64,000 bases of DNA, taken from positions 62,001 through 126,000 of the forward strand of contig NZ_CP007264.1 of assembly GCF_000585495.1 (NCBI RefSeq). The letters are read 5' to 3'. The notes below the pieces were generated by a model. That model saw nothing but the letters and a program-made list of their open reading frames with translations, was not told where the DNA came from and did not search any database. Below are positions 1-64,000 of this stretch, piece after piece. Every line of letters begins with the position of its first letter. Positions within the stretch are counted from its first letter, which is position 1. A program made the translations under genes and the position numbers. This DNA comes from Thermococcus nautili (GTDB lineage Archaea; Methanobacteriota_B; Thermococci; Thermococcales; Thermococcaceae).

Positions 1-405
1 GGAGGAATACTCTACGACAAGCTCGGCAGGAGGCTCAGCATAGTCCTCGGTGGCGTTATCTTCGCACTCCCCCAGCTCTGGGGCTGGTTCATAAGCACGA
101 AGACCGAGATAACGATAGCCCTCGGAATAGCGGGAATCGGCTGGGGAATCCTCATGGCCTCATCGTATCCGGTAATCGGTGACCTTCTGACCAAGTTCGA
201 GAGGGAAGCCTTCACCGGTCGGTACTACGGCTTCTTCGAGGCCACGCGCTCGCTGCCGGTTCTCCTTGCGGGTATCCTTGGAGGGGCCATTGTCCAGCTC
301 GCCGGCGAGAACTACAGGGTGCTCTTCCCGCTTGGTGCCGTCTTGGTGCTCCTCGCGATGCCCATGATTTGGTTCATGAAGAACCTGGAGGCCGAGAAGG
401 GTTAA
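1..405 (+). CDS. MFS transporter, C-terminal part (cut by window start)
   Basis: The reading frame is open from base 1 to a TAA at 403-405 and gives 134 residues; the true start lies upstream of the window. The visible part has a GGxxxDKxGRR-type loop (GGILYDKLGRRLS) typical of major facilitator superfamily members, followed by about four hydrophobic helices and a short charged tail (NLEAEKG). The family moves small solutes across the cytoplasmic membrane using ion gradients; the substrate cannot be inferred. The next gene begins 36 bases downstream with its own ribosome-binding site. Confidence 0.8.
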   Translation, partial: GGILYDKLGRRLSIVLGGVIFALPQLWGWFISTKTEITIALGIAGIGWGILMASSYPVIGDLLTKFEREAFTGRYYGFFEATRSLPVLLAGILGGAIVQLAGENYRVLFPLGAVLVLLAMPMIWFMKNLEAEKG

Positions 406-441
406 ATACTTTCTTTTTCAAAACCTTAACTGGTGGGATGT

Positions 442-735
442 ATGATTACCCTTGAAGACGCTAGGCGTGTAATCAGGGAGCACTTTGATGAGCTTCGAAA
501 ACTTTACGGCGTTAAAGACATCGAAATATTCGGGTCGTACGCTCGAAATGAACAGAGAACTGACAGTGACCTTGACCTTCTTGTGGAGTTTGAACAGCCC
601 GTTGGTCTGCTGACGATATCGATGCTCCAGGTTCATCTCTCAGAGCTTCTTGGAGTTGAGGTCGATGTAGTTCCAAAAAACTCCCTTAGAAAAGAACTCT
701 GGGACGAAGTTTCACGGGAGGCCGTGAAGGTATGA
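442..735 (+). CDS. mntA: MntA-type nucleotidyltransferase (antitoxin)
   Basis: A 97-residue minimal nucleotidyltransferase. The polymerase-beta motif [20 protein letters not shown] (GSx10DxD) is intact, so catalysis is plausible. Known family role: MntA proteins AMPylate the partner HepT toxin on a tyrosine and so neutralise it. I place the start at ATG 442, five bases after the GGTGG at 432-436, rather than at GTG 433, which overlaps that ribosome-binding site. The stop overlaps the next start in ATGA (732-735), so the pair is translationally coupled in the order antitoxin-toxin. Confidence 0.85.
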
Positions 736-1079
736 GACGATATGATTTGTACATTAAAGACATCATCGAACACATTGAAAAGGCCCAGCGTTTCATAGAA
801 GGTCTCGATTTCCAGGACTTCGTTAGGGACGAAAAAACGGTGTATGCAGTCATCAGATGCATTGAAATCATAGGAGAGGCCTCAAAGGCAGTTCCCAGAG
901 AAGTTCGCGAGAAGCATCCCGAGATTCCCTGGAAGGCCATGGCAGGTATGAGAGACAGGCTTATCCATGGTTACTTTGGTGTTAATCCTGAAATTGTGTG
1001 GATAACCGTCGTTAAGGACTTGCCTCCTTTGAAAGAGAAGCTCGAAAAACTCTTAGATGAGTTGGGTGATGGCGTATGA
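732..1079 (+). CDS. hepT: HepT-type HEPN ribonuclease toxin (DUF86)
   Basis: A 115-residue all-helical HEPN protein. The Rx4HxY motif is present as RDRLIHGYF (near residue 78), containing the predicted RNase Arg/His and the tyrosine that MntA partners modify. It is preceded by the conserved segment [17 protein letters not shown]. With the upstream nucleotidyltransferase it forms a complete MntA/HepT toxin-antitoxin module. Its stop codon overlaps the start of the following hydrolase in ATGA at 1076-1079, so that gene may be co-translated although it has no obvious toxin-antitoxin role. Confidence 0.85.
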
Positions 1080-1936
1080 TACTGGCAATCATCACGCTTC
1101 TCATCGTGGCGTTCCTGGCATTTTCGGCGTTTGTTGCTTACAAGATGGTAAAACCCCCGCGCTTCATCGGAGACTGGACACCAAAGGACCTCGGCTACGA
1201 TTACGAGGACGTGACAATCGAGACGCAGGACGGGCTGAAGCTCAGTGCCTGGTGGATTCCCAACGAGGGCCCCGTCGTAATGCCCCTTCACGGCTACACG
1301 AGGAGCAGGTGGGACGAGGTTTACATGAAGCAGACTATCGAATTCCTGCTCAAAGAGGGCTACAGCGTCCTTGTCTTTGACTTCCGCGCCCACGGAAAGA
1401 GCGAGGGGAAGTTCACCACTGTCGGCGACAGGGAGCTGATTGACGTCCTCTCCGCCGTGGACTGGCTGAAGAAGAACCACCCTAAGAAGGCCGAGAAGAT
1501 AGGCCTCATCGGCTTCTCAATGGGTGCGGTCGTTACCATAAGGGCCCTCGCCGAGGACGAGGGAATCACCTGCGGTGTCGCGGACTCGCCCCCGATTTAC
1601 CTCGACAAGACCGGCGCGAGGGGCCTGAAGTACTTCGCAAACCTCCCGGAGTGGCTCTACACCTTCGTCAAGCCGTTTACCGTTCTCTTCAGCGGGGCCA
1701 AAGAGCTCAATATGCTCGAGTACGCGGATAAAGTTAGAAAGCCGCTCCTTCTCATCGCCGGCGAAAACGACCCCCTCGTAAGGCCCGAGGAAGTGAGGGA
1801 GTTCTACGAACGGAACAAAAATGTAAACCAGGACGTCGAGCTGTGGGTCACGGATGCGCCGCACGTCAGGACGCTGAAGTTCCACCCGGAGGAGTGGAAG
1901 GCCAGGGTGAGGGACTTCCTCTCAAAGCACCTTTAG
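1076..1936 (+). CDS. Alpha/beta hydrolase with N-terminal membrane anchor
   Basis: A 286-residue serine hydrolase-like protein. One hydrophobic helix lies at residues 1-22. The nucleophile elbow GFSMGA contains Ser148, and likely partners are Asp232 in GENDPLV and His263 in DAPHV, giving a complete triad. [10 protein letters not shown] supplies the oxyanion-hole HG motif. It is probably an esterase or acyl-peptidase-like enzyme held at the membrane; the substrate is unknown. It overlaps hepT by four bases. The family is certain, the substrate is not. Confidence 0.8.
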
Positions 1937-1970
1937 AAAGGTTTTTACGCATTCTTCCCCCCTTTCTTTG

Positions 1971-2696
1971 ATGAAGTCATTAAGGAACGCCATAACGCTC
2001 ATCGTTGTCGCTCTGGTTCTGCTATCCTCGAGCTCACTTTCCCGACCCGCATACGTTCCCGTATTCGGGCGCTTTGCAATACTCGTTCACGACGTCAGCC
2101 CCGGTTACCTTCCACAGCTACGGCAGATAACGGCCGTTATCGATGAGTACGGTCTCCAGAACGAGACTTACCTCTTCGTGATTCCGGACCACGGGGGCGA
2201 GATGCCCATCTGGAAGTATAGGGAGTTCATGGAGTTCCTTGAGGAGCTCAGGCGCAAAGGTTACCACATCGAGCTCCACGGCTACACCCACATCGGCGAC
2301 GAATTCAGTTGCAACGTGAGTACGGCCGAGAGAAAGCTTGAGCTCGGGCTCAAGGCCCTGTCGTATCTCAACGTCACACCGAAATACTTCATCGCCCCGC
2401 GCTACTCGCTCTCCAGGGATGCCCTATCTGTTCTGCTCTGGCACAATGTAACGGTCATCGGCGAGGACTTCATCTACTTCCCGAACGGTACCGTTGAACC
2501 GATTTACAACAGGGAGTACACTTGGTACATGCCCTCGTTCCTTCTCCCCTACGAGCTAACCAGCGCCGAGAGCGCCTACGCTAACATAAACGGGACGTTC
2601 TTCCTATCACTCCATCCAGAGGCGGTGAATAACAAAGCTGGAATGAAGTTTCTGAAGGAGTTTCTGAGGTTTGTATCGAGAAGTGGCCTCGGCTAA
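1971..2696 (+). CDS. Secreted DUF2334 polysaccharide-deacetylase-like protein
   Basis: A 241-residue protein with a hydrophobic leader (residues 1-25) and motifs HDVSPGY, IPDHGG and ELHGYTHIGD, which resemble the metal-binding Asp/His positions of NodB-type carbohydrate deacetylases and DUF2334. It probably acts outside the membrane on a glycan. The start is ATG 1971; a TATA-like AAGGTTTTTAC sits about 25-30 bases upstream and no ribosome-binding site is visible, so the transcript may be leaderless. An in-frame TTG at 1968 is less likely. Confidence 0.7.
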   Translation: MKSLRNAITLIVVALVLLSSSSLSRPAYVPVFGRFAILVHDVSPGYLPQLRQITAVIDEYGLQNETYLFVIPDHGGEMPIWKYREFMEFLEELRRKGYHIELHGYTHIGDEFSCNVSTAERKLELGLKALSYLNVTPKYFIAPRYSLSRDALSVLLWHNVTVIGEDFIYFPNGTVEPIYNREYTWYMPSFLLPYELTSAESAYANINGTFFLSLHPEAVNNKAGMKFLKEFLRFVSRSGLG

Positions 2697-2746
2697 CCCT
2701 CTTCTCATCACCGTCAGCGTGGCTAACGCTCGTCATCGGCCGAGGC
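2686..2746 (-). ncRNA. Candidate C/D-box-like sRNA, minus strand (weak)
   Basis: Read on the minus strand this segment has GATGA (box C-like, 2737-2733), CTGA (box D', 2717-2714), a perfect GTGATGA (box C', 2711-2705) and CCGA (box D-like, 2692-2689), with 15- and 12-base spacers. Its 5' end is about 25 bases from the TATA-like element at 2761-2770. Against it: D' to C' is only two bases, and box D lies inside an 8-bp inverted repeat (2686-2693 with 2739-2746). It may instead be a simple hairpin. It overlaps the stop codon of the DUF2334 gene. Confidence 0.25.
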
Positions 2747-2760
2747 TTGTTCTCCACAGG

Positions 2761-2770
2761 GTTTAAAAAG
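2761..2770. promoter_or_regulatory. Near-symmetrical TATA box, possible bidirectional promoter
   Basis: GTTTAAAAAG reads as a plausible archaeal TATA box on both strands. On the plus strand the candidate sRNA at 2788-2853 begins about 25 bases downstream; on the minus strand the candidate at 2746-2686 begins about 25 bases downstream. No protein gene starts at the right distance on either side. Confidence 0.45.
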
Positions 2771-2787
2771 GCACTGGAGGATAGAGC

Positions 2788-2853
2788 AGGGGGATGACGA
2801 GCGTTTACCGGTCGGATTGCTACCGGATGAAGAGACTGGCACTGGCTGACCCA
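2788..2853 (+). ncRNA. Candidate C/D-box guide sRNA
   Basis: Boxes in order: C-like GGGATGA (2791-2797), D'-like CGGA (2813-2816), C'-like CGGATGA (2824-2830) and a perfect D box CTGA (2846-2849). Spacers are 15, 7 and 15 bases and the total is about 60, the usual size of archaeal C/D sRNAs. GGG before box C and CCC after box D could close a short terminal stem. A TATA box lies about 25 bases upstream. The guides next to D' and D would direct 2'-O-methylation; I could not assign targets. Confidence 0.45.
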
Positions 2854-2902
2854 ACCGAAAGACGTAAAAACGGTTCTCCTCAAAATTTAATTGGTGGGGA
2901 AG

Positions 2903-3226
2903 ATGGACTTCGCCCTATTCATGGAGCGATATGGGTACAAGGTTCTGCTCGTCGTTCTCGTTGGGGGTGTTTTCGCCTTTATCCTGGGGGCCCTTGGTTA
3001 CAGTCTCCACATGCTCGGCAGGTACAGCTGGGACGAAGCGGGCTTCTTCGTTGGCCTTCTCGTCGTCGCTTCACTAATCGGGGCCTACGCTGGGAGATTC
3101 ATGAACACCGCGACGACTCTCTTCGGACGGATAGGTTACCACTACTGGGCCAAGCTCTTTGAGGATAAGAAGAAGCTCGAAAAGGAGAAAGAGAAGCTGA
3201 GGGAAGAGGGCGGGAAGCTTTACTGA
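2903..3226 (+). CDS. Small membrane protein with C-terminal charged coil
   Basis: A 107-residue protein of unknown function. Two hydrophobic helices (about residues 14-36 and 49-68) are followed by an amphipathic stretch and a strongly charged C-terminal helix rich in Lys/Glu ([14 protein letters not shown]), which looks like a short coiled coil. I chose ATG 2903 because GGTGGGG lies just upstream at 2893-2899; TTG 2891 is unlikely. It ends seven bases short of the convergent upp stop region and overlaps it slightly. Confidence 0.65.
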
Positions 3227-3888
3227 AGCTTGACCGGGGCTCCAAAGGCCCTGTCGCCAGCGTCGCCGAGGCCGGGAAGAATGTAGCCCTTGTCGTTCAG
3301 TTCCCTGTCGACCTTGGCAACGAACACCTCAACCTCGGGGTGCCTACTTTTTATCCTCTCTATTCCTTCAGGAGCCGCCAGCACTCCAACGACAACCAGG
3401 CGCTTCGGCTTCCCGTAGCGCTTGACCTCGTCGAGGACCTTAATCAGCGTCGAGCCGGTCGCTATCATCGGGTCGGCAACTATGACAGTATCCTCGGGCC
3501 TTATCTCGGGAATCTTGACGTAGTTCATCTCAATCTCGAACTTTGGGGCCTTTCCGCGCGATGCCGAGACGATGCCAACGCGCGCGTGGTCGAGCACCTT
3601 GATGAGGCCCTCCATCAGAGGAATCGCCGCGCGGAGAACGGTTATTATGACCACGTTGCGCCTGTCCCTGACGATTACGCCCTCGGTTTCCTCCAGCGGG
3701 GTCTTGACCGGAACCTTCTCGGTTTCCATCGTCTTCGTCAGCTCGTAGGCCATGTAGCGGCCGAGCTTGACGAGGCCCTTCCTGAAGGCTATTGGCCCTG
3801 TTCTCTCGTCCCTCAGTTCCGTCAGAATCTCCATCAAAAATGGACTGTCCTCAAAGGAGTAAACGCCCTCCCACCTTTCGGCCTTCAT
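3220..3888 (-). CDS. upp: Uracil phosphoribosyltransferase
   Basis: A 222-residue enzyme that converts uracil and PRPP to UMP in pyrimidine salvage. The PRPP-binding loop is [14 protein letters not shown], and the uracil-binding C-terminal region includes [15 protein letters not shown], as in bacterial and archaeal Upp. Length and motifs fit the family. I place the start at ATG 3888, preceded by GGTGAG; the in-frame GTG at 3906 is an alternative. It is transcribed in the same direction as, and downstream of, the MATE gene ending at 3923. Confidence 0.93.
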
Positions 3889-3922
3889 GCTCTCACCGTC
3901 CGCCACTCGGGACGAGCCTTTA

Positions 3923-5383
3923 TTAGCCTTCTGCTTGATAACCTTTGGTCATCTTGGATTCTCCCTTTGCCTCTTTTTCGATTATTGCCTTCATCCAGCT
4001 ACCGCGGAGGAACCAGACGAGGGCTATCAACGCCCCGATGAAGTTGCTCAGCCCCATGCCGAAGAAAACTCCCCTGCTTGTAAAGTCGAAGAGCTTCGCC
4101 AGCGGAATCGTAAGTCCGAGGAGCGTTATCGCACCGACGTAGCCGAAAGCGTAGCTCAGCGGAATCCTGAGGCCCCAGAGGCGGATTATGCCGAGGAGCA
4201 TGCTCTTTTTCGTGTGACCCGCGGAGCTGAAGGTTCTGTTGACGACGATGAAGATTCCGTTGAAGAACGGCACCGAGATTAGGAAGTACTCCAGGACGAT
4301 TTTGCTCTCGGCTATAACCTTCGGGTCGTCGAGGAAGACCTTGAATATTGGAACGCGGAAGATTCCGATGATTAGAACCGCTAAACTCGCTATCGTGAAG
4401 TTGACGAGCATCGTTCTTTCCGCTATCCTCTTTGCCCTCTCGAACTTTCCAGCGCCGACGTTCTGGGCTATCATCGTTCCCATGGCCATGCTTATACCGC
4501 GTGAGATGCTCGTCAGGAAGTTGACGAGGCGGGTGGTTATGACGTAGGCCGCGTACGTGACGTCGCCGAAGCCCATTATAATCCTCGTGAGAACGACGAA
4601 GCCGAAGCTGTTCGCCGACTGGCCGACGCTAGACGGGAGACCGACGCGGAAGAGCTTTCCGTAGAACTCAAAGTCGGGACGGAGATTGGAAAGGCTGAGC
4701 TTCAGCGCAACCTTCCCCGAGAACATGAGGTAAAATCCGATTATTGCGCCGGTGGCGTTGGCTATGACCGTTGCCAGTGCTGCCCCGGCAACCCCGAGCC
4801 TGGGAAAGGGCCCCCAGCCGAAGATGAAGAAGGGGTCGAGGACTATGTTGAGGAAAACCGTGAGGAGCGTTATTTTCATGGGTGTTTTTGTATCTCCAGA
4901 AGCCCTCATCAGGGCGGAAAAGGCCATGTACGTGAACGCGAAGGGAACGCCGAGGAAGACTATCGTCGCGTAGGTCTTGGCGTAGGGGTAGAGCGTTGGC
5001 GTTACCTTCATGAAGCGGAGCGCGTAGGGCAGGATTAGGACGCTCACTATGGCCGTTGTAACCGAGAAGAAGAGCATGAGTGAGTAAAGCGCTCCTGCCG
5101 AACGGCCGGCTTTTTTGAACTCCCCCGCGCCTATGTACTGACCAACGAAGGCAAAGCCAGCGGTTGCGAACCCCATTCCGAGGGCCATGAGCGTTCCTAT
5201 AATCGGCCACGTGACGCCCGGCGCGGAGAGGGCTTCCCTGCCGAGCTTTCCGAGCCAGAAGGTGTCGGTTATGTTGTAAACGACCTGGACGAGGTTGTTT
5301 ACTATGAGGGGCCCGGCTAACTTGAGGAGCGTTCTTTCTATCGGCCCGTTGATTATCTCCTCGCGCATTTCTTGGAGCTTCAT
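3923..5383 (-). CDS. MATE family efflux transporter
   Basis: A 486-residue protein with twelve predicted membrane helices and the MATE (MatE) signatures [18 protein letters not shown] near residue 30 and a second repeat beginning near residue 240 ([15 protein letters not shown]). MATE proteins export organic cations, drugs or small metabolites by sodium or proton antiport. It is closely similar along its whole length to the neighbouring MATE gene at 5422-6825, which points to a tandem duplication. The substrate cannot be read from the sequence. Confidence 0.9.
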
Positions 5384-5421
5384 GGCCTATCAGACCGCCA
5401 TCGAAGGGCTACTATTTAAAG

Positions 5422-6825
5422 CTACTCCTCGATTATAGCCCTCATCCAGCTGCCGTGGAGGAACCACGCGAGCGCTACCAGCGCGCCGAGGACGTTGCTC
5501 AGCCCCATTCCGAGCCACAGCCCGGTGGTGTCTCTTGTCAGGACACCGAGGCCGTAGCTGAGGGGAAGCCTCAGCCCCCAGAGGCGGAACATGCTGAGGA
5601 GCATGCTCTTCTTCGTGTGACCCGAGCTCTGGAAGACGTTGTTAACGGCGGAGAATATTCCAAAGAACGGGAGCGAGGCGGAGAAGTACTTCACGACCTT
5701 GGCGCTCTCCGCTATTATAGCCGGGTCGTTGATGAAGAAGCTGAAAATCTGGACGCGGAAGAGGGCAAAGAGGAGCGTTCCAACACCGAGGATTGTGAAG
5801 TTGATTGCCATCGCCTTCTCCGCTATCTCTTTGGCCCTCTCGTAGAGCTTCGCCCCGATGGCCTGTCCCACCATTGTTCCCATGGCCATGCTTACCCCGT
5901 CGGAGAACGCAAACATGAAGTTGGTCAGCCTGTTGGTTATTGAATATGTCGCGAAGGCCACATCCTGAAAGTTCTCTATTCCGTGAGCCTGCCCGTAGAG
6001 CTCTCCGATTGTGAAGATGATTCTCGTAAGGATTACAAAGCCCAGAGCAGTCGTTGAAGTTCCAACGCTCGAGGGAAGGCCGACGCGGAAGATGCGGGAG
6101 TAGAAGTAGGGGTCTGGCTTGAGGTTCTTAAGGGTTAGGTGAACGCCCACCTTTCCGGTGAAGAGCAGATAGCCGCCGACGATGGAGCCGAGGCTGTTGG
6201 AGAGCATGGTCGCGACGGCCGCTCCGACGACGCCAAGCCTGGGAAACGGCCCCCAGCCGAAGATGAAGAAGGGGTCGAGGACGAGGTTGAGCAGTACCGT
6301 CGCTATGTTTATCTTAACCGGCGTTCTGGTGTCGCCTATCGCCCTCAGGAGGAAGTTGAAGGCGAAGAGGGTAAAAGAGAAGGGGATTCCCGCGAAGATG
6401 ACGCGCGTGTAAGAGAGGGCGTAGGGGTAAATTGTGTCACTTACCCCCATGAACCTCAGGAGGTATGGGGCAGAGACCACGCCGAATATCCCAACGCCGA
6501 TGGCGAAGAGCATCATAAGGGAGTAGAGCGCCCCGGCGGAACGGTTGGCCTTCTCGTAGTTTCCAGCGCCGACGTACTGACTCACGAAGGCGAAACCTGC
6601 TGTAGCGAACCCCATTCCCATCGCCATGAAGAACCAGACGAGGGGCCAGGCCGTTCCCGGCGCGGCCAGCTCCTCCCTGCCGAGCTTTCCGAGCCAGAAG
6701 GTATCGGTCAGGTTGTAAAGGACCTGCACGAGCTGGTTTATGATTAGAGGGTAGGCTAACAGGATAAGCGTTTTTACAACGGGGCCCCTGAGTATCTGCT
6801 CGCGCATTGCCTCGACTCGCTTCAT
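5422..6825 (-). CDS. MATE family efflux transporter (tandem paralogue)
   Basis: A 467-residue, twelve-helix MATE transporter starting with MKRVEAMREQILRGPVVKTL. It shares [20 protein letters not shown] and [10 protein letters not shown] with its downstream neighbour. It has a longer hydrophilic insert (GELYGQAHGIENFQDV) between helices in the second half. A TATA-like TTTTTATAC lies at about 6849-6857, some 28 bases before the ATG, and no ribosome-binding site is obvious, so the mRNA may be leaderless. Thirty-eight bases separate it from the second MATE gene; the two are probably co-transcribed. Confidence 0.9.
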   Translation of the reverse strand: MKRVEAMREQILRGPVVKTLILLAYPLIINQLVQVLYNLTDTFWLGKLGREELAAPGTAWPLVWFFMAMGMGFATAGFAFVSQYVGAGNYEKANRSAGALYSLMMLFAIGVGIFGVVSAPYLLRFMGVSDTIYPYALSYTRVIFAGIPFSFTLFAFNFLLRAIGDTRTPVKINIATVLLNLVLDPFFIFGWGPFPRLGVVGAAVATMLSNSLGSIVGGYLLFTGKVGVHLTLKNLKPDPYFYSRIFRVGLPSSVGTSTTALGFVILTRIIFTIGELYGQAHGIENFQDVAFATYSITNRLTNFMFAFSDGVSMAMGTMVGQAIGAKLYERAKEIAEKAMAINFTILGVGTLLFALFRVQIFSFFINDPAIIAESAKVVKYFSASLPFFGIFSAVNNVFQSSGHTKKSMLLSMFRLWGLRLPLSYGLGVLTRDTTGLWLGMGLSNVLGALVALAWFLHGSWMRAIIEE

Positions 6826-7043
6826 TGAGATACTTGTCGAAACGTTAGTATAAAAACTTTGAGGTGGATAAATGGGCCAAATTCAGGACGTAAGGCATAC
6901 TCACAAAATTCAATAATCAGTTTCTTTTCAATATCTTCACTCCTAATCTCGACATCAAGGATATCGAAAGAATTTGGAAAGATTTGGCTTTTTCTTACGG
7001 GACCACGAGGGATAATGGTTTTTGTTATCCAATTAGCACACCT
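6822..7043 (-). pseudogene. Start-less gene fragment between MATE gene and restriction island
   Basis: A 73-codon open frame on the minus strand contains no ATG, GTG or TTG codon, yet its sequence reads like ordinary protein (SFDILDVEIRSEDIEKKL, then FCEYALRPEFGPF). Its stop overlaps the MATE start in ATGA at 6822-6825, as in translationally coupled operons. I infer the 3' remnant of a gene whose 5' end was lost, perhaps when the restriction-modification island entered. I do not recognise a family. The MATE promoter lies inside it, so the overlap could be accidental. The rest of 7044-7092 holds nothing I recognise. Confidence 0.35.
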
Positions 7044-7092
7044 CTAGCTTATCATTTTCGTTGAACAACTTTAAAAAAGGTAAACTCTAGCC

Positions 7093-8499
7093 TCAAAGTG
7101 AAACGCCACTGAGCTCTTCCAAGTGTCTTTCAAGCATTGAGATAGCTTCCTGTTCCAATAGGTTGGCCTTATCTTTGAGCTCGTAGGCTTCAATGACGAG
7201 GTTTCCGATTTTGTCTTGGGTTGATTTGTCTGGGAGGGGAAGTTTGATTTTTGTAATGTGGAATTCCTCTAGGTGCTTGATTACTCCCCCATACGTTTCT
7301 CTTATTATTTGGGCTTGTCCATAGACGCTCTGTAAAAAGATAACAAGATATCCGGGGTTTATGTCTTCTCTGGGTATTGTGTAGATGAAATCATCGCTAG
7401 CAGCCCAAGAGCTTATGTGTTCGGTTACTAACATGACTCTTCCTAGTGTGCCGCTTCTCGTAATAAGCAACATTCCCGGAGTTAACTGGTATTCTGGTTT
7501 TTCTGCTAACGGTTTCCACAAATATTTGATGTCGAAATATTTCACTAAAACGGAGTGAATAGGTAATAAAAATGGGACTCCCATCTCGGGTTTTACATAG
7601 ATTCTTTTGAACCTTGGGGGGACATATGCCCTAGCGAGTATAGATTGCATCGGGACTATAGTTAAGTTAGATTTTGAAAGCTCATCGAGAACCTTTCGGA
7701 CTAGAGGGATATGATACGATGCATCAAGCCTCAAATCAAGCTCACTCGCCTTAACTGTGAAGGCTTTGACTTTCCTTCCTAAGTCTCCTCCAAAGTATTC
7801 TACTGAATTTTCGTCAATTTCAGGAAGGCTGAGTTCAGTATAAAACAATTTCTCGGCCTCAAGAAGCTTGAGCTGTGCTTCCTCGCGCATTTTGTGAGCT
7901 TCAAGAATCCTGCTGTTCACTTTCTTCATGATGTCCTCATCTACGATTGGGATTGGGATATTGGCAACGTGGTGTGGTTCAATGTGTTTTATAGGGCCAC
8001 CATAGTTTGTTTTAGTCAAAAACGCTTGTCCAATCCACGTGTTGAGGTAAGCATAGATGTATCCTAGGGAGCTTTTGTCCTTGGGTATGACTCTAATTAA
8101 ATCGTGAGACATAACATAGGTTGAGAGTACTCTGTCGCTTATCCTAATTCTCCCAACACTTCCAGAGCACGTTATTAGTATCCAGTCTGGTTCAATCTTT
8201 AGGCCCTCGGGATAGTCTTTAATGAACTTTCTTGCTTTTAGGGGAAACAGAAATATCTCATTTGGCATTAGGTAGGGGTCGCCTTCATTTTTTGACACAT
8301 AATTACGCCTAAACCTTGGTCTGTGGAATATTTTTTCACTAAAATCCTCAATTAAACCAATTGAAATCCCAGATTTTTTAAGTTCATCAATCAATATATG
8401 GGCCTTTAAACGCTCTCTACTGTAAAATTCTGCATCTAGCCTAAGCTCGCCAGAAAAAATGAATGCACTTGGGACACTAACCCACTTAACGTCGCTCAT
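7093..8499 (-). CDS. hsdS: Restriction-modification specificity subunit (HsdS-like)
   Basis: A 468-residue specificity subunit with two target-recognition domains in tandem. Each contains the HsdS-type pattern ...LLITCSGSVGRI... / ...LLITRSGTLGRV... and ends in an alpha-helical conserved region (residues about 195-230 and 435-465: REEAQLKLLEAEKLF and ELKDKANLLEQEAIS). It should choose the two half-sites of a bipartite DNA target. ATG 8499 overlaps the stop of the upstream methylase-nuclease gene as ATGA. Base composition is more A+T-rich than the flanking genes, suggesting transfer. Confidence 0.88.
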   Translation of the reverse strand: MSDVKWVSVPSAFIFSGELRLDAEFYSRERLKAHILIDELKKSGISIGLIEDFSEKIFHRPRFRRNYVSKNEGDPYLMPNEIFLFPLKARKFIKDYPEGLKIEPDWILITCSGSVGRIRISDRVLSTYVMSHDLIRVIPKDKSSLGYIYAYLNTWIGQAFLTKTNYGGPIKHIEPHHVANIPIPIVDEDIMKKVNSRILEAHKMREEAQLKLLEAEKLFYTELSLPEIDENSVEYFGGDLGRKVKAFTVKASELDLRLDASYHIPLVRKVLDELSKSNLTIVPMQSILARAYVPPRFKRIYVKPEMGVPFLLPIHSVLVKYFDIKYLWKPLAEKPEYQLTPGMLLITRSGTLGRVMLVTEHISSWAASDDFIYTIPREDINPGYLVIFLQSVYGQAQIIRETYGGVIKHLEEFHITKIKLPLPDKSTQDKIGNLVIEAYELKDKANLLEQEAISMLERHLEELSGVSL

Positions 8500-10433
8500 G
8501 GAGTGAGCCCCCTTGCCTTGGCCCACTTTTTAAAGAGTTCTGCGACTATTGGGAGGTCATCATCCTTTATTGGGTTCCCTCTTTCATCGAGGAGTATCTT
8601 TCCATCTGGTGTTGTTTTGTAAATATCATTGCCCCTCCTGTCGTGACCAACTTTTTCAGGAATCGCCATGAATATCTCGTACTCTTCATCTCTTCCAACC
8701 TCGTGAGGATACTTCTTTTGAAGTATCAAAACACTGGTCTGAGTTCCGGTGTGAGGTTCAAACGTTTCTGTTGGCAGGTCTATACTTGCGATAATCCTTG
8801 CTTTTTGGAGTATCCACTTGCGGAGCCATGTAAGACCTGGGTTGCTTAGTATACTATCTGGAAGGACTATTCCTAAAATTCCGCCGGGTTTGAGGAACTG
8901 AAGTGTTCTCTCTATAAACAACTGTTCTGGTGGGAGTGAACTCCTGGGGCTGGTAGCTTCGAAGGTTGTTATCTCGTATTGAGACAAAATTTCTGGGTTG
9001 TCTATTGGGAGTTTGGAGCCAAATGGGGGGTTTGTTATCACAATGTCGAAACGGGAGATAGCACTTTCAATTTCTTCTGGCTTTTCAAGTGTTGCCAGGT
9101 ATTTTCTGAACTTTTCTATGCTTCCGAACTTTTTGACATCCTCGGGAAATAGTGTTCTAAGAACTTCATCGCTCCACTTTGATGGGTGCTCCAGTGAATT
9201 AGCATGAACTATATTCGATGAGCCATCCCCATGCATAACCATGTTCATCTGAGCGGCTTTAACTAGGAGGGGATTGAAGTCTATGCCGAATAGGTTTGCT
9301 CTGGCGATTTCCGCAAGTGTGTCCCTTAGCAAGTCATAGCGGTAGCCTTTCGATTCAAGTAACTTTTTGAGATGGTGTATTATTGCTATTAGGAATCCTC
9401 CAGTGCCAACGGCTGGGTCGAGGATTCTCACCCCTCCGGGATTCATTATGTCCTCCTCTCTAAAGAGTGTCAGAATCATTTCTGCCGTCATTCTGCATAC
9501 TGTGCGGGGAGTGAAGAATTCCCCTCTATCTCCTCTGAGATTTGAACCAACGATTTCTTCATATGCTTCCCCTTTGACATCAATGTCGGTATTAACGAGG
9601 CTGAAACGCTGGAGTTCGGATACAACATAGATGAGCACTCGGTCATTTAGTTTAAGTGATTCGTTTTCATCGAAGATATACTGGTATTTCCGTTTTACCT
9701 TTTCAAAAATCTCTTCAAGTCTATCCCTCACGTCTTTGGGGTCCTCATTTGGAAGAACGTAAAACTTAAGTGAAGGATTGAAGTGCTCATCGTACACTTT
9801 GATAAAGATGAGTTTCAGCAATTCTTCAAATGCTTGGTCTTTAGGGAGGCCTTGATTTGCATGTATGTAATTGTGAATCCTCCTAAATACGCTCTTGAGA
9901 TTAGTTGCAGGCCTTAGGGTTCCGTGGGTTGGTTTCGGGATAGTAGTCTCTCCTTTCTTTGGAATGTCTGGAATTTGGACAAGCTTTCTAATGCCCTTCT
10001 TTTTGATTACCTGATAAACTATCCTTTCACTTCCAACCCAAATACCAAATTTAGCATTCATACAAGCAGAAAGATAACTTTCAAGCTGGGCGATGCCTTC
10101 TTTCTTATCAGAGGGTTTGATATCTTCTCTCTTTGCTTCGACTATAATGTAAATGTTCTCCTGTTTATGAGGCTTCCCTTCATAAAACACCACTAGGTCA
10201 GCTCTTTTCTTCGCTCGTCCCATCTTGATTGGAAACTCTACATCCATGTCTTGGGGTGAATATCCATAAACTTCAATAAGCTCTCTAGCTATCTCCTGCC
10301 TAACTCTCTCCTCAGGAGTGTCTTTTCGGAGCTTTCCAGTAACTACACATTTTATCTTTCCGGGGGGTATGCTCATCTCCTCCGTTTTAAGTGTAGTACC
10401 AAGAAGTGTCAGCTGTTTCTCCCTGCGTCCCAC
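8496..10433 (-). CDS. Fused restriction nuclease-N6-adenine methylase subunit
   Basis: A 645-residue protein. Residues about 40-150 form an HsdR-N/PD-(D/E)xK nuclease-like domain with Asp79 (KRADLVVF) and Glu99-x-Lys101 (IIVEAKRE). Residues about 180-600 are an N6-adenine methylase of the HsdM type with FFTPR (306-310), the SAM motif LDPAVGTGGF (338-347) and NPPF (468-471). Nuclease and methylase in one chain plus a separate specificity subunit is the layout of BcgI-like type IIB/IIG systems, and no hsdR gene lies nearby. The start is GTG 10433, preceded by GGTGG six bases upstream. Confidence 0.88.
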   Translation of the reverse strand: MGRREKQLTLLGTTLKTEEMSIPPGKIKCVVTGKLRKDTPEERVRQEIARELIEVYGYSPQDMDVEFPIKMGRAKKRADLVVFYEGKPHKQENIYIIVEAKREDIKPSDKKEGIAQLESYLSACMNAKFGIWVGSERIVYQVIKKKGIRKLVQIPDIPKKGETTIPKPTHGTLRPATNLKSVFRRIHNYIHANQGLPKDQAFEELLKLIFIKVYDEHFNPSLKFYVLPNEDPKDVRDRLEEIFEKVKRKYQYIFDENESLKLNDRVLIYVVSELQRFSLVNTDIDVKGEAYEEIVGSNLRGDRGEFFTPRTVCRMTAEMILTLFREEDIMNPGGVRILDPAVGTGGFLIAIIHHLKKLLESKGYRYDLLRDTLAEIARANLFGIDFNPLLVKAAQMNMVMHGDGSSNIVHANSLEHPSKWSDEVLRTLFPEDVKKFGSIEKFRKYLATLEKPEEIESAISRFDIVITNPPFGSKLPIDNPEILSQYEITTFEATSPRSSLPPEQLFIERTLQFLKPGGILGIVLPDSILSNPGLTWLRKWILQKARIIASIDLPTETFEPHTGTQTSVLILQKKYPHEVGRDEEYEIFMAIPEKVGHDRRGNDIYKTTPDGKILLDERGNPIKDDDLPIVAELFKKWAKARGLTP

Positions 10434-10518
10434 TAATAACCACCGTGCCCATATACCACTAAAGCAAATAAAAATCTAATGGTTGGCTAGAGCAAAATTT
10501 TAAGAAAAATGAGGGAAA

Positions 10519-12894
10519 TCAGAAGTCAAGCTCGTCCTCATCCTCGAAGAGCCTCTTGCGAGCGGCCTCGAGGATGAGCTTCTGCTCCTCCTGGGCGACG
10601 GTCTTCCTGATGAGCTCGACCGCATCGGGGTTGGCGCTGATGCTGTCGATGCCGAGCCTGACGAGAATCCTGGCCATCTTCGGGTCACTGCCGGCCTGTC
10701 CGCAGATGCTGGTCTCGACGCCGTACTTCTTGGCGACCTTTATGACGTTCTCGATGAGCTTGAGAACGGCCGGGTGCTTCTCGTCGTAGAGGTAGGCAAT
10801 CCTGTCGTTGTCCCTGTCGATGGCGAGGGTGTACTGGGTGAGGTCGTTGGTACCGAAGCTGACGAAGTCAAGGCCCTCCTTGATGAGGTCCTCGATGATG
10901 AGCGCGGCCGCGGGAACCTCGACCATGATTCCCCACTCGACGTCCTTGTGTGGCTCGAGGCCAACTGAGCGGGCTATCTCCTTGGCCTTCCTTATCTGCT
11001 CGGGGTTGGCGACGAGCGGAAGCATGACGCCGATGTTGTCGTAGCCCTCCTCGACAACCTTCTTGATGGCCTTGAACTCGGCCTTGAGGAGCTCGACCTG
11101 GTCAAGGCTCCTCCTGATTCCGCGCCAGCCGAGCATCGGGTTCCTCTCGTCCGGCTCGTCCTCTCCGCCGGGCATCTCCTTGAACTCGTTGGTCGGGGCG
11201 TCAAGGGTCCTGTACCAGACCGGCCTCGGGTAGAATGCAGCTGCAACGGTCCTTATTCCGTCGGCGAGCTTCTCGACGAGCTCCTCCTCCTTGCCCTCCT
11301 TGATGAACTTGACCGGGTGCTGGCCGATGCTGAGTATCATGTGCTCAGCGCGGAGGAGTCCAACACCGTCGGCGCCGGTGGCGGCGGCCCTCTCGGCAAC
11401 CTCGGGCATGGAGACGTTGACCTTGACCTTGGTGGCGGTGACGAGCGGGGCACCGGCAACGACGACCTGTCCGCCGGCGGCCTTCTCTTCCTCCTTCTTC
11501 TCGACGAGGCTCTTGACTATGCCCTTGTAGACTACACCGCGGGTACCGTCGACGGTGACGTAGTCGCCGGTCTTGAGCTTCTTGGTGGCCTCCTTGGTAC
11601 CGACGACGGCCGGAATGCCGAGCTCACGGCTGACGATGGCCGCGTGGCTGGTCCTTCCACCCTCGTCGGTGATGATGGCGGAGGCCCTCTTCATGGCCGG
11701 AACCATGTCCGGGTTGGTCATGGTGGTGACGAGAACGTCGCCCTCCTTGACCTTGTCAATCTCGCTGGCGTCGAAGATGACGACGACCCTACCGGCGCCG
11801 ATGCCCGGTGAGGCACCGAGACCCTTGAGTATGACCTCGGCCTCCTCGGTAACCTCGGCGCCCTCCTCGCTCTTGGCCTCCTTGAGGGTGGTAATCGGCC
11901 TGCTCTGGACGATGTAGAGCTTGCCGTCGTCCTTGTCGTAGGCCCACTCGATGTCCTGCGGCCAGCCGTAGTGCTCCTCAATCTTGGCACCGAGCTTGGC
12001 GACCTCGACAATCTGCTCGTCGGTGAGAACCTGCTTCTCAACCCACTCGGGGCCGAGGTACTCGGCGACCTTGACGTAGACGGTGCCCTTACCGGTCTCG
12101 GGGTTCCTGACGACCATAACTTCTTTCTTGGCGATGAACTTCTCCTTTATCTTCCAGGTGCCTTTCTCGACGATGTACTCGTCTGGAGTAACGCTTCCGC
12201 TGACGACGGCCTCACCGAGGCCCCAGCTGGCGTTAATCATTATCTCGTTCCTGTCGTTGGTGACCGGGTTGGCGGTGAACATGACACCGCTCTTCTCGCT
12301 GTTGACCATCTTCTGGACGACGGCGCTGAGGTAAACCTTACTGTGGTCGAAGCCCTGCTTGGCCCTGTAGAAGGTAGCCCTGGCGGTCCAGAGTGAGGCC
12401 CAGCACTTCTTGACCTTGTCTATAACGTCATCAACGCCGTAGACGTCGAGGTAGGTCTCCTGCTGGCCGGCGAAGGAAGCCTCCGGAAGGTCCTCAGCGG
12501 TAGCAGAAGAGCGAACGGCGACGTAAACGGCGTCCTTGCCGAAGCGCTGGCTGAGCTTCTTGTAGGCGTCCTCAATCTCCTTGGCAATCTCCTCGGGCAT
12601 GGGCATCTGAATTATCTTCTCCCTAATCTTGGCGGTGTTCTCCTGGAGCTGCTTGGAGTCGTCAACGTTGGTCTTGCTTATGATGTCCATAATCCACTCC
12701 TGAAGGGTCCTACCGTCCTCAACCTTAACGTTCTCGACGAAGTACTTGTAGGCCTCAGCGGTGACACAGAATCCGGGCGGGACAGGGATTCCCGCGTTGG
12801 TAAGCTCACCGAGGTTGGCACCCTTGCCTCCGACAAGGGGGACATCCTTCTTGCTGAGCTCCTCGAACCACCTTATAAACCTGTATTCGCTCAT
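10519..12894 (-). CDS. ppsA: Phosphoenolpyruvate synthase
   Basis: A 791-residue enzyme interconverting pyruvate + ATP and phosphoenolpyruvate + AMP + phosphate. The N-terminal nucleotide-binding domain begins LVGGKGANLGEL. The central phosphohistidine domain contains GGRTSHAAIVSREL. The C-terminal PEP/pyruvate barrel contains RAEHMIL and CGQAGSDPKMA. In Thermococcus kodakarensis this enzyme is reported to work in the glycolytic direction. The gene has very strong codon bias, as expected for a highly expressed gene. The upstream region carries a TGM-like regulator site (see 12912-12928). Confidence 0.97.
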   Translation of the reverse strand: MSEYRFIRWFEELSKKDVPLVGGKGANLGELTNAGIPVPPGFCVTAEAYKYFVENVKVEDGRTLQEWIMDIISKTNVDDSKQLQENTAKIREKIIQMPMPEEIAKEIEDAYKKLSQRFGKDAVYVAVRSSATAEDLPEASFAGQQETYLDVYGVDDVIDKVKKCWASLWTARATFYRAKQGFDHSKVYLSAVVQKMVNSEKSGVMFTANPVTNDRNEIMINASWGLGEAVVSGSVTPDEYIVEKGTWKIKEKFIAKKEVMVVRNPETGKGTVYVKVAEYLGPEWVEKQVLTDEQIVEVAKLGAKIEEHYGWPQDIEWAYDKDDGKLYIVQSRPITTLKEAKSEEGAEVTEEAEVILKGLGASPGIGAGRVVVIFDASEIDKVKEGDVLVTTMTNPDMVPAMKRASAIITDEGGRTSHAAIVSRELGIPAVVGTKEATKKLKTGDYVTVDGTRGVVYKGIVKSLVEKKEEEKAAGGQVVVAGAPLVTATKVKVNVSMPEVAERAAATGADGVGLLRAEHMILSIGQHPVKFIKEGKEEELVEKLADGIRTVAAAFYPRPVWYRTLDAPTNEFKEMPGGEDEPDERNPMLGWRGIRRSLDQVELLKAEFKAIKKVVEEGYDNIGVMLPLVANPEQIRKAKEIARSVGLEPHKDVEWGIMVEVPAAALIIEDLIKEGLDFVSFGTNDLTQYTLAIDRDNDRIAYLYDEKHPAVLKLIENVIKVAKKYGVETSICGQAGSDPKMARILVRLGIDSISANPDAVELIRKTVAQEEQKLILEAARKRLFEDEDELDF

Positions 12895-12911
12895 GGCGTT
12901 TCCCTCCGTTT

Positions 12912-12928
12912 AATTACTGCGGGTGATA
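12912..12928 (-). promoter_or_regulatory. Thermococcales glycolytic motif (Tgr site) upstream of ppsA
   Basis: On the minus strand the sequence is TATCAC-ccgca-GTAATT, against the published consensus TATCAC-N5-GTGATA: ten of twelve fixed bases match and the five-base spacing is exact. It lies downstream of the TATA-like TTTTAAAA (12943-12950) and near the expected start of transcription. This is the arrangement reported for glycolytic genes that Tgr represses, and fits a glycolytic role of PpsA. Confidence 0.7.
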
Positions 12929-12942
12929 TATCGAAAGGTCGC

Positions 12943-12950
12943 TTTTAAAA
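12943..12950 (-). promoter_or_regulatory. TATA box of ppsA
   Basis: TTTTAAAA lies about 50 bases before the ppsA ATG. Transcription should start near 12922, inside the TGM, leaving a short leader that carries GGAGGG at about 12900-12905. Confidence 0.6.
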
Positions 12951-13026
12951 TTAACTATCCAGGCCTGTTCCTCAGTGTATAAGGTTGAAAAAGAGAGGGG
13001 ATGTGTTCATTTGGAAATAGGGCGCC

Positions 13027-14454
13027 CTAATTCGCCCCGAGGTTCTTCCTTATAAAGATTTTGAACTTTCCGTTGTAGAACTCCTTGACGAGTTCGTAGT
13101 TTCCGCTCTTGAGGATGTTGAGGTACGTGTTCGGGTCCTTGTGGATAATCACATCGTAGTAGCCTTCGCTTATTTTCTTCTCGACGTCCTTGCGATAAAG
13201 TATCATCTCAACCTTGGCGCCGGGATAGTAGAAGCCGGCCATAGTGTAGAGATACGGCGACACCAAGAGCCTCTCACCGGGATAATGCTCGCTCGCGTAC
13301 CTGAGCACATGGGAGTCGTACTTGCCGGTTATGTTCCACCTCTCCTTTAGAACGAACGCGTTTCCGCCCACTGGGATGAGGAGGAGCAGGGCGAGACCTA
13401 TTGTGATGGCCTTCTTCCACGGTTTTATCGGCCTTCCAGCGAGTTCAAGGGCTTTTTCAATCCCATCCACGATTAGGGAAACCCCCTCAACGGCGAGTAT
13501 CCCCATCACCGGGGCAAGGAACGTTATGAAGCGCGTCTCCTTGTGGGTGACCGTCATTATCATGGCAAACCCGATGAGGGCCCAGCTTATCAGGAGCCAT
13601 CCCTTTTCGTCCTGCTTCTGTCTTACAAGCCCCAAAACCACCAGAGCCGGAAGGACGTGGCCTATGTCCTTGAAGAGCCACTTCAGGAAGGTTGACACCG
13701 AGACTGGCCTGTCGGCGGTAACGACCCTGCTCGCTACCTCAAACGGCTTCAGCGCCCCCCCGTAGTGAAGGTGGCCCAGGTAGAGCCAGGGACTCAGGGT
13801 GAGGAGGAGCAGGGCGAAGCCAATGAGGTACTCCCTTTTTTTGACCCAGTTCCAGTACTCGGTGAGCCAGAGGTAAGTGATGAAAACCGCTATTATTGAG
13901 AGCCCAGTGTAGCGCGTCAGTATCGCGAGGCCGGCCGAAACGAAGGCGAGATAAATCCTCGTGGGGTTTCCACTTTTTCTTCCGGTGTAGAGGAGGTAGA
14001 TGGCCAGGGTGTAGAAGAACGTGAACTCGCTGTGGACGAGCTCTCTGGTTCCCATTGTGAAGGCGAGGGCGTTGAAGATGAAGAAGGCCGAGGCGAAGAT
14101 TCCCTTAACGAACCTTTCAAAGAGCTCCAGGGTTAGCAGGTAAACCAGGACCGCCGTCAGGGCAAAGAAGACGGCCGATACGAGCCTTGCAACCCTTAGC
14201 TGGCTCAGGGGTTCGTGGACGAAGTGGTAGAACAACGAAAGGGTGTACGGGTAGAGCGGGGGACGGTACATCATGTAGGCTCCCTGGTAGGTGAAGCTCG
14301 TTGGATTGACCGCGAGGTTCCTCGCGATGTCAATGTAAAGCGCTCCGTCGTAGCTCAGGGTGTCCCAGGGTGGAAACGTGATGAGCTCTATGCCCAGGGC
14401 AAACAGGAAAACGATTCCCGGCAGGACCTTCCGGGTTAGGGTTCTCTTATCCAT
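13027..14454 (-). CDS. Membrane glycosyltransferase, ArnT/PMT (GT-C) type
   Basis: A 475-residue polytopic protein. After the first helix the loop carries DTLSYDGALYIDIARNL, which resembles the first-loop acidic motif (D...YDE-like) of GT-C glycosyltransferases, and MYRPPLYPYTLS follows. About ten helices and a soluble C-terminal domain come next. Such enzymes transfer sugars from polyprenyl-phosphate donors outside the membrane. It is the last gene of a four-gene overlapping operon and overlaps the gene before it by eight bases. A role in surface glycan or protein glycosylation is inferred. Confidence 0.72.
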   Translation of the reverse strand: MDKRTLTRKVLPGIVFLFALGIELITFPPWDTLSYDGALYIDIARNLAVNPTSFTYQGAYMMYRPPLYPYTLSLFYHFVHEPLSQLRVARLVSAVFFALTAVLVYLLTLELFERFVKGIFASAFFIFNALAFTMGTRELVHSEFTFFYTLAIYLLYTGRKSGNPTRIYLAFVSAGLAILTRYTGLSIIAVFITYLWLTEYWNWVKKREYLIGFALLLLTLSPWLYLGHLHYGGALKPFEVASRVVTADRPVSVSTFLKWLFKDIGHVLPALVVLGLVRQKQDEKGWLLISWALIGFAMIMTVTHKETRFITFLAPVMGILAVEGVSLIVDGIEKALELAGRPIKPWKKAITIGLALLLLIPVGGNAFVLKERWNITGKYDSHVLRYASEHYPGERLLVSPYLYTMAGFYYPGAKVEMILYRKDVEKKISEGYYDVIIHKDPNTYLNILKSGNYELVKEFYNGKFKIFIRKNLGAN

Positions 14455-15499
14455 CTTCCTTCACCCCTGCAAGGTACGCCATCAGGAGGATTGCAACGAG
14501 GAACTGTCCCTCAATCCCAATGTCGAGGGCAAGAATTGCAACGGTGAGCGCGAAGGTTCCCGTGAATGGATTCTTCGAAGCCCTTCCCAGGGCGAGCCCG
14601 AGGATTAGGGCCTCAAGGAGTCCGAGAATCCCGAAGTCGTAAGCCGGCTGTCCAAAGAGCGTGTACGTGTATCCGACTTCCTTTCCAAAGAGCTCCCCCA
14701 CGTAGCCGGTGGGGTCCGGGTTGAAGAGGAGCTCCCGGTTTCCGAGGGGCATTCCCAGGTGGAAGAGCCTCTCGTAGACTGTGTAGGAAGAGGCCGGTCT
14801 GTAGAGAAGGCTCCCGAGGAAGCCGAGCCTCCAGGTGGAGTACTCCCTCACCGTTACGTAGTGTCTCGCCAGGAACACCGCCAGGAGAAGGACGATACCA
14901 AGCAAAACCGCTTTCCTGTGTCTTTTAAGTTCTTCGATGGTCAATTTGTTGTCGTAGGCCATTCTAAGGGCGTATGCAGCCGCCACTCCTAACCCGACTG
15001 TTCTCGACGCGCTGATGAGCGCAATCGCCTCGCCAAGTACCAGAAGGCGAACGTCTGGAAAAACTGCTATTGTCCCAATGATTATGTCTCCTGCAACGAG
15101 AAACGGAACGCTCGCGCTCGTGTATCTCAGTTCCGGCTTTAACACTGGGATTCCCCATTTGATACACGCAAAGACCGTCAGGGAAACCGCTAAGAGCACC
15201 GCCGGAAGGACGGCTTTCCTCAGAAGGTTCCTCTTCAACGCAAAAAACAGAATCGCAAAGCTGACGAGTCCGCCGATAAAGTAGATGGGACCGAGAGGAA
15301 CGAGGAGGATTAATGCTGGAAGAAAGGCCTCTCCCCTCAGCCTTGGTCCCAGGTTTTCTCCGATGAGGAGGAGGGAGAGAAAAAGGATGGCGTAGAGGGC
15401 CGGACCCACGTCTATCCCCTTGAAGTAAAGGACCTTTCCCAGCCACGCCATGCCGAGGTAAGTCCATGCGGTTAAAGCAAAGACCTCAGTGGGCTTCAC
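14447..15499 (-). CDS. Polytopic membrane protein, unknown function
   Basis: A 350-residue protein that is hydrophobic throughout, with about ten predicted helices and one large external-type loop near residues 220-275 (STWRLGFLGSLLYRPASSYTVYERLF). That loop and its position between a polymerase-like gene and a glycosyltransferase resemble O-antigen ligase/polymerase-type proteins, but I see no decisive motif. It overlaps both neighbours (14 bases upstream, 8 downstream), so it is certainly co-translated with them. Confidence 0.6.
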   Translation of the reverse strand: MKPTEVFALTAWTYLGMAWLGKVLYFKGIDVGPALYAILFLSLLLIGENLGPRLRGEAFLPALILLVPLGPIYFIGGLVSFAILFFALKRNLLRKAVLPAVLLAVSLTVFACIKWGIPVLKPELRYTSASVPFLVAGDIIIGTIAVFPDVRLLVLGEAIALISASRTVGLGVAAAYALRMAYDNKLTIEELKRHRKAVLLGIVLLLAVFLARHYVTVREYSTWRLGFLGSLLYRPASSYTVYERLFHLGMPLGNRELLFNPDPTGYVGELFGKEVGYTYTLFGQPAYDFGILGLLEALILGLALGRASKNPFTGTFALTVAILALDIGIEGQFLVAILLMAYLAGVKEDG

Positions 15500-16478
15500 G
15501 TTTTCTCATCACCTTCCATCCCTTGTAGACCGCGTAGGCACCGAGGAGGAAGAGGACGTAAACGGGGAGGTCAAGGATTCCGGTTTCAACCCCGACTATC
15601 CCATAGGCGAGCGTTGAATAGTAGAGGGCTCTGGTGGTTGGATGGGTGGCCTTCGAAACGGCCCCGTAGTAGAGCCCGAGGAGGAAGCCTTCTATTACGG
15701 CGAAGATTCCAAAGTCCAGGTACATTCCCCCCAGGAGCGTGGCCGTTATCGTTGCCCCAGTGTGAACGTAGAGGAACTTCGCTATGAGTCCCCTCGGAGA
15801 ATAGCCTCCCCATATGTAGGAAGCCACTCCGGCCCACTGCAACTGTCCCCCATAAGTTCCGCTCCAGTCCCCGCGCCAGATTATTACGTCGAGGGCAGAG
15901 ACCGTGCTCTGAAAGCGGACCCAGAGGCTCGATAGAGTGTTCCCCCTGAGGAACGTTATGAGCAGGAACAGCCCAGCGCCCCCGGCGAGAATTCCGGCGA
16001 GTTTTTTGACGTCGAGTTTTCCTTCCCCCTTGGCGCTCTCGTAATAGGCGGAGCCTATGGCTATTATTGAGACGAGGACTGGAGTTCTGTAGGCGTAGAG
16101 GGAAACCGCAACGGGGTAGAGGAGGGCGTACCTCTTTCCCCTGATGAAGAGGTAGACGCTGGCCGGGACACCGAGGAAGTAAGTCAATGCCGTCAGCCTC
16201 GGGTTGAGATGCGTCCTTATTGCCGGGTGCAGAAGGGGGATGTTTCCGAGCCTTATGACCTGATAGAGGATTATTCCTATCGCTATCCAGAACGCGTAAT
16301 TCACGTACCTCTCGTCGATTTCAAAGCCCAGGTCCCTCCATTCAACTCTATCTCCCCGGCGTATTCCGAAGAGTATCGCCAGCGCAAAGACGAGGCTCAC
16401 CGCGAGCGTCTTGGGCTCGGCGAGGCCTACTGCCACGTAGGTCATAAAGAGAACCGGCACGAGAGCCGGGAGTTTCAT
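15486..16478 (-). CDS. Putative oligosaccharide repeat-unit polymerase (Wzy-like)
   Basis: A 330-residue membrane protein with about ten helices. The central region contains YRTPVLVSIIAIGSAYY, a large loop with the pattern RFQSTVSALDVIIWRGDWSGTYGG and a glycine-rich following segment, as in proteins annotated as oligosaccharide repeat-unit polymerases. These link glycan repeat units at the outer face of the membrane. ATG 16478 overlaps the stop of the upstream gene by four bases. The family call is tentative because such polymerases diverge rapidly. Confidence 0.55.
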   Translation of the reverse strand: MKLPALVPVLFMTYVAVGLAEPKTLAVSLVFALAILFGIRRGDRVEWRDLGFEIDERYVNYAFWIAIGIILYQVIRLGNIPLLHPAIRTHLNPRLTALTYFLGVPASVYLFIRGKRYALLYPVAVSLYAYRTPVLVSIIAIGSAYYESAKGEGKLDVKKLAGILAGGAGLFLLITFLRGNTLSSLWVRFQSTVSALDVIIWRGDWSGTYGGQLQWAGVASYIWGGYSPRGLIAKFLYVHTGATITATLLGGMYLDFGIFAVIEGFLLGLYYGAVSKATHPTTRALYYSTLAYGIVGVETGILDLPVYVLFLLGAYAVYKGWKVMRKREAH

Positions 16479-17149
16479 GGACCTCTCACCTCAACGAGCT
16501 TCAGGGGAAGGTTTCTTTCGTCGGAGTTAACGTAGAGAAGACCGTAGGTGTACACCGTATAGTTGCCGAGGTACTTGATTAGGTACTGAACCGGAACCAT
16601 ATTGGCGGTTATTATCGCGCCATTGGGGCCGAGGTGGTTTATCGTTATTGAGCCGTAGGTTTTGTAGTCCGCCATGTACTTCAGCTTGCCTATCTCTATT
16701 GGGGTTATCCCATCCCCGATGTAAATTTTCCCGGAGTAGCGGACGGAGTAGTACTGGTCGGGGAGTAGTTTTGAGAAAACCTCGGACCCCTTGCCCTCCA
16801 TCGGGTCAACCCCGTAGAGGTACACTTTACCGTGGTAGACTATTCTGATGAGTTTTGCCTTTATGTCCTCTCGCGTTGCCTCGGGTCCGCCGACGGTATA
16901 AGTGGTTCCGTTCACGACTATGGAGATGGTAGAACCCCTCACGCTCAGGAGGTTGCCCTCGATGGTCTTCCCGTCAACGGTTTTAACGATTATTGTCACG
17001 TTGAAGCCCCTCACGAGAAGGCCGTATGCGTGGTTCGCGGACTCGTATATCTCTCCTCCCTGGTAGTGTTGAACTTGGGAATTCAGGATGAACCCCACAA
17101 GGGCGAGTCCAATCAGGATTACAGCAATGTGGTTTGCTTTTATTTTCAT
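16475..17149 (-). CDS. Membrane-anchored extracytoplasmic protein, unknown
   Basis: A 224-residue protein with one N-terminal helix (about residues 8-24) and a beta-rich remainder (for example GNLLSVRGSTISIVVNGTTYTVGG). It has several N-x-S/T sequons, which fits an exposed, possibly glycosylated domain. I recognise no family. It is the first gene of the glycan-type operon 13027-17149. The start is ATG 17149 with GGTGAG upstream. A TATA-like ATTTTTAACC on the minus strand lies near 17205-17215. Confidence 0.6.
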   Translation of the reverse strand: MKIKANHIAVILIGLALVGFILNSQVQHYQGGEIYESANHAYGLLVRGFNVTIIVKTVDGKTIEGNLLSVRGSTISIVVNGTTYTVGGPEATREDIKAKLIRIVYHGKVYLYGVDPMEGKGSEVFSKLLPDQYYSVRYSGKIYIGDGITPIEIGKLKYMADYKTYGSITINHLGPNGAIITANMVPVQYLIKYLGNYTVYTYGLLYVNSDERNLPLKLVEVRGP

Positions 17150-17298
17150 CGTGACTCACCGGCTTTCATTATAGTGCATTAGTTTGCTTTTTGATTCACC
17201 GTTAGGTTAAAAATCTTTTCCGTAGTTGGAACAAGGTGTCAAGAGAATACTTCGATACTCAACGTTGTCCTTTCCGGCGTTTTCGAGCGCACCCCAGT

Positions 17299-17312
17299 CG
17301 AAATATTTATAT
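17299..17312 (+). promoter_or_regulatory. TATA box of the subtilase gene
   Basis: GAAATATTTATATC is a strong archaeal BRE/TATA element. Transcription should start near 17333, giving a leader of about 29 bases that contains the ribosome-binding site GGAGGTG (about 17350-17356) before ATG 17362. Confidence 0.7.
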
Positions 17313-17361
17313 CGGGGCGCCAAGTAGAGGATGTTGAAGTACCCCCATAGGAGGTGTTGGA

Positions 17362-20300
17362 ATGAATAGAAAGGCGTTGAGTCTTTTAATCGTGGTAGTA
17401 ATGACGCTCGCGATAGTACCAGCAGCGTTCGCTCAGGCGTATGTGCCATTAAATACAACGCTGAGTGAACCAATGGTGCACGACACAAAGGAGGTTACTA
17501 CTGCGCTCTCAAAGTTCTATGACAACAATGACCGACCGTATATCCCAAAGTCAGTAATTTCTGCGTTTGTTCAAGCAAAAGCCATGGGATTTGATATGGT
17601 TCCTTTGATAGTTCACCTGAGGGAGGGCCACAACGTTTCTGAACTTGTTCAGGAGGGCTTTATGGTCTTTAATGTCTTCAAGCCTGTGAACCTTGTTTCG
17701 ATAGGAGTTAAAGTTGATGACCTCAAAAAGCTTGCAAAGAGCAAAGCTATAGACCGAGTTTGGGTTGACCAGATTTACCAGCTTACTGACCCCGAACCTC
17801 GCTTTCAGATTGGAGACCCAAACAAGCCTAATTACTTCATTGGAAATGTTACTCTCACTGCAGATGAAGCCCAGGGACTTGCAAACGTTAGTGTTGAGTC
17901 CACGTTTGCCAAACAGATGTGGGAAATGGGGTTTGATGGCAGGAACGTTACGGTTGCCGTTATAGACACTGGTGTTGACCCAGGACACCCTGACCTTCAG
18001 TGGACTACCGACGGAAAGCCCAAGATTGTGGACTACGTTGACTTAACTCCAACGTATATTCTCAGCAAGTACTTTGGGATTCCAGCTAAACCTGCCTCGG
18101 GATGGTTTAATACTTCGACTGAGGTTAGGGCAATAAACGGTACCGTTGTCTATATGAACAGGACTTTCAAGTTGCCTACCAACGCTGTTTCGAAGAGCGG
18201 AATATACCATATAGGCCATGTTGAGGAGTGGGGCGTTGAACTCGATGGTGATTTCGTGAACAATACTAACTACTGCCCATACACTAACGACGATCTTGAT
18301 CCTGTATGTTACGCGAATCACCACGACTCGTGGGCAGGTGCAATACTCCTCGTTGACAACGACACCCCTGGTGTATACAATCTTGTCTATGTTGACACCG
18401 ACGATGATGGTAGCTTTGCCGATGAGAAGCCTCTCACAGTCTACAGGACTCATCCCGGCCCAGACAATGTTGGTGCGTGGATATGGAGTGAAAAGTTTGG
18501 GATAAAGAAGAGCTTCGTTGTCTCCGATATGGACCCCAATGGAAACTGGGTTATACTGGGCTACGACATGGGTGACCACGGCACCCACGTTGCTGGAACA
18601 ATTGCCGCCAACGGCTGGATTAAGGGCATGGCTCCTGGAGCTCAGTTGATGGTTATTAAAGTCGGAGCAGACTATGGGGGATATATCCTTACTAGCTACC
18701 TTATAAACGCCTTCCTCTACGCTGCCCTAGGTCCCGATGGAAAGCCCAACACCGGAGACGAAGCCGACGCGGTTAGTATGAGCATTGGAGGCCTCCCGCT
18801 CTTCCAGCTTGGTGATGACAATGATGACTTGGTTCTTGACTGGGTTGCCGACCAGTTTGATATACCGTTCTCAATTTCGGCAGGAAACGAGGGTCCGGGA
18901 ATAAACTCGGTTGGTTCTCCAAGCACGGCTTTCAATGCAATATCCGTTGGAGCGGCTATGGAGAAACTCAGAATGGAGTGGCTCAATGAGCACATGATAA
19001 ACACCAGTGAATACCAGTACGTTTGCTCACTGTGCAACCTCAGTGAAGTTCCGCTGTTCCCGGTTGACGAACTCAATGACTACGCAGTTGTTACCACATT
19101 CAGCTCTCGCGGTCCTAATGAAGTTGGTCAGATGAAACCAACGCTCGTTGCCCCTGGTGCTGACATAATGTCTACAATGCCCCTTGAGATGCTCTATCCT
19201 CTCAGCAGAAACAAGGTCCCCTACCAGTACATGAGTGGTACCTCCATGGCTGCTCCTCACGTTGGTGGAGCATTGGCCCTGCTCATTGGGGCTTACAAGG
19301 AAACCTACGGTGTTAAGCCGACCCCAGACATGCTTGAAGATGCCCTCGTTCGCGGTGCGATACCCCTTAATCAGAGCATCGTTGACGCGGGACTTGGATT
19401 CCTTAACGTTACCGGTGCATGGGATGTCCTCAAGACTATGACGCACGTTGAGGAGTCTCCGCTTGTTTACTCCGGTTACTATGCAAGGGACAGTGAGAAA
19501 AGGGAGCAGTTCCAGGACGCTCTAAAGGGTATCTTGGGCATCGGTTACCCATTCCTCCCGTATCCAGTTGAGTGGTCAGTGAACTTGTCTGACCCGTTAA
19601 ACCCCGATGCACTCTATGACCTTGCAATGACTCCGAGATACAACTCCCCCTTTGGACTCATAACCGTCCACAATTCCGGAAACGAGTCAGTTAACCTTAC
19701 CATTTATGCCACCGGAGAACTTGCACCATACATGTACCTTAACGATAACTTCACCCAGCTTAGAAATGGAGTAGGTTACAGGATACTCAATGTTACTATT
19801 GCCCCTAAGGACACTGTGCCAGTGTTTTTCACGACCCCATATGCCTTTGGAGTCAATCTCACGCCAGGTGTCCACGAAGCCTTGATTATTGGGGATGACC
19901 CAAGCACTGCCATAATTGATATGAAGGCTCCTGTTACGATAGTGGTCCCCTATGAGTTTGCACCAGAGAACAACTATACGATAAAGCAGACCCTTAACAT
20001 AAAGGCCAACGAGGAAGGCAACTACAACCTCAACAGACTGCTCTTTAAGGTTCCCGCCGATGCTCAGCTCGTGGATATCAGCGTCTACCAGGAGACTGGC
20101 GCTGATGTAGTTAGCGTTGTCACAGATCCTGATGGAATGCAAATTATGGGGATTGGAACCGTCGGCCCCGAAATGCCAAATTCATCGGCTTGTAAAGTAT
20201 ATCGTGACATGGGTGGCCCGAGGGACCGGAGAGCGATTACTGACCCGGAGGGAGGAATCTGGGAGATATTTGCATCCAACAACTACTTCAATGCATGGGC

Positions 20301-21849
20301 ATGGGATGTTTACGCACCACCACTGAAAGCCAAGATTGACTACAACGTATCAATCTACGGCGTAAAGCCCGCTGACTACATACCAGAGGTTCCCTACGAC
20401 TCTGGCATGGTCATCTTCAACTACACTGTTCAGAATCTCTACGCTCCAATAGACGCCTTTGTGGCAGTATCAGGTGTCGGTCCCTACAACGCGAGCATTG
20501 AAACTGTCGGCCAGGACGAGTGGTATGTAGAGCAGTTCACTGTGCCAAAGAACACTTCGCTCGTTCACTTCTCTATAAGCAACCCCGGAGACCCCGAGGC
20601 AGACCTTGACCTATACGTCATTGGACCCGATGGAACTACCTACGACCAGCAAGTTGGTCCGACCTCTGACGAGACCTTTGAGCTTGAGAACCCGCAGCCT
20701 GGGATTTACACAATACTTGTTTACGGTTACGATGTTCCCAGTAACGAGACTACGTTCCTCCTCACGAAGTACGCACTCAGAGATGGCTACCTCTATGCAT
20801 ACCAAGAGAACATGAGCCTCGGTGCCGGTGAGACTGCCAATGTCACCCTTGCACTCAATGCCACTGCGGATGTCTATCCAGGTCTCAATGTGGGTGAACT
20901 CTACCTCCTGCTCAAGGATCCGTACATCAATGATGGTGTTAAGGAAGTCGTCAGCACAAAGGTCTTCGTTAAGGTCGGGGGCTCATCATTTGCAGTAGGT
21001 CTTGAGAAGAACGAACTTAAACTTGGTGAGGAGAGCCCAGTCATAATTGTCAAGGATGCCCTTACCGGAGTTCCGGTGCCCGGTGCTGAGGTGTACATAA
21101 ATGGAGAGTACTACGGACTTACCGATGAAAATGGAAAACTCCAGCTTGACATTGAGCCAGAGATGCTCAAGCTTGGTGAGCACACACTGAACGTCACGAT
21201 AGCCAGAAGCGGTTATGCCACTTACAAAGGCACCCTTAAGTACACTGTCATTGACCCGCTTGCTTCACCATTGCTCTCACCAAAGGAGGCAGAGCCAATA
21301 GTCGTTGGTAACGCCGAAGTTACAGAGGTTACCGTGAGTGGCTCGGATGTTAAAGTTACTGTCAACGGACCAAGTGGCGAGACTGCCTACGTTATTGTCC
21401 CACTTCCAAGTGACACCATCGATGTCCAGGTTTACGGAGACCATGTCGTAGACTGGTACGTCGAGAAGGGCGAGAATGGAGTCTACCTTGTCGTTGAGGT
21501 CAAGTTTGCATCTCCAGTAACTTTCGAGGTTAGATACAGAACACTTAGAATGACATTCAGAGGGCTTACGTACCTCTACTACCACAACTTCGGAAAGTAC
21601 AACTCAACCTTCGCAGAGCTTTACCAGAAAGCCGTTGATGCAAATGTTGACCAGTCAATCCTTCAGCAAGCTATGGAGCACTATCACAAGGCTATGGAAG
21701 AGTACAACAAGGCCCTTGAAATCGCTCCTGGGCCAATCGTCAGGAGCCTCGGCGACTTCAGGCTCTTCATCCACCTCAGGAAAGCATACGCGGAAATCAG
21801 AAAAGCCGTCATGATACTCCAGGAAGCCCTGGAAGCCCAGGGTAGCTAA
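17362..21849 (+). CDS. Pyrolysin-like secreted serine protease (subtilase S8)
   Basis: A 1495-residue secreted endopeptidase. Residues 1-25 are a signal peptide ending near AFAQA, followed by a propeptide to about residue 180. Catalytic residues are Asp202 (VIDTG), His406 (DHGTHVAG) and Ser628 (GTSMAAPH), with oxyanion Asn509 (SAGNEG). A roughly 200-residue insert separates Asp and His, as in pyrolysin/stetterlysin. A pre-peptidase C-terminal-type domain lies near 1060-1130 (DPEADLDLYVIGPDG). A carboxypeptidase-regulatory-like fold follows near 1215-1290, then a C-terminal helical segment. There is no membrane anchor. Many N-x-T/S sequons are present. Confidence 0.93.
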   Translation: MNRKALSLLIVVVMTLAIVPAAFAQAYVPLNTTLSEPMVHDTKEVTTALSKFYDNNDRPYIPKSVISAFVQAKAMGFDMVPLIVHLREGHNVSELVQEGFMVFNVFKPVNLVSIGVKVDDLKKLAKSKAIDRVWVDQIYQLTDPEPRFQIGDPNKPNYFIGNVTLTADEAQGLANVSVESTFAKQMWEMGFDGRNVTVAVIDTGVDPGHPDLQWTTDGKPKIVDYVDLTPTYILSKYFGIPAKPASGWFNTSTEVRAINGTVVYMNRTFKLPTNAVSKSGIYHIGHVEEWGVELDGDFVNNTNYCPYTNDDLDPVCYANHHDSWAGAILLVDNDTPGVYNLVYVDTDDDGSFADEKPLTVYRTHPGPDNVGAWIWSEKFGIKKSFVVSDMDPNGNWVILGYDMGDHGTHVAGTIAANGWIKGMAPGAQLMVIKVGADYGGYILTSYLINAFLYAALGPDGKPNTGDEADAVSMSIGGLPLFQLGDDNDDLVLDWVADQFDIPFSISAGNEGPGINSVGSPSTAFNAISVGAAMEKLRMEWLNEHMINTSEYQYVCSLCNLSEVPLFPVDELNDYAVVTTFSSRGPNEVGQMKPTLVAPGADIMSTMPLEMLYPLSRNKVPYQYMSGTSMAAPHVGGALALLIGAYKETYGVKPTPDMLEDALVRGAIPLNQSIVDAGLGFLNVTGAWDVLKTMTHVEESPLVYSGYYARDSEKREQFQDALKGILGIGYPFLPYPVEWSVNLSDPLNPDALYDLAMTPRYNSPFGLITVHNSGNESVNLTIYATGELAPYMYLNDNFTQLRNGVGYRILNVTIAPKDTVPVFFTTPYAFGVNLTPGVHEALIIGDDPSTAIIDMKAPVTIVVPYEFAPENNYTIKQTLNIKANEEGNYNLNRLLFKVPADAQLVDISVYQETGADVVSVVTDPDGMQIMGIGTVGPEMPNSSACKVYRDMGGPRDRRAITDPEGGIWEIFASNNYFNAWAWDVYAPPLKAKIDYNVSIYGVKPADYIPEVPYDSGMVIFNYTVQNLYAPIDAFVAVSGVGPYNASIETVGQDEWYVEQFTVPKNTSLVHFSISNPGDPEADLDLYVIGPDGTTYDQQVGPTSDETFELENPQPGIYTILVYGYDVPSNETTFLLTKYALRDGYLYAYQENMSLGAGETANVTLALNATADVYPGLNVGELYLLLKDPYINDGVKEVVSTKVFVKVGGSSFAVGLEKNELKLGEESPVIIVKDALTGVPVPGAEVYINGEYYGLTDENGKLQLDIEPEMLKLGEHTLNVTIARSGYATYKGTLKYTVIDPLASPLLSPKEAEPIVVGNAEVTEVTVSGSDVKVTVNGPSGETAYVIVPLPSDTIDVQVYGDHVVDWYVEKGENGVYLVVEVKFASPVTFEVRYRTLRMTFRGLTYLYYHNFGKYNSTFAELYQKAVDANVDQSILQQAMEHYHKAMEEYNKALEIAPGPIVRSLGDFRLFIHLRKAYAEIRKAVMILQEALEAQGS

Positions 21850-21881
21850 ACCCTTTTAACCTCTTTTCTCCCTTTTCTCCC
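21850..21881 (+). terminator. Pyrimidine-rich tract, possible terminator
   Basis: After the protease stop codon the top strand is almost pure T and C with runs CCCTTTT, CTCTTTT and CCCTTTT. Archaeal transcription often ends in such T-rich stretches without a hairpin. The same segment may hold promoter elements for the next gene. Confidence 0.35.
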
Positions 21882-21890
21882 GGTGGTGAA

Positions 21891-22191
21891 ATGATATACG
21901 TCAAGGTTTACCGCGTTCAGGGAGAGGTTCTCCTCGCGGCGTGCGACGAGGAACTAATTGGAAAGACCTTCCGCGAGGGTGAGCTCAAGCTCGAGGTCAA
22001 GGAGCGCTTTTACAAGGGCGAACTCGTTGAGGAGGAGAGGCTCAAGGAGCTCCTTGACGAGGCAACGATAGCTAACTTAACCGGGGAGCGCTGTGTCGCC
22101 AAGGCAATCGAGCTCGGCTACGTCGACCCGGAGAGGGTTCTCAGGATTCAGGGCGTCCCCCCACGCGCAGATGGCGAAGCTCCTCTTCTGA
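21891..22191 (+). CDS. DUF424 protein, with an apparent +1 frameshift near the end
   Basis: MIYVKVYRVQGEVLLAACDE begins a DUF424 (COG2412) protein of unknown function. The frame as given runs on to 22406, deep inside the next gene, with an unnatural tail (PPRADGEAPLLRL). There is a run of six C at 22157-22162; removing one C gives ...GVPHAQMAKLLF and a TGA at 22189-22191, 99 residues in all, the usual family length, just before the next gene. I therefore annotate the end at 22191. This is either a sequencing error in the homopolymer or a real frameshift. Confidence 0.7.
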
Positions 22192-22233
22192 GACTTTTTA
22201 AACCCTCAACCCAACTTGAAACGGGTGAGAGGG

Positions 22234-23391
22234 ATGAGGTTCTGCTACCGCTGTGGGATAAGCGAGGAGGAAGGCGGTCCGCTCATCGAGGGCCTCTGTC
22301 AGGTCTGCTATCGCAAGGAGAATCCGGTCCTGCTCATAGGGGAAGAGGTAAACACCGAGCTCTGCCAGAACTGCGGGAGCTACAAGAAGAGGGGGGTGTG
22401 GGTTGACCCAAAGAGCTACGAGCTTGAGGAGCTCATCTTTGAGGTCGCCGAGAACGCTCTTCTCGAGGAGCTCGAGGATTCCTTCAGCGAGAAAATCAGG
22501 GAGTACGAGGTTGTTTCACCAGAGGAGCTGGAGGAGATTGAGGATTTGCCCGTCGGCATGGCAGTGGTTTCCTTCGAGCCCCTGGATTTCCACATCGAGC
22601 ACTTTCCGGCGATAATCGTCTACGAGGTTCGCGTTAAGGCCAGGACCCACGAACTCCAGCGTGAGTTACACGATGAGCGGAAGCGCGTTACCGTCTACGT
22701 CCGCCAGACAGTCTGCCCCCGCTGTCAGAAGTTCCTCGGCGGTTACTTCGAGGCGATTCTGCAGGTCCGCGCCGAGGGGAGACCTCTGAGCGAGGAGGAA
22801 CGGAAGGCCATAGGGAAGCTCGTCGAGGAGAAGGTTGATGAGATAATGCGGAAGGACAGGATGGGCTTCATCCAGGATACCATAGAGAAGGAAGAGGGTC
22901 TCGACTTCTACATGGGCTCCACCAGTTCGGCGAGGAAGATAGCTCAGGCAATCCGCGAGCGCTTTGGTGGGACGATAAGCGAGGCCTATGAACTGGTGGG
23001 ACTCGACAGGCAGACGAGCAGGGAAGTTTACAGGACGAGCGTGAGCGTGAGGATTCCGAAGTTCAGGAAGGGGGACATCGTGGCCGACAGGAGGGGCAAC
23101 GTCTACGAGGTCGAGCGCGTTGACGGCAAGGGCTTAACGCTCAAAAACCTCGAGAACTGGGAGAGCGAGCACCTTGACTGGAAGACTGCCAAGAGGGAGA
23201 AAGTTGACACCGTCGAGCACGAGGAGAGCGAGGCGATGGTGACGAGCGTTACTCCCGGTGAGGTTCAGCTGATGGACATGGAGAGCTACGAAACTTATGA
23301 GCTCAACAGGCCGCCCTTCGAGGTTCGGGAGGGGGAGGTTTACAGGATGGTCCACGTTGGAAGGAGGAAGTACTTCAGGGGCAAGAAGTGA
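22234..23391 (+). CDS. NMD3-family zinc protein
   Basis: A 385-residue protein related to the N-terminal part of eukaryotic NMD3, the 60S ribosome export adaptor. Four CxxC pairs start the protein (CYRC, CQVC, CQNC and later CPRC), giving two zinc sites. The body contains an eIF5A-like/OB region (FRKGDIVADRRGNVYEVERVDG). It probably works in ribosome assembly or recycling, since archaea have no nucleus. ATG 22234 is preceded by GGTGAG; TTG 22216 is an upstream alternative. Confidence 0.85.
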   Translation: MRFCYRCGISEEEGGPLIEGLCQVCYRKENPVLLIGEEVNTELCQNCGSYKKRGVWVDPKSYELEELIFEVAENALLEELEDSFSEKIREYEVVSPEELEEIEDLPVGMAVVSFEPLDFHIEHFPAIIVYEVRVKARTHELQRELHDERKRVTVYVRQTVCPRCQKFLGGYFEAILQVRAEGRPLSEEERKAIGKLVEEKVDEIMRKDRMGFIQDTIEKEEGLDFYMGSTSSARKIAQAIRERFGGTISEAYELVGLDRQTSREVYRTSVSVRIPKFRKGDIVADRRGNVYEVERVDGKGLTLKNLENWESEHLDWKTAKREKVDTVEHEESEAMVTSVTPGEVQLMDMESYETYELNRPPFEVREGEVYRMVHVGRRKYFRGKK

Positions 23392-23405
23392 TTTTCTCCA
23401 CCAAC

Positions 23406-23428
23406 CTTTTTAACCGAAGGTTTTGAAC
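23406..23428 (+). promoter_or_regulatory. SurR site in the CoA-disulfide/sulfur reductase promoter
   Basis: The core 23412-23428 is AACcgaagGTTttgAAC, an exact match to the reverse complement of the published SurR motif GTTn3AACn5GTT. The outer half at 23406-23414 (CTTtttAAC) adds all but one base of a full four-half-site palindrome. It overlaps and follows the TATA-like CTTTTTAA (23406-23413), where binding should block transcription, matching SurR-mediated repression of sulfur-reduction genes when sulfur is absent. Confidence 0.7.
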
Positions 23429-23445
23429 CCTTCTCGGTGATGTGG

Positions 23446-24768
23446 ATGAAGAGGGTCGTTATCATCGGTGGCGGAGCGGCCGGAATGAGCACCGCCTCGC
23501 GCGTCAAGAGGCTCAAGCCCGAGTGGGACGTCAAGGTCTTTGAAGCGACTGAGTGGGTCAGCCACGCCCCCTGTGGGATTCCGTACGTTGTCGAGGGAAT
23601 CTCGCCGACTGAAAAGCTCATGCATTATCCGCCCGAGGTCTTCATCAAGAAGCGTGGCATAGACCTCCACCTCAAGGCAGAGGTCATCGAGGTCGGCCAG
23701 GGCTACGTCAGGGTCAGGGAAGAGGACGGTGAGCACACCTACGAGTGGGACTATTTGGTTTTCGCCAACGGCGCCTCGCCCAGGGTTCCCGCCGTTGAGG
23801 GGATAGACCTCCCGGGCGTCTTCAAGGCCGACCTCCCGCCCGATGCCGTCGCCATCAGGGAGTACATGGAGAAGAACCGCGTGGAGGACGTTGTAATCAT
23901 TGGAGGTGGCTACATAGGCGTTGAGATGGCCGAGGCCTTCTCAGCCCAGGGCAAGAACGTCACCCTCATCGAGCGCGGGGAGAGGGTTATGAAGAAGGCC
24001 TTCGACAAGGAAATCACCGACGTCCTTGAGGAGGAGATGAGGAAGCGGATAAACCTCCGCACAGAGGAAATCCTCATGCGCATTGAAGGTAAGGAGAAAG
24101 TTGAGAAGGTAATCACCGACGCCGGCGAGTACAAGGCCGACATCGTGATTCTCGCAACTGGAATAAAACCCAACGTCGAGCTGGCCAAGGAGATAGGCGT
24201 CAGGATAGGAGAGACGGGGGCGATATGGACAAACGAGAGGATGCAGACGAGCGTTGAGAACGTCTATGCAGCGGGAGACGTCGCCGAGACGAAGCACCTC
24301 ATAACCGGAAGGCGCGTCTGGATTCCGCTCGCTCCGGCAGGAAACAAGATGGGCTACGTCGCGGGAAGCAACATCGCCGGTAAAGAGCTCCACTTCCCCG
24401 GCGTGCTGGGAACGAGCGTCACCAAGTTCTTCGATGTTGAAATAGGCAAGACCGGCCTGACCGAGGCTGAGGCGATAAAAGAAGGCTACGACGTCAGGAC
24501 GGCCTTCATAAAGGCGAGCACGAGGCCCCACTACTATCCGGGGGCGAGGCCGATATGGCTGAAGGGCGTTGTTGACAACGAGACCAACAGGCTCCTCGGC
24601 GTTCAGGCTGTAGGTGCTGAAATCCTCCCGAGGATTGACACGGCAGCGGCGATGCTTACGGCGGGCTTCACGACGAAGGACGCCTTCTTCACGGATTTGG
24701 CCTACGCACCGCCCTTCGCGCCGGTCTGGGACCCGCTGATAGTCCTTGCAAGGGTTCTCAAGTTCTGA
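23446..24768 (+). CDS. cdr: CoA-disulfide reductase / NAD(P)H sulfur oxidoreductase
   Basis: A 440-residue flavoprotein of the pyridine nucleotide-disulfide reductase family. The FAD motif [12 protein letters not shown] is at residues 4-15, the single redox Cys43 is in SHAPCGIPY, the NAD(P) motif [15 protein letters not shown] lies near residue 150, and the FAD motif YAAGDVAE near 275. The Pyrococcus relative (NSR) reduces elemental sulfur with CoA and NADPH. ATG 23446 follows GGTGATG at the usual spacing. The promoter carries a SurR-type site in a repressing position. It converges on the next gene with only two bases between stops. Confidence 0.92.
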
Positions 24769-24770
24769 CC

Positions 24771-26015
24771 TTAGCTCATTCTTTTTATCACCGCGAGGCT
24801 ACCGCCGACGAGCAGGACTGCCAGTCCAAGCGTCGGCCCGAAACCCACCGCAGAGACCAGGGAACCGCCGAGGGCGCTTCCTGCAACGTAGCCCGCGGAG
24901 CTCAGGACGTTGTAGGTTCCCATCGCGCTTCCCTTCTCGCGCTCTCCGGCTTTTTCTCCCACTATTCCCGTTGACGAGAGGCTTATGAAGGCCCACGAGT
25001 AGCCGGTGAGGACGTAGGAGGCCATGACGAGGGGCAACGCCCCGCCAGCCCATACCGCGAGCAGGGCAACGGAGAACGCCCCCATTCTGATGAGCAGGCC
25101 CTTCGTAAGCGTTGCCCTCTTGTCCCTCATGCCCTGACCGACCCGGGTGTAGTTGAGGGCCGAGATGACCGAGTTGACGATGAGGGCCAGGTAGACGACC
25201 TCGGTTCCGTAGCCGGAGTCCCTTATCAGCACGGGCATCTGGGGGAAGTAGAGACCGATGGCGACCCAGAGGAGGACGAGAGAGATATAGAGTTCCCGCA
25301 GGCTTGCGGGGAGGCTCAGGTTGGTGTGCAGGACGAAGCTCGGGAAGTAGCGGGTCTTCTCGACGACGTAGTTCCCGAAGGCCCTTATTGCCCTCCTGTT
25401 GATATAAACTGGCGCCTCCCTTATGGTTCTGTGGGCCAGAGGGAGCGCGGGAAGGCCGAGGAGCGCGAAGGTGGCGAAGAGCTCTGGTACGCTCAGGTAG
25501 CGTGAAAGGCCGAAGCCGATTAGCAGGCCGAACGCCCAGTCCCACCCGCTTATCTCGTTGAACTTGCCTATCCCGTAGTCCCAGCGGTGCTTCCTAACGC
25601 TCCTCAGGACGAGTGCTATTGGAACGGGGAGCGTTGAGGCGAGGAAGAAGGAGTAGAGCGTGTTGACGGCAATCAGCTGGAGCGGTGTCCTTGAGAGCGC
25701 CATCAGGGGCAGGAACAGGGGGACGCTCGCGAAGCCGAGCAGTATGAAGGGCTTTCTCCTCAGGGTTCTGTCGCTCAGCCTGCCCCAGAACAGTGCACCG
25801 AGCATCGAAGCCAGACTCGCCAGCGCGAAGGCTATTCCAACGGTTGATGCACTTCCGCCGAGTTCGAGGATGTACAGGCTGACCAGTGCGGAACTTCCAC
25901 CCGTGGCTATCTTGAAGGGCACGAAAGAGTAAAACCACCTCGGCACGTCCGGAATCCTGCTGTACCTGCCCGACACCGATGCGTTTCTGACCGCAACCGC
26001 TACCCTCTGGCTCAT
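24771..26015 (-). CDS. MFS transporter
   Basis: A 414-residue major facilitator with about twelve helices. It has the loop 2-3 signature GRLSDRTLRRKPFI (residues about 78-91) and a longer cytoplasmic loop between helices 6 and 7 (RTIREAPVYINRRAIRAFGNYVVEK). The second half includes LSSTGIVGEKAGEREKGSAMG. The transported compound is unknown. The start is ATG 26015 with GGTGG upstream. It converges with the CoA-disulfide reductase gene. Confidence 0.85.
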   Translation of the reverse strand: MSQRVAVAVRNASVSGRYSRIPDVPRWFYSFVPFKIATGGSSALVSLYILELGGSASTVGIAFALASLASMLGALFWGRLSDRTLRRKPFILLGFASVPLFLPLMALSRTPLQLIAVNTLYSFFLASTLPVPIALVLRSVRKHRWDYGIGKFNEISGWDWAFGLLIGFGLSRYLSVPELFATFALLGLPALPLAHRTIREAPVYINRRAIRAFGNYVVEKTRYFPSFVLHTNLSLPASLRELYISLVLLWVAIGLYFPQMPVLIRDSGYGTEVVYLALIVNSVISALNYTRVGQGMRDKRATLTKGLLIRMGAFSVALLAVWAGGALPLVMASYVLTGYSWAFISLSSTGIVGEKAGEREKGSAMGTYNVLSSAGYVAGSALGGSLVSAVGFGPTLGLAVLLVGGSLAVIKRMS

Positions 26016-26111
26016 CGAACCACCTTGAGGGTGCGCCGGGGGCGTTTTGATTTAAAAAGGTTCCTGACGCAACAGTGCCTGTGCTGTCTGAATGTGTGCA
26101 TTGGGGCAGAA

Positions 26112-26122
26112 AGGTTTAAAAA
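26112..26122 (+). promoter_or_regulatory. TATA box of a leaderless gene
   Basis: AGGTTTAAAAA lies about 29 bases before ATG 26146, which has no ribosome-binding site; transcription would begin at or a few bases before the start codon. Confidence 0.55.
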
Positions 26123-26145
26123 ATGTTACATATGCAATGCCTATC

Positions 26146-26937
26146 ATGGAGAGGAAACTTGTAATCTCGTTCATACTTTGCCTTCTCTTCACGGCACTCC
26201 CGTTTGCGGTGAACTATGCCAACGAGAGAATCGGCACGGGCTCCACACCGCTTCCGTCACCTCCCTCCGGGCCAGTCAACGGCGTTTACTACATCGGTTC
26301 CCTTACCTCCCACCAGGGAGACGACATACTCTGCGTTATCCCCGCGGAGGCATACGTCGAGAAACCCGGAACGCTCGTAACGCTCAACGTCACGGTCAGG
26401 TTCAAGCACGCCCAGCCGTGCCCCTATTCGGACTGGAAGATAACGACCGAGAACCCTGTTAACGTCGAGGTCGTGAACGAGACCAAGACCGAGCTGAAGG
26501 ACGCCTACACTGCCTTCAAGCAGTACACTGTGAAAGTCCTCGGCAACGGGAGCATAGACGTGGTCTTCCACTACGGCACCGGCTGTCCCTACGGAACTGA
26601 GGAGAGGGTCACGGTGGAGTTCTACATAGGGGCCCCCAACGGCACCGAGCTCAACCAGAGCGCCCCCTCGCTGGAGGAGGTTCTGAACACGACTTCCGTG
26701 AACGTTACCGGCGTGATAAAGGCCGTTGATACCGCCCTTAGGGCCGTCGTCGTGGAGAACTACACGATTGAGATTAGGGGCCGCTGGACAGGACCGGACA
26801 ACGAGAGCCTCACCTGGCGTGACATGCTCGCACTACTGAAGCCCGGCGAGAGGGTGACGATACTCGCCAGCGAGGAGGACGGGTCGCTCAAGGCCGACGT
26901 TATAGTCATAGACGGAAAAACCTACAGGAAGGGGTGA
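26146..26937 (+). CDS. Secreted protein of unknown function
   Basis: A 263-residue protein with a signal peptide (MERKLVISFILCLLFTALPFAVNYA). The mature part is predicted beta-rich, with a Cys pair region (DDILCVIP, HAQPCPYSDW, GTGCPYGTEE) and many N-x-T sequons. Near the end is an OB-like stretch (NVTGVIKAVDTALRAVVVENYTIEIRG). Upstream in-frame starts exist, but a TATA box 29 bases before ATG 26146 supports this start. It is followed after three bases by the small membrane protein at 26941 and may work with it. Confidence 0.6.
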   Translation: MERKLVISFILCLLFTALPFAVNYANERIGTGSTPLPSPPSGPVNGVYYIGSLTSHQGDDILCVIPAEAYVEKPGTLVTLNVTVRFKHAQPCPYSDWKITTENPVNVEVVNETKTELKDAYTAFKQYTVKVLGNGSIDVVFHYGTGCPYGTEERVTVEFYIGAPNGTELNQSAPSLEEVLNTTSVNVTGVIKAVDTALRAVVVENYTIEIRGRWTGPDNESLTWRDMLALLKPGERVTILASEEDGSLKADVIVIDGKTYRKG

Positions 26938-26940
26938 GCC

Positions 26941-27183
26941 ATGAAGTGCAACCTTAGAATGTGCGTCTCGCTGTTGCTCTTCGCCCTCTGGCTAATCACG
27001 GGAATAACGGGCACGATACTCCTCATCGGCCCGCTGACAGCGAAACTCGGCCACCCGTTGCCGGTCTCGACCGCCGACACACTGCACATTTACCTTGGCT
27101 TCGCCTTCTTCGGCCTCTCGATAGTCCACATAGCCCTCAACTGGAGCGCCCTGAAGGCCTACTTCAGGAACCTCACCCGCTAA
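26941..27183 (+). CDS. Small two-helix membrane protein, DUF4405-like
   Basis: An 80-residue protein with two or three helices (ISLLLFALWLITG-type segment and IYLGFAFFGLSIVHIALNW). The pattern TLHIYLGFAFFGLSIVHIALNW with two spaced histidines resembles DUF4405/cytochrome-b561-like small proteins, where such histidines may bind haem; this is inference. GGGGTGAG precedes the ATG. It is in an operon with the secreted protein at 26146. Confidence 0.6.
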   Translation: MKCNLRMCVSLLLFALWLITGITGTILLIGPLTAKLGHPLPVSTADTLHIYLGFAFFGLSIVHIALNWSALKAYFRNLTR

Positions 27184-27222
27184 GCTTATACGCTCTTAGG
27201 TCAACCTAATTCCGGTGGTGCT

Positions 27223-28167
27223 ATGCTCGCCTTCGGTCCCGTCCCATCGAGGAGGCTCGGCAGGAGCCTTGGGGTCAACAACATACCGGACAAGGTCTGC
27301 TCCTACGCGTGCGTCTACTGCCAGATAGGCAGAACCCTGAGGATGGAAATCGAGCGGAAGCCCTTCTACGAGCCGGAGTTCCTCTTTGAGGAGGTCTCGA
27401 AGAAGGTCGAGGAAGCGAGAAGGAAGGGCGAGAGGATTGACTACATCACCTTCGTCCCGGACGGCGAGCCAACGCTCGATATAAACCTCGGCATCGAGGT
27501 CGAGCTTCTGAGGGAACTCGAAGTCCCGCTCGCGATACTTACCAACTCGTCCCTCATCTGGCGCGAGGACGTAAGGGCGGACCTTTCGGCCTTCGACTTC
27601 GTCTCGCTCAAGCTCGATGCAGTAAGCGAGCCCCTCTGGAGGAAGATAGACAGGCCCCACAAGAGCCTCTCGCTCGGGAGAATCCTTGACGGTATGTTAA
27701 CCTTTAGAGACGACTTCGATGGAACGCTTGTAACCGAGACGATGCTCATTAACATTGACTACGGCGACGAGCTCGAAAGGATAGCCGACTTCCTCGCGGA
27801 GCTTAAACCGGATAAGGCCTACATAGCCGTCCCCACGAGGCCACCGGCGGAGAAGTGGGTTGAGCCAGCGAGTGAGGAAACGATAAACCTCGCCTACCAG
27901 CTCTTCAGCGAGCGCCTCGGCGGAAAAGTTGAATACCTCATCGGCTACGAGGGCAACGCCTTCGCGAGCACGGGAAACGTCGTCGAGGACATTCTGTCCA
28001 TAACTGCAGTTCACCCGATGCGCGAGGAAGCATTGAGGGAGCTCTTGGAGAAGAACAACGCCGGCTGGGACGTGGTTGAGAGGCTTTTGGAGGAGGGGAA
28101 GCTGATAAGGCTGAACTACCGGGGCGAGACCTTCTACATGCGGGCCTTGAAGAGCAGAAAACCTTAA
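27223..28167 (+). CDS. Radical SAM protein (COG0731 family)
   Basis: A 314-residue radical SAM enzyme. The iron-sulfur motif CxxxCxxC is present as Cys26, Cys30 and Cys33 (KVCSYACVYCQIG). The start MLAFGPVPSRRLGRSLGVN is a hallmark of a COG0731 subgroup distinct from the tRNA-wybutosine enzyme TYW1. The C-terminal 70 residues form a winged-helix-like segment (LRELLEKNNAGWDVVERLLEEGKL). The substrate is unknown. ATG 27223 follows GGTGG. Confidence 0.85.
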   Translation: MLAFGPVPSRRLGRSLGVNNIPDKVCSYACVYCQIGRTLRMEIERKPFYEPEFLFEEVSKKVEEARRKGERIDYITFVPDGEPTLDINLGIEVELLRELEVPLAILTNSSLIWREDVRADLSAFDFVSLKLDAVSEPLWRKIDRPHKSLSLGRILDGMLTFRDDFDGTLVTETMLINIDYGDELERIADFLAELKPDKAYIAVPTRPPAEKWVEPASEETINLAYQLFSERLGGKVEYLIGYEGNAFASTGNVVEDILSITAVHPMREEALRELLEKNNAGWDVVERLLEEGKLIRLNYRGETFYMRALKSRKP

Positions 28168-28191
28168 TAGCACTCTCCTGAACTCGGAACG

Positions 28192-29628
28192 ATGTGCGAG
28201 TACACCTTTGAAAACGGAAAAAAGTGCCGCCTGAAGCCAGTTGAGGGGTCGAAGTACTGCCCCCTCCACATTCCCTACGACGAGGGCGAGTTCCTACTGG
28301 GTGAAAGCATAAAGGAGCTGAAGGCTGAAACCTTCCAGAGGAGGCTCAAGGTCGGTCAGAGCTACTTCGAGGGCGTTTACCTCTACGACGTTACGATTAA
28401 GGACTACCGGAGCGAGAGGATTCTCGTCTTCAAGAACTCCCAAATCAAGAGCCTTATAATAGAGGATTCGAACTTCAAGGGGCTCGTTCTGCTGAACTCG
28501 ACCGTGGACAGGGTTATTCTCTTCCAGTCAAAGGTTGAGGTCATCCTCGTCAAGGGCTCAACAGTCTTCGGCCTCAACGTGCTCCGCGTGGACTTCTCCA
28601 GCAACATCTCAATCAGGGATTCAAGCGTCAAGTACCTCATGCTGAACTCGACCCAGTACGTTGGCGAAGGCGAGGAGGAAACCTACGGTGGAAGGAGCGC
28701 CAAGGGCCTAATCGAGCTCTCGAACCTGAGGGACGTTAGGAGAATAGGGGTAAACACAAGATACCCCCTGCTCAGAAAAATCCTGGAGGAGCACGGGGTC
28801 AACGTTTCTGAGGCCGGCAGGAGGACGGTAAAGGTCCGCTCGCTCGTCATCCGCGACGTTTCCTTCGACACCGCGCCGAGGTTTAAGAGACAGGTCAGGC
28901 TTTCAATCGCGGGGTTCTCCGGAAACCTCGTTCTGGAGAATCTTGACGTCTTCGGCCACGTTGAGGTCAAGTGGAGCCACCTGAAGAGCCCCGAGTTCGT
29001 TCACGTCTTCGTCCACAGCAACCTGATAATCCGGAAGAGCCAGGTCAACGTGGATTCAACGTGGATTATGACAGTCCTTCCGAGCCTGCCCCTTGAACTC
29101 ACCGTTGAGGGCTTCATGATAATCGAGGACTGCCGCTTCAACAACCCCTACGCGGAGGAGGTCTTCTACCGCCTCGCGAGGACGAGCTGGGAGCGTAGCG
29201 GGGACTTCGAGAGGGCAGACCAGTACTACTACCTTGAGATGGTCGCCAGGAGGAAGGCGCGCCTGAGGGCGAGGCGGAAGGGCATTAAAAAGCTCGTGGA
29301 CCGCTTTGAGGTTGCCTTCGAGTGGCTCTTCGCGGACTTGACCTGCAAGTACGGAACCGACTGGAAGAGGCCGATAATGATATGGCTCTTCGCCGTCAAC
29401 GTCCTGTTTCCCGTCCTGTTCTTCGTCACGGGGAGCGTTCAGGGGCTTTCCAACAGTCTGAGCTTCCTCGACTACGAGTACTTCAGCATTGTAACGGCAA
29501 CTACCCTCGGCTACGGTGACTACCACCCGATAGGCGTCGGCAGGGTCATAGCGTCGGTCGAGGCGCTCTTCGGAATGTTCATGTGGGCTGTCTTCCTCAC
29601 GGTGTTCGCGAGGAAGTACATGAGGTGA
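28192..29628 (+). CDS. Potassium-channel pore fused to a beta-helix domain
   Basis: A 478-residue protein. Residues 2-25 form a Cys/His knuckle (CEYTFENGKKC...YCPLH). About residues 55-310 are a repetitive beta-helix, pentapeptide-like region with evenly spaced strands (LIIEDSNFKGLVLLNSTVDRV). The C-terminal 90 residues contain two helices around the selectivity filter TLGYGD (Gly440-Asp443), as in two-helix potassium channels. The beta-helix may gate the pore or bind a partner. The upstream radical SAM gene ends 24 bases before. Confidence 0.8.
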   Translation: MCEYTFENGKKCRLKPVEGSKYCPLHIPYDEGEFLLGESIKELKAETFQRRLKVGQSYFEGVYLYDVTIKDYRSERILVFKNSQIKSLIIEDSNFKGLVLLNSTVDRVILFQSKVEVILVKGSTVFGLNVLRVDFSSNISIRDSSVKYLMLNSTQYVGEGEEETYGGRSAKGLIELSNLRDVRRIGVNTRYPLLRKILEEHGVNVSEAGRRTVKVRSLVIRDVSFDTAPRFKRQVRLSIAGFSGNLVLENLDVFGHVEVKWSHLKSPEFVHVFVHSNLIIRKSQVNVDSTWIMTVLPSLPLELTVEGFMIIEDCRFNNPYAEEVFYRLARTSWERSGDFERADQYYYLEMVARRKARLRARRKGIKKLVDRFEVAFEWLFADLTCKYGTDWKRPIMIWLFAVNVLFPVLFFVTGSVQGLSNSLSFLDYEYFSIVTATTLGYGDYHPIGVGRVIASVEALFGMFMWAVFLTVFARKYMR

Positions 29629-29632
29629 GAGC

Positions 29633-30760
29633 GTGATAGGGCTCATCGTGAACCCGATAGCGGGAATGGGCGGTAAGGTGGCCCTCAAGGGCACCGATGG
29701 AGTTGTTGAGGAGGCCATCAGACGGGGAGCCAGGCCGGTTTCCCCGGACCTCGTTCGGCTCTTCCTGCGTGAGCTTTCCCACTACCCCGAGGCCCGCTCG
29801 ATAACCTTCCTCACCGGCCCCGGCCTGCTCGGCGAGGACTACCTTAGGGAGTCCGGCTTCCGCTTTGAGGTCATCCCCATCGAGTTCCGCTACCGCGAGG
29901 TCAACGGCGTTAGAATCCCCGACACCAGTTCGGAGCACACCAAAAGGCTCGCCCGCAAGATGCTCGGGAAAGTTAAGCTCATAGTCTTCGCCGGCGGTGA
30001 TGGGACCGCGAGGGACGTTGTTAGCGCGGTCGGTAGGAAGGTTCCAATCCTGGGGATTCCGACGGGGGTCAAGATGTACTCCGGCGTCTTCGCGGTTTCG
30101 CCTGAGAAGGCCGCTGAAGTCCTCGTTAGGTTCCTGCGTGGAGAAACTAAACTTGAGGAGAGGGAAGTGAGGGACATCGACGAGGAGGCTTTCAGGAGGG
30201 ACGAGGTCAGGGCGAAGACCTACGGAAAGGCCCTCGTTCCGGTCGTCGAGAACCTTGTGCAGGGGAGCAAGGAGGCTGTGAAGGCCGACGAGGCCGGGGA
30301 GCTTGAAGCCCTGGCCGAGGCCGTCGCGGAGGAAATCCTTGAAAGCGAGGGGATTTATTTCCTCGGCTCGGGCTCGACGGTAAAGAGGATAAAGGACCGG
30401 CTTGGTATCGACGGGACACTTCTCGGCGTTGACGTCGTTGAGGTAAGGGACGGAGAGGCCAAACTCCTCGTCAAGGACGCCACTGAGAAGGACCTGCTCC
30501 GGTTTGCTGATAGGAATCCAAGGGTCGTCGTCACGGTAATCGGCGGGGCAAACTTCCTCTTCGGCAGGGGCAACCAGCAGTTCTCGGCCGAAGTCCTCAG
30601 GAGAATCCCGAAGGAGAACGTAATCGTCGTTGCAACGCCGGACAAGCTGACCGGCCCGATTCGCGTTTATACCGGCGACCGGGAAGTTGACGGGAAGTTC
30701 AGGGGTTACATTAGGGTGCGCGTGAGTCCCTGGATGGAGAAGCTTGTCAAAGTCGTTTAG
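29633..30760 (+). CDS. ATP-NAD kinase-like protein (COG3199)
   Basis: A 375-residue protein with the NAD-kinase signature FAGGDGTARD near residue 117 and IPTGVKMYSGVFAVSP. COG3199 proteins are predicted ATP- or polyphosphate-NAD kinase relatives, but the substrate in archaea is unsettled. GTG 29633 begins five bases after the channel gene stop, with GGTGAG before it. It is probably co-transcribed with the channel gene. Confidence 0.82.
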   Translation: MIGLIVNPIAGMGGKVALKGTDGVVEEAIRRGARPVSPDLVRLFLRELSHYPEARSITFLTGPGLLGEDYLRESGFRFEVIPIEFRYREVNGVRIPDTSSEHTKRLARKMLGKVKLIVFAGGDGTARDVVSAVGRKVPILGIPTGVKMYSGVFAVSPEKAAEVLVRFLRGETKLEEREVRDIDEEAFRRDEVRAKTYGKALVPVVENLVQGSKEAVKADEAGELEALAEAVAEEILESEGIYFLGSGSTVKRIKDRLGIDGTLLGVDVVEVRDGEAKLLVKDATEKDLLRFADRNPRVVVTVIGGANFLFGRGNQQFSAEVLRRIPKENVIVVATPDKLTGPIRVYTGDREVDGKFRGYIRVRVSPWMEKLVKVV

Positions 30761-30816
30761 GCGTTTAAACCGGAAGCCGTTTATAGAATCACCTCCTATT
30801 TTCTCCGGTGGTTCTC

Positions 30817-31722
30817 ATGAGACACAGCAGGATAGCGGTTAAGGTTCTCGATGGTGAGGAACCCGTCTTCTACGACCCCGTGTACCACGGCAGGACGCTG
30901 AAGGTCTTCGGGATGGACGATTATCCCGTCAGGTTCCTCTCATACGTTATCGGTGAGTACCGGAAGCTCGGCTACTCGGCGGTCGTCTTCGACACCACCG
31001 GGGAGGTTGAGGGGGACTTTGATGAAGTAATCGAGGTTCGCGATGGTGCCAGCCTCGGCCTCGACCCGATAAAGCTCTACAAGGCCGGCTACTTCGACCC
31101 GTACACCGCGGTCACCATCGTCCAAACACTGTACGGCCTCGACAGGGCTTTAACGGACAGGCTCTACGTTGACGTGCTCCTCGGCAAGGTTTCGAGCGTT
31201 CCCGAGGCGGTCAAGAGGAACGAGAAGTACTCGGAGGTTATCCTTGAGAGCTACACTCCCCTCGACGAGGCGCTGTACAGCGGCGAGCCACCGAAGCTTG
31301 AGGGAAGCGTTAGGGTGAACCTCGGCGAGACCAGGAGCATAACCCTCGTCGGCATAGCGTTCCTCACCCTCGCGGCAGCCTTTGAGAAGAGGCGCGAGAC
31401 GGTTGTTGGCCTCGTTGACGGCGCCGTTCTCGGCTACACAACGGCTGGAAGCGCGGCAATGCCTTTGCTCACGAGGCCGTTGAAGCGCAGGGTTACCGTT
31501 GTCGCGAGCCAGTACGTCCTTGACTCGCTTCTGAACATAGCCGGCCCGACACTCCTCCTCTACCACGACCCCGACGTTCAGTCCCTCGTTTACGAGACGA
31601 GCGGTGTTCCGCCGGGCCCGACGAGGAAGTTTGTTGGCAAAAAGGCCGGAACGCTGATAACGAGGAGCCCTGAGAGCGTTGATGTCCTTCACGGTGGGTT
31701 GCCCGAAGGTGTTCTTCGGTGA
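30817..31722 (+). CDS. Conserved protein of unknown function
   Basis: A 301-residue soluble protein that I do not recognise. It begins MRHSRIAVKVLDGEEPVFYDP. A segment SLGLDPIKLYKAGYFDPYTAVTIVQTLYGLDRALTDRLY resembles the region after Walker A in HerA/TraC-type ATPases, but there is no GxxGxGKS loop, so ATP binding cannot be claimed. A second region (TVVGLVDGAVLGYTTAGSAAMPLL) is followed by a short strand-rich C-terminus. A TATA-like GTTTATAGA lies at 30778-30786 and GGTGG precedes ATG 30817. Confidence 0.6.
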   Translation: MRHSRIAVKVLDGEEPVFYDPVYHGRTLKVFGMDDYPVRFLSYVIGEYRKLGYSAVVFDTTGEVEGDFDEVIEVRDGASLGLDPIKLYKAGYFDPYTAVTIVQTLYGLDRALTDRLYVDVLLGKVSSVPEAVKRNEKYSEVILESYTPLDEALYSGEPPKLEGSVRVNLGETRSITLVGIAFLTLAAAFEKRRETVVGLVDGAVLGYTTAGSAAMPLLTRPLKRRVTVVASQYVLDSLLNIAGPTLLLYHDPDVQSLVYETSGVPPGPTRKFVGKKAGTLITRSPESVDVLHGGLPEGVLR

Positions 31723-31782
31723 ACATCTTCGCCCTTCAATAACTTTTTTAAAGGTCCCGCGTACTTTTACTGGTGAGTAAAT

Positions 31783-32394
31783 ATGGTGTATTACGAACAC
31801 GCCACAAATCCAATTGTATTCGGAACGCTCCTTTCGGTTTACTACTTTGCTGTAATCGTTGCGCTTATCGCGTGGTTCTGGAGTTCCTACCAGTACATCC
31901 GAAAGGGGAAGTACCGGCTGAAGAGACTGGCGGGGTTCCTTTTGATAGCGATTTTTCTCACGTCGCTTTCAGGTGCCAGGTTGCTCGACAAGTACCTGTA
32001 CCTTCACTCGCCGGTTAACAGCGATTTCTGCATGACGTCATCGTGTGTTCTGTCCTCTACGGGCATTAAAACGTATAACCTAAACACCACAGAACTTGAA
32101 AAGCTCGGCGTCCCCAGTGTTGGTCCCATGTGGGTCTATGCCCTTTACGACGTTGGCCCGAGCTACAGACTTGGAGTCCAAAAGCTCTTAAGAGCCCTTG
32201 TTGTCGTTCGCCCTCTGCTCGTGGTTCCTGCCGTTGAGGTTTACGTTTACACCTTCCAGAACGGCCATTTCATTGAGAAGCAAAAATTCTACGTCTTCTG
32301 GCCAAAATCTCCTGGAACCGTCCTCACCGAGAAGCTCGATTTTGAATTTACAGTGTTGATAGTTCGTGGTGGGGGTGGGGGAGGGGGCGCTTAG
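31783..32394 (+). CDS. Membrane protein with poly-glycine tail, unknown
   Basis: A 203-residue protein with two N-terminal helices (about residues 12-33 and 45-63) and a C-terminal region that may lie outside. The last residues are a run of seven glycines and Ala, encoded by GGTGGGGGTGGGGGAGGGGGC-like repeats, an unusual end. GGTGAG at about 31773 precedes the ATG. It converges on the cysteine desulfurase gene and overlaps it by four bases. Confidence 0.6.
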   Translation: MVYYEHATNPIVFGTLLSVYYFAVIVALIAWFWSSYQYIRKGKYRLKRLAGFLLIAIFLTSLSGARLLDKYLYLHSPVNSDFCMTSSCVLSSTGIKTYNLNTTELEKLGVPSVGPMWVYALYDVGPSYRLGVQKLLRALVVVRPLLVVPAVEVYVYTFQNGHFIEKQKFYVFWPKSPGTVLTEKLDFEFTVLIVRGGGGGGGA

Positions 32395-33590
32395 CCCCTC
32401 AGCCCCTTAACCAGCTCCTCAAGAACGCCGAGGAACGTCTCAACCTCCTCAAGGCTGTTGTAGACGTGGAACGAAGCCCTCACCGTTCCGTTTATTCCTA
32501 ACTTCTTCATCACCGGCAGGGCGCAGTGGTGACCGGAGCGAACCATTATGTTGTTTTCATCTAGTATCGCCGCGACGTCGTGCGGGTGGAGCGGCGGGAC
32601 GTTGAAGCTAACGACTCCAGCGTGCTTGTCGATGTTCCTCGGCCCGTACCAGGGAATCTCAAGCTCGTCAAGGCCTTCCGTAGTGCGCTTAACGAGCTTC
32701 CTCTCCTGCCTCTCGATTCTGTCGAGACCAATCCTCTCGATGTACCTTATTCCTGCAGCCAATCCTATCGCACCGCCTATGTTCGGCGTTCCGGCCTCGA
32801 ACCGCTCTGGCGGCTCGGTCAGCTTGTAACCGTCAAGGGAAACGTCCTCAATCGTTCCACCGCCGATTAGCGGCGGCTCGAAGACGTCAAAGAACTCCTC
32901 GTTGATGTAGAGGACGCCTATTCCCGTCGGCCCCATCGGCCCCTTGTGGCCGGAAAAGGCCAGGAAGTCCGCGTGTAGTTTCCTAACGTCAACCTCCATG
33001 TGGCCAGCGCTCTGGGCGGCATCAACAACGAATATCGCTCCTTCCTCCTTCGCCATCTTTCCGAGCTCCTCGACCTCGTGGATGACACCGAGCGCATTTG
33101 AAACGTGCTGAACCGCGACGAGCTTCGCTCCCTTAATCTTCTTTTCCGCATCGCTTAAATTGAGGTTGCCCTCGTCGTCCCCGTCAATGAACTCGAGCCT
33201 AAGGTTGAGCTTTTTAGCCAATCTCTGCCAGGGAAGTAAATCCGAGTGGTGCTCGTACGGGGTCGTGACTATCTTGTCCCCGGGCTTGAAGATGCCCTCA
33301 AGGCCGAGGGCAACAAGGTTGAGGCTCTCGCTCGTGTTCTTGGTGAACGCTATCTCCTCAAACTTCGCGTTGATGAAGTCCGCAACCACTTTCCTGCTCT
33401 CCTCGTACTTGTGCGTCGCCATCTGCGACAGCCTGTGCACACCGCGGTGGACGTTGGCCCTGTACTTAAGGTAGTACTCGTCCATGGCATCTACAACCGG
33501 CTTCGGCGTGAGCGAAGTAGCCGTGTTGTCGAAGTAGATAACCTCGCTCGTCAGCGGTATGTCCTTCCTAACATCTTCCGGAATCCTCAC
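32391..33590 (-). CDS. Cysteine desulfurase, SufS/CsdA type
   Basis: A 399-residue PLP enzyme that removes sulfur from cysteine for Fe-S cluster or thio-cofactor synthesis. The PLP lysine is in FSGHKGPMGPTGIG, and the catalytic Cys is in SGHHCALPVM near residue 360. GTG 33590 overlaps the stop of the upstream small gene in GTGA and is preceded by GGAGGTGG. The promoter region of this pair is shared with cooC and contains a SurR-type site. Confidence 0.88.
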   Translation of the reverse strand: MRIPEDVRKDIPLTSEVIYFDNTATSLTPKPVVDAMDEYYLKYRANVHRGVHRLSQMATHKYEESRKVVADFINAKFEEIAFTKNTSESLNLVALGLEGIFKPGDKIVTTPYEHHSDLLPWQRLAKKLNLRLEFIDGDDEGNLNLSDAEKKIKGAKLVAVQHVSNALGVIHEVEELGKMAKEEGAIFVVDAAQSAGHMEVDVRKLHADFLAFSGHKGPMGPTGIGVLYINEEFFDVFEPPLIGGGTIEDVSLDGYKLTEPPERFEAGTPNIGGAIGLAAGIRYIERIGLDRIERQERKLVKRTTEGLDELEIPWYGPRNIDKHAGVVSFNVPPLHPHDVAAILDENNIMVRSGHHCALPVMKKLGINGTVRASFHVYNSLEEVETFLGVLEELVKGLRG

Positions 33591-33880
33591 GCTACCACCT
33601 CCAGAACCCCGGCGCAGTCGTAAACAATCCTCGCGATTTCCTCTCCTTTCTTTGCATCCTCTAAGAGTTTGACGATTATCTTCCCGCTCGGGTAAACGCT
33701 AACCTCGTAGCCCTCCATCTCCAGGATTAGCATCATTCCGGGCAGGAGCTTTTTTACCGTGTAACCCCTCTCCTTCAAACACTGGGCCGTTTTCGTCAGG
33801 TCGAGCTTTATTCTCTTCTCCCACGAGTAGGCCCCTATAACGACGCCCTTCATCGTGACGCAGGGTTTCGAGATAATCAC
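33587..33880 (-). CDS. Small conserved protein upstream of desulfurase
   Basis: A 97-residue alpha/beta protein of unknown family. The segment KLLPGMMLILEMEGYEVSVYPSGKIIVKLLEDAKKGEEIARIV resembles a TATA-binding-protein-like half fold, but I cannot assign it. GTG 33880 has GGTGAAG upstream; ATG 33853 is an alternative with no ribosome-binding site. The stop overlaps the desulfurase start, so the two are coupled. A TATA box (GGTATAAAGG, minus strand) lies at 33911-33920. Confidence 0.6.
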   Translation of the reverse strand: MIISKPCVTMKGVVIGAYSWEKRIKLDLTKTAQCLKERGYTVKKLLPGMMLILEMEGYEVSVYPSGKIIVKLLEDAKKGEEIARIVYDCAGVLEVVA

Positions 33881-33929
33881 CCTTCACCACCGCTCTTATC
33901 TTTGCGGGAGCCTTTATACCACTTTCCTG

Positions 33930-33946
33930 AACCTGAAGTTGGAAAC
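33930..33946 (+). promoter_or_regulatory. SurR site between desulfurase and cooC promoters
   Basis: AACctgaaGTTggaAAC matches the SurR core AACn5GTTn3AAC exactly. It lies upstream of the cooC TATA box (CTTATAAAT, 33964-33972) and also upstream of the divergent minus-strand TATA (33911-33920), an activating position for both directions. Confidence 0.62.
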
Positions 33947-33963
33947 AAGAATGAACCAAAGCC

Positions 33964-33972
33964 CTTATAAAT
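33964..33972 (+). promoter_or_regulatory. TATA box of the cooC-like gene
   Basis: CTTATAAAT lies 31-40 bases before ATG 34004 and is part of a 50-base stretch similar to the promoter of the ABC-transporter gene at 62590. Confidence 0.6.
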
Positions 33973-34003
33973 CGTGCTACTTTTTTGCCCGATGGTGATA
34001 CGA

Positions 34004-34732
34004 ATGAAGGTTCTCGTGAGCGGTAAGGGCGGTTGCGGAAAAAGCACGATAAGCGCGATGCTCGGCAAGTATCTGGCCGGAAAAGGCTACCGCGTGCTAA
34101 TAATAGACGCCGACGAGTCAAACCCGGGCCTCTACAGGATGCTCGGCCTCCCGAAGGTGAAAACCCTCGCCGAGCACCTCGGCGGGAAGAAGAGGGCCAA
34201 AATCCTCATGGCGGCCGAGGGACAGGGTGAGCTCGACGAGGAGCTCTTCAACTGGACGCTCGACGAGATTCCTAAGGAGATTCTGGCCAGAAAGGGCAAC
34301 CTCGCCGTTCTCACGATAGGGAAGATTGAAGAGGCTGAAGAGGGCTGTGCCTGCCCCTACGGATTCCTTGCCAGAAAGCTCCTCGAGGGCATAAAGCTGA
34401 AGGAGGACGAGGTCATCATCGTCGACACCGAGGCGGGCATAGAGCACTTCGGAAGGGGCGTTGACAAGTACGTTGACGTCGTCATCGACGTCGCAGAGCC
34501 ATCCGCCGAGTCCATAGAGCTCTCGAAGAAAATAAAAGCGCTGAGCGAGAGCCTCGGCCTGAAGCACGTTCTCGTTCTCAACAAAGCCCTGCCCGGCGTC
34601 GAGGAGGAACTGCCGGTTAAGCCCGACGTGGTCATTCCCTTCGACCAGAACTTCATACTCGACAGCCTGAAGGGCAAGGAAGTCGAACTGATAGAGCAGA
34701 TAGAAGAGCTGTGGAGGATAATCAACGGATGA
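34004..34732 (+). CDS. CooC-like nickel-insertion ATPase
   Basis: A 242-residue P-loop ATPase of the MinD/CooC family. The deviant Walker A is VSGKGGCGKST (residues 4-14), Walker A' is IIDADES, and Walker B is VIIVDTEAG. It has the CxC pair Cys115-Cys117 (EGCACPYG) that binds metal between the subunits of CooC1. CooC matures carbon monoxide dehydrogenase. No CODH gene lies in this window, so its target is elsewhere or is another nickel/iron enzyme. The start is ATG 34004, with GGTGAT upstream. Confidence 0.8.
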   Translation: MKVLVSGKGGCGKSTISAMLGKYLAGKGYRVLIIDADESNPGLYRMLGLPKVKTLAEHLGGKKRAKILMAAEGQGELDEELFNWTLDEIPKEILARKGNLAVLTIGKIEEAEEGCACPYGFLARKLLEGIKLKEDEVIIVDTEAGIEHFGRGVDKYVDVVIDVAEPSAESIELSKKIKALSESLGLKHVLVLNKALPGVEEELPVKPDVVIPFDQNFILDSLKGKEVELIEQIEELWRIING

Positions 34733-35007
34733 ACACATTTGAAAAACCTTTGACAGTCTGACGTTGCTTTCTCGCATTTTTACACATTTCTGTAAACATT
34801 TGCGGGATTTTTTCGGAATCTTTCGACGGTTCTTTGTTAATTGGCACTCCCCACACCTTTGTTTCGACGAACGGCTATTCTGCTTTCGGCGTTCGGCTAA
34901 TTAGCTTTCCCTAACTCTTTTTCGACTTTTGTCGTCCATCACTTTGACAATCAACGAAAGAATTTTAAGGTTTCCTAATTTCCATTTCTGAGAAGCGAGG
35001 TGGTAGC
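34733..35007. other. A+T-rich gene-free region before acs
   Basis: This 275-base stretch has no credible gene on either strand. It is T- and C-rich on the top strand, with recurring TTTCGAC blocks (about 34826, 34861 and 34920). The acs promoter is probably GAATTTTAAGG (34960-34970), and GAGGTGG precedes ATG 35008. The first part may end transcription from cooC. Confidence 0.4.
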
Positions 35008-36948
35008 ATGCAGATAGGCGAAGGATTCCTCAAGGAGAGGTACCTGCCACTAGAGGCCTTCAGGGAGGAGCACAGGAAGTCCATAGAGAACATCGAGGAG
35101 TTCTGGGCAGAGCAGGCGAAGGTTCTCGACTGGTTCAAGACCTGGGAGAAGGTCCTCGACGACTCAAAGGCGCCCTTCTTCCGCTGGTTCGTCGGAGGTC
35201 AGCTCAACGCGAGCTACAATGCCCTCGACAGGCACGTTAAGGCAGGAAAGAGAAACCGGGCCGCGATAATCTGGGAGAGCGAACGCGGTGAGACGAGAAC
35301 GCTCACTTACTACGAGCTCTACCGCGAGGTGAACCGCTTTGCTTCAGCACTGAAAAACCTCGGAGTCGAGAAGGGCGACAGAGTCGTCATCTACATGCCC
35401 CTCGTTCCAGAAGTGGTCGTAGCAATGCTCGCCAGCGCGAGGATTGGAGCGATTCACAGCGTTGTATTCTCGGGCTTCTCGGCGGAAGCATTAGCAACGA
35501 GAATCAACGACGCAAGGGCGAAGGTCGTCATTACCGCCGACTACCTCTACAGGCGCGGTAAGAAGCTCAACCTCAAGGAGATAGTTGACAAGGCCCTCCT
35601 CGAAACGCCGAGCGTTGAAAGCGTCGTCGTCCTGGGGAGGGAAGAAAACGGCGTCAACATGGTCGAGGGCAGAGACTACGACTGGAACGAACTCCTCGAC
35701 GGGGCCGAGCGCTACGTTGAGCCCGTTCCGGTCGAGAGCAACCACCCGCTGTTCATCCTCTACACGAGCGGAACCACCGGAAAGCCCAAGGGAATCGTCC
35801 ACTCCACCGGTGGCTACCTCGTCTACGTGGCCAAGACGATGGAGTGGGCGTGGGGAATAACCGAGAGCGACCTCTTCTGGAACACCGCAGATGTTGGCTG
35901 GATAACGGGCCACAGCTACCTCGTCTACGGGCCCTTAACGCTTGGTCTTACGGTGATGATGTACGAAGGAGCGCTCAACTATCCAAAGCCCGACAGGCCC
36001 TGGGAGCTGATAGAGAAGCACGGGGTAACGATATTCTACACCGCCCCAACGGCAATCAGAATGCTCATGCGCTACGGGGACGAGTGGGTGAAGAAGCACG
36101 ACCTCTCAAGTTTAAGGCTCCTCGGTTCGGTCGGCGAGCCGATAAATCCAAGGGCCTGGAAGTGGTACTATGAAGTCGTTGGCGGTGGAAGGTGCCCGAT
36201 AATCGACACATGGTGGCAGACCGAGACCGGTGGCTACATGATTTATCCCTCGGCCGGAATACAGTTGCCCCCGCTTAAGCCCGGCTCGGCTACTTTTCCG
36301 GGTCTCGGCGTCGATGCAGACGTTCTTAAAGCTGATGGAAGCCCGGCGGAGCCGAACGAACGCGGCTACCTCGTGATAAATAAGCCCTGGCCAGGAATGC
36401 TCCTCGGAATCTGGGGCGACGACGAGCGCTACATCAGGACCTACTGGAAGCGCTTCAGCAGGCCCGACGAGGGAATCTGGATTTACTATCCCGCTGACTA
36501 CGCTATGAAGGACGACGAGGGCTACTTCTGGATATTCGGCAGGGCCGACGAGGTGCTGAACGTTTCGGGCCACAGGATTGGAACGGCGGAAATAGAGCAC
36601 GCTCTGGTTCTCCACCCGGCAGTTGCCGAGGCCGCTGTGATAGGAAGGCCCGACGAGATTAAGGGCGAAGTGCCAGTTGCCTTTGTAATCCTCAAGGAGA
36701 ACTGCGTTCCGAGGGAGAGCCTGAAGAAAGAGCTGATAGACTACGTCAGGGAAACCCTCGGACCGATAGCGGCTCCGGCGGAGGTGTTCTTCGTGAACAA
36801 ACTGCCGAAGACGAGGAGCGGGAAGATAATGCGTCGCGTCCTAAAGGCCCTCGCCAGCGGAAAGGGCCTCGGCGACCTCTCAACGCTCGAGGACGAGGCG
36901 AGCGTAGAAGAAGTGAAAAAAGCTTTAGAAGGCTTCGAGATGCGTTAG
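35008..36948 (+). CDS. acs: Acetyl-CoA synthetase, AMP-forming
   Basis: A 646-residue adenylate-forming enzyme: acetate + ATP + CoA to acetyl-CoA + AMP + diphosphate. Motifs are [12 protein letters not shown] (near residue 250), the acetyl-CoA-synthetase type signature [10 protein letters not shown] (near 400), and the C-terminal catalytic Lys606 in [10 protein letters not shown]. Most Thermococcales make acetate with ADP-forming synthetases, so this enzyme would work in the opposite, assimilating direction. The stop overlaps the convergent hypE stop by four bases. Confidence 0.94.
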
Positions 36949-37961
36949 CATATCCTCGGCACGGGGTCTCCGGCCGGAGGCTCCATGAAGCGCTTTCCGC
37001 CGATTCCGGTTTCGAGGAGGACCTTCCCTCTGTATTCTTCTATTACCTCGCCGATTATCGCCGCGTCTTTTCCTCTCTTCGTCTTTCTCATTGCCTCAAG
37101 GGCTTCCTCCGCGTACTCCCTGGCGACGACCATAACCACTTTCCCCTCGTTGGCAACATCGTAGGGACTGATTCCCAACATCTCGCTCGCGGCCCTCACC
37201 TCGGGCTTCACGGGTATTGCATCCTCCCTGACGAGGATTCCGACGTTGCTCTTCCTCGCTATCTCGTTGAGGGCGTTGCTAAGCCCGGCCCTCGTGGGGT
37301 CCTTCATCGCGTGTATATTTTCCCAGCCGATGGCGTTTGCAACTGCTTCAACGACCTCCCATATCGGTGCGACGTCGCTCTTCAGCTCGGTTTCGAAGGC
37401 TATACCCTCCCTGTGGCTCATCAGCGCTATCCCGTGGTCGCCTATCGTCCCGCTGACGAGGACTATATCCCCAACCTTCGCACCGGCGTCGCTTACCGGC
37501 TTTTCCGCGATTCCAACTCCCGCGGTAATCACGAACATCTCTATCGGCTCTTCAACGACCTTCGTGTCGCCGGTGACGATTGGAACGGGGACTTCCTTAG
37601 ACGTCTCGTCCATCGAGCGGAGAACCCTCTCAAGGACTTCCATGTCAAGGCCTTCCCCGATAATCATCGAGTTTGCTAAGGCTAAAGGCTTCGCACCCAT
37701 CACCGCCAAATCGTTGACCGTTCCGCTTATCGCGAGCCTGCCTATGTCACCGCCGGGGAAGAAGAGAGGCTTGACGGTGTGTCCATCGATGGTGAAGACT
37801 ATGTGCTTGTCTCCGAACGGTATCGTCGCTCCGTCGTCGAGCTGGTCGAGTCCTATTCCCCCGGCGCTCTTGAGGGTCAGGGTCTTCAGTATGACGTCCC
37901 TCAGGAGCTCCTCCATTATTTCTCCGCCCGCACCGTGTTCGAGCTTTATCTTTTCACCCAT
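36945..37961 (-). CDS. hypE: Hydrogenase maturation protein HypE
   Basis: A 338-residue AIR-synthase-like ATPase. HypE dehydrates a thiocarbamate on its C-terminal Cys to a thiocyanate, source of the cyanide ligands of [NiFe] hydrogenase. The last residue is the required Cys (DPVPRIC). Motifs [14 protein letters not shown] and [17 protein letters not shown] are typical. ATG 37961 follows GGAGGG and begins two bases after the HEPN gene stop; TTG 37967 is less likely. It is the distal gene of hypF-nucleotidyltransferase-HEPN-hypE. Confidence 0.95.
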
Positions 37962-37963
37962 TT

Positions 37964-38164
37964 TCAACCCTCCAGAAAGCCTTTCGAAGTTAGATAGCGC
38001 CTTGTAAATTCGAGGAATTCTTCAGCGCGCCGTATGTTTTCGCGCGCCTCTTCCTCGGTTATATCAACCACAAAGGAGTAATCTGCGGTCTGCCCGAGAT
38101 TAAACGCGGTTCGAAGTTCCAAACTCTTTTCGGCCTTTTTCAGTATTTCATCGTATCCCGTCAT
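37964..38164 (-). CDS. HEPN-like small protein, partner of nucleotidyltransferase
   Basis: A 66-residue mostly helical protein (MTGYDEILKKAEKSLELRTAFNLGQTADY...). Its size, helix pattern and position after a minimal nucleotidyltransferase suggest a HEPN protein, but no Rx4-6H catalytic motif is visible, so nuclease activity is doubtful. ATG 38164 overlaps the nucleotidyltransferase stop in ATGA. The pair sits inside the hyp operon. Confidence 0.55.
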   Translation of the reverse strand: MTGYDEILKKAEKSLELRTAFNLGQTADYSFVVDITEEEARENIRRAEEFLEFTRRYLTSKGFLEG

Positions 38165-38487
38165 ACCTTGACCCCCTCGACATTCACGTTCCATATCAGC
38201 GGGTCGTCCTCCATTCTTGGATTAACTGGGTAAACGATGAGCGAGACAACTAACCCTTTCTCCAGAACGTATTCCTCTGTGATTTCACTGAGTCGGTCGT
38301 GCTCTTCGAGCGTTAGCCGTCTCTTGACCATGACAATCACGTCAACGTCGCTGTCTTCTTTAGCTTCGCCCCTCGCGTACGAGCCGAAGAGGATAACCTC
38401 GACTAAGTCGTCGCCGAGGATTTTGATGAGCTTTTCCTTCACCTCGCGCAGGATTTCGAGGAGCTCTTCCCTCGGGATTACGGGCAT
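38161..38487 (-). CDS. Minimal nucleotidyltransferase (MNT)
   Basis: A 108-residue polymerase-beta-like protein with FGSYARGEAKEDSDVDVIVM, a complete GSx10DxD motif. I prefer ATG 38487 (MPVIPREELLEIL), with GAGGG upstream; GTG 38523 would add twelve residues. With the following HEPN-like gene it forms a toxin-antitoxin-type pair, located between hypF and hypE and probably transcribed with them. Confidence 0.75.
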   Translation of the reverse strand: MPVIPREELLEILREVKEKLIKILGDDLVEVILFGSYARGEAKEDSDVDVIVMVKRRLTLEEHDRLSEITEEYVLEKGLVVSLIVYPVNPRMEDDPLIWNVNVEGVKV

Positions 38488-38531
38488 CGTCTTTTCCCTC
38501 AGAGTAAATTTCCATTTTTCCACTTAAACCT

Positions 38532-40850
38532 TCACAGCATCAAATCCTCCTTCGTCAGGTAGCCCTCCAGGTACAGCCCGCCGAGGAAGGCCTGGCCGAC
38601 GTTTATCCCGTTGTCCCCGCGCGGGACCTCCGTTGTAACGTGGAACTTAAGGCCCGACGCCTCAACGGCTTTCCTTACTGTCTTGACTATCAGCTCGTTG
38701 TAAGCGACACCACCGCTCATCACGACGTCCTTCACGCCGAACTCTTTAGCTTTCTCGATGGCAACCCCTGCAAAGGCCCTCGCGAGGGCCAGGTGAACCG
38801 AGTAAGCTATGTCCGCCGGGGAGGCCTTTTCAAGGACGTCCAGCGCCTGCACGAACAGCTCCTCGACCTTGAGGAGTTCTCCCTCGACCGGCACCTCGAA
38901 CTTGAGGTCGTTCTTGCCCTTCATCGCGAAGCTCTCGAGCTTCATCGCCGGCTCGCCCTCATAGTGCCTCCTGTAGGCCACGTTGAGCAGAACCGACAGG
39001 GCGTCGAGGACCCTTCCGGTTGACGAAGCGTAGGCGAGGTTTATCCCCTTGGCGAGCTGGTTCAGAGCAACTGAAAACTCCACCTCGCCGTACTTCAGGC
39101 TCTCCACGGCTTTTGGACAGCACTTCCTTATGACCCCTTCGAGCTCCTCGACGCTGTAAACCTTGCTCAGGATTCCCATCAGAGCCCTTAGCGGGTAGTA
39201 ACTCGCCAGGTCTCCGCCGGGAAGCGGGTAGTAGTCTATATGAGCTAACCTCTCCACGTCCTCGTAGCCGAGGTAGAGCACCTCGCCACCCCACGTGTTG
39301 CCATCGGTTCCGTAACCCACTCCATCAACGGCTATTCCTACAGCGGATTCGAGGTTCTTCTCGGCTAAGACACTCGCTATGTGGGCGTAGTGGTGCTGAA
39401 CTTGGAGTAGCTCCACGTTTAACTCGTTCGCAAGCTCCATTGCAAGCTTCGTCGTGTTGTAGGTCGGGTGGAGGTCGGCAACGATTAAATCGAACTCTTT
39501 AACCCGGAGAATCCTCTTGAAGTGCTCTATCGCTTCCCTCATGAACTCAAGAACCTCGACCTTTCCGGTGTTGCCGATGTACTGGCTCGGGTAGACCTTT
39601 CCGTTTTTAGCAACTCCAAAGGCGTTCATAAGCTCGGCTCCAACGGCCAGACCGCGGTAGCTGAAGGGAATCTCTATCGGGAGGGGCACAAAACCGCGGG
39701 AGCGCCTTATCACAGCCCTCTTCCCGTCAACGAAGCGAATCACGCTGTCGTCCGCGCGGTTGAGTATCCTCCTGTTGTGGAGCAGGAAGTAGTCAGCTAT
39801 ATCCTTCAGCTCCTCGAACGCCTTGTCGTTGTCCTTGACCATTGGCATTCCCGGGTAGTTCGCTGAGGTCATCACGTAAACCTTAGTCTTGCTCCAGTGG
39901 AAGAGGATGTAGTGCGTTCCAGCGTAGGGAAGCATGACGCCGATTGTGTGAAGCCCCGGCGCGAGGTTCTCGGGCAGGGGGAAGGGTTCCCTCTTGCGGA
40001 GCGTCACGATGGGTCTTCTATAGCTGGTCAGCTCCTCCTCTTCTTCGTTGCTCACGTAGGCGAAGCTTTTGACCGTCTCAAGCGAGTCAGCCATTATGGC
40101 GAAGGGCTTCTGGGGCCTGAAGGTTCTCCTCCTCAGCTCGGCAACGACGTCTTCCCTTGTCGCGTCGCACGCCAGATGGATTCCGCCGATTCCCTTGATG
40201 GCCACTATGTAGCCCTTATCAATCAGCTCCGCCGCCTTCCTCAGCGGGTCGCCCGTGATTTCCTCCCCGTCGCTCGTATAGAGACGGTAGCTCGGCCCGC
40301 AGACGGGACAGCAGACGGGTTCAGCATGGTAGCGCCTGTTCAGGGGGTCTTTGTACTCGCTCTCGCAGAAGTCGCACATCGGAAATTCCTTCATCGTCGT
40401 GTTCTCGCGGTCGTAGGGTAAATCCTCGATAATTGTGAACCTCGGCCCGCAGTTGGTGCAGACGATGAAGGGGTACATGTAGCGCTTGTTCGTCGGGTCG
40501 AAAAGTTCTCTCAGGCAGTCCTCGCAGATGGCTATGTCGGGCGGAATTATCGAGTCCCCACCGCTTCCGCCCTTCGAGCTCTTCTCGATGTAGAAGCGGT
40601 CGAACCCCTGGGGCGGGATTTCCTTCTTTTCGAGCCTGTCAACCCTTGCGAGGGGAGGTTTTTTCCGGTAGATGTCCTCTATGAATGCCTCTATATCCTC
40701 TTCACGGCCCTCTACGACTATCTCGACTCCGGCATCGCCGAGGTTCTTGACGTAGCCCCTCAGGTTGTGCTCGTGCGCTATTCTGTAAATGAACGGCCTG
40801 AATCCAACGGCCTGAACGATGCCCTGAACGTGAATACGGTAAGCCTTCAT
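38532..40850 (-). CDS. hypF: Carbamoyltransferase HypF
   Basis: A 772-residue enzyme that makes the HypE thiocarboxamide from carbamoyl phosphate. Domains are acylphosphatase (1-90, VQAVGFRPFIYRIA), two zinc fingers (CEDCLRE...CTNCGP, CDFCESEY...CCPVCGP; about 105-190), a YrdC-like domain (200-370) and a Kae1/TobZ-like carbamoyltransferase (about 390-772, with HHYAH and GGVAYNE). ATG 40850 follows GGTGGG. A TATA box and a SurR site lie upstream. Confidence 0.97.
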   Translation of the reverse strand: MKAYRIHVQGIVQAVGFRPFIYRIAHEHNLRGYVKNLGDAGVEIVVEGREEDIEAFIEDIYRKKPPLARVDRLEKKEIPPQGFDRFYIEKSSKGGSGGDSIIPPDIAICEDCLRELFDPTNKRYMYPFIVCTNCGPRFTIIEDLPYDRENTTMKEFPMCDFCESEYKDPLNRRYHAEPVCCPVCGPSYRLYTSDGEEITGDPLRKAAELIDKGYIVAIKGIGGIHLACDATREDVVAELRRRTFRPQKPFAIMADSLETVKSFAYVSNEEEEELTSYRRPIVTLRKREPFPLPENLAPGLHTIGVMLPYAGTHYILFHWSKTKVYVMTSANYPGMPMVKDNDKAFEELKDIADYFLLHNRRILNRADDSVIRFVDGKRAVIRRSRGFVPLPIEIPFSYRGLAVGAELMNAFGVAKNGKVYPSQYIGNTGKVEVLEFMREAIEHFKRILRVKEFDLIVADLHPTYNTTKLAMELANELNVELLQVQHHYAHIASVLAEKNLESAVGIAVDGVGYGTDGNTWGGEVLYLGYEDVERLAHIDYYPLPGGDLASYYPLRALMGILSKVYSVEELEGVIRKCCPKAVESLKYGEVEFSVALNQLAKGINLAYASSTGRVLDALSVLLNVAYRRHYEGEPAMKLESFAMKGKNDLKFEVPVEGELLKVEELFVQALDVLEKASPADIAYSVHLALARAFAGVAIEKAKEFGVKDVVMSGGVAYNELIVKTVRKAVEASGLKFHVTTEVPRGDNGINVGQAFLGGLYLEGYLTKEDLML

Positions 40851-40881
40851 GCCCACCCACCGGTTTTTCTCGGTATTTGGA

Positions 40882-40892
40882 GCCTTTATAGG
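40882..40892 (-). promoter_or_regulatory. TATA box of hypF
   Basis: On the minus strand CCTATAAAGGC lies 32-42 bases before ATG 40850, leaving a short leader with GGTGGGTGGG. Confidence 0.65.
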
Positions 40893-40893
40893 T

Positions 40894-40916
40894 TTTCAAA
40901 ACCAAAAGTTGAAAAC
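40894..40916 (-). promoter_or_regulatory. SurR site upstream of hypF
   Basis: The core at 40900-40916 (plus strand AACcaaaaGTTgaaAAC; minus strand GTTn3AACn5GTT) matches the SurR consensus exactly, and the outer half-site (40894-40902) lacks only one base. It lies directly upstream of the hypF TATA box, the activating position. SurR control of a hypF promoter is reported in Pyrococcus furiosus. Confidence 0.75.
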
Positions 40917-40942
40917 GAGAGTGGAGTTTTGAACCTTTGGTG

Positions 40943-42052
40943 TTAGAACAACGCCCCGTACTTGTAGAATATCGAGCACGTTCCCTCGTAGGACACCATG
41001 CACGGCCCTATTGGGTGCCTCGGCGTGCAGGTCTTTCCGAAGTGCGGGCACTGCGGTGGCAGGGCCAGTCCCCTGAGGATTGCCCCGCAGAGACAGCCCT
41101 TCTCGAGGTCGGGGAGCTTCGGGACTTCGGGGTCGTAGTAAGTCCTTATCTCAAGCTCCTTCCACTCCTTCCTCAGCTCGAGACCGCTCTTGGGCATGAC
41201 TCCGAGAGCGCGCCACCTCGCGTCCTTGACCTCGAAGAACTTGTCTATGAGCTTCTGGGCAACGACGTTGCCCTCGTATTTAACGGAGCGAGTGTACTCG
41301 TTGATTATCTTCGCCTCGCCGGCCTTCACCATTCTGACGAGGTAGAGTACCGCGAGGAGCATGTCAACCGGCTCGAAACCGGCTATAACCTGGGGAACGC
41401 CGTACTTCTCGGTTATCGGCTCCCAGCCCTTGACGCCTATTATAACCGAGACGTGGCCGGGGTCAATGAGCCCGTGGAAGCGCGTTCCCTGCTTTATAAG
41501 GACCTCAACCGCCGGTGGCGTGAGCCTGTGAACCGAGTAAATCTTGAAGTTCTCCAGCTCCTCCTGGGCAACAACGTTGAGCATTCCTGCGGCCGGGGCT
41601 GTGGTCGTCTCGAAGCCCGGTGAGAAGTGAACCACCGTCCTGTCGGGGTTCTCCTTGGCTATGCGGTAGGTGTCGTAGATTGAGTAAACGACCCTGATGT
41701 CGTAGCCCTCACTCTTCAAATCGGCGAAGCTTCCCCTCGGCGTCGGAATCTTGTACATGTCGCCGAAGGTCGTCATGATTATTCTGTCGCCCTCCTCGTA
41801 GGCCTGGCGCATTATCTCCATCATCTTGACGATGTCCTCGACCGGGGTTATACAGACCGGACAGCCCGGCCCGCTGAGTATCTTGACGTTCTCCGGGAGA
41901 AGAGAGCGGATTCCGGTTCTCGTCACGGTGTCCTCGTGGGTTCCGCAGACGTGCATGAAGCGGACCTCGTCGAGTCCTTTCGCCTCCTCGTGGATTTTCT
42001 TCACTATCTTCTGAGCGAGCTCCCTGTCCCTGAACTTGTCCAGCGTCCCCAT
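40943..42052 (-). CDS. hypD: Hydrogenase maturation protein HypD
   Basis: A 369-residue iron-sulfur protein. With HypC it is the scaffold on which Fe(CN)2CO is built. Conserved Cys motifs are FMHVCGTHEDT, SGPGCPVC and C-terminal CLCGAILRG...CPHFGKTCTP, including the 4Fe-4S ligands. ATG 42052 begins one base after the hypC stop and follows GGGTGA. The in-frame upstream start at 42079 would lie inside hypC. Confidence 0.95.
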   Translation of the reverse strand: MGTLDKFRDRELAQKIVKKIHEEAKGLDEVRFMHVCGTHEDTVTRTGIRSLLPENVKILSGPGCPVCITPVEDIVKMMEIMRQAYEEGDRIIMTTFGDMYKIPTPRGSFADLKSEGYDIRVVYSIYDTYRIAKENPDRTVVHFSPGFETTTAPAAGMLNVVAQEELENFKIYSVHRLTPPAVEVLIKQGTRFHGLIDPGHVSVIIGVKGWEPITEKYGVPQVIAGFEPVDMLLAVLYLVRMVKAGEAKIINEYTRSVKYEGNVVAQKLIDKFFEVKDARWRALGVMPKSGLELRKEWKELEIRTYYDPEVPKLPDLEKGCLCGAILRGLALPPQCPHFGKTCTPRHPIGPCMVSYEGTCSIFYKYGALF

Positions 42053-42053
42053 T

Positions 42054-42314
42054 TCAATCACCCGGGTAGTAGTAGCCACCTATCGCGTCCTTTTCGAGCT
42101 TGAAGACCTCATCCCAGGCCGAGAGGATTTCCTTCGCGGTCTCTTCATCAACGCGCTCGATTATGAAGCCGGTGTGAATCAGCACGTACTCGCCGGGCTT
42201 GACGTCGGGCATCAAATCAATCCTGGCCTCTCTCTTGACGCCTCCGAAGTCCACCCACGCGGTTCCCTTCTCCCTGTCAACCTCCAAAACCTTCGCAACG
42301 GTCGCCAGACACAT
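42054..42314 (-). CDS. hypC: HypC chaperone with intact N-terminal Cys
   Basis: An 86-residue chaperone that carries the iron ligand set from HypD to the hydrogenase large subunit. It starts MCLATVAKVLEV; Cys2 is the essential residue exposed after removal of Met. The OB-type core is GTAWVDFGGVKREARIDLMPDVKPGEYVLIHTGF. GGTGGGTGAAG precedes the ATG. The frame is open 36 codons further upstream, but this start gives the normal protein. Confidence 0.93.
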   Translation of the reverse strand: MCLATVAKVLEVDREKGTAWVDFGGVKREARIDLMPDVKPGEYVLIHTGFIIERVDEETAKEILSAWDEVFKLEKDAIGGYYYPGD

Positions 42315-42358
42315 GAGCTTCACCCACCCTGGATTCTCAAACGGGCTATTTAGCCTTT

Positions 42359-42613
42359 CTAAAACCTCCGGTTTGAAACCGTGAAGGTCAGCTCGAGCTT
42401 CCTTGAGCGGTGGTATGAGCACCTCGCGAGGGTCTCTTCCGCCTCGCTCCTGCTGACCTTTTCAAGAACTATGCCGTAGTAAATCTTCACGTAGTCCCCG
42501 GGTTTTACATCTTTTACAAAGTCCAGCCTTGCCTCCCTGAGCTGGCCCTCAACGTCAACTATCGCCCTTCCATCCCTGACTTCGATGACCTTTCCCGCGA
42601 GCATCAGGGCCAT
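42359..42613 (-). CDS. HypC/HupF-family protein lacking the N-terminal Cys
   Basis: An 84-residue protein with the HypC fold sequence (AGKVIEVRDGRAIVDVEGQLREARLDFVKDVKPGDYVKIYYGIVLEKVS), but it begins MALM instead of MC. The Cys2 needed for scaffold function is missing, and the C-terminus (CSYHRSRKLELTFTVSNRRF) is not typical. It may be a specialised or degenerated second HypC. It precedes hypC in the same operon. The promoter TATA (minus TCTATAAATC) is at 42641-42650. Confidence 0.75.
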   Translation of the reverse strand: MALMLAGKVIEVRDGRAIVDVEGQLREARLDFVKDVKPGDYVKIYYGIVLEKVSRSEAEETLARCSYHRSRKLELTFTVSNRRF

Positions 42614-42640
42614 GGTTATCAACCAAAGGTGATAGAAAAC

Positions 42641-42650
42641 GATTTATAGA
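42641..42650. promoter_or_regulatory. Shared TATA box for hypC-like operon and DUF302 gene
   Basis: GATTTATAGA reads as a TATA box on both strands. Minus-strand transcription would start about 8 bases before ATG 42613; plus-strand transcription would start within the TetR-type operator at 42659-42672. Confidence 0.55.
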
Positions 42651-42658
42651 CCTTTTCC

Positions 42659-42672
42659 TGACTAGTCAGTCA
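42659..42672 (+). promoter_or_regulatory. TetR-type operator O1
   Basis: TGACTAGTCAGTCA has the form TGAC-N6-GTCA. It overlaps the expected transcription start of the DUF302 gene. Thirteen of its fourteen bases are identical to the site before fdhA (43856-43869). Confidence 0.65.
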
Positions 42673-42682
42673 GGTGGTTCGA

Positions 42683-43060
42683 ATGGACATGGGCCAGATG
42701 ATTAACGCCGGAAAGAGCAAGTACTCCTACGAGGAGACCATAGGAAAGATTAAGGCCAAGGTCGAGGAGATTGGATGGAGCGTTGTTGCCGAGCACGACA
42801 TGGAGAAGAAAGTCGGCATTAGGGTTTACATCATTGAGCTCTGCAACAAGGAGTTCGCAAAGAAGGCCCTCGAAAAGCCCGAGAACCGCTGGGTTTCTGC
42901 TTTTATGCCATGTCGGATTGCAGTTGCTGAAAACCCGGATGGAGTTTATGTTTACGGTATGAACATGGGTGCCTTTGCCGGAATGGCTCCTGGGGAGCTC
43001 GGGGAGCTGTTTAAGAAGGTTTCTGAGGTTGATGAGGTCATCCTCAATTCCGTTCTCTAA
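42683..43060 (+). CDS. DUF302 family protein
   Basis: A 125-residue alpha/beta protein of the DUF302 family, whose structures form dimers of unknown role. The core is YSYEETIGKIKAKVEEIGWSVVAEHDM and the family's Cys region FMPCRIAVAE. I chose ATG 42683, preceded by GGTGG. The promoter carries the operator O1, so it is probably controlled by the TetR protein encoded next. Confidence 0.85.
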   Translation: MDMGQMINAGKSKYSYEETIGKIKAKVEEIGWSVVAEHDMEKKVGIRVYIIELCNKEFAKKALEKPENRWVSAFMPCRIAVAENPDGVYVYGMNMGAFAGMAPGELGELFKKVSEVDEVILNSVL

Positions 43061-43138
43061 GTTTAGCCTTTTTCGTTTTCTGCCGTCCCGGCGGAAAGTT
43101 TAAATTACCCTTCTGCACATAATTGTCCATGAAGTAAA

Positions 43139-43152
43139 TGACTGAGTGGTCA
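43139..43152 (+). promoter_or_regulatory. TetR-type operator O2, before tetR itself
   Basis: TGACTGAGTGGTCA also fits TGAC-N6-GTCA. It lies between the TATA-like GTTTAAATT (about 43098-43107) and ATG 43165, in the leader. This placement argues against starting the protein at ATG 43138. Confidence 0.55.
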
Positions 43153-43164
43153 GAAGTGGTGGGC

Positions 43165-43758
43165 ATGGCTACAAAGTCCCCTGGTAAAACCCGCGAGAAA
43201 CTCGTGTCCTCTGCAATGGAGCTCTTTGCGAAGAAGGGTTTCGATAAGACCACGGTAGACGAGATAGTCGCCAGGGCGGGAGTTGCCAAGGGTACATTCT
43301 ACCTCTACTTCAAGAGCAAAGACGACCTCATAAAGGAGCTTGCCTTTGAGGTCATGCCCATAATGGCCATGCCCTCGCTAAACGACCCCTACATAACGGT
43401 CTCGTTCCCAACCTTGGAGAGCTACCTCCTCCAGCTTGGGAAAGAGTTCCTTGAGTTCTATTCGGAGAGCTATCGGGCGGAAATCTTCTTCCACATGCTC
43501 TCAGTCCGGGAAAGAATGAAGAGCATAGATGAAATCTACCGTCAGTCCTGCTCGGAGCTTTTGAGAGAGGGTGCGAGGAGGATTACTGCCTACGTCAAGG
43601 TTGGTTTTGAAGATGCCCTCATAGCGTTTCAGGTCTTCATAGCGTCCCTCATGCACTACCTCCATGCGAAGGAATGTATCGGCCTCCCGGGTGACCATTA
43701 CTTAAAGCGGGCCGTTAACGTTGTTCTCAATCACCTTCGCCTCTCTGCGAGCGTGTAA
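43165..43758 (+). CDS. TetR/AcrR family regulator
   Basis: A 197-residue regulator. Residues 8-55 are the TetR DNA-binding domain (TREKLVSSAMELFAKKGFDKTTVDEIVARAGVAKGTFYLYFKSKDDL), with the classical helix-turn-helix. The rest is a helical ligand-binding and dimer domain. ATG 43165 follows GGTGGG. Operators of the same pattern precede this gene, DUF302 and fdhA, suggesting autoregulation and control of the formate dehydrogenase-hydrogenase genes. The inducer is unknown. Confidence 0.9.
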   Translation: MATKSPGKTREKLVSSAMELFAKKGFDKTTVDEIVARAGVAKGTFYLYFKSKDDLIKELAFEVMPIMAMPSLNDPYITVSFPTLESYLLQLGKEFLEFYSESYRAEIFFHMLSVRERMKSIDEIYRQSCSELLREGARRITAYVKVGFEDALIAFQVFIASLMHYLHAKECIGLPGDHYLKRAVNVVLNHLRLSASV

Positions 43759-43855
43759 CTGGGTGTATAGTTCTGTTTAACTAGCCCTATTGTGTAAAAT
43801 CCATTTGTTTCGACGACTGCAGAAAACTATTTAAGGTTTTGGCGACGAGCCTAAA

Positions 43856-43869
43856 TGACTGGTCAGTCA
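43856..43869 (+). promoter_or_regulatory. TetR-type operator O3, before fdhA
   Basis: TGACTGGTCAGTCA fits TGAC-N6-GTCA. It starts 25 bases after the TATA-like CTATTTAAGG (43827-43836), exactly at the expected transcription start of fdhA, a position where a bound repressor would block initiation. Confidence 0.68.
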
Positions 43870-43886
43870 TTAGAAGGGTGATAGCC

Positions 43887-45944
43887 ATGGCCGAGAAACT
43901 CGTGCCCGTAGTGTGCCCCTGGTGTTCAGTCGGCTGTCGCTTTTACGCGGTCAGCGTGAACGGCTACATCAGGAAGATTGAATTCGACTACGACCACCCC
44001 ACCGTCAACCGCGGAAAGCTCTGCCCGAAGGGCGTTGCCTCCTACCAGTTCATCAACAGCCCCAAGAGACTTAAGAAGCCCCTCAAGCGCGTTGGTGAGA
44101 AGGGAGAAGGAAAGTTCGAGGAGATAAGCTGGAGCGAAGCTTACAGGATAATCGCCGAGAAGATTAAGGAAATCAAGGAGACCTACGGTCCCGAGGCAAT
44201 AGCCTTCCTTGGAAGCGAGAAGATAACCTTCGAGGAGAACTACCTCGTCCACAAGCTGTCAAAGGCGATAGGAACCAACCACCTCGACTTCCCGGGAAGG
44301 TACTGCCAGTACTCCAACAGCCCCGCGAGAACGGCTGTCTTCGGTAGCGCCGCGGCGACTAATCCATTCGAGGATGTTGCCAAGGCCGAGTTCATTCTGA
44401 TTTGGGGTCACAACCCCGCTGAGACTGCACCTGTCTTCTTCGGTCAGTACATTGAGAAGGCCGTCCTCGACAACGGCGCCGAGATGGTCGTCATAGACCC
44501 GCGCGCGACGAGGGGCCACAAGTACGCGAGCATGCACCTCAAGCCCTACCCGGGAACCGACCTCGCGATAGCCCTGGCTATGCTCAACGTCGTCATAAGC
44601 GAGGAACTCTACGACAAGGAGTTCGTCAACGAGAGGACGACCGGCTTCGAGGAGCTCAAGGAGGCCGTTAAGGAGTACACACCGGAGTGGGCCGAGAAGA
44701 TAAGCGGCGTTCCCGCCGAGGACATAAGGAAAGTTGCGAGGCTCTTCGCCACCAAGAGAACTGCCCTCTTCGTCAACGAGGGCCTCAACCAGCACGTCAA
44801 CGGTTTCGAGTTCGCCCTCGCCCTCGCGAACCTCATCGCGATTACCGGCAACATCGGCAAGGAAGGCGTCTGGAGCGGTGTCTTCCCGGGCGCCCAGTGT
44901 GGATTCTGTGCCGCCATGACCGGCATCGCCCCGAACAAGCTCCCGACCGGCAAGCTCGTCACCGACGAGGCCGCGAGGGCCGAGCTTGAGAGGCTCTGGG
45001 GCTTCAAGATACCAGACTGGGTCGGCTTTGACCTGACAACTATGATACGCGAGATGGGCAACAAGATTAGGATGATGTACATCGTCGGCGGCAACATTGC
45101 CCGCTCTGCCCCGAACAGCAGGTGGGTCAGGGAACAGCTCAAGAAGCTCGACTTCCTCGTCGTGCAGGACATATTCCTCACCGAGACTGCTAAATACGCC
45201 GACATAGTTCTCCCGGCCGCGGCCTGGTTTGAGAAGACCGGAACGGCAATAAGCGCCGAGAGAAGGGTCCAGAGGAGCTACAAGGCCGCGAATCCACCTG
45301 GAGAAGCCAAGCCCGACTGGCTCATCCTGGTTGAGCTCGCCAAGGAGCTCGGCCTCGGCGAGTACTTCAAGTACGAGCACCCGGACGAGATTCTCAGGGA
45401 GATAAACAGCGTTATTCCAATATTCAAGGGCGCAACGCCAGAATACCTCGCGGAGCACCCTGAGGGATGCTTCTTCCCGTGCACCGAGCCCGGCGAGGGA
45501 ACGAAGGTCCTCTTCAAGAACGGCTTCAAGACGAGCGATGGAAAGGCCCACCTCCAGCCTGTTAAGTGGCGCGAGCCGCCGGAGATGCCCGATGAGGAGT
45601 ACCCGCTCTGGCTCACCAACTTCAGGCTCGTCGGCCACTGGCACACGGGAACCATGTCCTTCGAGAGCCCGAGCCTTGAGAAGCGCTGGCCAGAGGAGTA
45701 CGTCATGATTAACCCGAAGGACGCCGAGAAGTACGGCATAAGGAGCGGGGACCTCGTCAAGGTCGAGACCAGGCGCGGAAGCGTTCTCGTCAGGGCAGAG
45801 GTTACTGACCACGTCAGGGAGGGCGTTATCGCGATGCCGAACCACTGGAACATCAACGTTCTGACCCTTGAGACCATCCACGAGAAGACCAAGATGGCCG
45901 AGCTCAAGGCCGTCGCGGCCAGGATTAGGAAGGTGGAGGAGTGA
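43887..45944 (+). CDS. fdhA: Formate dehydrogenase-like alpha subunit
   Basis: A 685-residue molybdopterin (Mo or W) oxidoreductase. A 4Fe-4S cluster is bound by Cys10, Cys13, Cys17 and Cys46. Cys140 (GRYCQYSNSP) occupies the position of selenocysteine in E. coli FdhF, but the next residue is Gln rather than the usual catalytic His. The C-terminal MopB-binding domain (TRRGSVLVRAEVTDHVREGVI) completes the enzyme. Context with fdhB and a hydrogenase indicates formate oxidation coupled to hydrogen evolution. ATG 43887 follows GGGTGA. Confidence 0.88.
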   Translation: MAEKLVPVVCPWCSVGCRFYAVSVNGYIRKIEFDYDHPTVNRGKLCPKGVASYQFINSPKRLKKPLKRVGEKGEGKFEEISWSEAYRIIAEKIKEIKETYGPEAIAFLGSEKITFEENYLVHKLSKAIGTNHLDFPGRYCQYSNSPARTAVFGSAAATNPFEDVAKAEFILIWGHNPAETAPVFFGQYIEKAVLDNGAEMVVIDPRATRGHKYASMHLKPYPGTDLAIALAMLNVVISEELYDKEFVNERTTGFEELKEAVKEYTPEWAEKISGVPAEDIRKVARLFATKRTALFVNEGLNQHVNGFEFALALANLIAITGNIGKEGVWSGVFPGAQCGFCAAMTGIAPNKLPTGKLVTDEAARAELERLWGFKIPDWVGFDLTTMIREMGNKIRMMYIVGGNIARSAPNSRWVREQLKKLDFLVVQDIFLTETAKYADIVLPAAAWFEKTGTAISAERRVQRSYKAANPPGEAKPDWLILVELAKELGLGEYFKYEHPDEILREINSVIPIFKGATPEYLAEHPEGCFFPCTEPGEGTKVLFKNGFKTSDGKAHLQPVKWREPPEMPDEEYPLWLTNFRLVGHWHTGTMSFESPSLEKRWPEEYVMINPKDAEKYGIRSGDLVKVETRRGSVLVRAEVTDHVREGVIAMPNHWNINVLTLETIHEKTKMAELKAVAARIRKVEE

Positions 45945-45954
45945 GGTGGTTGGA

Positions 45955-46452
45955 ATGAGCAAGAAGATTTTCCTCGACTATAAGCGCTGTATCGGCTGTA
46001 AGGCCTGTGAAGTGGCCTGTGAAATGACTCATGGCGAGGCAAGGATAAGGGTCTTCGAGTTCCCCGACCTCTTCACCGTTCCCTTCAACTGCCGCCACTG
46101 TGAAAAGGCTCCATGCGAAAACGTCTGTCCGACTGGGGCGCTCTTCAGGGACGAGGACGGCGCGGTTGCCTTTGACCCGCTCAAGTGTATCGGCTGTCTC
46201 ATGTGTGCCGTTGCCTGTCCATTTGGAATTCCAAAGCTCGACGAGGAGAACAAGATTATGGATAAGTGCGACCTCTGTTCCGACAGAAGAGCGGAAGGAA
46301 AGCTTCCAGCGTGTGTCTCGGCCTGTCCAACGGAGGCCCTGCTCTACGGTGACATGAACGAGGTGCTTTGGAACAGGGAAGGAAAGATAGTGGCCAACTT
46401 GAAGAGCTCCGCCGAGAAGGGGGAGGGAGAAAAGGCCTACATCGTCCTCTGA
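45955..46452 (+). CDS. fdhB: Four-cluster ferredoxin subunit (FdhB/HycB-like)
   Basis: A 165-residue electron carrier with sixteen Cys in four groups: CIGCKACEVAC, CRHCEKAPCENVCP, CIGCLMCAVACP and CDLC...CVSACP, enough for four 4Fe-4S clusters, as in HycB/CooF proteins. It should pass electrons from FdhA to the hydrogenase. ATG 45955 follows GAGGTGG, ten bases after the fdhA stop. Confidence 0.92.
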   Translation: MSKKIFLDYKRCIGCKACEVACEMTHGEARIRVFEFPDLFTVPFNCRHCEKAPCENVCPTGALFRDEDGAVAFDPLKCIGCLMCAVACPFGIPKLDEENKIMDKCDLCSDRRAEGKLPACVSACPTEALLYGDMNEVLWNREGKIVANLKSSAEKGEGEKAYIVL

Positions 46453-46455
46453 CCT

Positions 46456-46463
46456 TATTTTTT
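46456..46463 (+). terminator. T-run after fdhB, possible terminator
   Basis: ATTTTTTG (within TTATTTTTTGC) directly follows the fdhB stop codon. It could end or attenuate fdhAB transcription, followed by a separate promoter for the hydrogenase genes. Confidence 0.3.
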
Positions 46464-46471
46464 GCAACGAA

Positions 46472-46488
46472 AACCTAGGGTTAAAAAC
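46472..46488 (+). promoter_or_regulatory. SurR site upstream of the hydrogenase gene group
   Basis: AACctaggGTTaaaAAC matches the SurR core AACn5GTTn3AAC exactly. It lies 15 bases before ATG 46503, in the only sizeable gap of the fdh-hydrogenase cluster. Its overlap with the TATA-like GGTTAAAAAC makes it unclear whether binding would activate or repress. Confidence 0.58.
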
Positions 46489-46502
46489 AAGGGGTGATGG
46501 TG

Positions 46503-47882
46503 ATGATTGAACTGGTGCTAATCTCAGCGCTCATCCCCTTCGTGCTCCTGATACTCTGGAAGCTCGAGGGGAAGACAGCCGACCTAATAGCGGGCGCGAT
46601 TCTCGGCGTTTCCCTGCTCCTCAACGGTATGGCCCTCTATGACTTCTTCTCAAAGGGCTCTGACAAGGTTTATCACACCGCCTACGTTACCACCGGCAAC
46701 CTTGGGGAGGTCTTTGGAATAACCGCCGATACCGCCTCAATGCTCATGGGGCTCGTCTCGATACTAATCGCGTTTCTCATGGCAGTCTACGCGAGCAAGT
46801 TCCTTGACTCGGGGAAGGGGAAGTTCTACGCGCTCTTCGGCCTGCTCACCGGCGCGAGCATGGTTTTCATCTACTCGACCAACCTTGTCCAGTTCGCCGT
46901 TGCGCTTGAGCTCATGGCGATAGCGATGCTTTGCCTCGTGGAGCTCGGTAATGCCAAGACTGACGCCCTCAAGGCCTTCCTCGTCCTCAACGTTGGAGTG
47001 CTCCTCATCCTCGGAGCGGTTGCCGTTCTCGGCACGGGACAGGACCTTACCAAGGCCACTTATGACGGCACGGCGTTCCTCCTGCTAATCTTCGCGGCCT
47101 TCATGATGAGCTCACAGTTCCCGTTCTACTCCTGGCTTCCGGACTCAACAGCCTCTCCTATTCCCGCGAGTGCCTATGTGCACTCCGCCTCGATTGTCCC
47201 GCTCGGCGCCTACATGCTCTTCAGGGTTATCCAGTACATGAAGCCGAACGACGACTACTTCTGGCTCCTTGGAGGTCTGACCGTTGCCCTCATAATCCTG
47301 ATGATGATTTACTACCCGCTCCAGCGCGATGCAAAGAGGCTCATAGCCTACTCCACCATAGCCCAGACCGGCGTTGCATACATAACCCTCGCCTACGCCC
47401 TGCTCGGCCACGTCGCGGGAATCCAGATAGCCCTCTATCAGGTCGTCAACCACGCGGTCGTCAAGGCCCTCGCCTTCGCCTCCGTCGGAGGACTCGCCTT
47501 AGCATACGGCACCACCGACCTCAAGCTCATCAAGGGCATGAGGAGAACCGTCCCCTGGACGAGCATAGCATGGTTCATGAGCTTCCTCGGACTGGCCGGT
47601 GTCCTTCCGCTCGGCCTGTTCTTCAGCAAGGCCTTCACAATCATGAGCACCAGACACGCCAAGGGAATCGCCTCGTGGCTCTTCCCGGCAGTGGTTCTCA
47701 TAGACGCGGCAATATTCCTCATCGTGGTCCTCCTCTGGTTCAGGGAGATATTCTTCGGCGAGGGTGAGGCAAAGAAAGAGCCAAAGGTCATCGTTGCAGT
47801 GCTCATCGTCCTCATAATCGTCGGCATAATAATGCCCTGGGTCAGCCTCGACGTTGTGATGAAGATAGGCTTTGCGGGGTGA
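46503..47882 (+). CDS. Antiporter-like membrane subunit (HyfB/NuoN family)
   Basis: A 459-residue, roughly fourteen-helix subunit of the NuoL/M/N family. The proton-channel core includes FPFYSWLPDSTASPIPASAYVHSASIVPLGAY and KRLIAYSTIAQTGVAY, with the buried Lys and Glu of the family. It should pump ions driven by hydrogenase electron flow. ATG 46503 follows GGTGATG; earlier in-frame starts at 46494 and 46497 overlap that site. Confidence 0.88.
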   Translation: MIELVLISALIPFVLLILWKLEGKTADLIAGAILGVSLLLNGMALYDFFSKGSDKVYHTAYVTTGNLGEVFGITADTASMLMGLVSILIAFLMAVYASKFLDSGKGKFYALFGLLTGASMVFIYSTNLVQFAVALELMAIAMLCLVELGNAKTDALKAFLVLNVGVLLILGAVAVLGTGQDLTKATYDGTAFLLLIFAAFMMSSQFPFYSWLPDSTASPIPASAYVHSASIVPLGAYMLFRVIQYMKPNDDYFWLLGGLTVALIILMMIYYPLQRDAKRLIAYSTIAQTGVAYITLAYALLGHVAGIQIALYQVVNHAVVKALAFASVGGLALAYGTTDLKLIKGMRRTVPWTSIAWFMSFLGLAGVLPLGLFFSKAFTIMSTRHAKGIASWLFPAVVLIDAAIFLIVVLLWFREIFFGEGEAKKEPKVIVAVLIVLIIVGIIMPWVSLDVVMKIGFAG

Positions 47883-47888
47883 TGTGAG

Positions 47889-49880
47889 ATGATACTCGAA
47901 TACGCGATTGGGGCGTTCATCCTCGGTGGTCTCGTCGGCCTGATTAGGGACTACAAGGCCACGGTTAAGGCGTCAAGCTTCATGGCGTTCCTCGGTTCAC
48001 TCGCCCTCCTCTGGCAGGTTTATGCCGTCTACACCAACGGCCCCGTTTCGGGAAGCCTCTTTGGAATCCCCGTCAAGGTGGACGACCTCTCAATAATCTT
48101 CCTCCTCATAATCGGCCTCGTTGGAGCGGCCGCTTCCCTCTTCGCGATAAACTACATGGAGCTCTTTGAGAAGGTCGGCAAGGGCTGGGTCTACGCGATA
48201 GCCTACAACACCTTCCTCGCGAGTATGGCCCTCGTCGTTACCGCGGACAGCATGGAGTACTTTGTCATGGGCTGGGAGCTCATGACCCTCAGCTCGTTCA
48301 TACTGGTCTTCTTCAGCGAGAGGCCGAGGGACACCGACGCGAGCGTCAAGTACTACATCACCATGCACTTCCTCGACACGATTCCGCTCTTCCTCGCCCT
48401 GGGAACCGCCTACTCCCTCGTCGGCGGCTTCGACGAGCTCACCTTTGAGAACATAGCGAGCGCTATGGCAACCGCATCCACGAGCACCAAGCTGGTCTTC
48501 ACGGCGCTCCTCATGATAGCCTTCATGACCAAGTCGGGAATGATACCCTTCCAGTTCTGGGTTGCCGAGACCTACCGCGCGGCGCCGACCAGCGTTTCAG
48601 CCGTCATGGCCGGTGCGATGGAGAAGGTTGCCCTCTACGGTCTCATCGCCCTCATCTGGAGAACCGTCGGAACGAGCTACGGCCTCGGCCTCTTCGTTGC
48701 CGTGATAGGTGCCATAACCCTCACCGTTGGAACCCTCTACGCACTCAGAGAGACGAACGCCAAGAGACTCCTCGCCTACCACTCGATAGGCCAGATGGGC
48801 TACATATGGCTCGGCCTTGGAATAGGAATGGCACTCATCCCGAAGGGTGGCTTCCTCGGCGCCGTTGGAGCCCTCGGTGCCTTCGCGGGACTCTTCCACG
48901 CCCTCAACCACGCGATATTCAAGGCCTCGCTCTTCCTCTCTGCCGGAGCCGTTGAGTACAGAACCGGAACCGTTGACCTCAACGAGCTCGGCGGTCTCGG
49001 CAAGACCATGAAGGTAACCGCCTTGGCGGCGCTCTTCGCCTCGCTCGCCATAAGCGGTGTTCCGCCCTTCAACGGCTTCATCAGCAAGTGGCTCATCTAC
49101 GTTTCCGGTTATTACTCGAACAGCTACGTTTTGGCCCTCGGCGCAGTACTGGCTGCCTTCATCAGCGCCGCTACGCTTGCATCGTTCATCAAGTTCTACG
49201 GAACCCAGTTCGGCGGTGAGATGAAGCGCTACGAGAACGTTCAGGAGGTCCCGGCCGGAATGCTCGTTGGCCAGTGGATTCTCGCTGGTCTAACGCTCCT
49301 CATCGGCGTCTTCCCGGGAACCGTCACCGGAATCCTCAACGTCTTCAACGCCCCGATAAGCGATGGCGTTTACAAGATAGGCTTCCAGTCCGTGGTGTTC
49401 TCGCCGGTGCTCTTCGTGATAGTCCTCGGAATACTGACCTTCGGACTCTACCTCGTCTTCAAGCCCGAGTACAAGGAGGCCAAGCCCTGGGACTGCGGTT
49501 CAACAGAGATAGACGAGGACGAGTACAGGATAAACGCGGAGGGCTACTACATCAAGTACGAGGAGAAGATAGGCTCGTTCTACCACCTCGGCGACTGGTT
49601 CTACCGCGTTGGAGCCGGAATAATCCGCTACATCGTCAGGGCCTACCTCTGGATGGCGAGCTACTTCACCAAGATAGTCGACACCCCGTACACCAGGATA
49701 GAGACCCTCGACGACCTCCGCGAGAGGGAAATCATGCACATAGACGAGGAGGTCTTCAAGCCACTCATCAGGTTCCTCAACATAGCCAGGGACGTCATCC
49801 CGGGAATAAGGCTCGGCACCTTCATCGTCATAGCCCTCGTTGTCGTTGGGGCTATCGTGGGACTGCTAATAGTCATGTGA
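47889..49880 (+). CDS. Antiporter-like membrane subunit (HyfB/NuoL family)
   Basis: A 663-residue NuoL/M-type subunit with about fourteen core helices (MTKSGMIPFQFWVAETYRAAPTSVSAVMAGAMEKVALYG, KRLLAYHSIGQMGYIW) plus a long C-terminal extension (about residues 520-663) containing a hydrophilic stretch and a last helix. It begins six bases after the previous stop and is part of the membrane arm of the hydrogenase. Confidence 0.88.
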   Translation: MILEYAIGAFILGGLVGLIRDYKATVKASSFMAFLGSLALLWQVYAVYTNGPVSGSLFGIPVKVDDLSIIFLLIIGLVGAAASLFAINYMELFEKVGKGWVYAIAYNTFLASMALVVTADSMEYFVMGWELMTLSSFILVFFSERPRDTDASVKYYITMHFLDTIPLFLALGTAYSLVGGFDELTFENIASAMATASTSTKLVFTALLMIAFMTKSGMIPFQFWVAETYRAAPTSVSAVMAGAMEKVALYGLIALIWRTVGTSYGLGLFVAVIGAITLTVGTLYALRETNAKRLLAYHSIGQMGYIWLGLGIGMALIPKGGFLGAVGALGAFAGLFHALNHAIFKASLFLSAGAVEYRTGTVDLNELGGLGKTMKVTALAALFASLAISGVPPFNGFISKWLIYVSGYYSNSYVLALGAVLAAFISAATLASFIKFYGTQFGGEMKRYENVQEVPAGMLVGQWILAGLTLLIGVFPGTVTGILNVFNAPISDGVYKIGFQSVVFSPVLFVIVLGILTFGLYLVFKPEYKEAKPWDCGSTEIDEDEYRINAEGYYIKYEEKIGSFYHLGDWFYRVGAGIIRYIVRAYLWMASYFTKIVDTPYTRIETLDDLREREIMHIDEEVFKPLIRFLNIARDVIPGIRLGTFIVIALVVVGAIVGLLIVM

Positions 49881-49890
49881 GGTGATGAAA

Positions 49891-50808
49891 ATGGAGACGA
49901 CGGCCAAGCTCGCCTTCAGCTTTATCGGTGTGCTCCTGACCTTCCTCCTGCCCCCTTACCTCGACGGAATAGCGAGAAGGGTTAAGGCAAGGCTCCAGTA
50001 CAGGCGCGGGCCACCGCTCATGCAGACCTGGTACGACCTCAACAAGCTCTTCAGCCTTCCGTCGGTTAAGCCGACCAAGAGCGCGCTCTTCACCTGGGCA
50101 CCTTTCCTTGCCCTCGCCTCGGCCGTAATCGGCGCTCTCCTCCTTCCCTACGGAAACGTGGTGCCCATTGACATAGGCTTCAACTTAGTGGTGTTCTTCT
50201 ACGTGATACTGATGGTCAGCGTGTTCCTCATGCTCGCTGGTCTGAGCGTCCAGAACGCCTTCAGCCACCTCGGTTCGGCCAGGGAGATGCAGATAATCCT
50301 CACCGTCGAGCCCCTCATAGCCGTCCTCTACGGAGTCCTCGCTTACAACGCGGGCTCGCTCAACATAGCTGACATCATCTCGAACCTTCACCTAACGCCC
50401 TCGCTCGTCATGACCTACGTCCTGCTCGCCTACGCGCTCTACGTCGAGAGTGGCTTCATGCCCTTCGACATAGCGGAGGCGGAGCAGGAGGTTATAGGCG
50501 GTCCGCTCAGCGAGTACAGCGGAAGGCTCCTCGGAGTCTTCTACTACGCCATCTACATCAAGCGCTTCGCCCTGCTGTGGTTCTTCGTCAGCCTGCTCGT
50601 CCTCCCGTGGGTCGGGCCGATAGACACGACTCTCAAGGCGGCAGAGGTGCTCGCGGTTCAGTTCCTCCTGACGGTGGCTTTATATCCGGTCATAGCCTCA
50701 CTCGAAGCAACGAACGCGAGGCTCAGGATTGACCACGTTGTTAAGATGAACACGAGGGCTTTCTTTGCGGGAATAATTATCCTCGCCATAGCGTTCATGG
50801 GGTGGTGA
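49891..50808 (+). CDS. NuoH-like membrane anchor subunit (HycD/HyfC)
   Basis: A 305-residue, eight-helix subunit linking the peripheral hydrogenase to the membrane arm. Family motifs are RRVKARLQYRRGPPLMQTWYDL and FDIAEAEQEVIGGPLSEYSG. ATG 49891 follows GGTGA; GTG 49882 is less likely. The stop overlaps the next ribosome-binding region. Confidence 0.9.
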   Translation: METTAKLAFSFIGVLLTFLLPPYLDGIARRVKARLQYRRGPPLMQTWYDLNKLFSLPSVKPTKSALFTWAPFLALASAVIGALLLPYGNVVPIDIGFNLVVFFYVILMVSVFLMLAGLSVQNAFSHLGSAREMQIILTVEPLIAVLYGVLAYNAGSLNIADIISNLHLTPSLVMTYVLLAYALYVESGFMPFDIAEAEQEVIGGPLSEYSGRLLGVFYYAIYIKRFALLWFFVSLLVLPWVGPIDTTLKAAEVLAVQFLLTVALYPVIASLEATNARLRIDHVVKMNTRAFFAGIIILAIAFMGW

Positions 50809-50810
50809 AT

Positions 50811-52610
50811 ATGGTAACGACGAGGGATTTGGAGGCTCACTTCGAGTTTGAGTGCAGGGCCTGTGAAAAGGGCCAGTGCAGAAAGGCGGACGTTAACACA
50901 ATCCTTGCCGAGAGAAAGGGCCTCAAGGAGTTTTACGAGGCCTTCAAGGAGCACATAAGGGAATGCAAGAGGATGAGCTACGGTCAGTACCAGTTCGTGA
51001 TTGACAGGGAAGTCCTTCCGGAGGCGGTGCTCTGGTGGCACAACCACCCTGAGTTCAAGGAGACCCACCTCTCAACCGCCGTTGGAACCGACGAGAGGCC
51101 CCTCAACGGCCACTTCGTCTACATGCCCTTCCTCAACGTCCAGGTTGAGCCTGAGAACATGGACGAGAACTACTACGTCTTCCTCAGGGCGTACCTCCCG
51201 GCCGACGACCCGAGCTTCCCGAGCGTCGCGGCAAAGCTTCCGGCCGCGCTCTGGATAGAGAGAGAAGTTAAAGACCTGCTCGGTTTCAACCCCGTTGGCC
51301 ACCCGGACCCGAGGAGGCTCATATTGCCTGAGGACTGGCCGGAGGGAGTTTACCCGCTCAGGAAGGACATGGACTACAGGCACTCACCGATGGCCGAGAC
51401 CAAGACCGAGTTCAGGGAGAAGCCTGAGGGAACGACGCTCGTCCCGATGGGCCCGGTTCATATGGGTATCGAGGAGCCGGCCCACTTCAGGCTCTTCGTC
51501 AAGGGCGAGGAGATAGTTGACGTGGACTATCGCGGTTTCTACTCCCACAGGGGAATCGAGAAGACCGGTGAGGGCAGGCTTACCTACAACCAGGTTCTCT
51601 TCCTCGCCGAGAGAATCTGTGGAATCTGTGGTTACCAGCACTCGGTAAGCTACGCGATGGCCGTTGAGCGCCTGGCCGACGTCGAAATCCCTGACAGGGC
51701 ACGCTACATAAGAACGCTGATGCTCGAACTGGAGAGGATTCACAACCACCTGCTCTGGGTCGGCATTGCCGCTCACCTCGTCGGCTACGACACCGGCTTC
51801 ATGCACGCGTGGAGAATCCGTGAGCCCGTCATGTGGCTCGTCGAGCGCTTAACCGGAAACAGGAAGCAGTACGGAATGAACATCGTCGGTGGAGTTAGGA
51901 GGGACATCCTTGACTACCGCAAGGAAGAGATACTCAAGGTGGTCAAGCAGATACGCGAGGAAACCAAGAAGTTCCTCGACATAGCTCTGAACACCAACAC
52001 CTTCATCAAGCGCGCTGAGGGAGTCGGAATACTGCCCTACAAGGTTGCCAAGGCCTACTCCGTCCTCGGACCGACTGCAAGGGCCAGCGGAAGGAGGATT
52101 GACACGAGGCTTGACCAGGCAACGAAGACTGCCATGGCCTACAACGAGGTTGACTTCAAGGTTCCGGTCTACAAGGAGGGCGACGTCCTCGCGAGGGTTC
52201 TCGTCAGGATGGACGAGCTCTTCGAGAGCCTCTGGATAGTGGAACAGCTCATTGACCAGATGCCTGGCGGAGACATTATGGTTCCAATCGGCGACCTGCC
52301 CGAGTACGAGGAGGCCCTTGGATTCACCGAGGCCCACCGCGGTGAAGTGGTTCACTACGTCATGACCGGCGAGAAGAACAAGGTCTACCGCTGGAAGGTG
52401 AGGGCGCCGACCTACAACAACCTGCCGGCTGTGCCGGAGATGCTCAAGGGCTACCACGTAGCCGATGCACCGCTCATCATAGCGAGCATCGACCCGTGCT
52501 ACTCCTGTACCGAGAGGGTTCAGTTCGTTGACGTCCAGACCGGCAAGGTGAAGGTTCTCACCGAGGCCGAGTTCAACGAGCTCTCAATCAAGTACAGGGG
52601 GGTGTTCTGA
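50811..52610 (+). CDS. [NiFe] hydrogenase large subunit, NuoC-NuoD fusion (HycE type)
   Basis: A 599-residue subunit. Residues 1-190 are a NuoC-like domain, and about 200-599 the catalytic domain. The nickel-iron ligands are present: Cys270 and Cys273 (RICGICGYQHS) and Cys563 and Cys566 (DPCYSCTER). It is therefore a true hydrogen-producing group 4 subunit, not a complex I relative that has lost the site. The chain extends about 33 residues past the last ligands. Early Cys residues (CRACEKGQC) near residue 15 are unusual. The stop overlaps the next start (TGATG). Confidence 0.94.
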   Translation: MVTTRDLEAHFEFECRACEKGQCRKADVNTILAERKGLKEFYEAFKEHIRECKRMSYGQYQFVIDREVLPEAVLWWHNHPEFKETHLSTAVGTDERPLNGHFVYMPFLNVQVEPENMDENYYVFLRAYLPADDPSFPSVAAKLPAALWIEREVKDLLGFNPVGHPDPRRLILPEDWPEGVYPLRKDMDYRHSPMAETKTEFREKPEGTTLVPMGPVHMGIEEPAHFRLFVKGEEIVDVDYRGFYSHRGIEKTGEGRLTYNQVLFLAERICGICGYQHSVSYAMAVERLADVEIPDRARYIRTLMLELERIHNHLLWVGIAAHLVGYDTGFMHAWRIREPVMWLVERLTGNRKQYGMNIVGGVRRDILDYRKEEILKVVKQIREETKKFLDIALNTNTFIKRAEGVGILPYKVAKAYSVLGPTARASGRRIDTRLDQATKTAMAYNEVDFKVPVYKEGDVLARVLVRMDELFESLWIVEQLIDQMPGGDIMVPIGDLPEYEEALGFTEAHRGEVVHYVMTGEKNKVYRWKVRAPTYNNLPAVPEMLKGYHVADAPLIIASIDPCYSCTERVQFVDVQTGKVKVLTEAEFNELSIKYRGVF

Positions 52611-53215
52611 TGGCCGAGAGCCTCTCCTACACCGAGAAGCTCAAGAAGTGGAACCGCTTCGAGGTCGAGAAGTTCAGCAAGAAGGCCCCTGTCACCACTC
52701 CCTATCCTTTTATTGACATCGAGAAGCCACCCGAGTACCGCGGAATCCCGCACATCAACCCCGAGAAGTGCATAGGCTGTGGTGCCTGTGTCAACGCCTG
52801 CCCGCCCGATGCCCTAATCCTCGAGTGGGACAAGGAGCACGGTGTTAAGAGGCTCACCTTCAACGCGGCGCGCTGTATAAGGTGCCACCGCTGTGTGGAG
52901 GTTTGCCCGACCGGCGCGATGGAACCGACGAACATCTTCGAGATAGCGACCGACAACAAGGAAGATTTGGTAGAGGTCGTCGAGCACAAGCTCGCTTACT
53001 GCGAGGAGTGTGGCGAATACCTTGACTTCACCGAGAGGCAGATTGAGTACGTTAGGAACATCCTGCCGAAGGAAATCTTTGAGATGTACGCCCTTGAAGA
53101 CAGAATCGGCCTGACCCAGGAGGCAAAGATGCGCAAGACCGTCGAGAAGCTCAGGGAGACCGAGGGAATTCCAGTCTCGGCCTTCATGCTCGTGAAGAAG
53201 GGGGGTGAGGAGTGA
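52610..53215 (+). CDS. NuoI-like ferredoxin subunit (HycF type)
   Basis: A 201-residue subunit with two 4Fe-4S motifs, CIGCGACVNACP and CIRCHRCVEVCP, and a C-terminal helical tail containing CEECG. It carries electrons to the NuoB-like subunit. It overlaps both neighbours by single TGATG junctions, indicating tight translational coupling. Confidence 0.92.
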   Translation: MAESLSYTEKLKKWNRFEVEKFSKKAPVTTPYPFIDIEKPPEYRGIPHINPEKCIGCGACVNACPPDALILEWDKEHGVKRLTFNAARCIRCHRCVEVCPTGAMEPTNIFEIATDNKEDLVEVVEHKLAYCEECGEYLDFTERQIEYVRNILPKEIFEMYALEDRIGLTQEAKMRKTVEKLRETEGIPVSAFMLVKKGGEE

Positions 53216-54045
53216 TGGGAAGAAGGCTCAAGTCCGTCTGGGTCTATCACGTTGATGCTGGTTCATGTAACGGCTGTGACATCGAGGTGCTCGACGTCCT
53301 CAGCCCGTACTACGACCTTGAGAGGCTCGGTATCAAGGTCATCCCCAACCCGAGGCACGCCGATGCCCTCTTCATCACCGGCCCGCTCACGAGGCAGACG
53401 AGGGTAATGCTCAAGAAGGCCTACGAGGCCATGCCACCGAAGCCGAGGATAGTGGTCGCTATAGGAACCTGCGCCTCAAGCGGTGGAATCTTCTACAACA
53501 GCTACGCCCTATACAACACCTCCCCCCAGCGCGGAAGGGACAGACTCAGGAGCGGTGGACCGGAGATGATAGTGCCGATAGACATGTACATCCCCGGCTG
53601 TCCGCCGAGCCCGGAGGAGATACTCTACGGCGTCGCCCAACTGCTCGGTATCAAGGAGAAGAAGATGAAGGGCGAATACTGGGTCGCACTCCCGCCGAAG
53701 GAGACGCCCAAGGCCGAGAACGAGGTCGAGTTCAGAATCCCCGACAGGCCGATACCGCTCCGCTACTGGCTTACCCTTCGCGAGGAGCTCAGGCGCGTCG
53801 TTGGCTACTATGACAGGGAGGCCGTCCTTGAGGACTTCATGGCCCTCGTCGAGAAGGCCTTCGAGAGCGACAACCCGAGGGAGAAGCTCCACGACCTCGT
53901 CACCGGCTACTTCCTCAAGGAGAAGGACTCCAGGATAAAGGTCGCCATGCGCTTCCTCGAAAACGAGTTCTGGAAGCTGTACGACGAGTACCACTCCCTC
54001 GGAGAGGCAATTAAGAGGAAGTACCCCGTGACGGCGGGTGTCTGA
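53215..54045 (+). CDS. [NiFe] hydrogenase small subunit (HycG/NuoB type)
   Basis: A 276-residue subunit holding the proximal 4Fe-4S cluster: CNGCD, GTCASSGG and PGCPPSPEE. It has a long C-terminal extension (about 110 residues, REELRRVVGYYDREAVLEDFMALVEK) beyond the usual core. ATG 53215 overlaps the previous stop; GTG 53212 is less likely. Confidence 0.93.
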   Translation: MGRRLKSVWVYHVDAGSCNGCDIEVLDVLSPYYDLERLGIKVIPNPRHADALFITGPLTRQTRVMLKKAYEAMPPKPRIVVAIGTCASSGGIFYNSYALYNTSPQRGRDRLRSGGPEMIVPIDMYIPGCPPSPEEILYGVAQLLGIKEKKMKGEYWVALPPKETPKAENEVEFRIPDRPIPLRYWLTLREELRRVVGYYDREAVLEDFMALVEKAFESDNPREKLHDLVTGYFLKEKDSRIKVAMRFLENEFWKLYDEYHSLGEAIKRKYPVTAGV

Positions 54046-54364
54046 GGTGCCCTGGAAGCTCTACCGCTTTAAGTACGAGGACTACCCTGAGTACTCTGCG
54101 AGGATTACCGGCCACTACGCCGGCGACCTGCTAATCATCGAGGAGGAGGGCGAGCTGAGCGAGGAGGCAGTGAGGCTCATAAAGGGGGCCCTTGGAATAG
54201 ACGAGAACGCGAGGGCCTTTGACATCGAGGTCAGAGACGTGCTGAGGCTCCCGATTAAGGAGTTGCCGGAGAAGGACAGAAAGGTCCTGCTGGAGGCTTC
54301 CGAGAAGCTCGACTCCGAGAGCAAGCTTCACATAGAGTACCGCTACCAGCCGAGCTTCGATTAA
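54038..54364 (+). CDS. Small protein of the hydrogenase operon
   Basis: A 108-residue protein of unknown fold, starting MSEVPWKLYRFKYEDYPEYSARITGHYAGDLLIIEEEGELSE. It has no Cys and no membrane helix. It overlaps the small-subunit gene by eight bases and ends the hydrogenase transcription unit. GTG 54038 is used; GTG 54047 is possible. It is probably an accessory or assembly subunit. Confidence 0.6.
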   Translation: MSEVPWKLYRFKYEDYPEYSARITGHYAGDLLIIEEEGELSEEAVRLIKGALGIDENARAFDIEVRDVLRLPIKELPEKDRKVLLEASEKLDSESKLHIEYRYQPSFD

Positions 54365-54403
54365 ACTTTTATTTTCCCACAACTTTTCTCGGGAGGTGGT
54401 GAG

Positions 54404-54850
54404 ATGAACGAGGAGACGCTGAAGAAGGCCAAGGAGGAGCTGATTCAAAGGGTAAAAGACTTCTACGGCGACAACCTTCTCTCTATAATCTTCTACGGAA
54501 GGCATCTCCGCGACCCGAGCTTTCCGGAGATAGACGTGGTCGTAATCATCGACAAACCCTACGACCCGGTGAAGATGAACCGCATGGCGGACTTCGTGGA
54601 GAACATCCGCGACCCGATAGAGGAGAAGTACGGCTACCACGTCTCCTTCGAGCTCTACACGCGCGAGGAAGCGGAGAACTTCCACTCCGGCTACCTTGAC
54701 GTCGTGGTTAACTACGAGGTCGCCTACGATAAGGATAACTACTTCCAGAACCTCATGAACGACATGCTGAACCCCAAGAAGGCGATGGACTACGTGAAGT
54801 ACATCAGCACCATCGAGTACATCCAGCTGGACGAGGAGAGGGAGGAATGA
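54404..54850 (+). CDS. Nucleotidyltransferase-fold protein with altered motif
   Basis: A 148-residue protein resembling polymerase-beta-like minimal nucleotidyltransferases ([23 protein letters not shown]). The canonical GS is replaced by GR, and the DxD pattern by EID, so catalysis may be altered or lost. GGAGGTGG precedes the ATG, and its stop overlaps mobA in ATGA. Confidence 0.6.
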
Positions 54851-55422
54851 TTGGGGCAGTTCTGGCCGGCGGAAGGGGCAGGCGCTTCGGGGGCGACAAG
54901 CTACTCTACAAAATCAACGGCAGGCCTTTGATTCTTTACACCATCGAGAGGCTTGAAACCGCCAGAAGAATCGACGAGATAATCTTAGTTGCCTCGAAGG
55001 ACAACGCGGAAAAACTTGAGAGGCTCGGCTACCGCGTGGTCGTTGATGAGCTCCTTATAGGCCCGATGGGGGGCGTTTACACCGCCTTGAACCTCGGCGA
55101 TGCCTTTGTCGTTGCCGGCGACATGCCCCTACTCATCCCCGAGTTCATTGATTACATAATTGAAGAATTCAAGAATAGCGGAAAAATAGCCTGCGTGCCG
55201 AGGTGGGAGAACGGCTACCTCGAACCCCTTCACGCCGCTTATTCCAGGGCTTTCCGCGAAATCCTTGAGGAGAAGATAAAAAGTGGAAACTACGCCCTCA
55301 ACAGGGCAATCCGCGAGGCTAATCCCTGCTACCTCCCGATAGAGTCTCTCCCCGGGGAGTGGCGCGAGAGCTTCTTCAACGTGAACACGAGGGAGGATTT
55401 GGGGAGGATACAAAAGGGATAA
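54847..55422 (+). CDS. mobA: Molybdenum cofactor guanylyltransferase
   Basis: A 191-residue enzyme that joins GMP to molybdopterin to make the bis-MGD-type cofactor needed by FdhA. The nucleotide motif is [16 protein letters not shown] (residues 5-20), then [10 protein letters not shown] and the metal-binding VAGDMPLL. A MobA gene just after the Fdh-hydrogenase cluster fits cofactor supply. Confidence 0.88.
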
Positions 55423-55428
55423 ATAGCA
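55418..55428 (+). promoter_or_regulatory. TATA box of a leaderless small gene pair
   Basis: GGGATAAATAG overlaps the end of mobA and lies about 22-24 bases before ATG 55445, so transcription should begin at the start codon. Confidence 0.5.
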
Positions 55429-55444
55429 TGCCCCTCAAAGTTTA

Positions 55445-55564
55445 ATGGGAGAACCATGGGCATTGGAAGATGCCTTTTTCCTCTACGAGCTGTTCAACGA
55501 GAAAATTGACCGGAGGGCGCTCAATGACTACGCGAGAAAACTTGGCATTGAAGTTCCGTTCTAA
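55445..55564 (+). CDS. 39-residue protein, unknown function
   Basis: MGEPWALEDAFFLYELFNEKI begins a 39-codon gene ending in TAA at 55562-55564. It has a TATA box at leaderless distance, and its composition (acidic, aromatic, helical) looks like a real protein. It overlaps the next gene by 41 bases in another frame. Such nested small pairs can be toxin-antitoxin-like, but no family is recognised. Confidence 0.5.
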   Translation: MGEPWALEDAFFLYELFNEKIDRRALNDYARKLGIEVPF

Positions 55565-55745
55565 GCGTGATTTGGAAGAGAGGCTCGCCTTCATTCGGCT
55601 TTACGTGAAGAGGCTGAAGGAGAACCCGGATGAGGTATTCAAACAGCAGGTGAGGCTTGTGAATTCGTTCCTTGCCTCCGCCAAGAGCTTTCCGCTGAGC
55701 AGGGAAGAGTACCTGCGGATGAAGGGAGAACTGCGGAGACGATAA
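55524..55745 (+). CDS. 73-residue basic helical protein, unknown
   Basis: A 73-residue Lys/Arg-rich helical protein (MTTRENLALKFRSKRDLEERLAFIRLYVKRLKENP...). ATG 55524 has GGAGGG upstream, inside the preceding small gene. The earlier in-frame start at 55470 would have no ribosome-binding site. It is probably co-transcribed with the 39-residue gene. Confidence 0.6.
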   Translation: MTTRENLALKFRSKRDLEERLAFIRLYVKRLKENPDEVFKQQVRLVNSFLASAKSFPLSREEYLRMKGELRRR

Positions 55746-55805
55746 CTCGACTCTTAGGAGACTCCCCCAGTTGATATCCAAAAAGGAAGATAGACCAATT
55801 CCCAA

Positions 55806-56294
55806 TTACATTGTTGAGGGCTTATCCCTTTTTAGAATCCCCGCCAGTAGTTCCGCCAGCCTCTCGGCGCGCTCCTTTATAAGCTCGCTCGGCTCCTGAA
55901 AGAGGCCCGTCGACCCGGGCTGACAGCCTATGAGCACGAACTCCGCCTTGACCAGCGTCTTCATGAACTGTGTAACGAACTTCAGCGGAAGGCCGTGCGT
56001 CGATATCGCCTCTCCGAGCGTCCCCTCCGGGTCGGCTATGATGTACTCGCCGACTTCACCGCCGAAATCAACGGCATCGACGAGGACGACGAGGTCAGGT
56101 TTAAAGCTTGCTATCTTGCCAGTGTAGTTCTCAGGAACTTCCCCGCAGTTCAGCACGAGGACGTCGGGGTTGTCCAGCAACTCCTTCAGCCTCTCCGCGA
56201 CCAGAACGCCGAAGGCGTCATCTCCCCTGATGTCGTTTCCAATTCCGCAGATAACGACCCTTTTCGCGTTCTGGAAGAGTTCTTCAAGGTTCAT
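55806..56294 (-). CDS. Hydrogenase maturation protease (HycI/M52 type)
   Basis: A 162-residue endopeptidase that removes a C-terminal peptide from the [NiFe] large subunit after nickel insertion. Signature GIGNDIRGDDAFGVLVAERL (residues 17-36), nickel-sensing Asp in VDAVDFGG and His in STHGLPL. It is separated from the hydrogenase operon by other genes but is a probable processor of the 50811 gene product. Its start overlaps the PIN gene stop in ATGA. Confidence 0.9.
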   Translation of the reverse strand: MNLEELFQNAKRVVICGIGNDIRGDDAFGVLVAERLKELLDNPDVLVLNCGEVPENYTGKIASFKPDLVVLVDAVDFGGEVGEYIIADPEGTLGEAISTHGLPLKFVTQFMKTLVKAEFVLIGCQPGSTGLFQEPSELIKERAERLAELLAGILKRDKPSTM

Positions 56295-56779
56295 TGACTA
56301 TCCTCCCCTACGAGCTTCTTTTTTCTCAACAGCTCGATAAGCTCAAGGCCCGTTACGACGTAAATTTTCGTGTTTTCAACTTCAATTTTCATGCTTTCGT
56401 TTCTCATATCGAGAAGGTCTCGGTCGTAGGTAACTATGGCAAACGCATCGCCCTCAACTGCGACTTCAATCCACTTGTCATCGCTCTCATCTCTGCACAG
56501 TTTGACCTGCTTTTTTGGCGTGACGAACTGGCTGTGCTCTTCAATAAACCTTAGAACCCTCGCGGGGTTCTGAAGGGGAACTCTGGAGCTTTCGGGAACT
56601 CTTGAGTACAGTGCCATTATCTTCGGGTGCGCGAGCTTGTATCTCATCTCCGCTACGGTTTCGGAAGAAGCATAGTTTATGAGGATTCCCCGGCGGATTA
56701 GCTCTAAAATGAATGCAACAGCGTTCCTTTTCGGGTTTTTGCTGAGGAGAAACGATATCAGGGCCGATGTCTCAATCAC
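56291..56779 (-). CDS. PIN-domain protein (VapC-like toxin)
   Basis: A 162-residue PIN-fold ribonuclease-like protein. Acidic residues include the first strand VIETSALISF, the central E (SETVAEMRY), and the DRDLLD region (ATVTYDRDLLDM-type: IVTYDRDLLDM). I place the start at GTG 56779, overlapping the upstream stop in GTGA, since PIN proteins begin just before the first strand; ATG 56824 would add fifteen residues. It is paired with the gene at 57105. Confidence 0.72.
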   Translation of the reverse strand: MIETSALISFLLSKNPKRNAVAFILELIRRGILINYASSETVAEMRYKLAHPKIMALYSRVPESSRVPLQNPARVLRFIEEHSQFVTPKKQVKLCRDESDDKWIEVAVEGDAFAIVTYDRDLLDMRNESMKIEVENTKIYVVTGLELIELLRKKKLVGEDSQ

Positions 56780-57105
56780 AACTCCAAGCCCATGGCCCTT
56801 AGCTTTCTCTCGATTTCCAGCCATTTTCTGACGTCCTCCTTGACCTCGATGAGGAGTTCGCTGAGGTCCTCTGGGGCGTCTTCCGTCGGCTCTTCGACCT
56901 CAAGGCCTTCCACGGCCTTTTCCTTTTCGGCTTTCTCAAGCTTCTCAAGGTTCTCCTTCCATTCGAGGTACTTGAGGAGTTCCTCAACAGTAACGCCGAG
57001 GGAACTGGCGAGCTTTAAAACTATCTCGGAGATTAAAACCCTCTTTTCCCGGTCTTCGAGGAGTCTTTCAACGGTGTAAACTTCAGGGTTAATGACCTCG
57101 CTCAT
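56776..57105 (-). CDS. Putative antitoxin partner of the PIN protein
   Basis: A 109-residue acidic helical protein with a helix-turn-helix-like start (VLKLASSLGVTVEELLKYLEW) and a Glu-rich C-terminus (EVEEPTEDAPEDLSELL). It precedes the PIN gene and overlaps it, as antitoxins do. ATG 57105 has GTGAG upstream; GTG 57129 would add eight residues. Confidence 0.6.
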   Translation of the reverse strand: MSEVINPEVYTVERLLEDREKRVLISEIVLKLASSLGVTVEELLKYLEWKENLEKLEKAEKEKAVEGLEVEEPTEDAPEDLSELLIEVKEDVRKWLEIERKLRAMGLEL

Positions 57106-57206
57106 GGTCTCACAGGGGTCTTTTGACACGGGCGTATTTTAAGGTTGCGATTGGAACGTCTTGGGACCTAAAGTATGGCCCTCTGAAATGAATGGAAAAA
57201 GAAAAC

Positions 57207-57932
57207 TCACAGCTTCCCCGCAAGCTCCTTAACCTTCTCCGCGAACTCGGTCTTCATGAGCTCCTCGACGTTTCCAATCTTCGCGTCGAGGTCCGGATAG
57301 AAGGGTATGCCGATGAGGTACGGGACGTTGTAGCGCTCGGCGAGCTTCCTGACGTCTTCCTCGTTGTCCAATTTCATGTTCTCGACGACGCCGAGGACCT
57401 GGTGCTTCTCCTCGAGGAGCAACTGTATGAGCTTCTCGACGACGTTGAGGGCGAGCTTCGACGGGGTTGCAACGACGAGGAACTCACCCCTCTTGAGGAA
57501 GCGGAGGACATCCAACAGCTGGTCGCCGAGTCCAGGTGGCATGTCGATGACGAGGTAGTCAAGCTCGTCCCAGCGCGTTATCGTGAGGAGCTCGATGAGG
57601 GCGTCGCTTATCTCCTTACCGCGGAGCGGTGTGGGCCTGTTCTCGGTGTAGTAGGCTATGGTCATGAACTTTATCCCGTGAACGGTAGGCGGGACAACGC
57701 CTTTGTCCTCCTCAGGGAACTCCTTCGGCTCGAAGCCGAGAATCACGTGGTCACTTGCCCCGTGGAAGTCAAGGTCAAGCAGGCCGACCTTATAGCCCTT
57801 CTCGGCCAGAGCTAAAGCGAGGGTCGTCGAGATGAGCGATTTTCCTACTCCCCCCTTCCCGCTGACGACGGGGATTATCCTCTTGACATTCTCAAGCCTC
57901 GCGCTTATGGCTATCTCGCGCGGGTCAATCAT
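57207..57932 (-). CDS. hypB: Archaeal HypB, Mrp/MinD-type ATPase for nickel insertion
   Basis: A 241-residue MinD/Mrp-family ATPase. The deviant Walker A is SGKGGVGKSL (residues 24-33); others are LLDLDFHGASDH and VIDMPPGLGDQ. In Thermococcus kodakarensis an Mrp-type protein of this kind next to hypA is the functional HypB, which binds HypA and lets it take up nickel; it is unrelated to the bacterial GTPase HypB. The start overlaps hypA in ATGA. Confidence 0.88.
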   Translation of the reverse strand: MIDPREIAISARLENVKRIIPVVSGKGGVGKSLISTTLALALAEKGYKVGLLDLDFHGASDHVILGFEPKEFPEEDKGVVPPTVHGIKFMTIAYYTENRPTPLRGKEISDALIELLTITRWDELDYLVIDMPPGLGDQLLDVLRFLKRGEFLVVATPSKLALNVVEKLIQLLLEEKHQVLGVVENMKLDNEEDVRKLAERYNVPYLIGIPFYPDLDAKIGNVEELMKTEFAEKVKELAGKL

Positions 57933-58348
57933 GCCTCTCCCTCCTTCTCAATCATTATCCCGGCAACGTAAACGCCCCTACCCTGGACGACCTCAAAGTC
58001 GTGGCTCCCGCACTTCGGGCATGCCAGAAACGCGTGAACGACCTCGGGAATGAAGTGGATGTCCTCCTTTATGCGCTCGTCGAACTGGTCCTTGACCTCC
58101 TTGAGCTTCCAGGTGTGCCCGCAGTTGCGGCACTTGAAGACCGCCTCTTCCTCCTCGAAGATTATCTCGGCCCCCTCTGCAATCGTTCCCGCGAACATCT
58201 GCTCCATCGCGAACTTCACTATGTCCTCCGCGACGTCCTGTAGTTCGCCGAGAACGACCTTGACGGCCTTTACCCTCTTTGCCCCCTCCCTCTGGGCGTA
58301 GTCGAGGACGGTTCTAACTATGGCATCCGCCAGCGCCCACTCGTGCAT
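57929..58348 (-). CDS. hypA: Hydrogenase nickel-insertion protein HypA
   Basis: A 139-residue nickel chaperone. The N-terminus MHEWALADA supplies the nickel-binding His2. The zinc domain has CRNCG and CPKCG, separated by a longer loop (about 40 residues) than in bacterial HypA, as in archaeal proteins. It is first in the hypA-hypB operon, with TATA-like CATTTTTAAGG on the minus strand at about 58376-58386. Confidence 0.94.
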   Translation of the reverse strand: MHEWALADAIVRTVLDYAQREGAKRVKAVKVVLGELQDVAEDIVKFAMEQMFAGTIAEGAEIIFEEEEAVFKCRNCGHTWKLKEVKDQFDERIKEDIHFIPEVVHAFLACPKCGSHDFEVVQGRGVYVAGIMIEKEGEA

Positions 58349-58392
58349 GGTATCACCGACGGAAATTGGCGTGTCACCTTAAAAATGGTTGG

Positions 58393-58401
58393 GTTTGAAA
58401 C
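58393..58401. promoter_or_regulatory. Possible SurR half-site between hypA and CDF gene
   Basis: GTTtgaAAC fits GTTn3AAC, and GTG instead of GTT follows at the five-base spacing. It lies just upstream of the hypA TATA. It is a weak match; single half-sites are expected often by chance. Confidence 0.25.
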
Positions 58402-58457
58402 CGGTGGTGTGCAGACAAATTTATTAACGGTTCGATGGAACTCTCCCCGGTGGTGGG

Positions 58458-59339
58458 ATGGGGCACGAGCACGGGCACGGGCTTAAGAGGAACCTGGCAA
58501 TCTCAATCGTCCTGAACCTCACGATAACCATCGCAGAGGTAATCGGCGGTCTCATCTCGGGCAGTTTGGCGCTCCTGAGCGATTCGCTTCACAACTTCAG
58601 CGACAGCATGAGCCTGCTCGCGAGCTACTTCGCCCTAAAAATCGCCGAGCGAAGGCCCAACGAGAAGTACACCTTCGGATACAAGAGGGCCGAAATCCTC
58701 GTGGCCTTCATCAACTCCGCCGTCTTAATCGGCGTTTCACTCTTCCTCGTCGTCGAGGCTTACAGGCGCTTTAGAAACCCCCAGCCGATTGACACAGCCA
58801 TAATGCTCCCAGTAGCCCTCGTCGGCCTAATCGCGAACCTCCTCTCGGTTTTCCTCCTCCACGAGCACGCTCACGGCCTTAACGTCCGCTCCGCTTACCT
58901 TCACCTTCTGAGCGACACCCTCTCGTCGGTGGCCGTCGTGATTGGTGGTTTGTTGATTCGCTTCTATGGCGTCGAATGGGTTGACCCGCTCGTTACAGTT
59001 GTGATAGCGCTCTACATCCTCCGCGAGGCCTACGAGGTACTGAGGGAGAGCGTTGACGTCCTGATGGAGGCGTCGCCGGAGCTCGACCTTGAGGCGATAA
59101 AGGCCGAGCTGGAATCGATTCCCGGCGTTAAGAACGCCCATCACTTCCACGCCTGGCGGGTCGGTGAGGGTGGGATTCACTTCGAGTGCCACCTATCTGT
59201 TGAGGACATGCCCCTGAGCGAGGCACAGCGGATTATCGACGAGGCCGAGGGGAGGCTGAGGAAGTTCGGGATAACCCACGTTACAGTTCAGCTTGAGGTT
59301 AACCGGTGCGAGCCCGGTCTTTTGTGCCCAGACGCCTGA
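58458..59339 (+). CDS. Cation diffusion facilitator metal exporter
   Basis: A 293-residue CDF transporter that exports Zn2+ or related divalent metals by proton exchange. The His-rich start MGHEHGHG precedes six helices. Metal sites are LLSDSLHNFSD (helix 2) and LLSDTLSS (helix 5), plus HEHAHG in the inner loop. A C-terminal cytoplasmic domain includes NAHHFHAWRVGEGGIHFECHL. GGTGG precedes ATG 58458, and TATA AAATTTATTAA is at about 58417-58427. Confidence 0.93.
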   Translation: MGHEHGHGLKRNLAISIVLNLTITIAEVIGGLISGSLALLSDSLHNFSDSMSLLASYFALKIAERRPNEKYTFGYKRAEILVAFINSAVLIGVSLFLVVEAYRRFRNPQPIDTAIMLPVALVGLIANLLSVFLLHEHAHGLNVRSAYLHLLSDTLSSVAVVIGGLLIRFYGVEWVDPLVTVVIALYILREAYEVLRESVDVLMEASPELDLEAIKAELESIPGVKNAHHFHAWRVGEGGIHFECHLSVEDMPLSEAQRIIDEAEGRLRKFGITHVTVQLEVNRCEPGLLCPDA

Positions 59340-60201
59340 AGAGGAGCGCGTAGCTCAGCGGGCCGAGTATGGCCTCGCCTATGACGCCGGTGAGCTCGAG
59401 CAGGACGTCGTAGACTACCAGCCAGAACGCCAGAAAGCCGAGCACGGCCCTTCCCTCGTTTCCATTGAGAGAAGCAAAGAAGAGGACGAGCGCGAGCGTT
59501 CCAACTGCATCGGTGGCGAGCGGTGGAAGGACCTTGGGAAGGAAGGCGAGGGCTGTGAAAATCGTCGCCCCCGAGATAAAGCCGGCCGTGAAGGGACGCG
59601 ATGGCGTGAAGGGAACGTCCCTGCTCCTGAACTTCCTGGCGAGGAGGAAGAGCGCGAGGGCCGATAGAATGGCGACCGAGTACTGACCCGGGGACGGGGC
59701 GTAGCCGGTGAGGTGCGCGAAGGCAAAGGCAGAGGTGCAGAAGGCGATTGTGGCCAGAAGGGCACCCCGTTTCCCGATGAGGGACTTTCCGCGCAGTTCT
59801 GGGTAGAGAAGCTCCACTATCAGAATCGGGAGGGCTATGCTCATCGTGGCGTGGTAGGCCGTCAGGAGAACGGCCCAGCTCGTGTTCACGCCGAAGACCC
59901 TGCCATAGTCCCTAAGCGCCCCGAGGTCGGGCCAGTTCGGGTCGAACCACGAGCGGATTACGAGCCCCTCCTCAACGACGCCGTAGAGGGCGCCGAGGAG
60001 CATGAGGCCGACCTTTCCCCGGCCGAGCCGTATCCACGCCTCGCGAATCAACAAAACGCCAGAGCCGTAGAAGAGCCAGAGGAGGGGAAAGGAGAGGGGT
60101 TGGACAACAAGCTGGAGCGGGTGCGTTGAGCCACCGAGGACCTCGGCCAGGAAAGGCGAGAGGAAAGTGAGGAGTAACACCGCTCTGGTCTCTTGTCTCA
60201 T
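59299..60201 (-). CDS. Polytopic membrane protein with EE motif, unknown
   Basis: A 300-residue protein with about eight helices. The segment GALYGVVEEGLVIRSWFDP resembles the EExxxR motif of CPBP (CAAX-protease-like) proteins, but the later His motifs are not convincing (AYHATMS, AHLTG), so function is uncertain. ATG 60201 lies about 25 bases from a TATA-like GGTTTTTAGA, suggesting a leaderless mRNA. Its 3' end overlaps the convergent CDF gene by 41 bases. Confidence 0.65.
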   Translation of the reverse strand: MRQETRAVLLLTFLSPFLAEVLGGSTHPLQLVVQPLSFPLLWLFYGSGVLLIREAWIRLGRGKVGLMLLGALYGVVEEGLVIRSWFDPNWPDLGALRDYGRVFGVNTSWAVLLTAYHATMSIALPILIVELLYPELRGKSLIGKRGALLATIAFCTSAFAFAHLTGYAPSPGQYSVAILSALALFLLARKFRSRDVPFTPSRPFTAGFISGATIFTALAFLPKVLPPLATDAVGTLALVLFFASLNGNEGRAVLGFLAFWLVVYDVLLELTGVIGEAILGPLSYALLFRRLGTKDRARTG

Positions 60202-60223
60202 ATTCACTGTTCATTTTGGGAAT

Positions 60224-60245
60224 CTAAAAACCTTCACGTTTTTAG
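60224..60245. repeat. Perfect 8-bp inverted repeat overlapping a promoter
   Basis: CTAAAAAC-cttcac-GTTTTTAG forms two exact 8-bp arms with six bases between. It overlaps the TATA-like element of the minus-strand gene at 60201 and lies between two divergent genes, so it could be a regulator's operator or a coincidental pair of TATA-like sequences. Confidence 0.45.
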
Positions 60246-60313
60246 GATTTTTGAGCTGATGCATGAAAAGCTTTTTAAATGAGGCTTTTCTCATTTTCTT
60301 CGGGTGACCTAAA

Positions 60314-61054
60314 ACGAACTACCCGGAGTTAGCGCTCATAGCCTTCATCCTGAGCGTCGTCTTTTCGATAGGTGGCGTCGGTTCGGCCATAGCCATAGTT
60401 CCGGTTATGGGCTGGCTGGGAGTGCCCCTGATGAGTGCCAAGCCGACGGGGCTGTTCATAAACGTCCTCTCGATGCTTTCAGCGACTGTCAAGAACCTGC
60501 GGGCGAAAAAGCTCGACGTCCGCTTCGGCCTGCCGATTCTCGTCACCGCGACTCTGGCTTCACCCCTTGGGGCTTACTCCGGGAGGTTCATACCGCACCG
60601 CGTCGTTTTAGCTGTCTTCGTGGCTTTCCTCCTCTACTCCGGGACGATGATGCTCTTCTTCAGGCCGAAGGGGAGGGAAAGGAAAGGCAACCACATCGTT
60701 GAGGGCTCGCTCATCGGGGGAATCGCGGGCTTCCTCGGCGGTCTCCTCGGCGTCGGCGGAGGCGGGATAATCAGCCCGGCCCTAATCCTCCTCGGCTACG
60801 AGCCGAAGAAAGTCGCCAGCACTACTGCTTTAATAGTGTTCTTCTCCTCGCTGAGCGGTTTTCTGACCTACTGGAAGCTCGGAGCCCTTGACTGGGAGTT
60901 GCTACTCTGGGTCTCGGTTCCGGCAATACTCGGTGGCTGGCTCGGAACTCACCTGATGCACTTCAAGATGAGCTCGGGGCAGGTAAAAAAGGTGATAGGG
61001 GCCATAATGTACGTCATAGCCCTCAAGACGCTCCTCGTCGCGCTGGGCTTCTGA
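60314..61054 (+). CDS. TauE/SafE-family exporter, start codon apparently ACG
   Basis: A 246-residue, about eight-helix protein of the TauE/SafE family (organosulfur or sulfite export), with the repeats IGGVGSAIAIVPVMG and GLLGVGGGGIISPALIL. The first ATG is at 60407, which would delete the first conserved helix. The frame is open to 60308, and ACG at 60314 stands six bases after GGTGA, just where an ATG is expected. It may be a mutated start codon, a non-canonical start or a sequence error. TATA CTTTTTAAATG is at 60270-60280. Confidence 0.7.
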   Translation, partial: TNYPELALIAFILSVVFSIGGVGSAIAIVPVMGWLGVPLMSAKPTGLFINVLSMLSATVKNLRAKKLDVRFGLPILVTATLASPLGAYSGRFIPHRVVLAVFVAFLLYSGTMMLFFRPKGRERKGNHIVEGSLIGGIAGFLGGLLGVGGGGIISPALILLGYEPKKVASTTALIVFFSSLSGFLTYWKLGALDWELLLWVSVPAILGGWLGTHLMHFKMSSGQVKKVIGAIMYVIALKTLLVALGF

Positions 61055-62045
61055 AAACGAAGTTCTTCAGCGTTAAGGCTCCGGTAACCAGCCACATCGC
61101 CAGCAGGAGCCAGTAGAGGGCGAAGCCGAAGTCGGTTATCGCGTTTATTCCGAAGGTCGTCCCGACCTTGAAGGTCGCGCTGACGTAGGCGCCGAAGGGG
61201 AAGATGAAGGCCCACCACGCGAGGCTGTAGGGCAGGTTGAGCTTCCTGATGTAGTGGAGCGTCAGTATTACCGCCATGACGAACCACCAGACGCCGAAGC
61301 CCCAGAAGATTAACCCGAAGGCCAGGAAAGGCTCCTTCACCTTTAGGAAGTCGCTGGCCTTCATGAGGGCGTAGAGCGTGGATGTTCCCGCTCCGATGGG
61401 TCCGAGGTTAATCCAGATTGACGGGGCGATTCCACAGGGCATCGGCTCGTGCTTTATGAAGCGGTAGAGGACTATCGCGAAGAGGGCCAAGTAGAGGAAG
61501 AAGCCCGCGCCCCAGGCGAAGTAGTTGATGAAGGCCATGAGTTCCTTCACGGTTCCCGAGGAGAGCGCCATGAGTTTCGCCCCGCTGATGGGGATTACTA
61601 TGAGTCCAACCGGAGGAATGAACCAGGCCGGCGTTATGTTCTTCGTGTCTATTCCCTCTCCTGTGAAGACGATGTAGGGAATCAGGAAGGCGAAGAGCAG
61701 GACGAAAGGAACGCCAAAGAGCCAGAAGGTCCAGGCGAGCCTTTCATTCCCAAAGATGAACAGCCAGTCTGCCGAGAGGACGAGCGAGGCGACGCCGATA
61801 GTCCCGTAGAAGTTGCCGAGGACCGGGTGGTAGAGGTCTTTCATGACTTCCTCGCGGTACTTTACCCACCTCAGAGTCCAGGGAACGAGGAGAACGAAGA
61901 ACAGGAGCGTGTTGAGGTAGACTAGGAACTCAGCGAAACCGTTCAACGCCGAAAGCCTTGATGAGTAGGCTTTGCTGACTAAAGCCAGCGCTCCGGTTCC
62001 CATTACGCTCGCAAACCAGCTCGGGGCGAAGTCTTTAACTCCCAT
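61023..62045 (-). CDS. TDT family transporter (TehA/Mae1-like)
   Basis: A 340-residue, ten-helix protein of the tellurite-resistance/dicarboxylate transporter family: FAPSWFASVMGTGALAL at the start, then HPVLGNFYGTIGVASLV, and the conserved Phe/Trp-rich core WGFGVWWFVMAVILT. The family moves C4-dicarboxylates, sulfite or similar anions. It overlaps the convergent TauE gene by 32 bases, which together with TauE may suggest sulfur-anion traffic. Confidence 0.85.
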   Translation of the reverse strand: MGVKDFAPSWFASVMGTGALALVSKAYSSRLSALNGFAEFLVYLNTLLFFVLLVPWTLRWVKYREEVMKDLYHPVLGNFYGTIGVASLVLSADWLFIFGNERLAWTFWLFGVPFVLLFAFLIPYIVFTGEGIDTKNITPAWFIPPVGLIVIPISGAKLMALSSGTVKELMAFINYFAWGAGFFLYLALFAIVLYRFIKHEPMPCGIAPSIWINLGPIGAGTSTLYALMKASDFLKVKEPFLAFGLIFWGFGVWWFVMAVILTLHYIRKLNLPYSLAWWAFIFPFGAYVSATFKVGTTFGINAITDFGFALYWLLLAMWLVTGALTLKNFVFRSPARRGAS

Positions 62046-62088
62046 GCGACCACCAAAGAAATGAAGAAAAATTCATTTAAAAATCTTA

Positions 62089-62463
62089 TCATGTTTTGTG
62101 CTCCCGGCCTTCACTTATCCGCTCCTTCCACAGGGGGTCGCTTTCGGCAGTCCCGCGGAGAAATGCCTCGACGGCTTTCCTTGCTTTCCCGCCTATCCCC
62201 GGAATCACCTGAACGCCGAGGGCCTCGAAGTGGGCAATCGCCTTTCTCCCTATCCCGTAGGCGAGGACAACCTCTACCCCCTGCTCCCTCAGGAAGTTCG
62301 GGATGTCGCCCGGCCCGTGCTCCTCGAAGGGGAACTCAACTATTCTGACATCCCTGATTTCTCCGTTCTCGGCGTCCACTATCGCAAAGCGCCTTGTCCT
62401 TCCAAAGTGCTCCGAAACCTCTGATTCGAAATCGTCTCCTGCAAGCGGAACCGCGATTCTCAA
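62089..62463 (-). CDS. NifX/NifB-C-domain-like iron-molybdenum cofactor protein
   Basis: A 124-residue protein of the dinitrogenase iron-molybdenum-cofactor biosynthesis superfamily (RIAVPLAGDDFESEVSEHFGRTRRFAIVD...). In archaea without nitrogenase its role is unclear, perhaps metal-cluster carriage. I prefer TTG 62463, five bases after GGTGA, giving MRIAVPL as in relatives; ATG 62469 directly abuts that ribosome-binding site. A TATA-like GGTTTTTAGG lies at 62496-62505, with a SurR site upstream. Confidence 0.78.
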   Translation of the reverse strand: MRIAVPLAGDDFESEVSEHFGRTRRFAIVDAENGEIRDVRIVEFPFEEHGPGDIPNFLREQGVEVVLAYGIGRKAIAHFEALGVQVIPGIGGKARKAVEAFLRGTAESDPLWKERISEGREHKT

Positions 62464-62510
62464 GGCCATCACCAAAATTAATGAAATCCTGTTCACCTAA
62501 AAACCTGCCG

Positions 62511-62533
62511 GTTTGAAACGAAGGGTTGGTAAC
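62511..62533. promoter_or_regulatory. Perfect four-half-site SurR element
   Basis: This 23-bp stretch fits GTTn3AACn5GTTn3AAC without a mismatch; the core 62517-62533 is AACgaaggGTTggtAAC. It lies between divergent genes, upstream of both the minus-strand TATA (62496-62505) and the plus-strand TATA-like CGTTAAAAGC (62550-62559), an activating position for either. Confidence 0.7.
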
Positions 62534-62589
62534 ATCAATGAACCAAAACCGTTAAAAGCGTGCTACCTTTTTTGGAGTTGGTGATACAG

Positions 62590-63756
62590 ATGAGGAAGGC
62601 CCTCGCGCTCCTCGTAATCCTGCTGGTTGTTTCGGTCGCTGGATGCATAGGAACGTCAACGTCGAGCTCAACCAAGCCAACCAGCTCCTCTCCAGCGGTA
62701 ACGAGCTCAACCGCGAGCCCGGGCTACATCACCGTCACCGACATGCTCGGGAGGACGGTAAAGGTCCCGACAAACGTTAGCAGGGTCGTTGCCGTTGGGC
62801 CGGGAGCGTTGAGAATCCTCGTCTATCTCAACGCGACCGATAAGGTGGTTGGAATCGAGGAGTTCGAGAAGCGCTTCCCCTACGGGAGGCCCTATATCCT
62901 GGCCCACCCTGAGCTTCTCAAGCTCCCCCTCATCGGCCCAGGCGGCCCCGGAAAGCTCCCGGACATGGAGGCCCTGATTAAGGTCCACCCTCAGGTCATC
63001 TTCATGGTATTCGTGAGCAGGCAGACCGCCGACGAGGTTCAGGAGAAGACCGGAATCCCCGTCGTCGTCCTCAGCTACGGGACGCTGGAGAACTTCACAG
63101 ACCCGGTCTTCTTCAAGTCGCTCCTCCTGGCCGGAAAAATCCTCGGAAAGGAGAAGAGAGCCGAGGAGGCCATAAAGTTCATCGAGGAACAGCAGAGCTA
63201 CCTTGAGAACCTCACGAAGGGCCTTAAGAGTCCGAGGGTTTACGTCGGCGGAATAGGCTTCAAGGGCGCCCACGGGATAACGAGCACATTCACCGACTAC
63301 GCGCCCTTCACGGTTCTCCACCTCGACAACGTTGCCTCGAACCTGAGCAGTAAAAACGGCTGGGTGCAGGTGGACAAGGAGTTTCTGCTGAAGGAGAACC
63401 CGGACTACATCTTCATCGACGAAGGTGGCTTAAAGATAATCCTCGACGACTACAAGAGCAACCCCGACTTCTACAACTCGCTCAAGGCCGTCAAAGAGGG
63501 CCACGTCTACGGAGTCCTGCCCTACAACTTCTACAACACCAACATCGGAATAGCCATAGCTGACGCCTACTACATCGGAAAGGTTATCTACCCGGAGCGC
63601 TTCAAGGGGATAGACTCCGTTGAGAAAGCCAACGAGATATTCACCTTCCTCGTTGGAAAGCCCGTTTACAGCGAGCTCGCCAAGGAATTCGGCGGGTTCG
63701 GAAAGATAGACCTCGCCAGCGGGAACGTCACCTACGGCCTGCCGACCAACCCGTGA
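62590..63756 (+). CDS. Iron-siderophore-type ABC transporter binding lipoprotein
   Basis: A 388-residue lipoprotein: signal sequence and lipobox VSVAGC (Cys about residue 18), a Ser/Thr-rich linker to residue 45, then a two-lobed FepB/BtuF-type domain (ITVTDMLGRTVKVPTNVSRVVAVGPGALRILVYL ... IFIDEGG ... NFYNTN). It captures iron complexes, cobalamin or similar outside the cell. ATG 62590 follows GGTGAT. The permease gene begins six bases after its stop. Confidence 0.88.
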   Translation: MRKALALLVILLVVSVAGCIGTSTSSSTKPTSSSPAVTSSTASPGYITVTDMLGRTVKVPTNVSRVVAVGPGALRILVYLNATDKVVGIEEFEKRFPYGRPYILAHPELLKLPLIGPGGPGKLPDMEALIKVHPQVIFMVFVSRQTADEVQEKTGIPVVVLSYGTLENFTDPVFFKSLLLAGKILGKEKRAEEAIKFIEEQQSYLENLTKGLKSPRVYVGGIGFKGAHGITSTFTDYAPFTVLHLDNVASNLSSKNGWVQVDKEFLLKENPDYIFIDEGGLKIILDDYKSNPDFYNSLKAVKEGHVYGVLPYNFYNTNIGIAIADAYYIGKVIYPERFKGIDSVEKANEIFTFLVGKPVYSELAKEFGGFGKIDLASGNVTYGLPTNP

Positions 63757-63762
63757 TGCCCT

Positions 63763-64000
63763 ATGGACTACAAGGCGTACCTGAGGCGAAAGCTCCTCAT
63801 AGGCCTCGCCCTTTTCCTTTCCCTGTTAGCGGTCTCTCTGTTCTCCCTCTCAAGCGGACCCTATCACGTTCCGGTTAAAGAAGTCCTCTCGGTTCTCTTC
63901 GGCGGTGGAACTAAGGACGACCGTCTCGTAATCCTTGGCATAAGACTGCCAAGAATCGTCGCTGGAATCCTCGTCGGGGCCTCGATGGGCGTCGCCGGCG
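63763..64000 (+). CDS. FecCD-family ABC permease, N-terminal part (cut by window end)
   Basis: The frame from ATG 63763 is open to the window end (79 codons). It starts MDYKAYLRRKLLIGLALFL, has a first helix, then the FecCD signature RLVILGIRLPRIVAGILVGASMGVAG. It is the membrane pore of the iron-complex/cobalamin transporter whose binding protein is encoded just upstream. Confidence 0.9.
   Translation, partial: MDYKAYLRRKLLIGLALFLSLLAVSLFSLSSGPYHVPVKEVLSVLFGGGTKDDRLVILGIRLPRIVAGILVGASMGVAG

Follow-up and report, generated by a model that had tools for sequence, protein, structure and literature searches.

Three short inverted repeats lie before neighbouring DUF302, tetR and fdhA genes of Thermococcus nautili, raising the question of whether they mark a local regulon and, if so, which protein reads them and to what effect. 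The initial annotation of this DNA proposed that the TetR-family protein binds the repeats, then described as TGAC-N6-GTCA, and represses its own gene, the DUF302 gene and the formate dehydrogenase-hydrogenase genes. The relevant features are given here in coordinates of the window, the whole 64,000-nucleotide stretch that was analysed.

38532 to 42615, minus strand: hypC-hypC-hypD-hypF, hydrogenase maturation genes divergent from DUF302, their start 44 nt from operator 1
42643 to 42648, plus strand: TTTATA, TATA box of the DUF302 promoter, at a conserved spacing to operator 1
42659 to 42672, plus strand: operator 1, TGACTAGTCAGTCA, DUF302 promoter; full dyad 42657-42674, three half-sites
42683 to 43060, plus strand: gene for a DUF302 protein of 125 amino acids, ATG at 42683 (PF03625, 31.5 bits against a cut-off of 23)
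43099 to 43106, plus strand: TTTAAATT, TATA-like box of tetR
43139 to 43152, plus strand: operator 2, TGACTGAGTGGTCA, tetR promoter; two half-sites
43165 to 43758, plus strand: tetR, TetR-family regulator of 197 amino acids (PF00440), from the proposed corrected start ATG 43165
43828 to 43834, plus strand: TATTTAA, TATA box of fdhA
43856 to 43869, plus strand: operator 3, TGACTGGTCAGTCA, fdhA promoter; full dyad 43854-43871, three half-sites
43887 to 45944, plus strand: fdhA, formate dehydrogenase alpha subunit (NCBIfam TIGR01591, above cut-off), first gene of the operon
45955 to 54045, plus strand: fdhB and membrane [NiFe]-hydrogenase genes (open reading frames, Pfam), presumed to share the fdhA operon

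The three 14-mers occupy the coordinates and strand first reported for them (42659, 43139 and 43856), and operators 1 and 3 do differ at 1 of 14 bases. With their flanks these two read CCTGACT-AGTC-AGTCAGG and AATGACT-GGTC-AGTCATT, respectively, each with perfect outer arms of 7 + 7 nucleotides; operator 2 is a weaker dyad than either. The loose motif TGAC-N6-GTCA proved unspecific: the window has seven occurrences, where shuffles gave an expectation of 0.67 (largest shuffled count 3). Four of the matches are outside the tetR/DUF302/fdhA system, and the tightened pattern TGACYNNNNRGTCA was used instead. This pattern is found at four places in the 1,976,356-base genome, three of which are operators 1-3; the fourth (G000:1543530) has no fdh gene nearby and no TATA box just upstream. 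By a crude estimate, the chance that three of four random genomic places would fall within 1.25 kb is ~5e-6. An abundance of equally good matches elsewhere had been named as what would speak against the proposal; the refined pattern yields only that one further place, and the genome scan with the motif found no wider regulon in T. nautili.

All three operators lie downstream of a TATA box, as had been described, at distances (start to start) of 16 nt for operator 1 and 28 nt for operator 3; operator 2, at 40 nt, is further off than the original description of sites just past the box would have it. Start mapping in T. onnurineus places the TATA box at -30 to -20 (PMC5316973), and relative to the starts estimated for T. 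nautili, operator 1 would cover about -13 to +1, operator 3 about -2 to +12, and operator 2 about +10 to +23. At these estimated positions, a bound repressor could block RNA polymerase either at recruitment or at escape.

Downstream of fdhA follow fdhB, antiporter-like and NADHdh-like genes, large and small hydrogenase subunits and an Fe-S protein (open reading frames, Pfam), a gene set that, judged by its content, is a formate hydrogenlyase. The locus has tetR upstream and no formate transporter among the genes read. It is a candidate for Group 4, the type of Holden and Sistu in which tetR precedes an operon that has no such transporter and is not beside other hydrogenase operons. Two other full-length FdhA paralogues in the T. 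nautili genome are without an operator site. Published data on TK2074-TK2076 of T. kodakarensis were set aside, as they concern a different fdh locus, beside mbh. Soon after the formate hydrogenlyase (fhl) operon, at 54847-55422, lies a gene for a MobA-like NTP transferase, whose product possibly serves the Mo/W cofactor of FdhA.

The predicted fold of the DUF302 protein matches the DUF302 structures 1q9u, 1j3m and 7tj1. Its close orthologues occur exclusively in TetR-bearing genomes (20/20) and adjoin tetR in the loci read. Read on the minus strand, the TATA box of the DUF302 gene becomes TATAAA, so the segment 42640-42675 may be shared with the divergent hyp operon, which begins with hypC; operator 1 would in that case lie immediately upstream of the promoter for hyp. 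The DUF302 gene has been deleted from at least four loci (L018, L019, L029, L030) that keep its TATA box and operator 1, perhaps because the segment serves hypC-hypD-hypF or because the deletion happened recently. In a distant group of loci, tetR too is flanked by hyp genes; to count the hyp operon as a further TetR target would be speculation. A SurR-like GTTn3AAC sequence, GTTATCAAC (42615-42623), lies across the start of hypC, upstream of the TATA box for DUF302, and is retained in most related loci.

Comparison across 94 genomes of the Thermococcaceae ties the operators to the regulator. With a criterion of E < 1e-30, TetR orthologues were detected in 39/94 genomes, 26 of them at 66-100% identity, five at 42-44% and eight at 33-38%. 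The strict pattern TGACYRGTCRGTCA occurs in 40 genomes, namely all 39 with TetR and G012, so that one of the 55 genomes without TetR carries it, upstream of an unrelated membrane-protein gene. The nominal Fisher p for this association, ~1e-25, is overstated given kinship and linkage: the species are related, and regulator and operators are usually inherited as one cassette, which makes their co-occurrence not fully independent. Positional evidence accompanies these counts. At the fdhA promoter the operator lies 30-36 nt from the start and is present in 39/39 loci; at the DUF302 promoter it is exact in 19/20, the remaining locus having one mismatch; and at the tetR promoter an exact site is found in 33/39 and is absent in 6/39. 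In the compared fdhA, DUF302 and tetR promoters the operators always lie just downstream of the TATA box, and TATA-anchored scans of the 94 genomes returned mainly these same three promoters, with scattered singles. The pattern is retained even with TetR proteins at 33-44% identity, and in G004, where tetR and fdhA are 15 kb apart, both genes keep operator sites. FdhA relatives at ≥59% identity occur only in TetR-bearing genomes, except in G061, in which fdhA runs off a 3.3-kb contig.

Taken with the genome-wide specificity of the refined motif, this 39-genome co-occurrence, the fixed promoter positions and the unlinked tetR of G004 strongly support a predicted local regulon in which TetR controls DUF302, tetR and fdhA, much as the annotation had drawn it. 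We consider it highly probable, from sequence comparison, that TetR binds the operators and that DUF302, tetR and the fdhAB-hydrogenase genes form an ordinary local regulon under its repression. That the neighbouring TetR is the binder, that its binding is repressive and that a ligand acts as inducer are points that we infer, repression from the position of the operators. In the proposed mechanism, a one-component TetR-family repressor would bind as a dimer to TGACYNNNNRGTCA dyads over or just past the transcription starts of DUF302, tetR and the fdhAB-[NiFe]-hydrogenase (Group 4 formate hydrogenlyase) operon, and the bound protein would block the transcription machinery. A small ligand in the C-terminal domain of TetR would release the repressor, upon which the enzyme operon, DUF302 and tetR would rise together, and self-repression of tetR would reset the system.

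Sites resembling the operators also occur at other promoters. A dyad, TGACCAACTGGTCA or TGACCGACTGGTCA, lies just past a TATA box and before a gene for a secreted or membrane protein in five loci (L054-L057, L053). Dyads of this family are present in genomes without TetR as well (G047, G012), they account for the strict site in TetR-less G012, and on this distribution they are probably operators of another regulator. In five genomes, TGACYNNNNRGTCA sites lie between CODH-cluster-like genes (L058, L060-L063), comprising ferredoxin-like and nucleotide-binding maturation reading frames; as a similar site exists in TetR-less G030, these were left unassigned. A second fdhA copy in G038 (60% identity; L059, G038:C5:8731) has TGACTAGTTAGTCA downstream of its TATA box and is a possible further TetR target.

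The existence of such look-alike sites bears on the rival reading that another regulator, either a second TetR or a global factor, binds the sites and that the neighbouring tetR is a bystander. The TGACCAACTGGTCA dyads at an unrelated gene indicate that similar motifs may have a different reader, and the T. nautili genome does encode a second, weakly similar TetR. However, strict fdhA sites occur only in genomes with a TetR of the neighbouring type, tetR has one of the sites in its own promoter, and the unlinked tetR of G004 keeps its site; we therefore regard a bystander role as improbable. A further possibility keeps the same TetR and operators and makes formate the direct inducer, in keeping with a target that is a formate enzyme and with the annotation's choice of formate and related compounds for a ligand screen. 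This we consider slightly less probable still. TetR pockets usually hold larger ligands, which we count against formate. In T. paralvinellae the expression of Group 4 fhl is lower on formate, and Group 4 operons are without a formate transporter (PMC10025317, excerpt), so that formate is unlikely as the inducing signal of TetR. The fdh-mhy operon of T. litoralis, which may lie outside Group 4 and may lack the operator, likewise counts against formate, rising with peptides and, on peptides, falling with sulfur (PMC2432063). The inverted repeats, being near mRNA starts, could instead form RNA hairpins in 5′ leaders, but their stems would be 4-5 bp and most of operator 1 precedes the transcription start as estimated and would thus be outside the RNA, and we give this reading very little credence. 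Chance dyads, for which the four other loose-motif matches in the window might be cited, are the least credible explanation of all, since 39 genomes from three genera keep the sites at the same promoter positions.

The regulator predicted to act at these sites belongs to the TetR/AcrR family, whose members bind as dimers to palindromic operators overlapping their target promoters; conserved dyads lie at the corresponding places. Its TetR_N helix-turn-helix domain is well recognized (PF00440, 70.6 bits against a cut-off of 24), and the model is an all-helical two-domain fold (pLDDT 92.4) matched by TetR folds in the PDB at a TM of about 0.6-0.75. Its start should be ATG 43165 (MATKSPGKTRE) rather than 43138, since several homologues have in-frame stops upstream and the alignment with divergent ones begins only around this point; a start at 43138 overlaps operator 2. 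In an alignment of 38 proteins, residues 9-58, which form the DNA-binding region, are 64-100% identical to those of T. nautili TetR, and the AKGTFY stretch in the recognition region is invariant; in the equivalent region of the Sulfolobus acidocaldarius regulator FadRSa, a glycine and aromatic residues contact DNA (PMC6449355). Identity over residues 60-197 of the same proteins falls to as low as 22%. This combination suggests that DNA specificity has been kept while the sensor has diverged. Because sequence and fold searches matched generic TetR relatives only, no ligand can be named. A FadR-type identity (FadRSa, Bacillus FadR) was rejected: only the N-terminal part aligns well, the targets are fdh genes, and the score against the FadR NCBIfam model is 42.9 bits against a cut-off of 200.

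The operators themselves appear to be of two kinds. A third half-site, an extra GTCA within the dyad (TGAC in a few reversed copies), is present in 39/39 fdhA sites and 19/19 exact DUF302 sites and in 0/33 tetR sites, a distribution that suggests two operator classes in the TetR circuit. In G004 and four distant loci the fdhA site is preceded by a further operator, one with two half-sites. Compared with tetR, the fdhA and DUF302 operators are probably bound more strongly, or by two dimers, through their third half-site. FadRSa shows two binding stoichiometries depending on the operator (PMC6449355), which makes a difference in affinity or stoichiometry between the TetR operator classes plausible. 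It is conceivable, although we incline to doubt it, that these features form a two-class operator code across genera, with TGACYRGTCAGTCA at the enzymes and two half-sites at tetR giving differing repression, in which the sensor has been replaced or has diverged under an unchanged operator, coupling the same promoter to different signals. The constrained DNA-binding half and diverged sensor half make this regulator a usable case for studying input change in archaeal one-component regulators.

Among known systems, the closest is the Group 4 fhl operon of Thermococci, upstream of which Holden and Sistu (2023) report a TetR/AcrR gene whose mechanism of regulation is given as unknown (PMC10025317, excerpt). 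The arrangement is alike, with tetR ~350 nt upstream, in the same direction, and no formate transporter in the fhl operon, whereas the excerpted account describes no operator, DUF302 or autoregulation (PMC10025317). No report of a TetR operator for this system was found among open-licence papers, and the operator assignment for a Group 4-type fhl TetR is new. With a defined operator, regulator and target list, regulation of this type of fhl becomes directly testable, and altering TetR or its operators could raise hydrogen production in laboratory strains of Thermococcus. SurR governs further hydrogen-producing operons of these organisms, but through the motif GTTn3AAC, which is reported absent from Group 2-4 promoters (PMC10025317, excerpt) and was not found near the fdhA TATA box. 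FhlA of Escherichia coli also controls formate hydrogenlyase, but as a formate-binding activator rather than a TetR repressor (PMC11291172, excerpt). FadRSa differs in controlling fatty acid metabolism, with no formate or hydrogenase targets (PMC6449355), and its sensor domain has no detectable kinship to that of T. nautili TetR beyond the fold. In its mode of action, it is the experimentally demonstrated archaeal precedent for a TetR repressor: a family member with a related DNA-binding domain, it recognizes a semi-palindromic operator and has few sites in the genome, its own promoter among them (PMC6449355).
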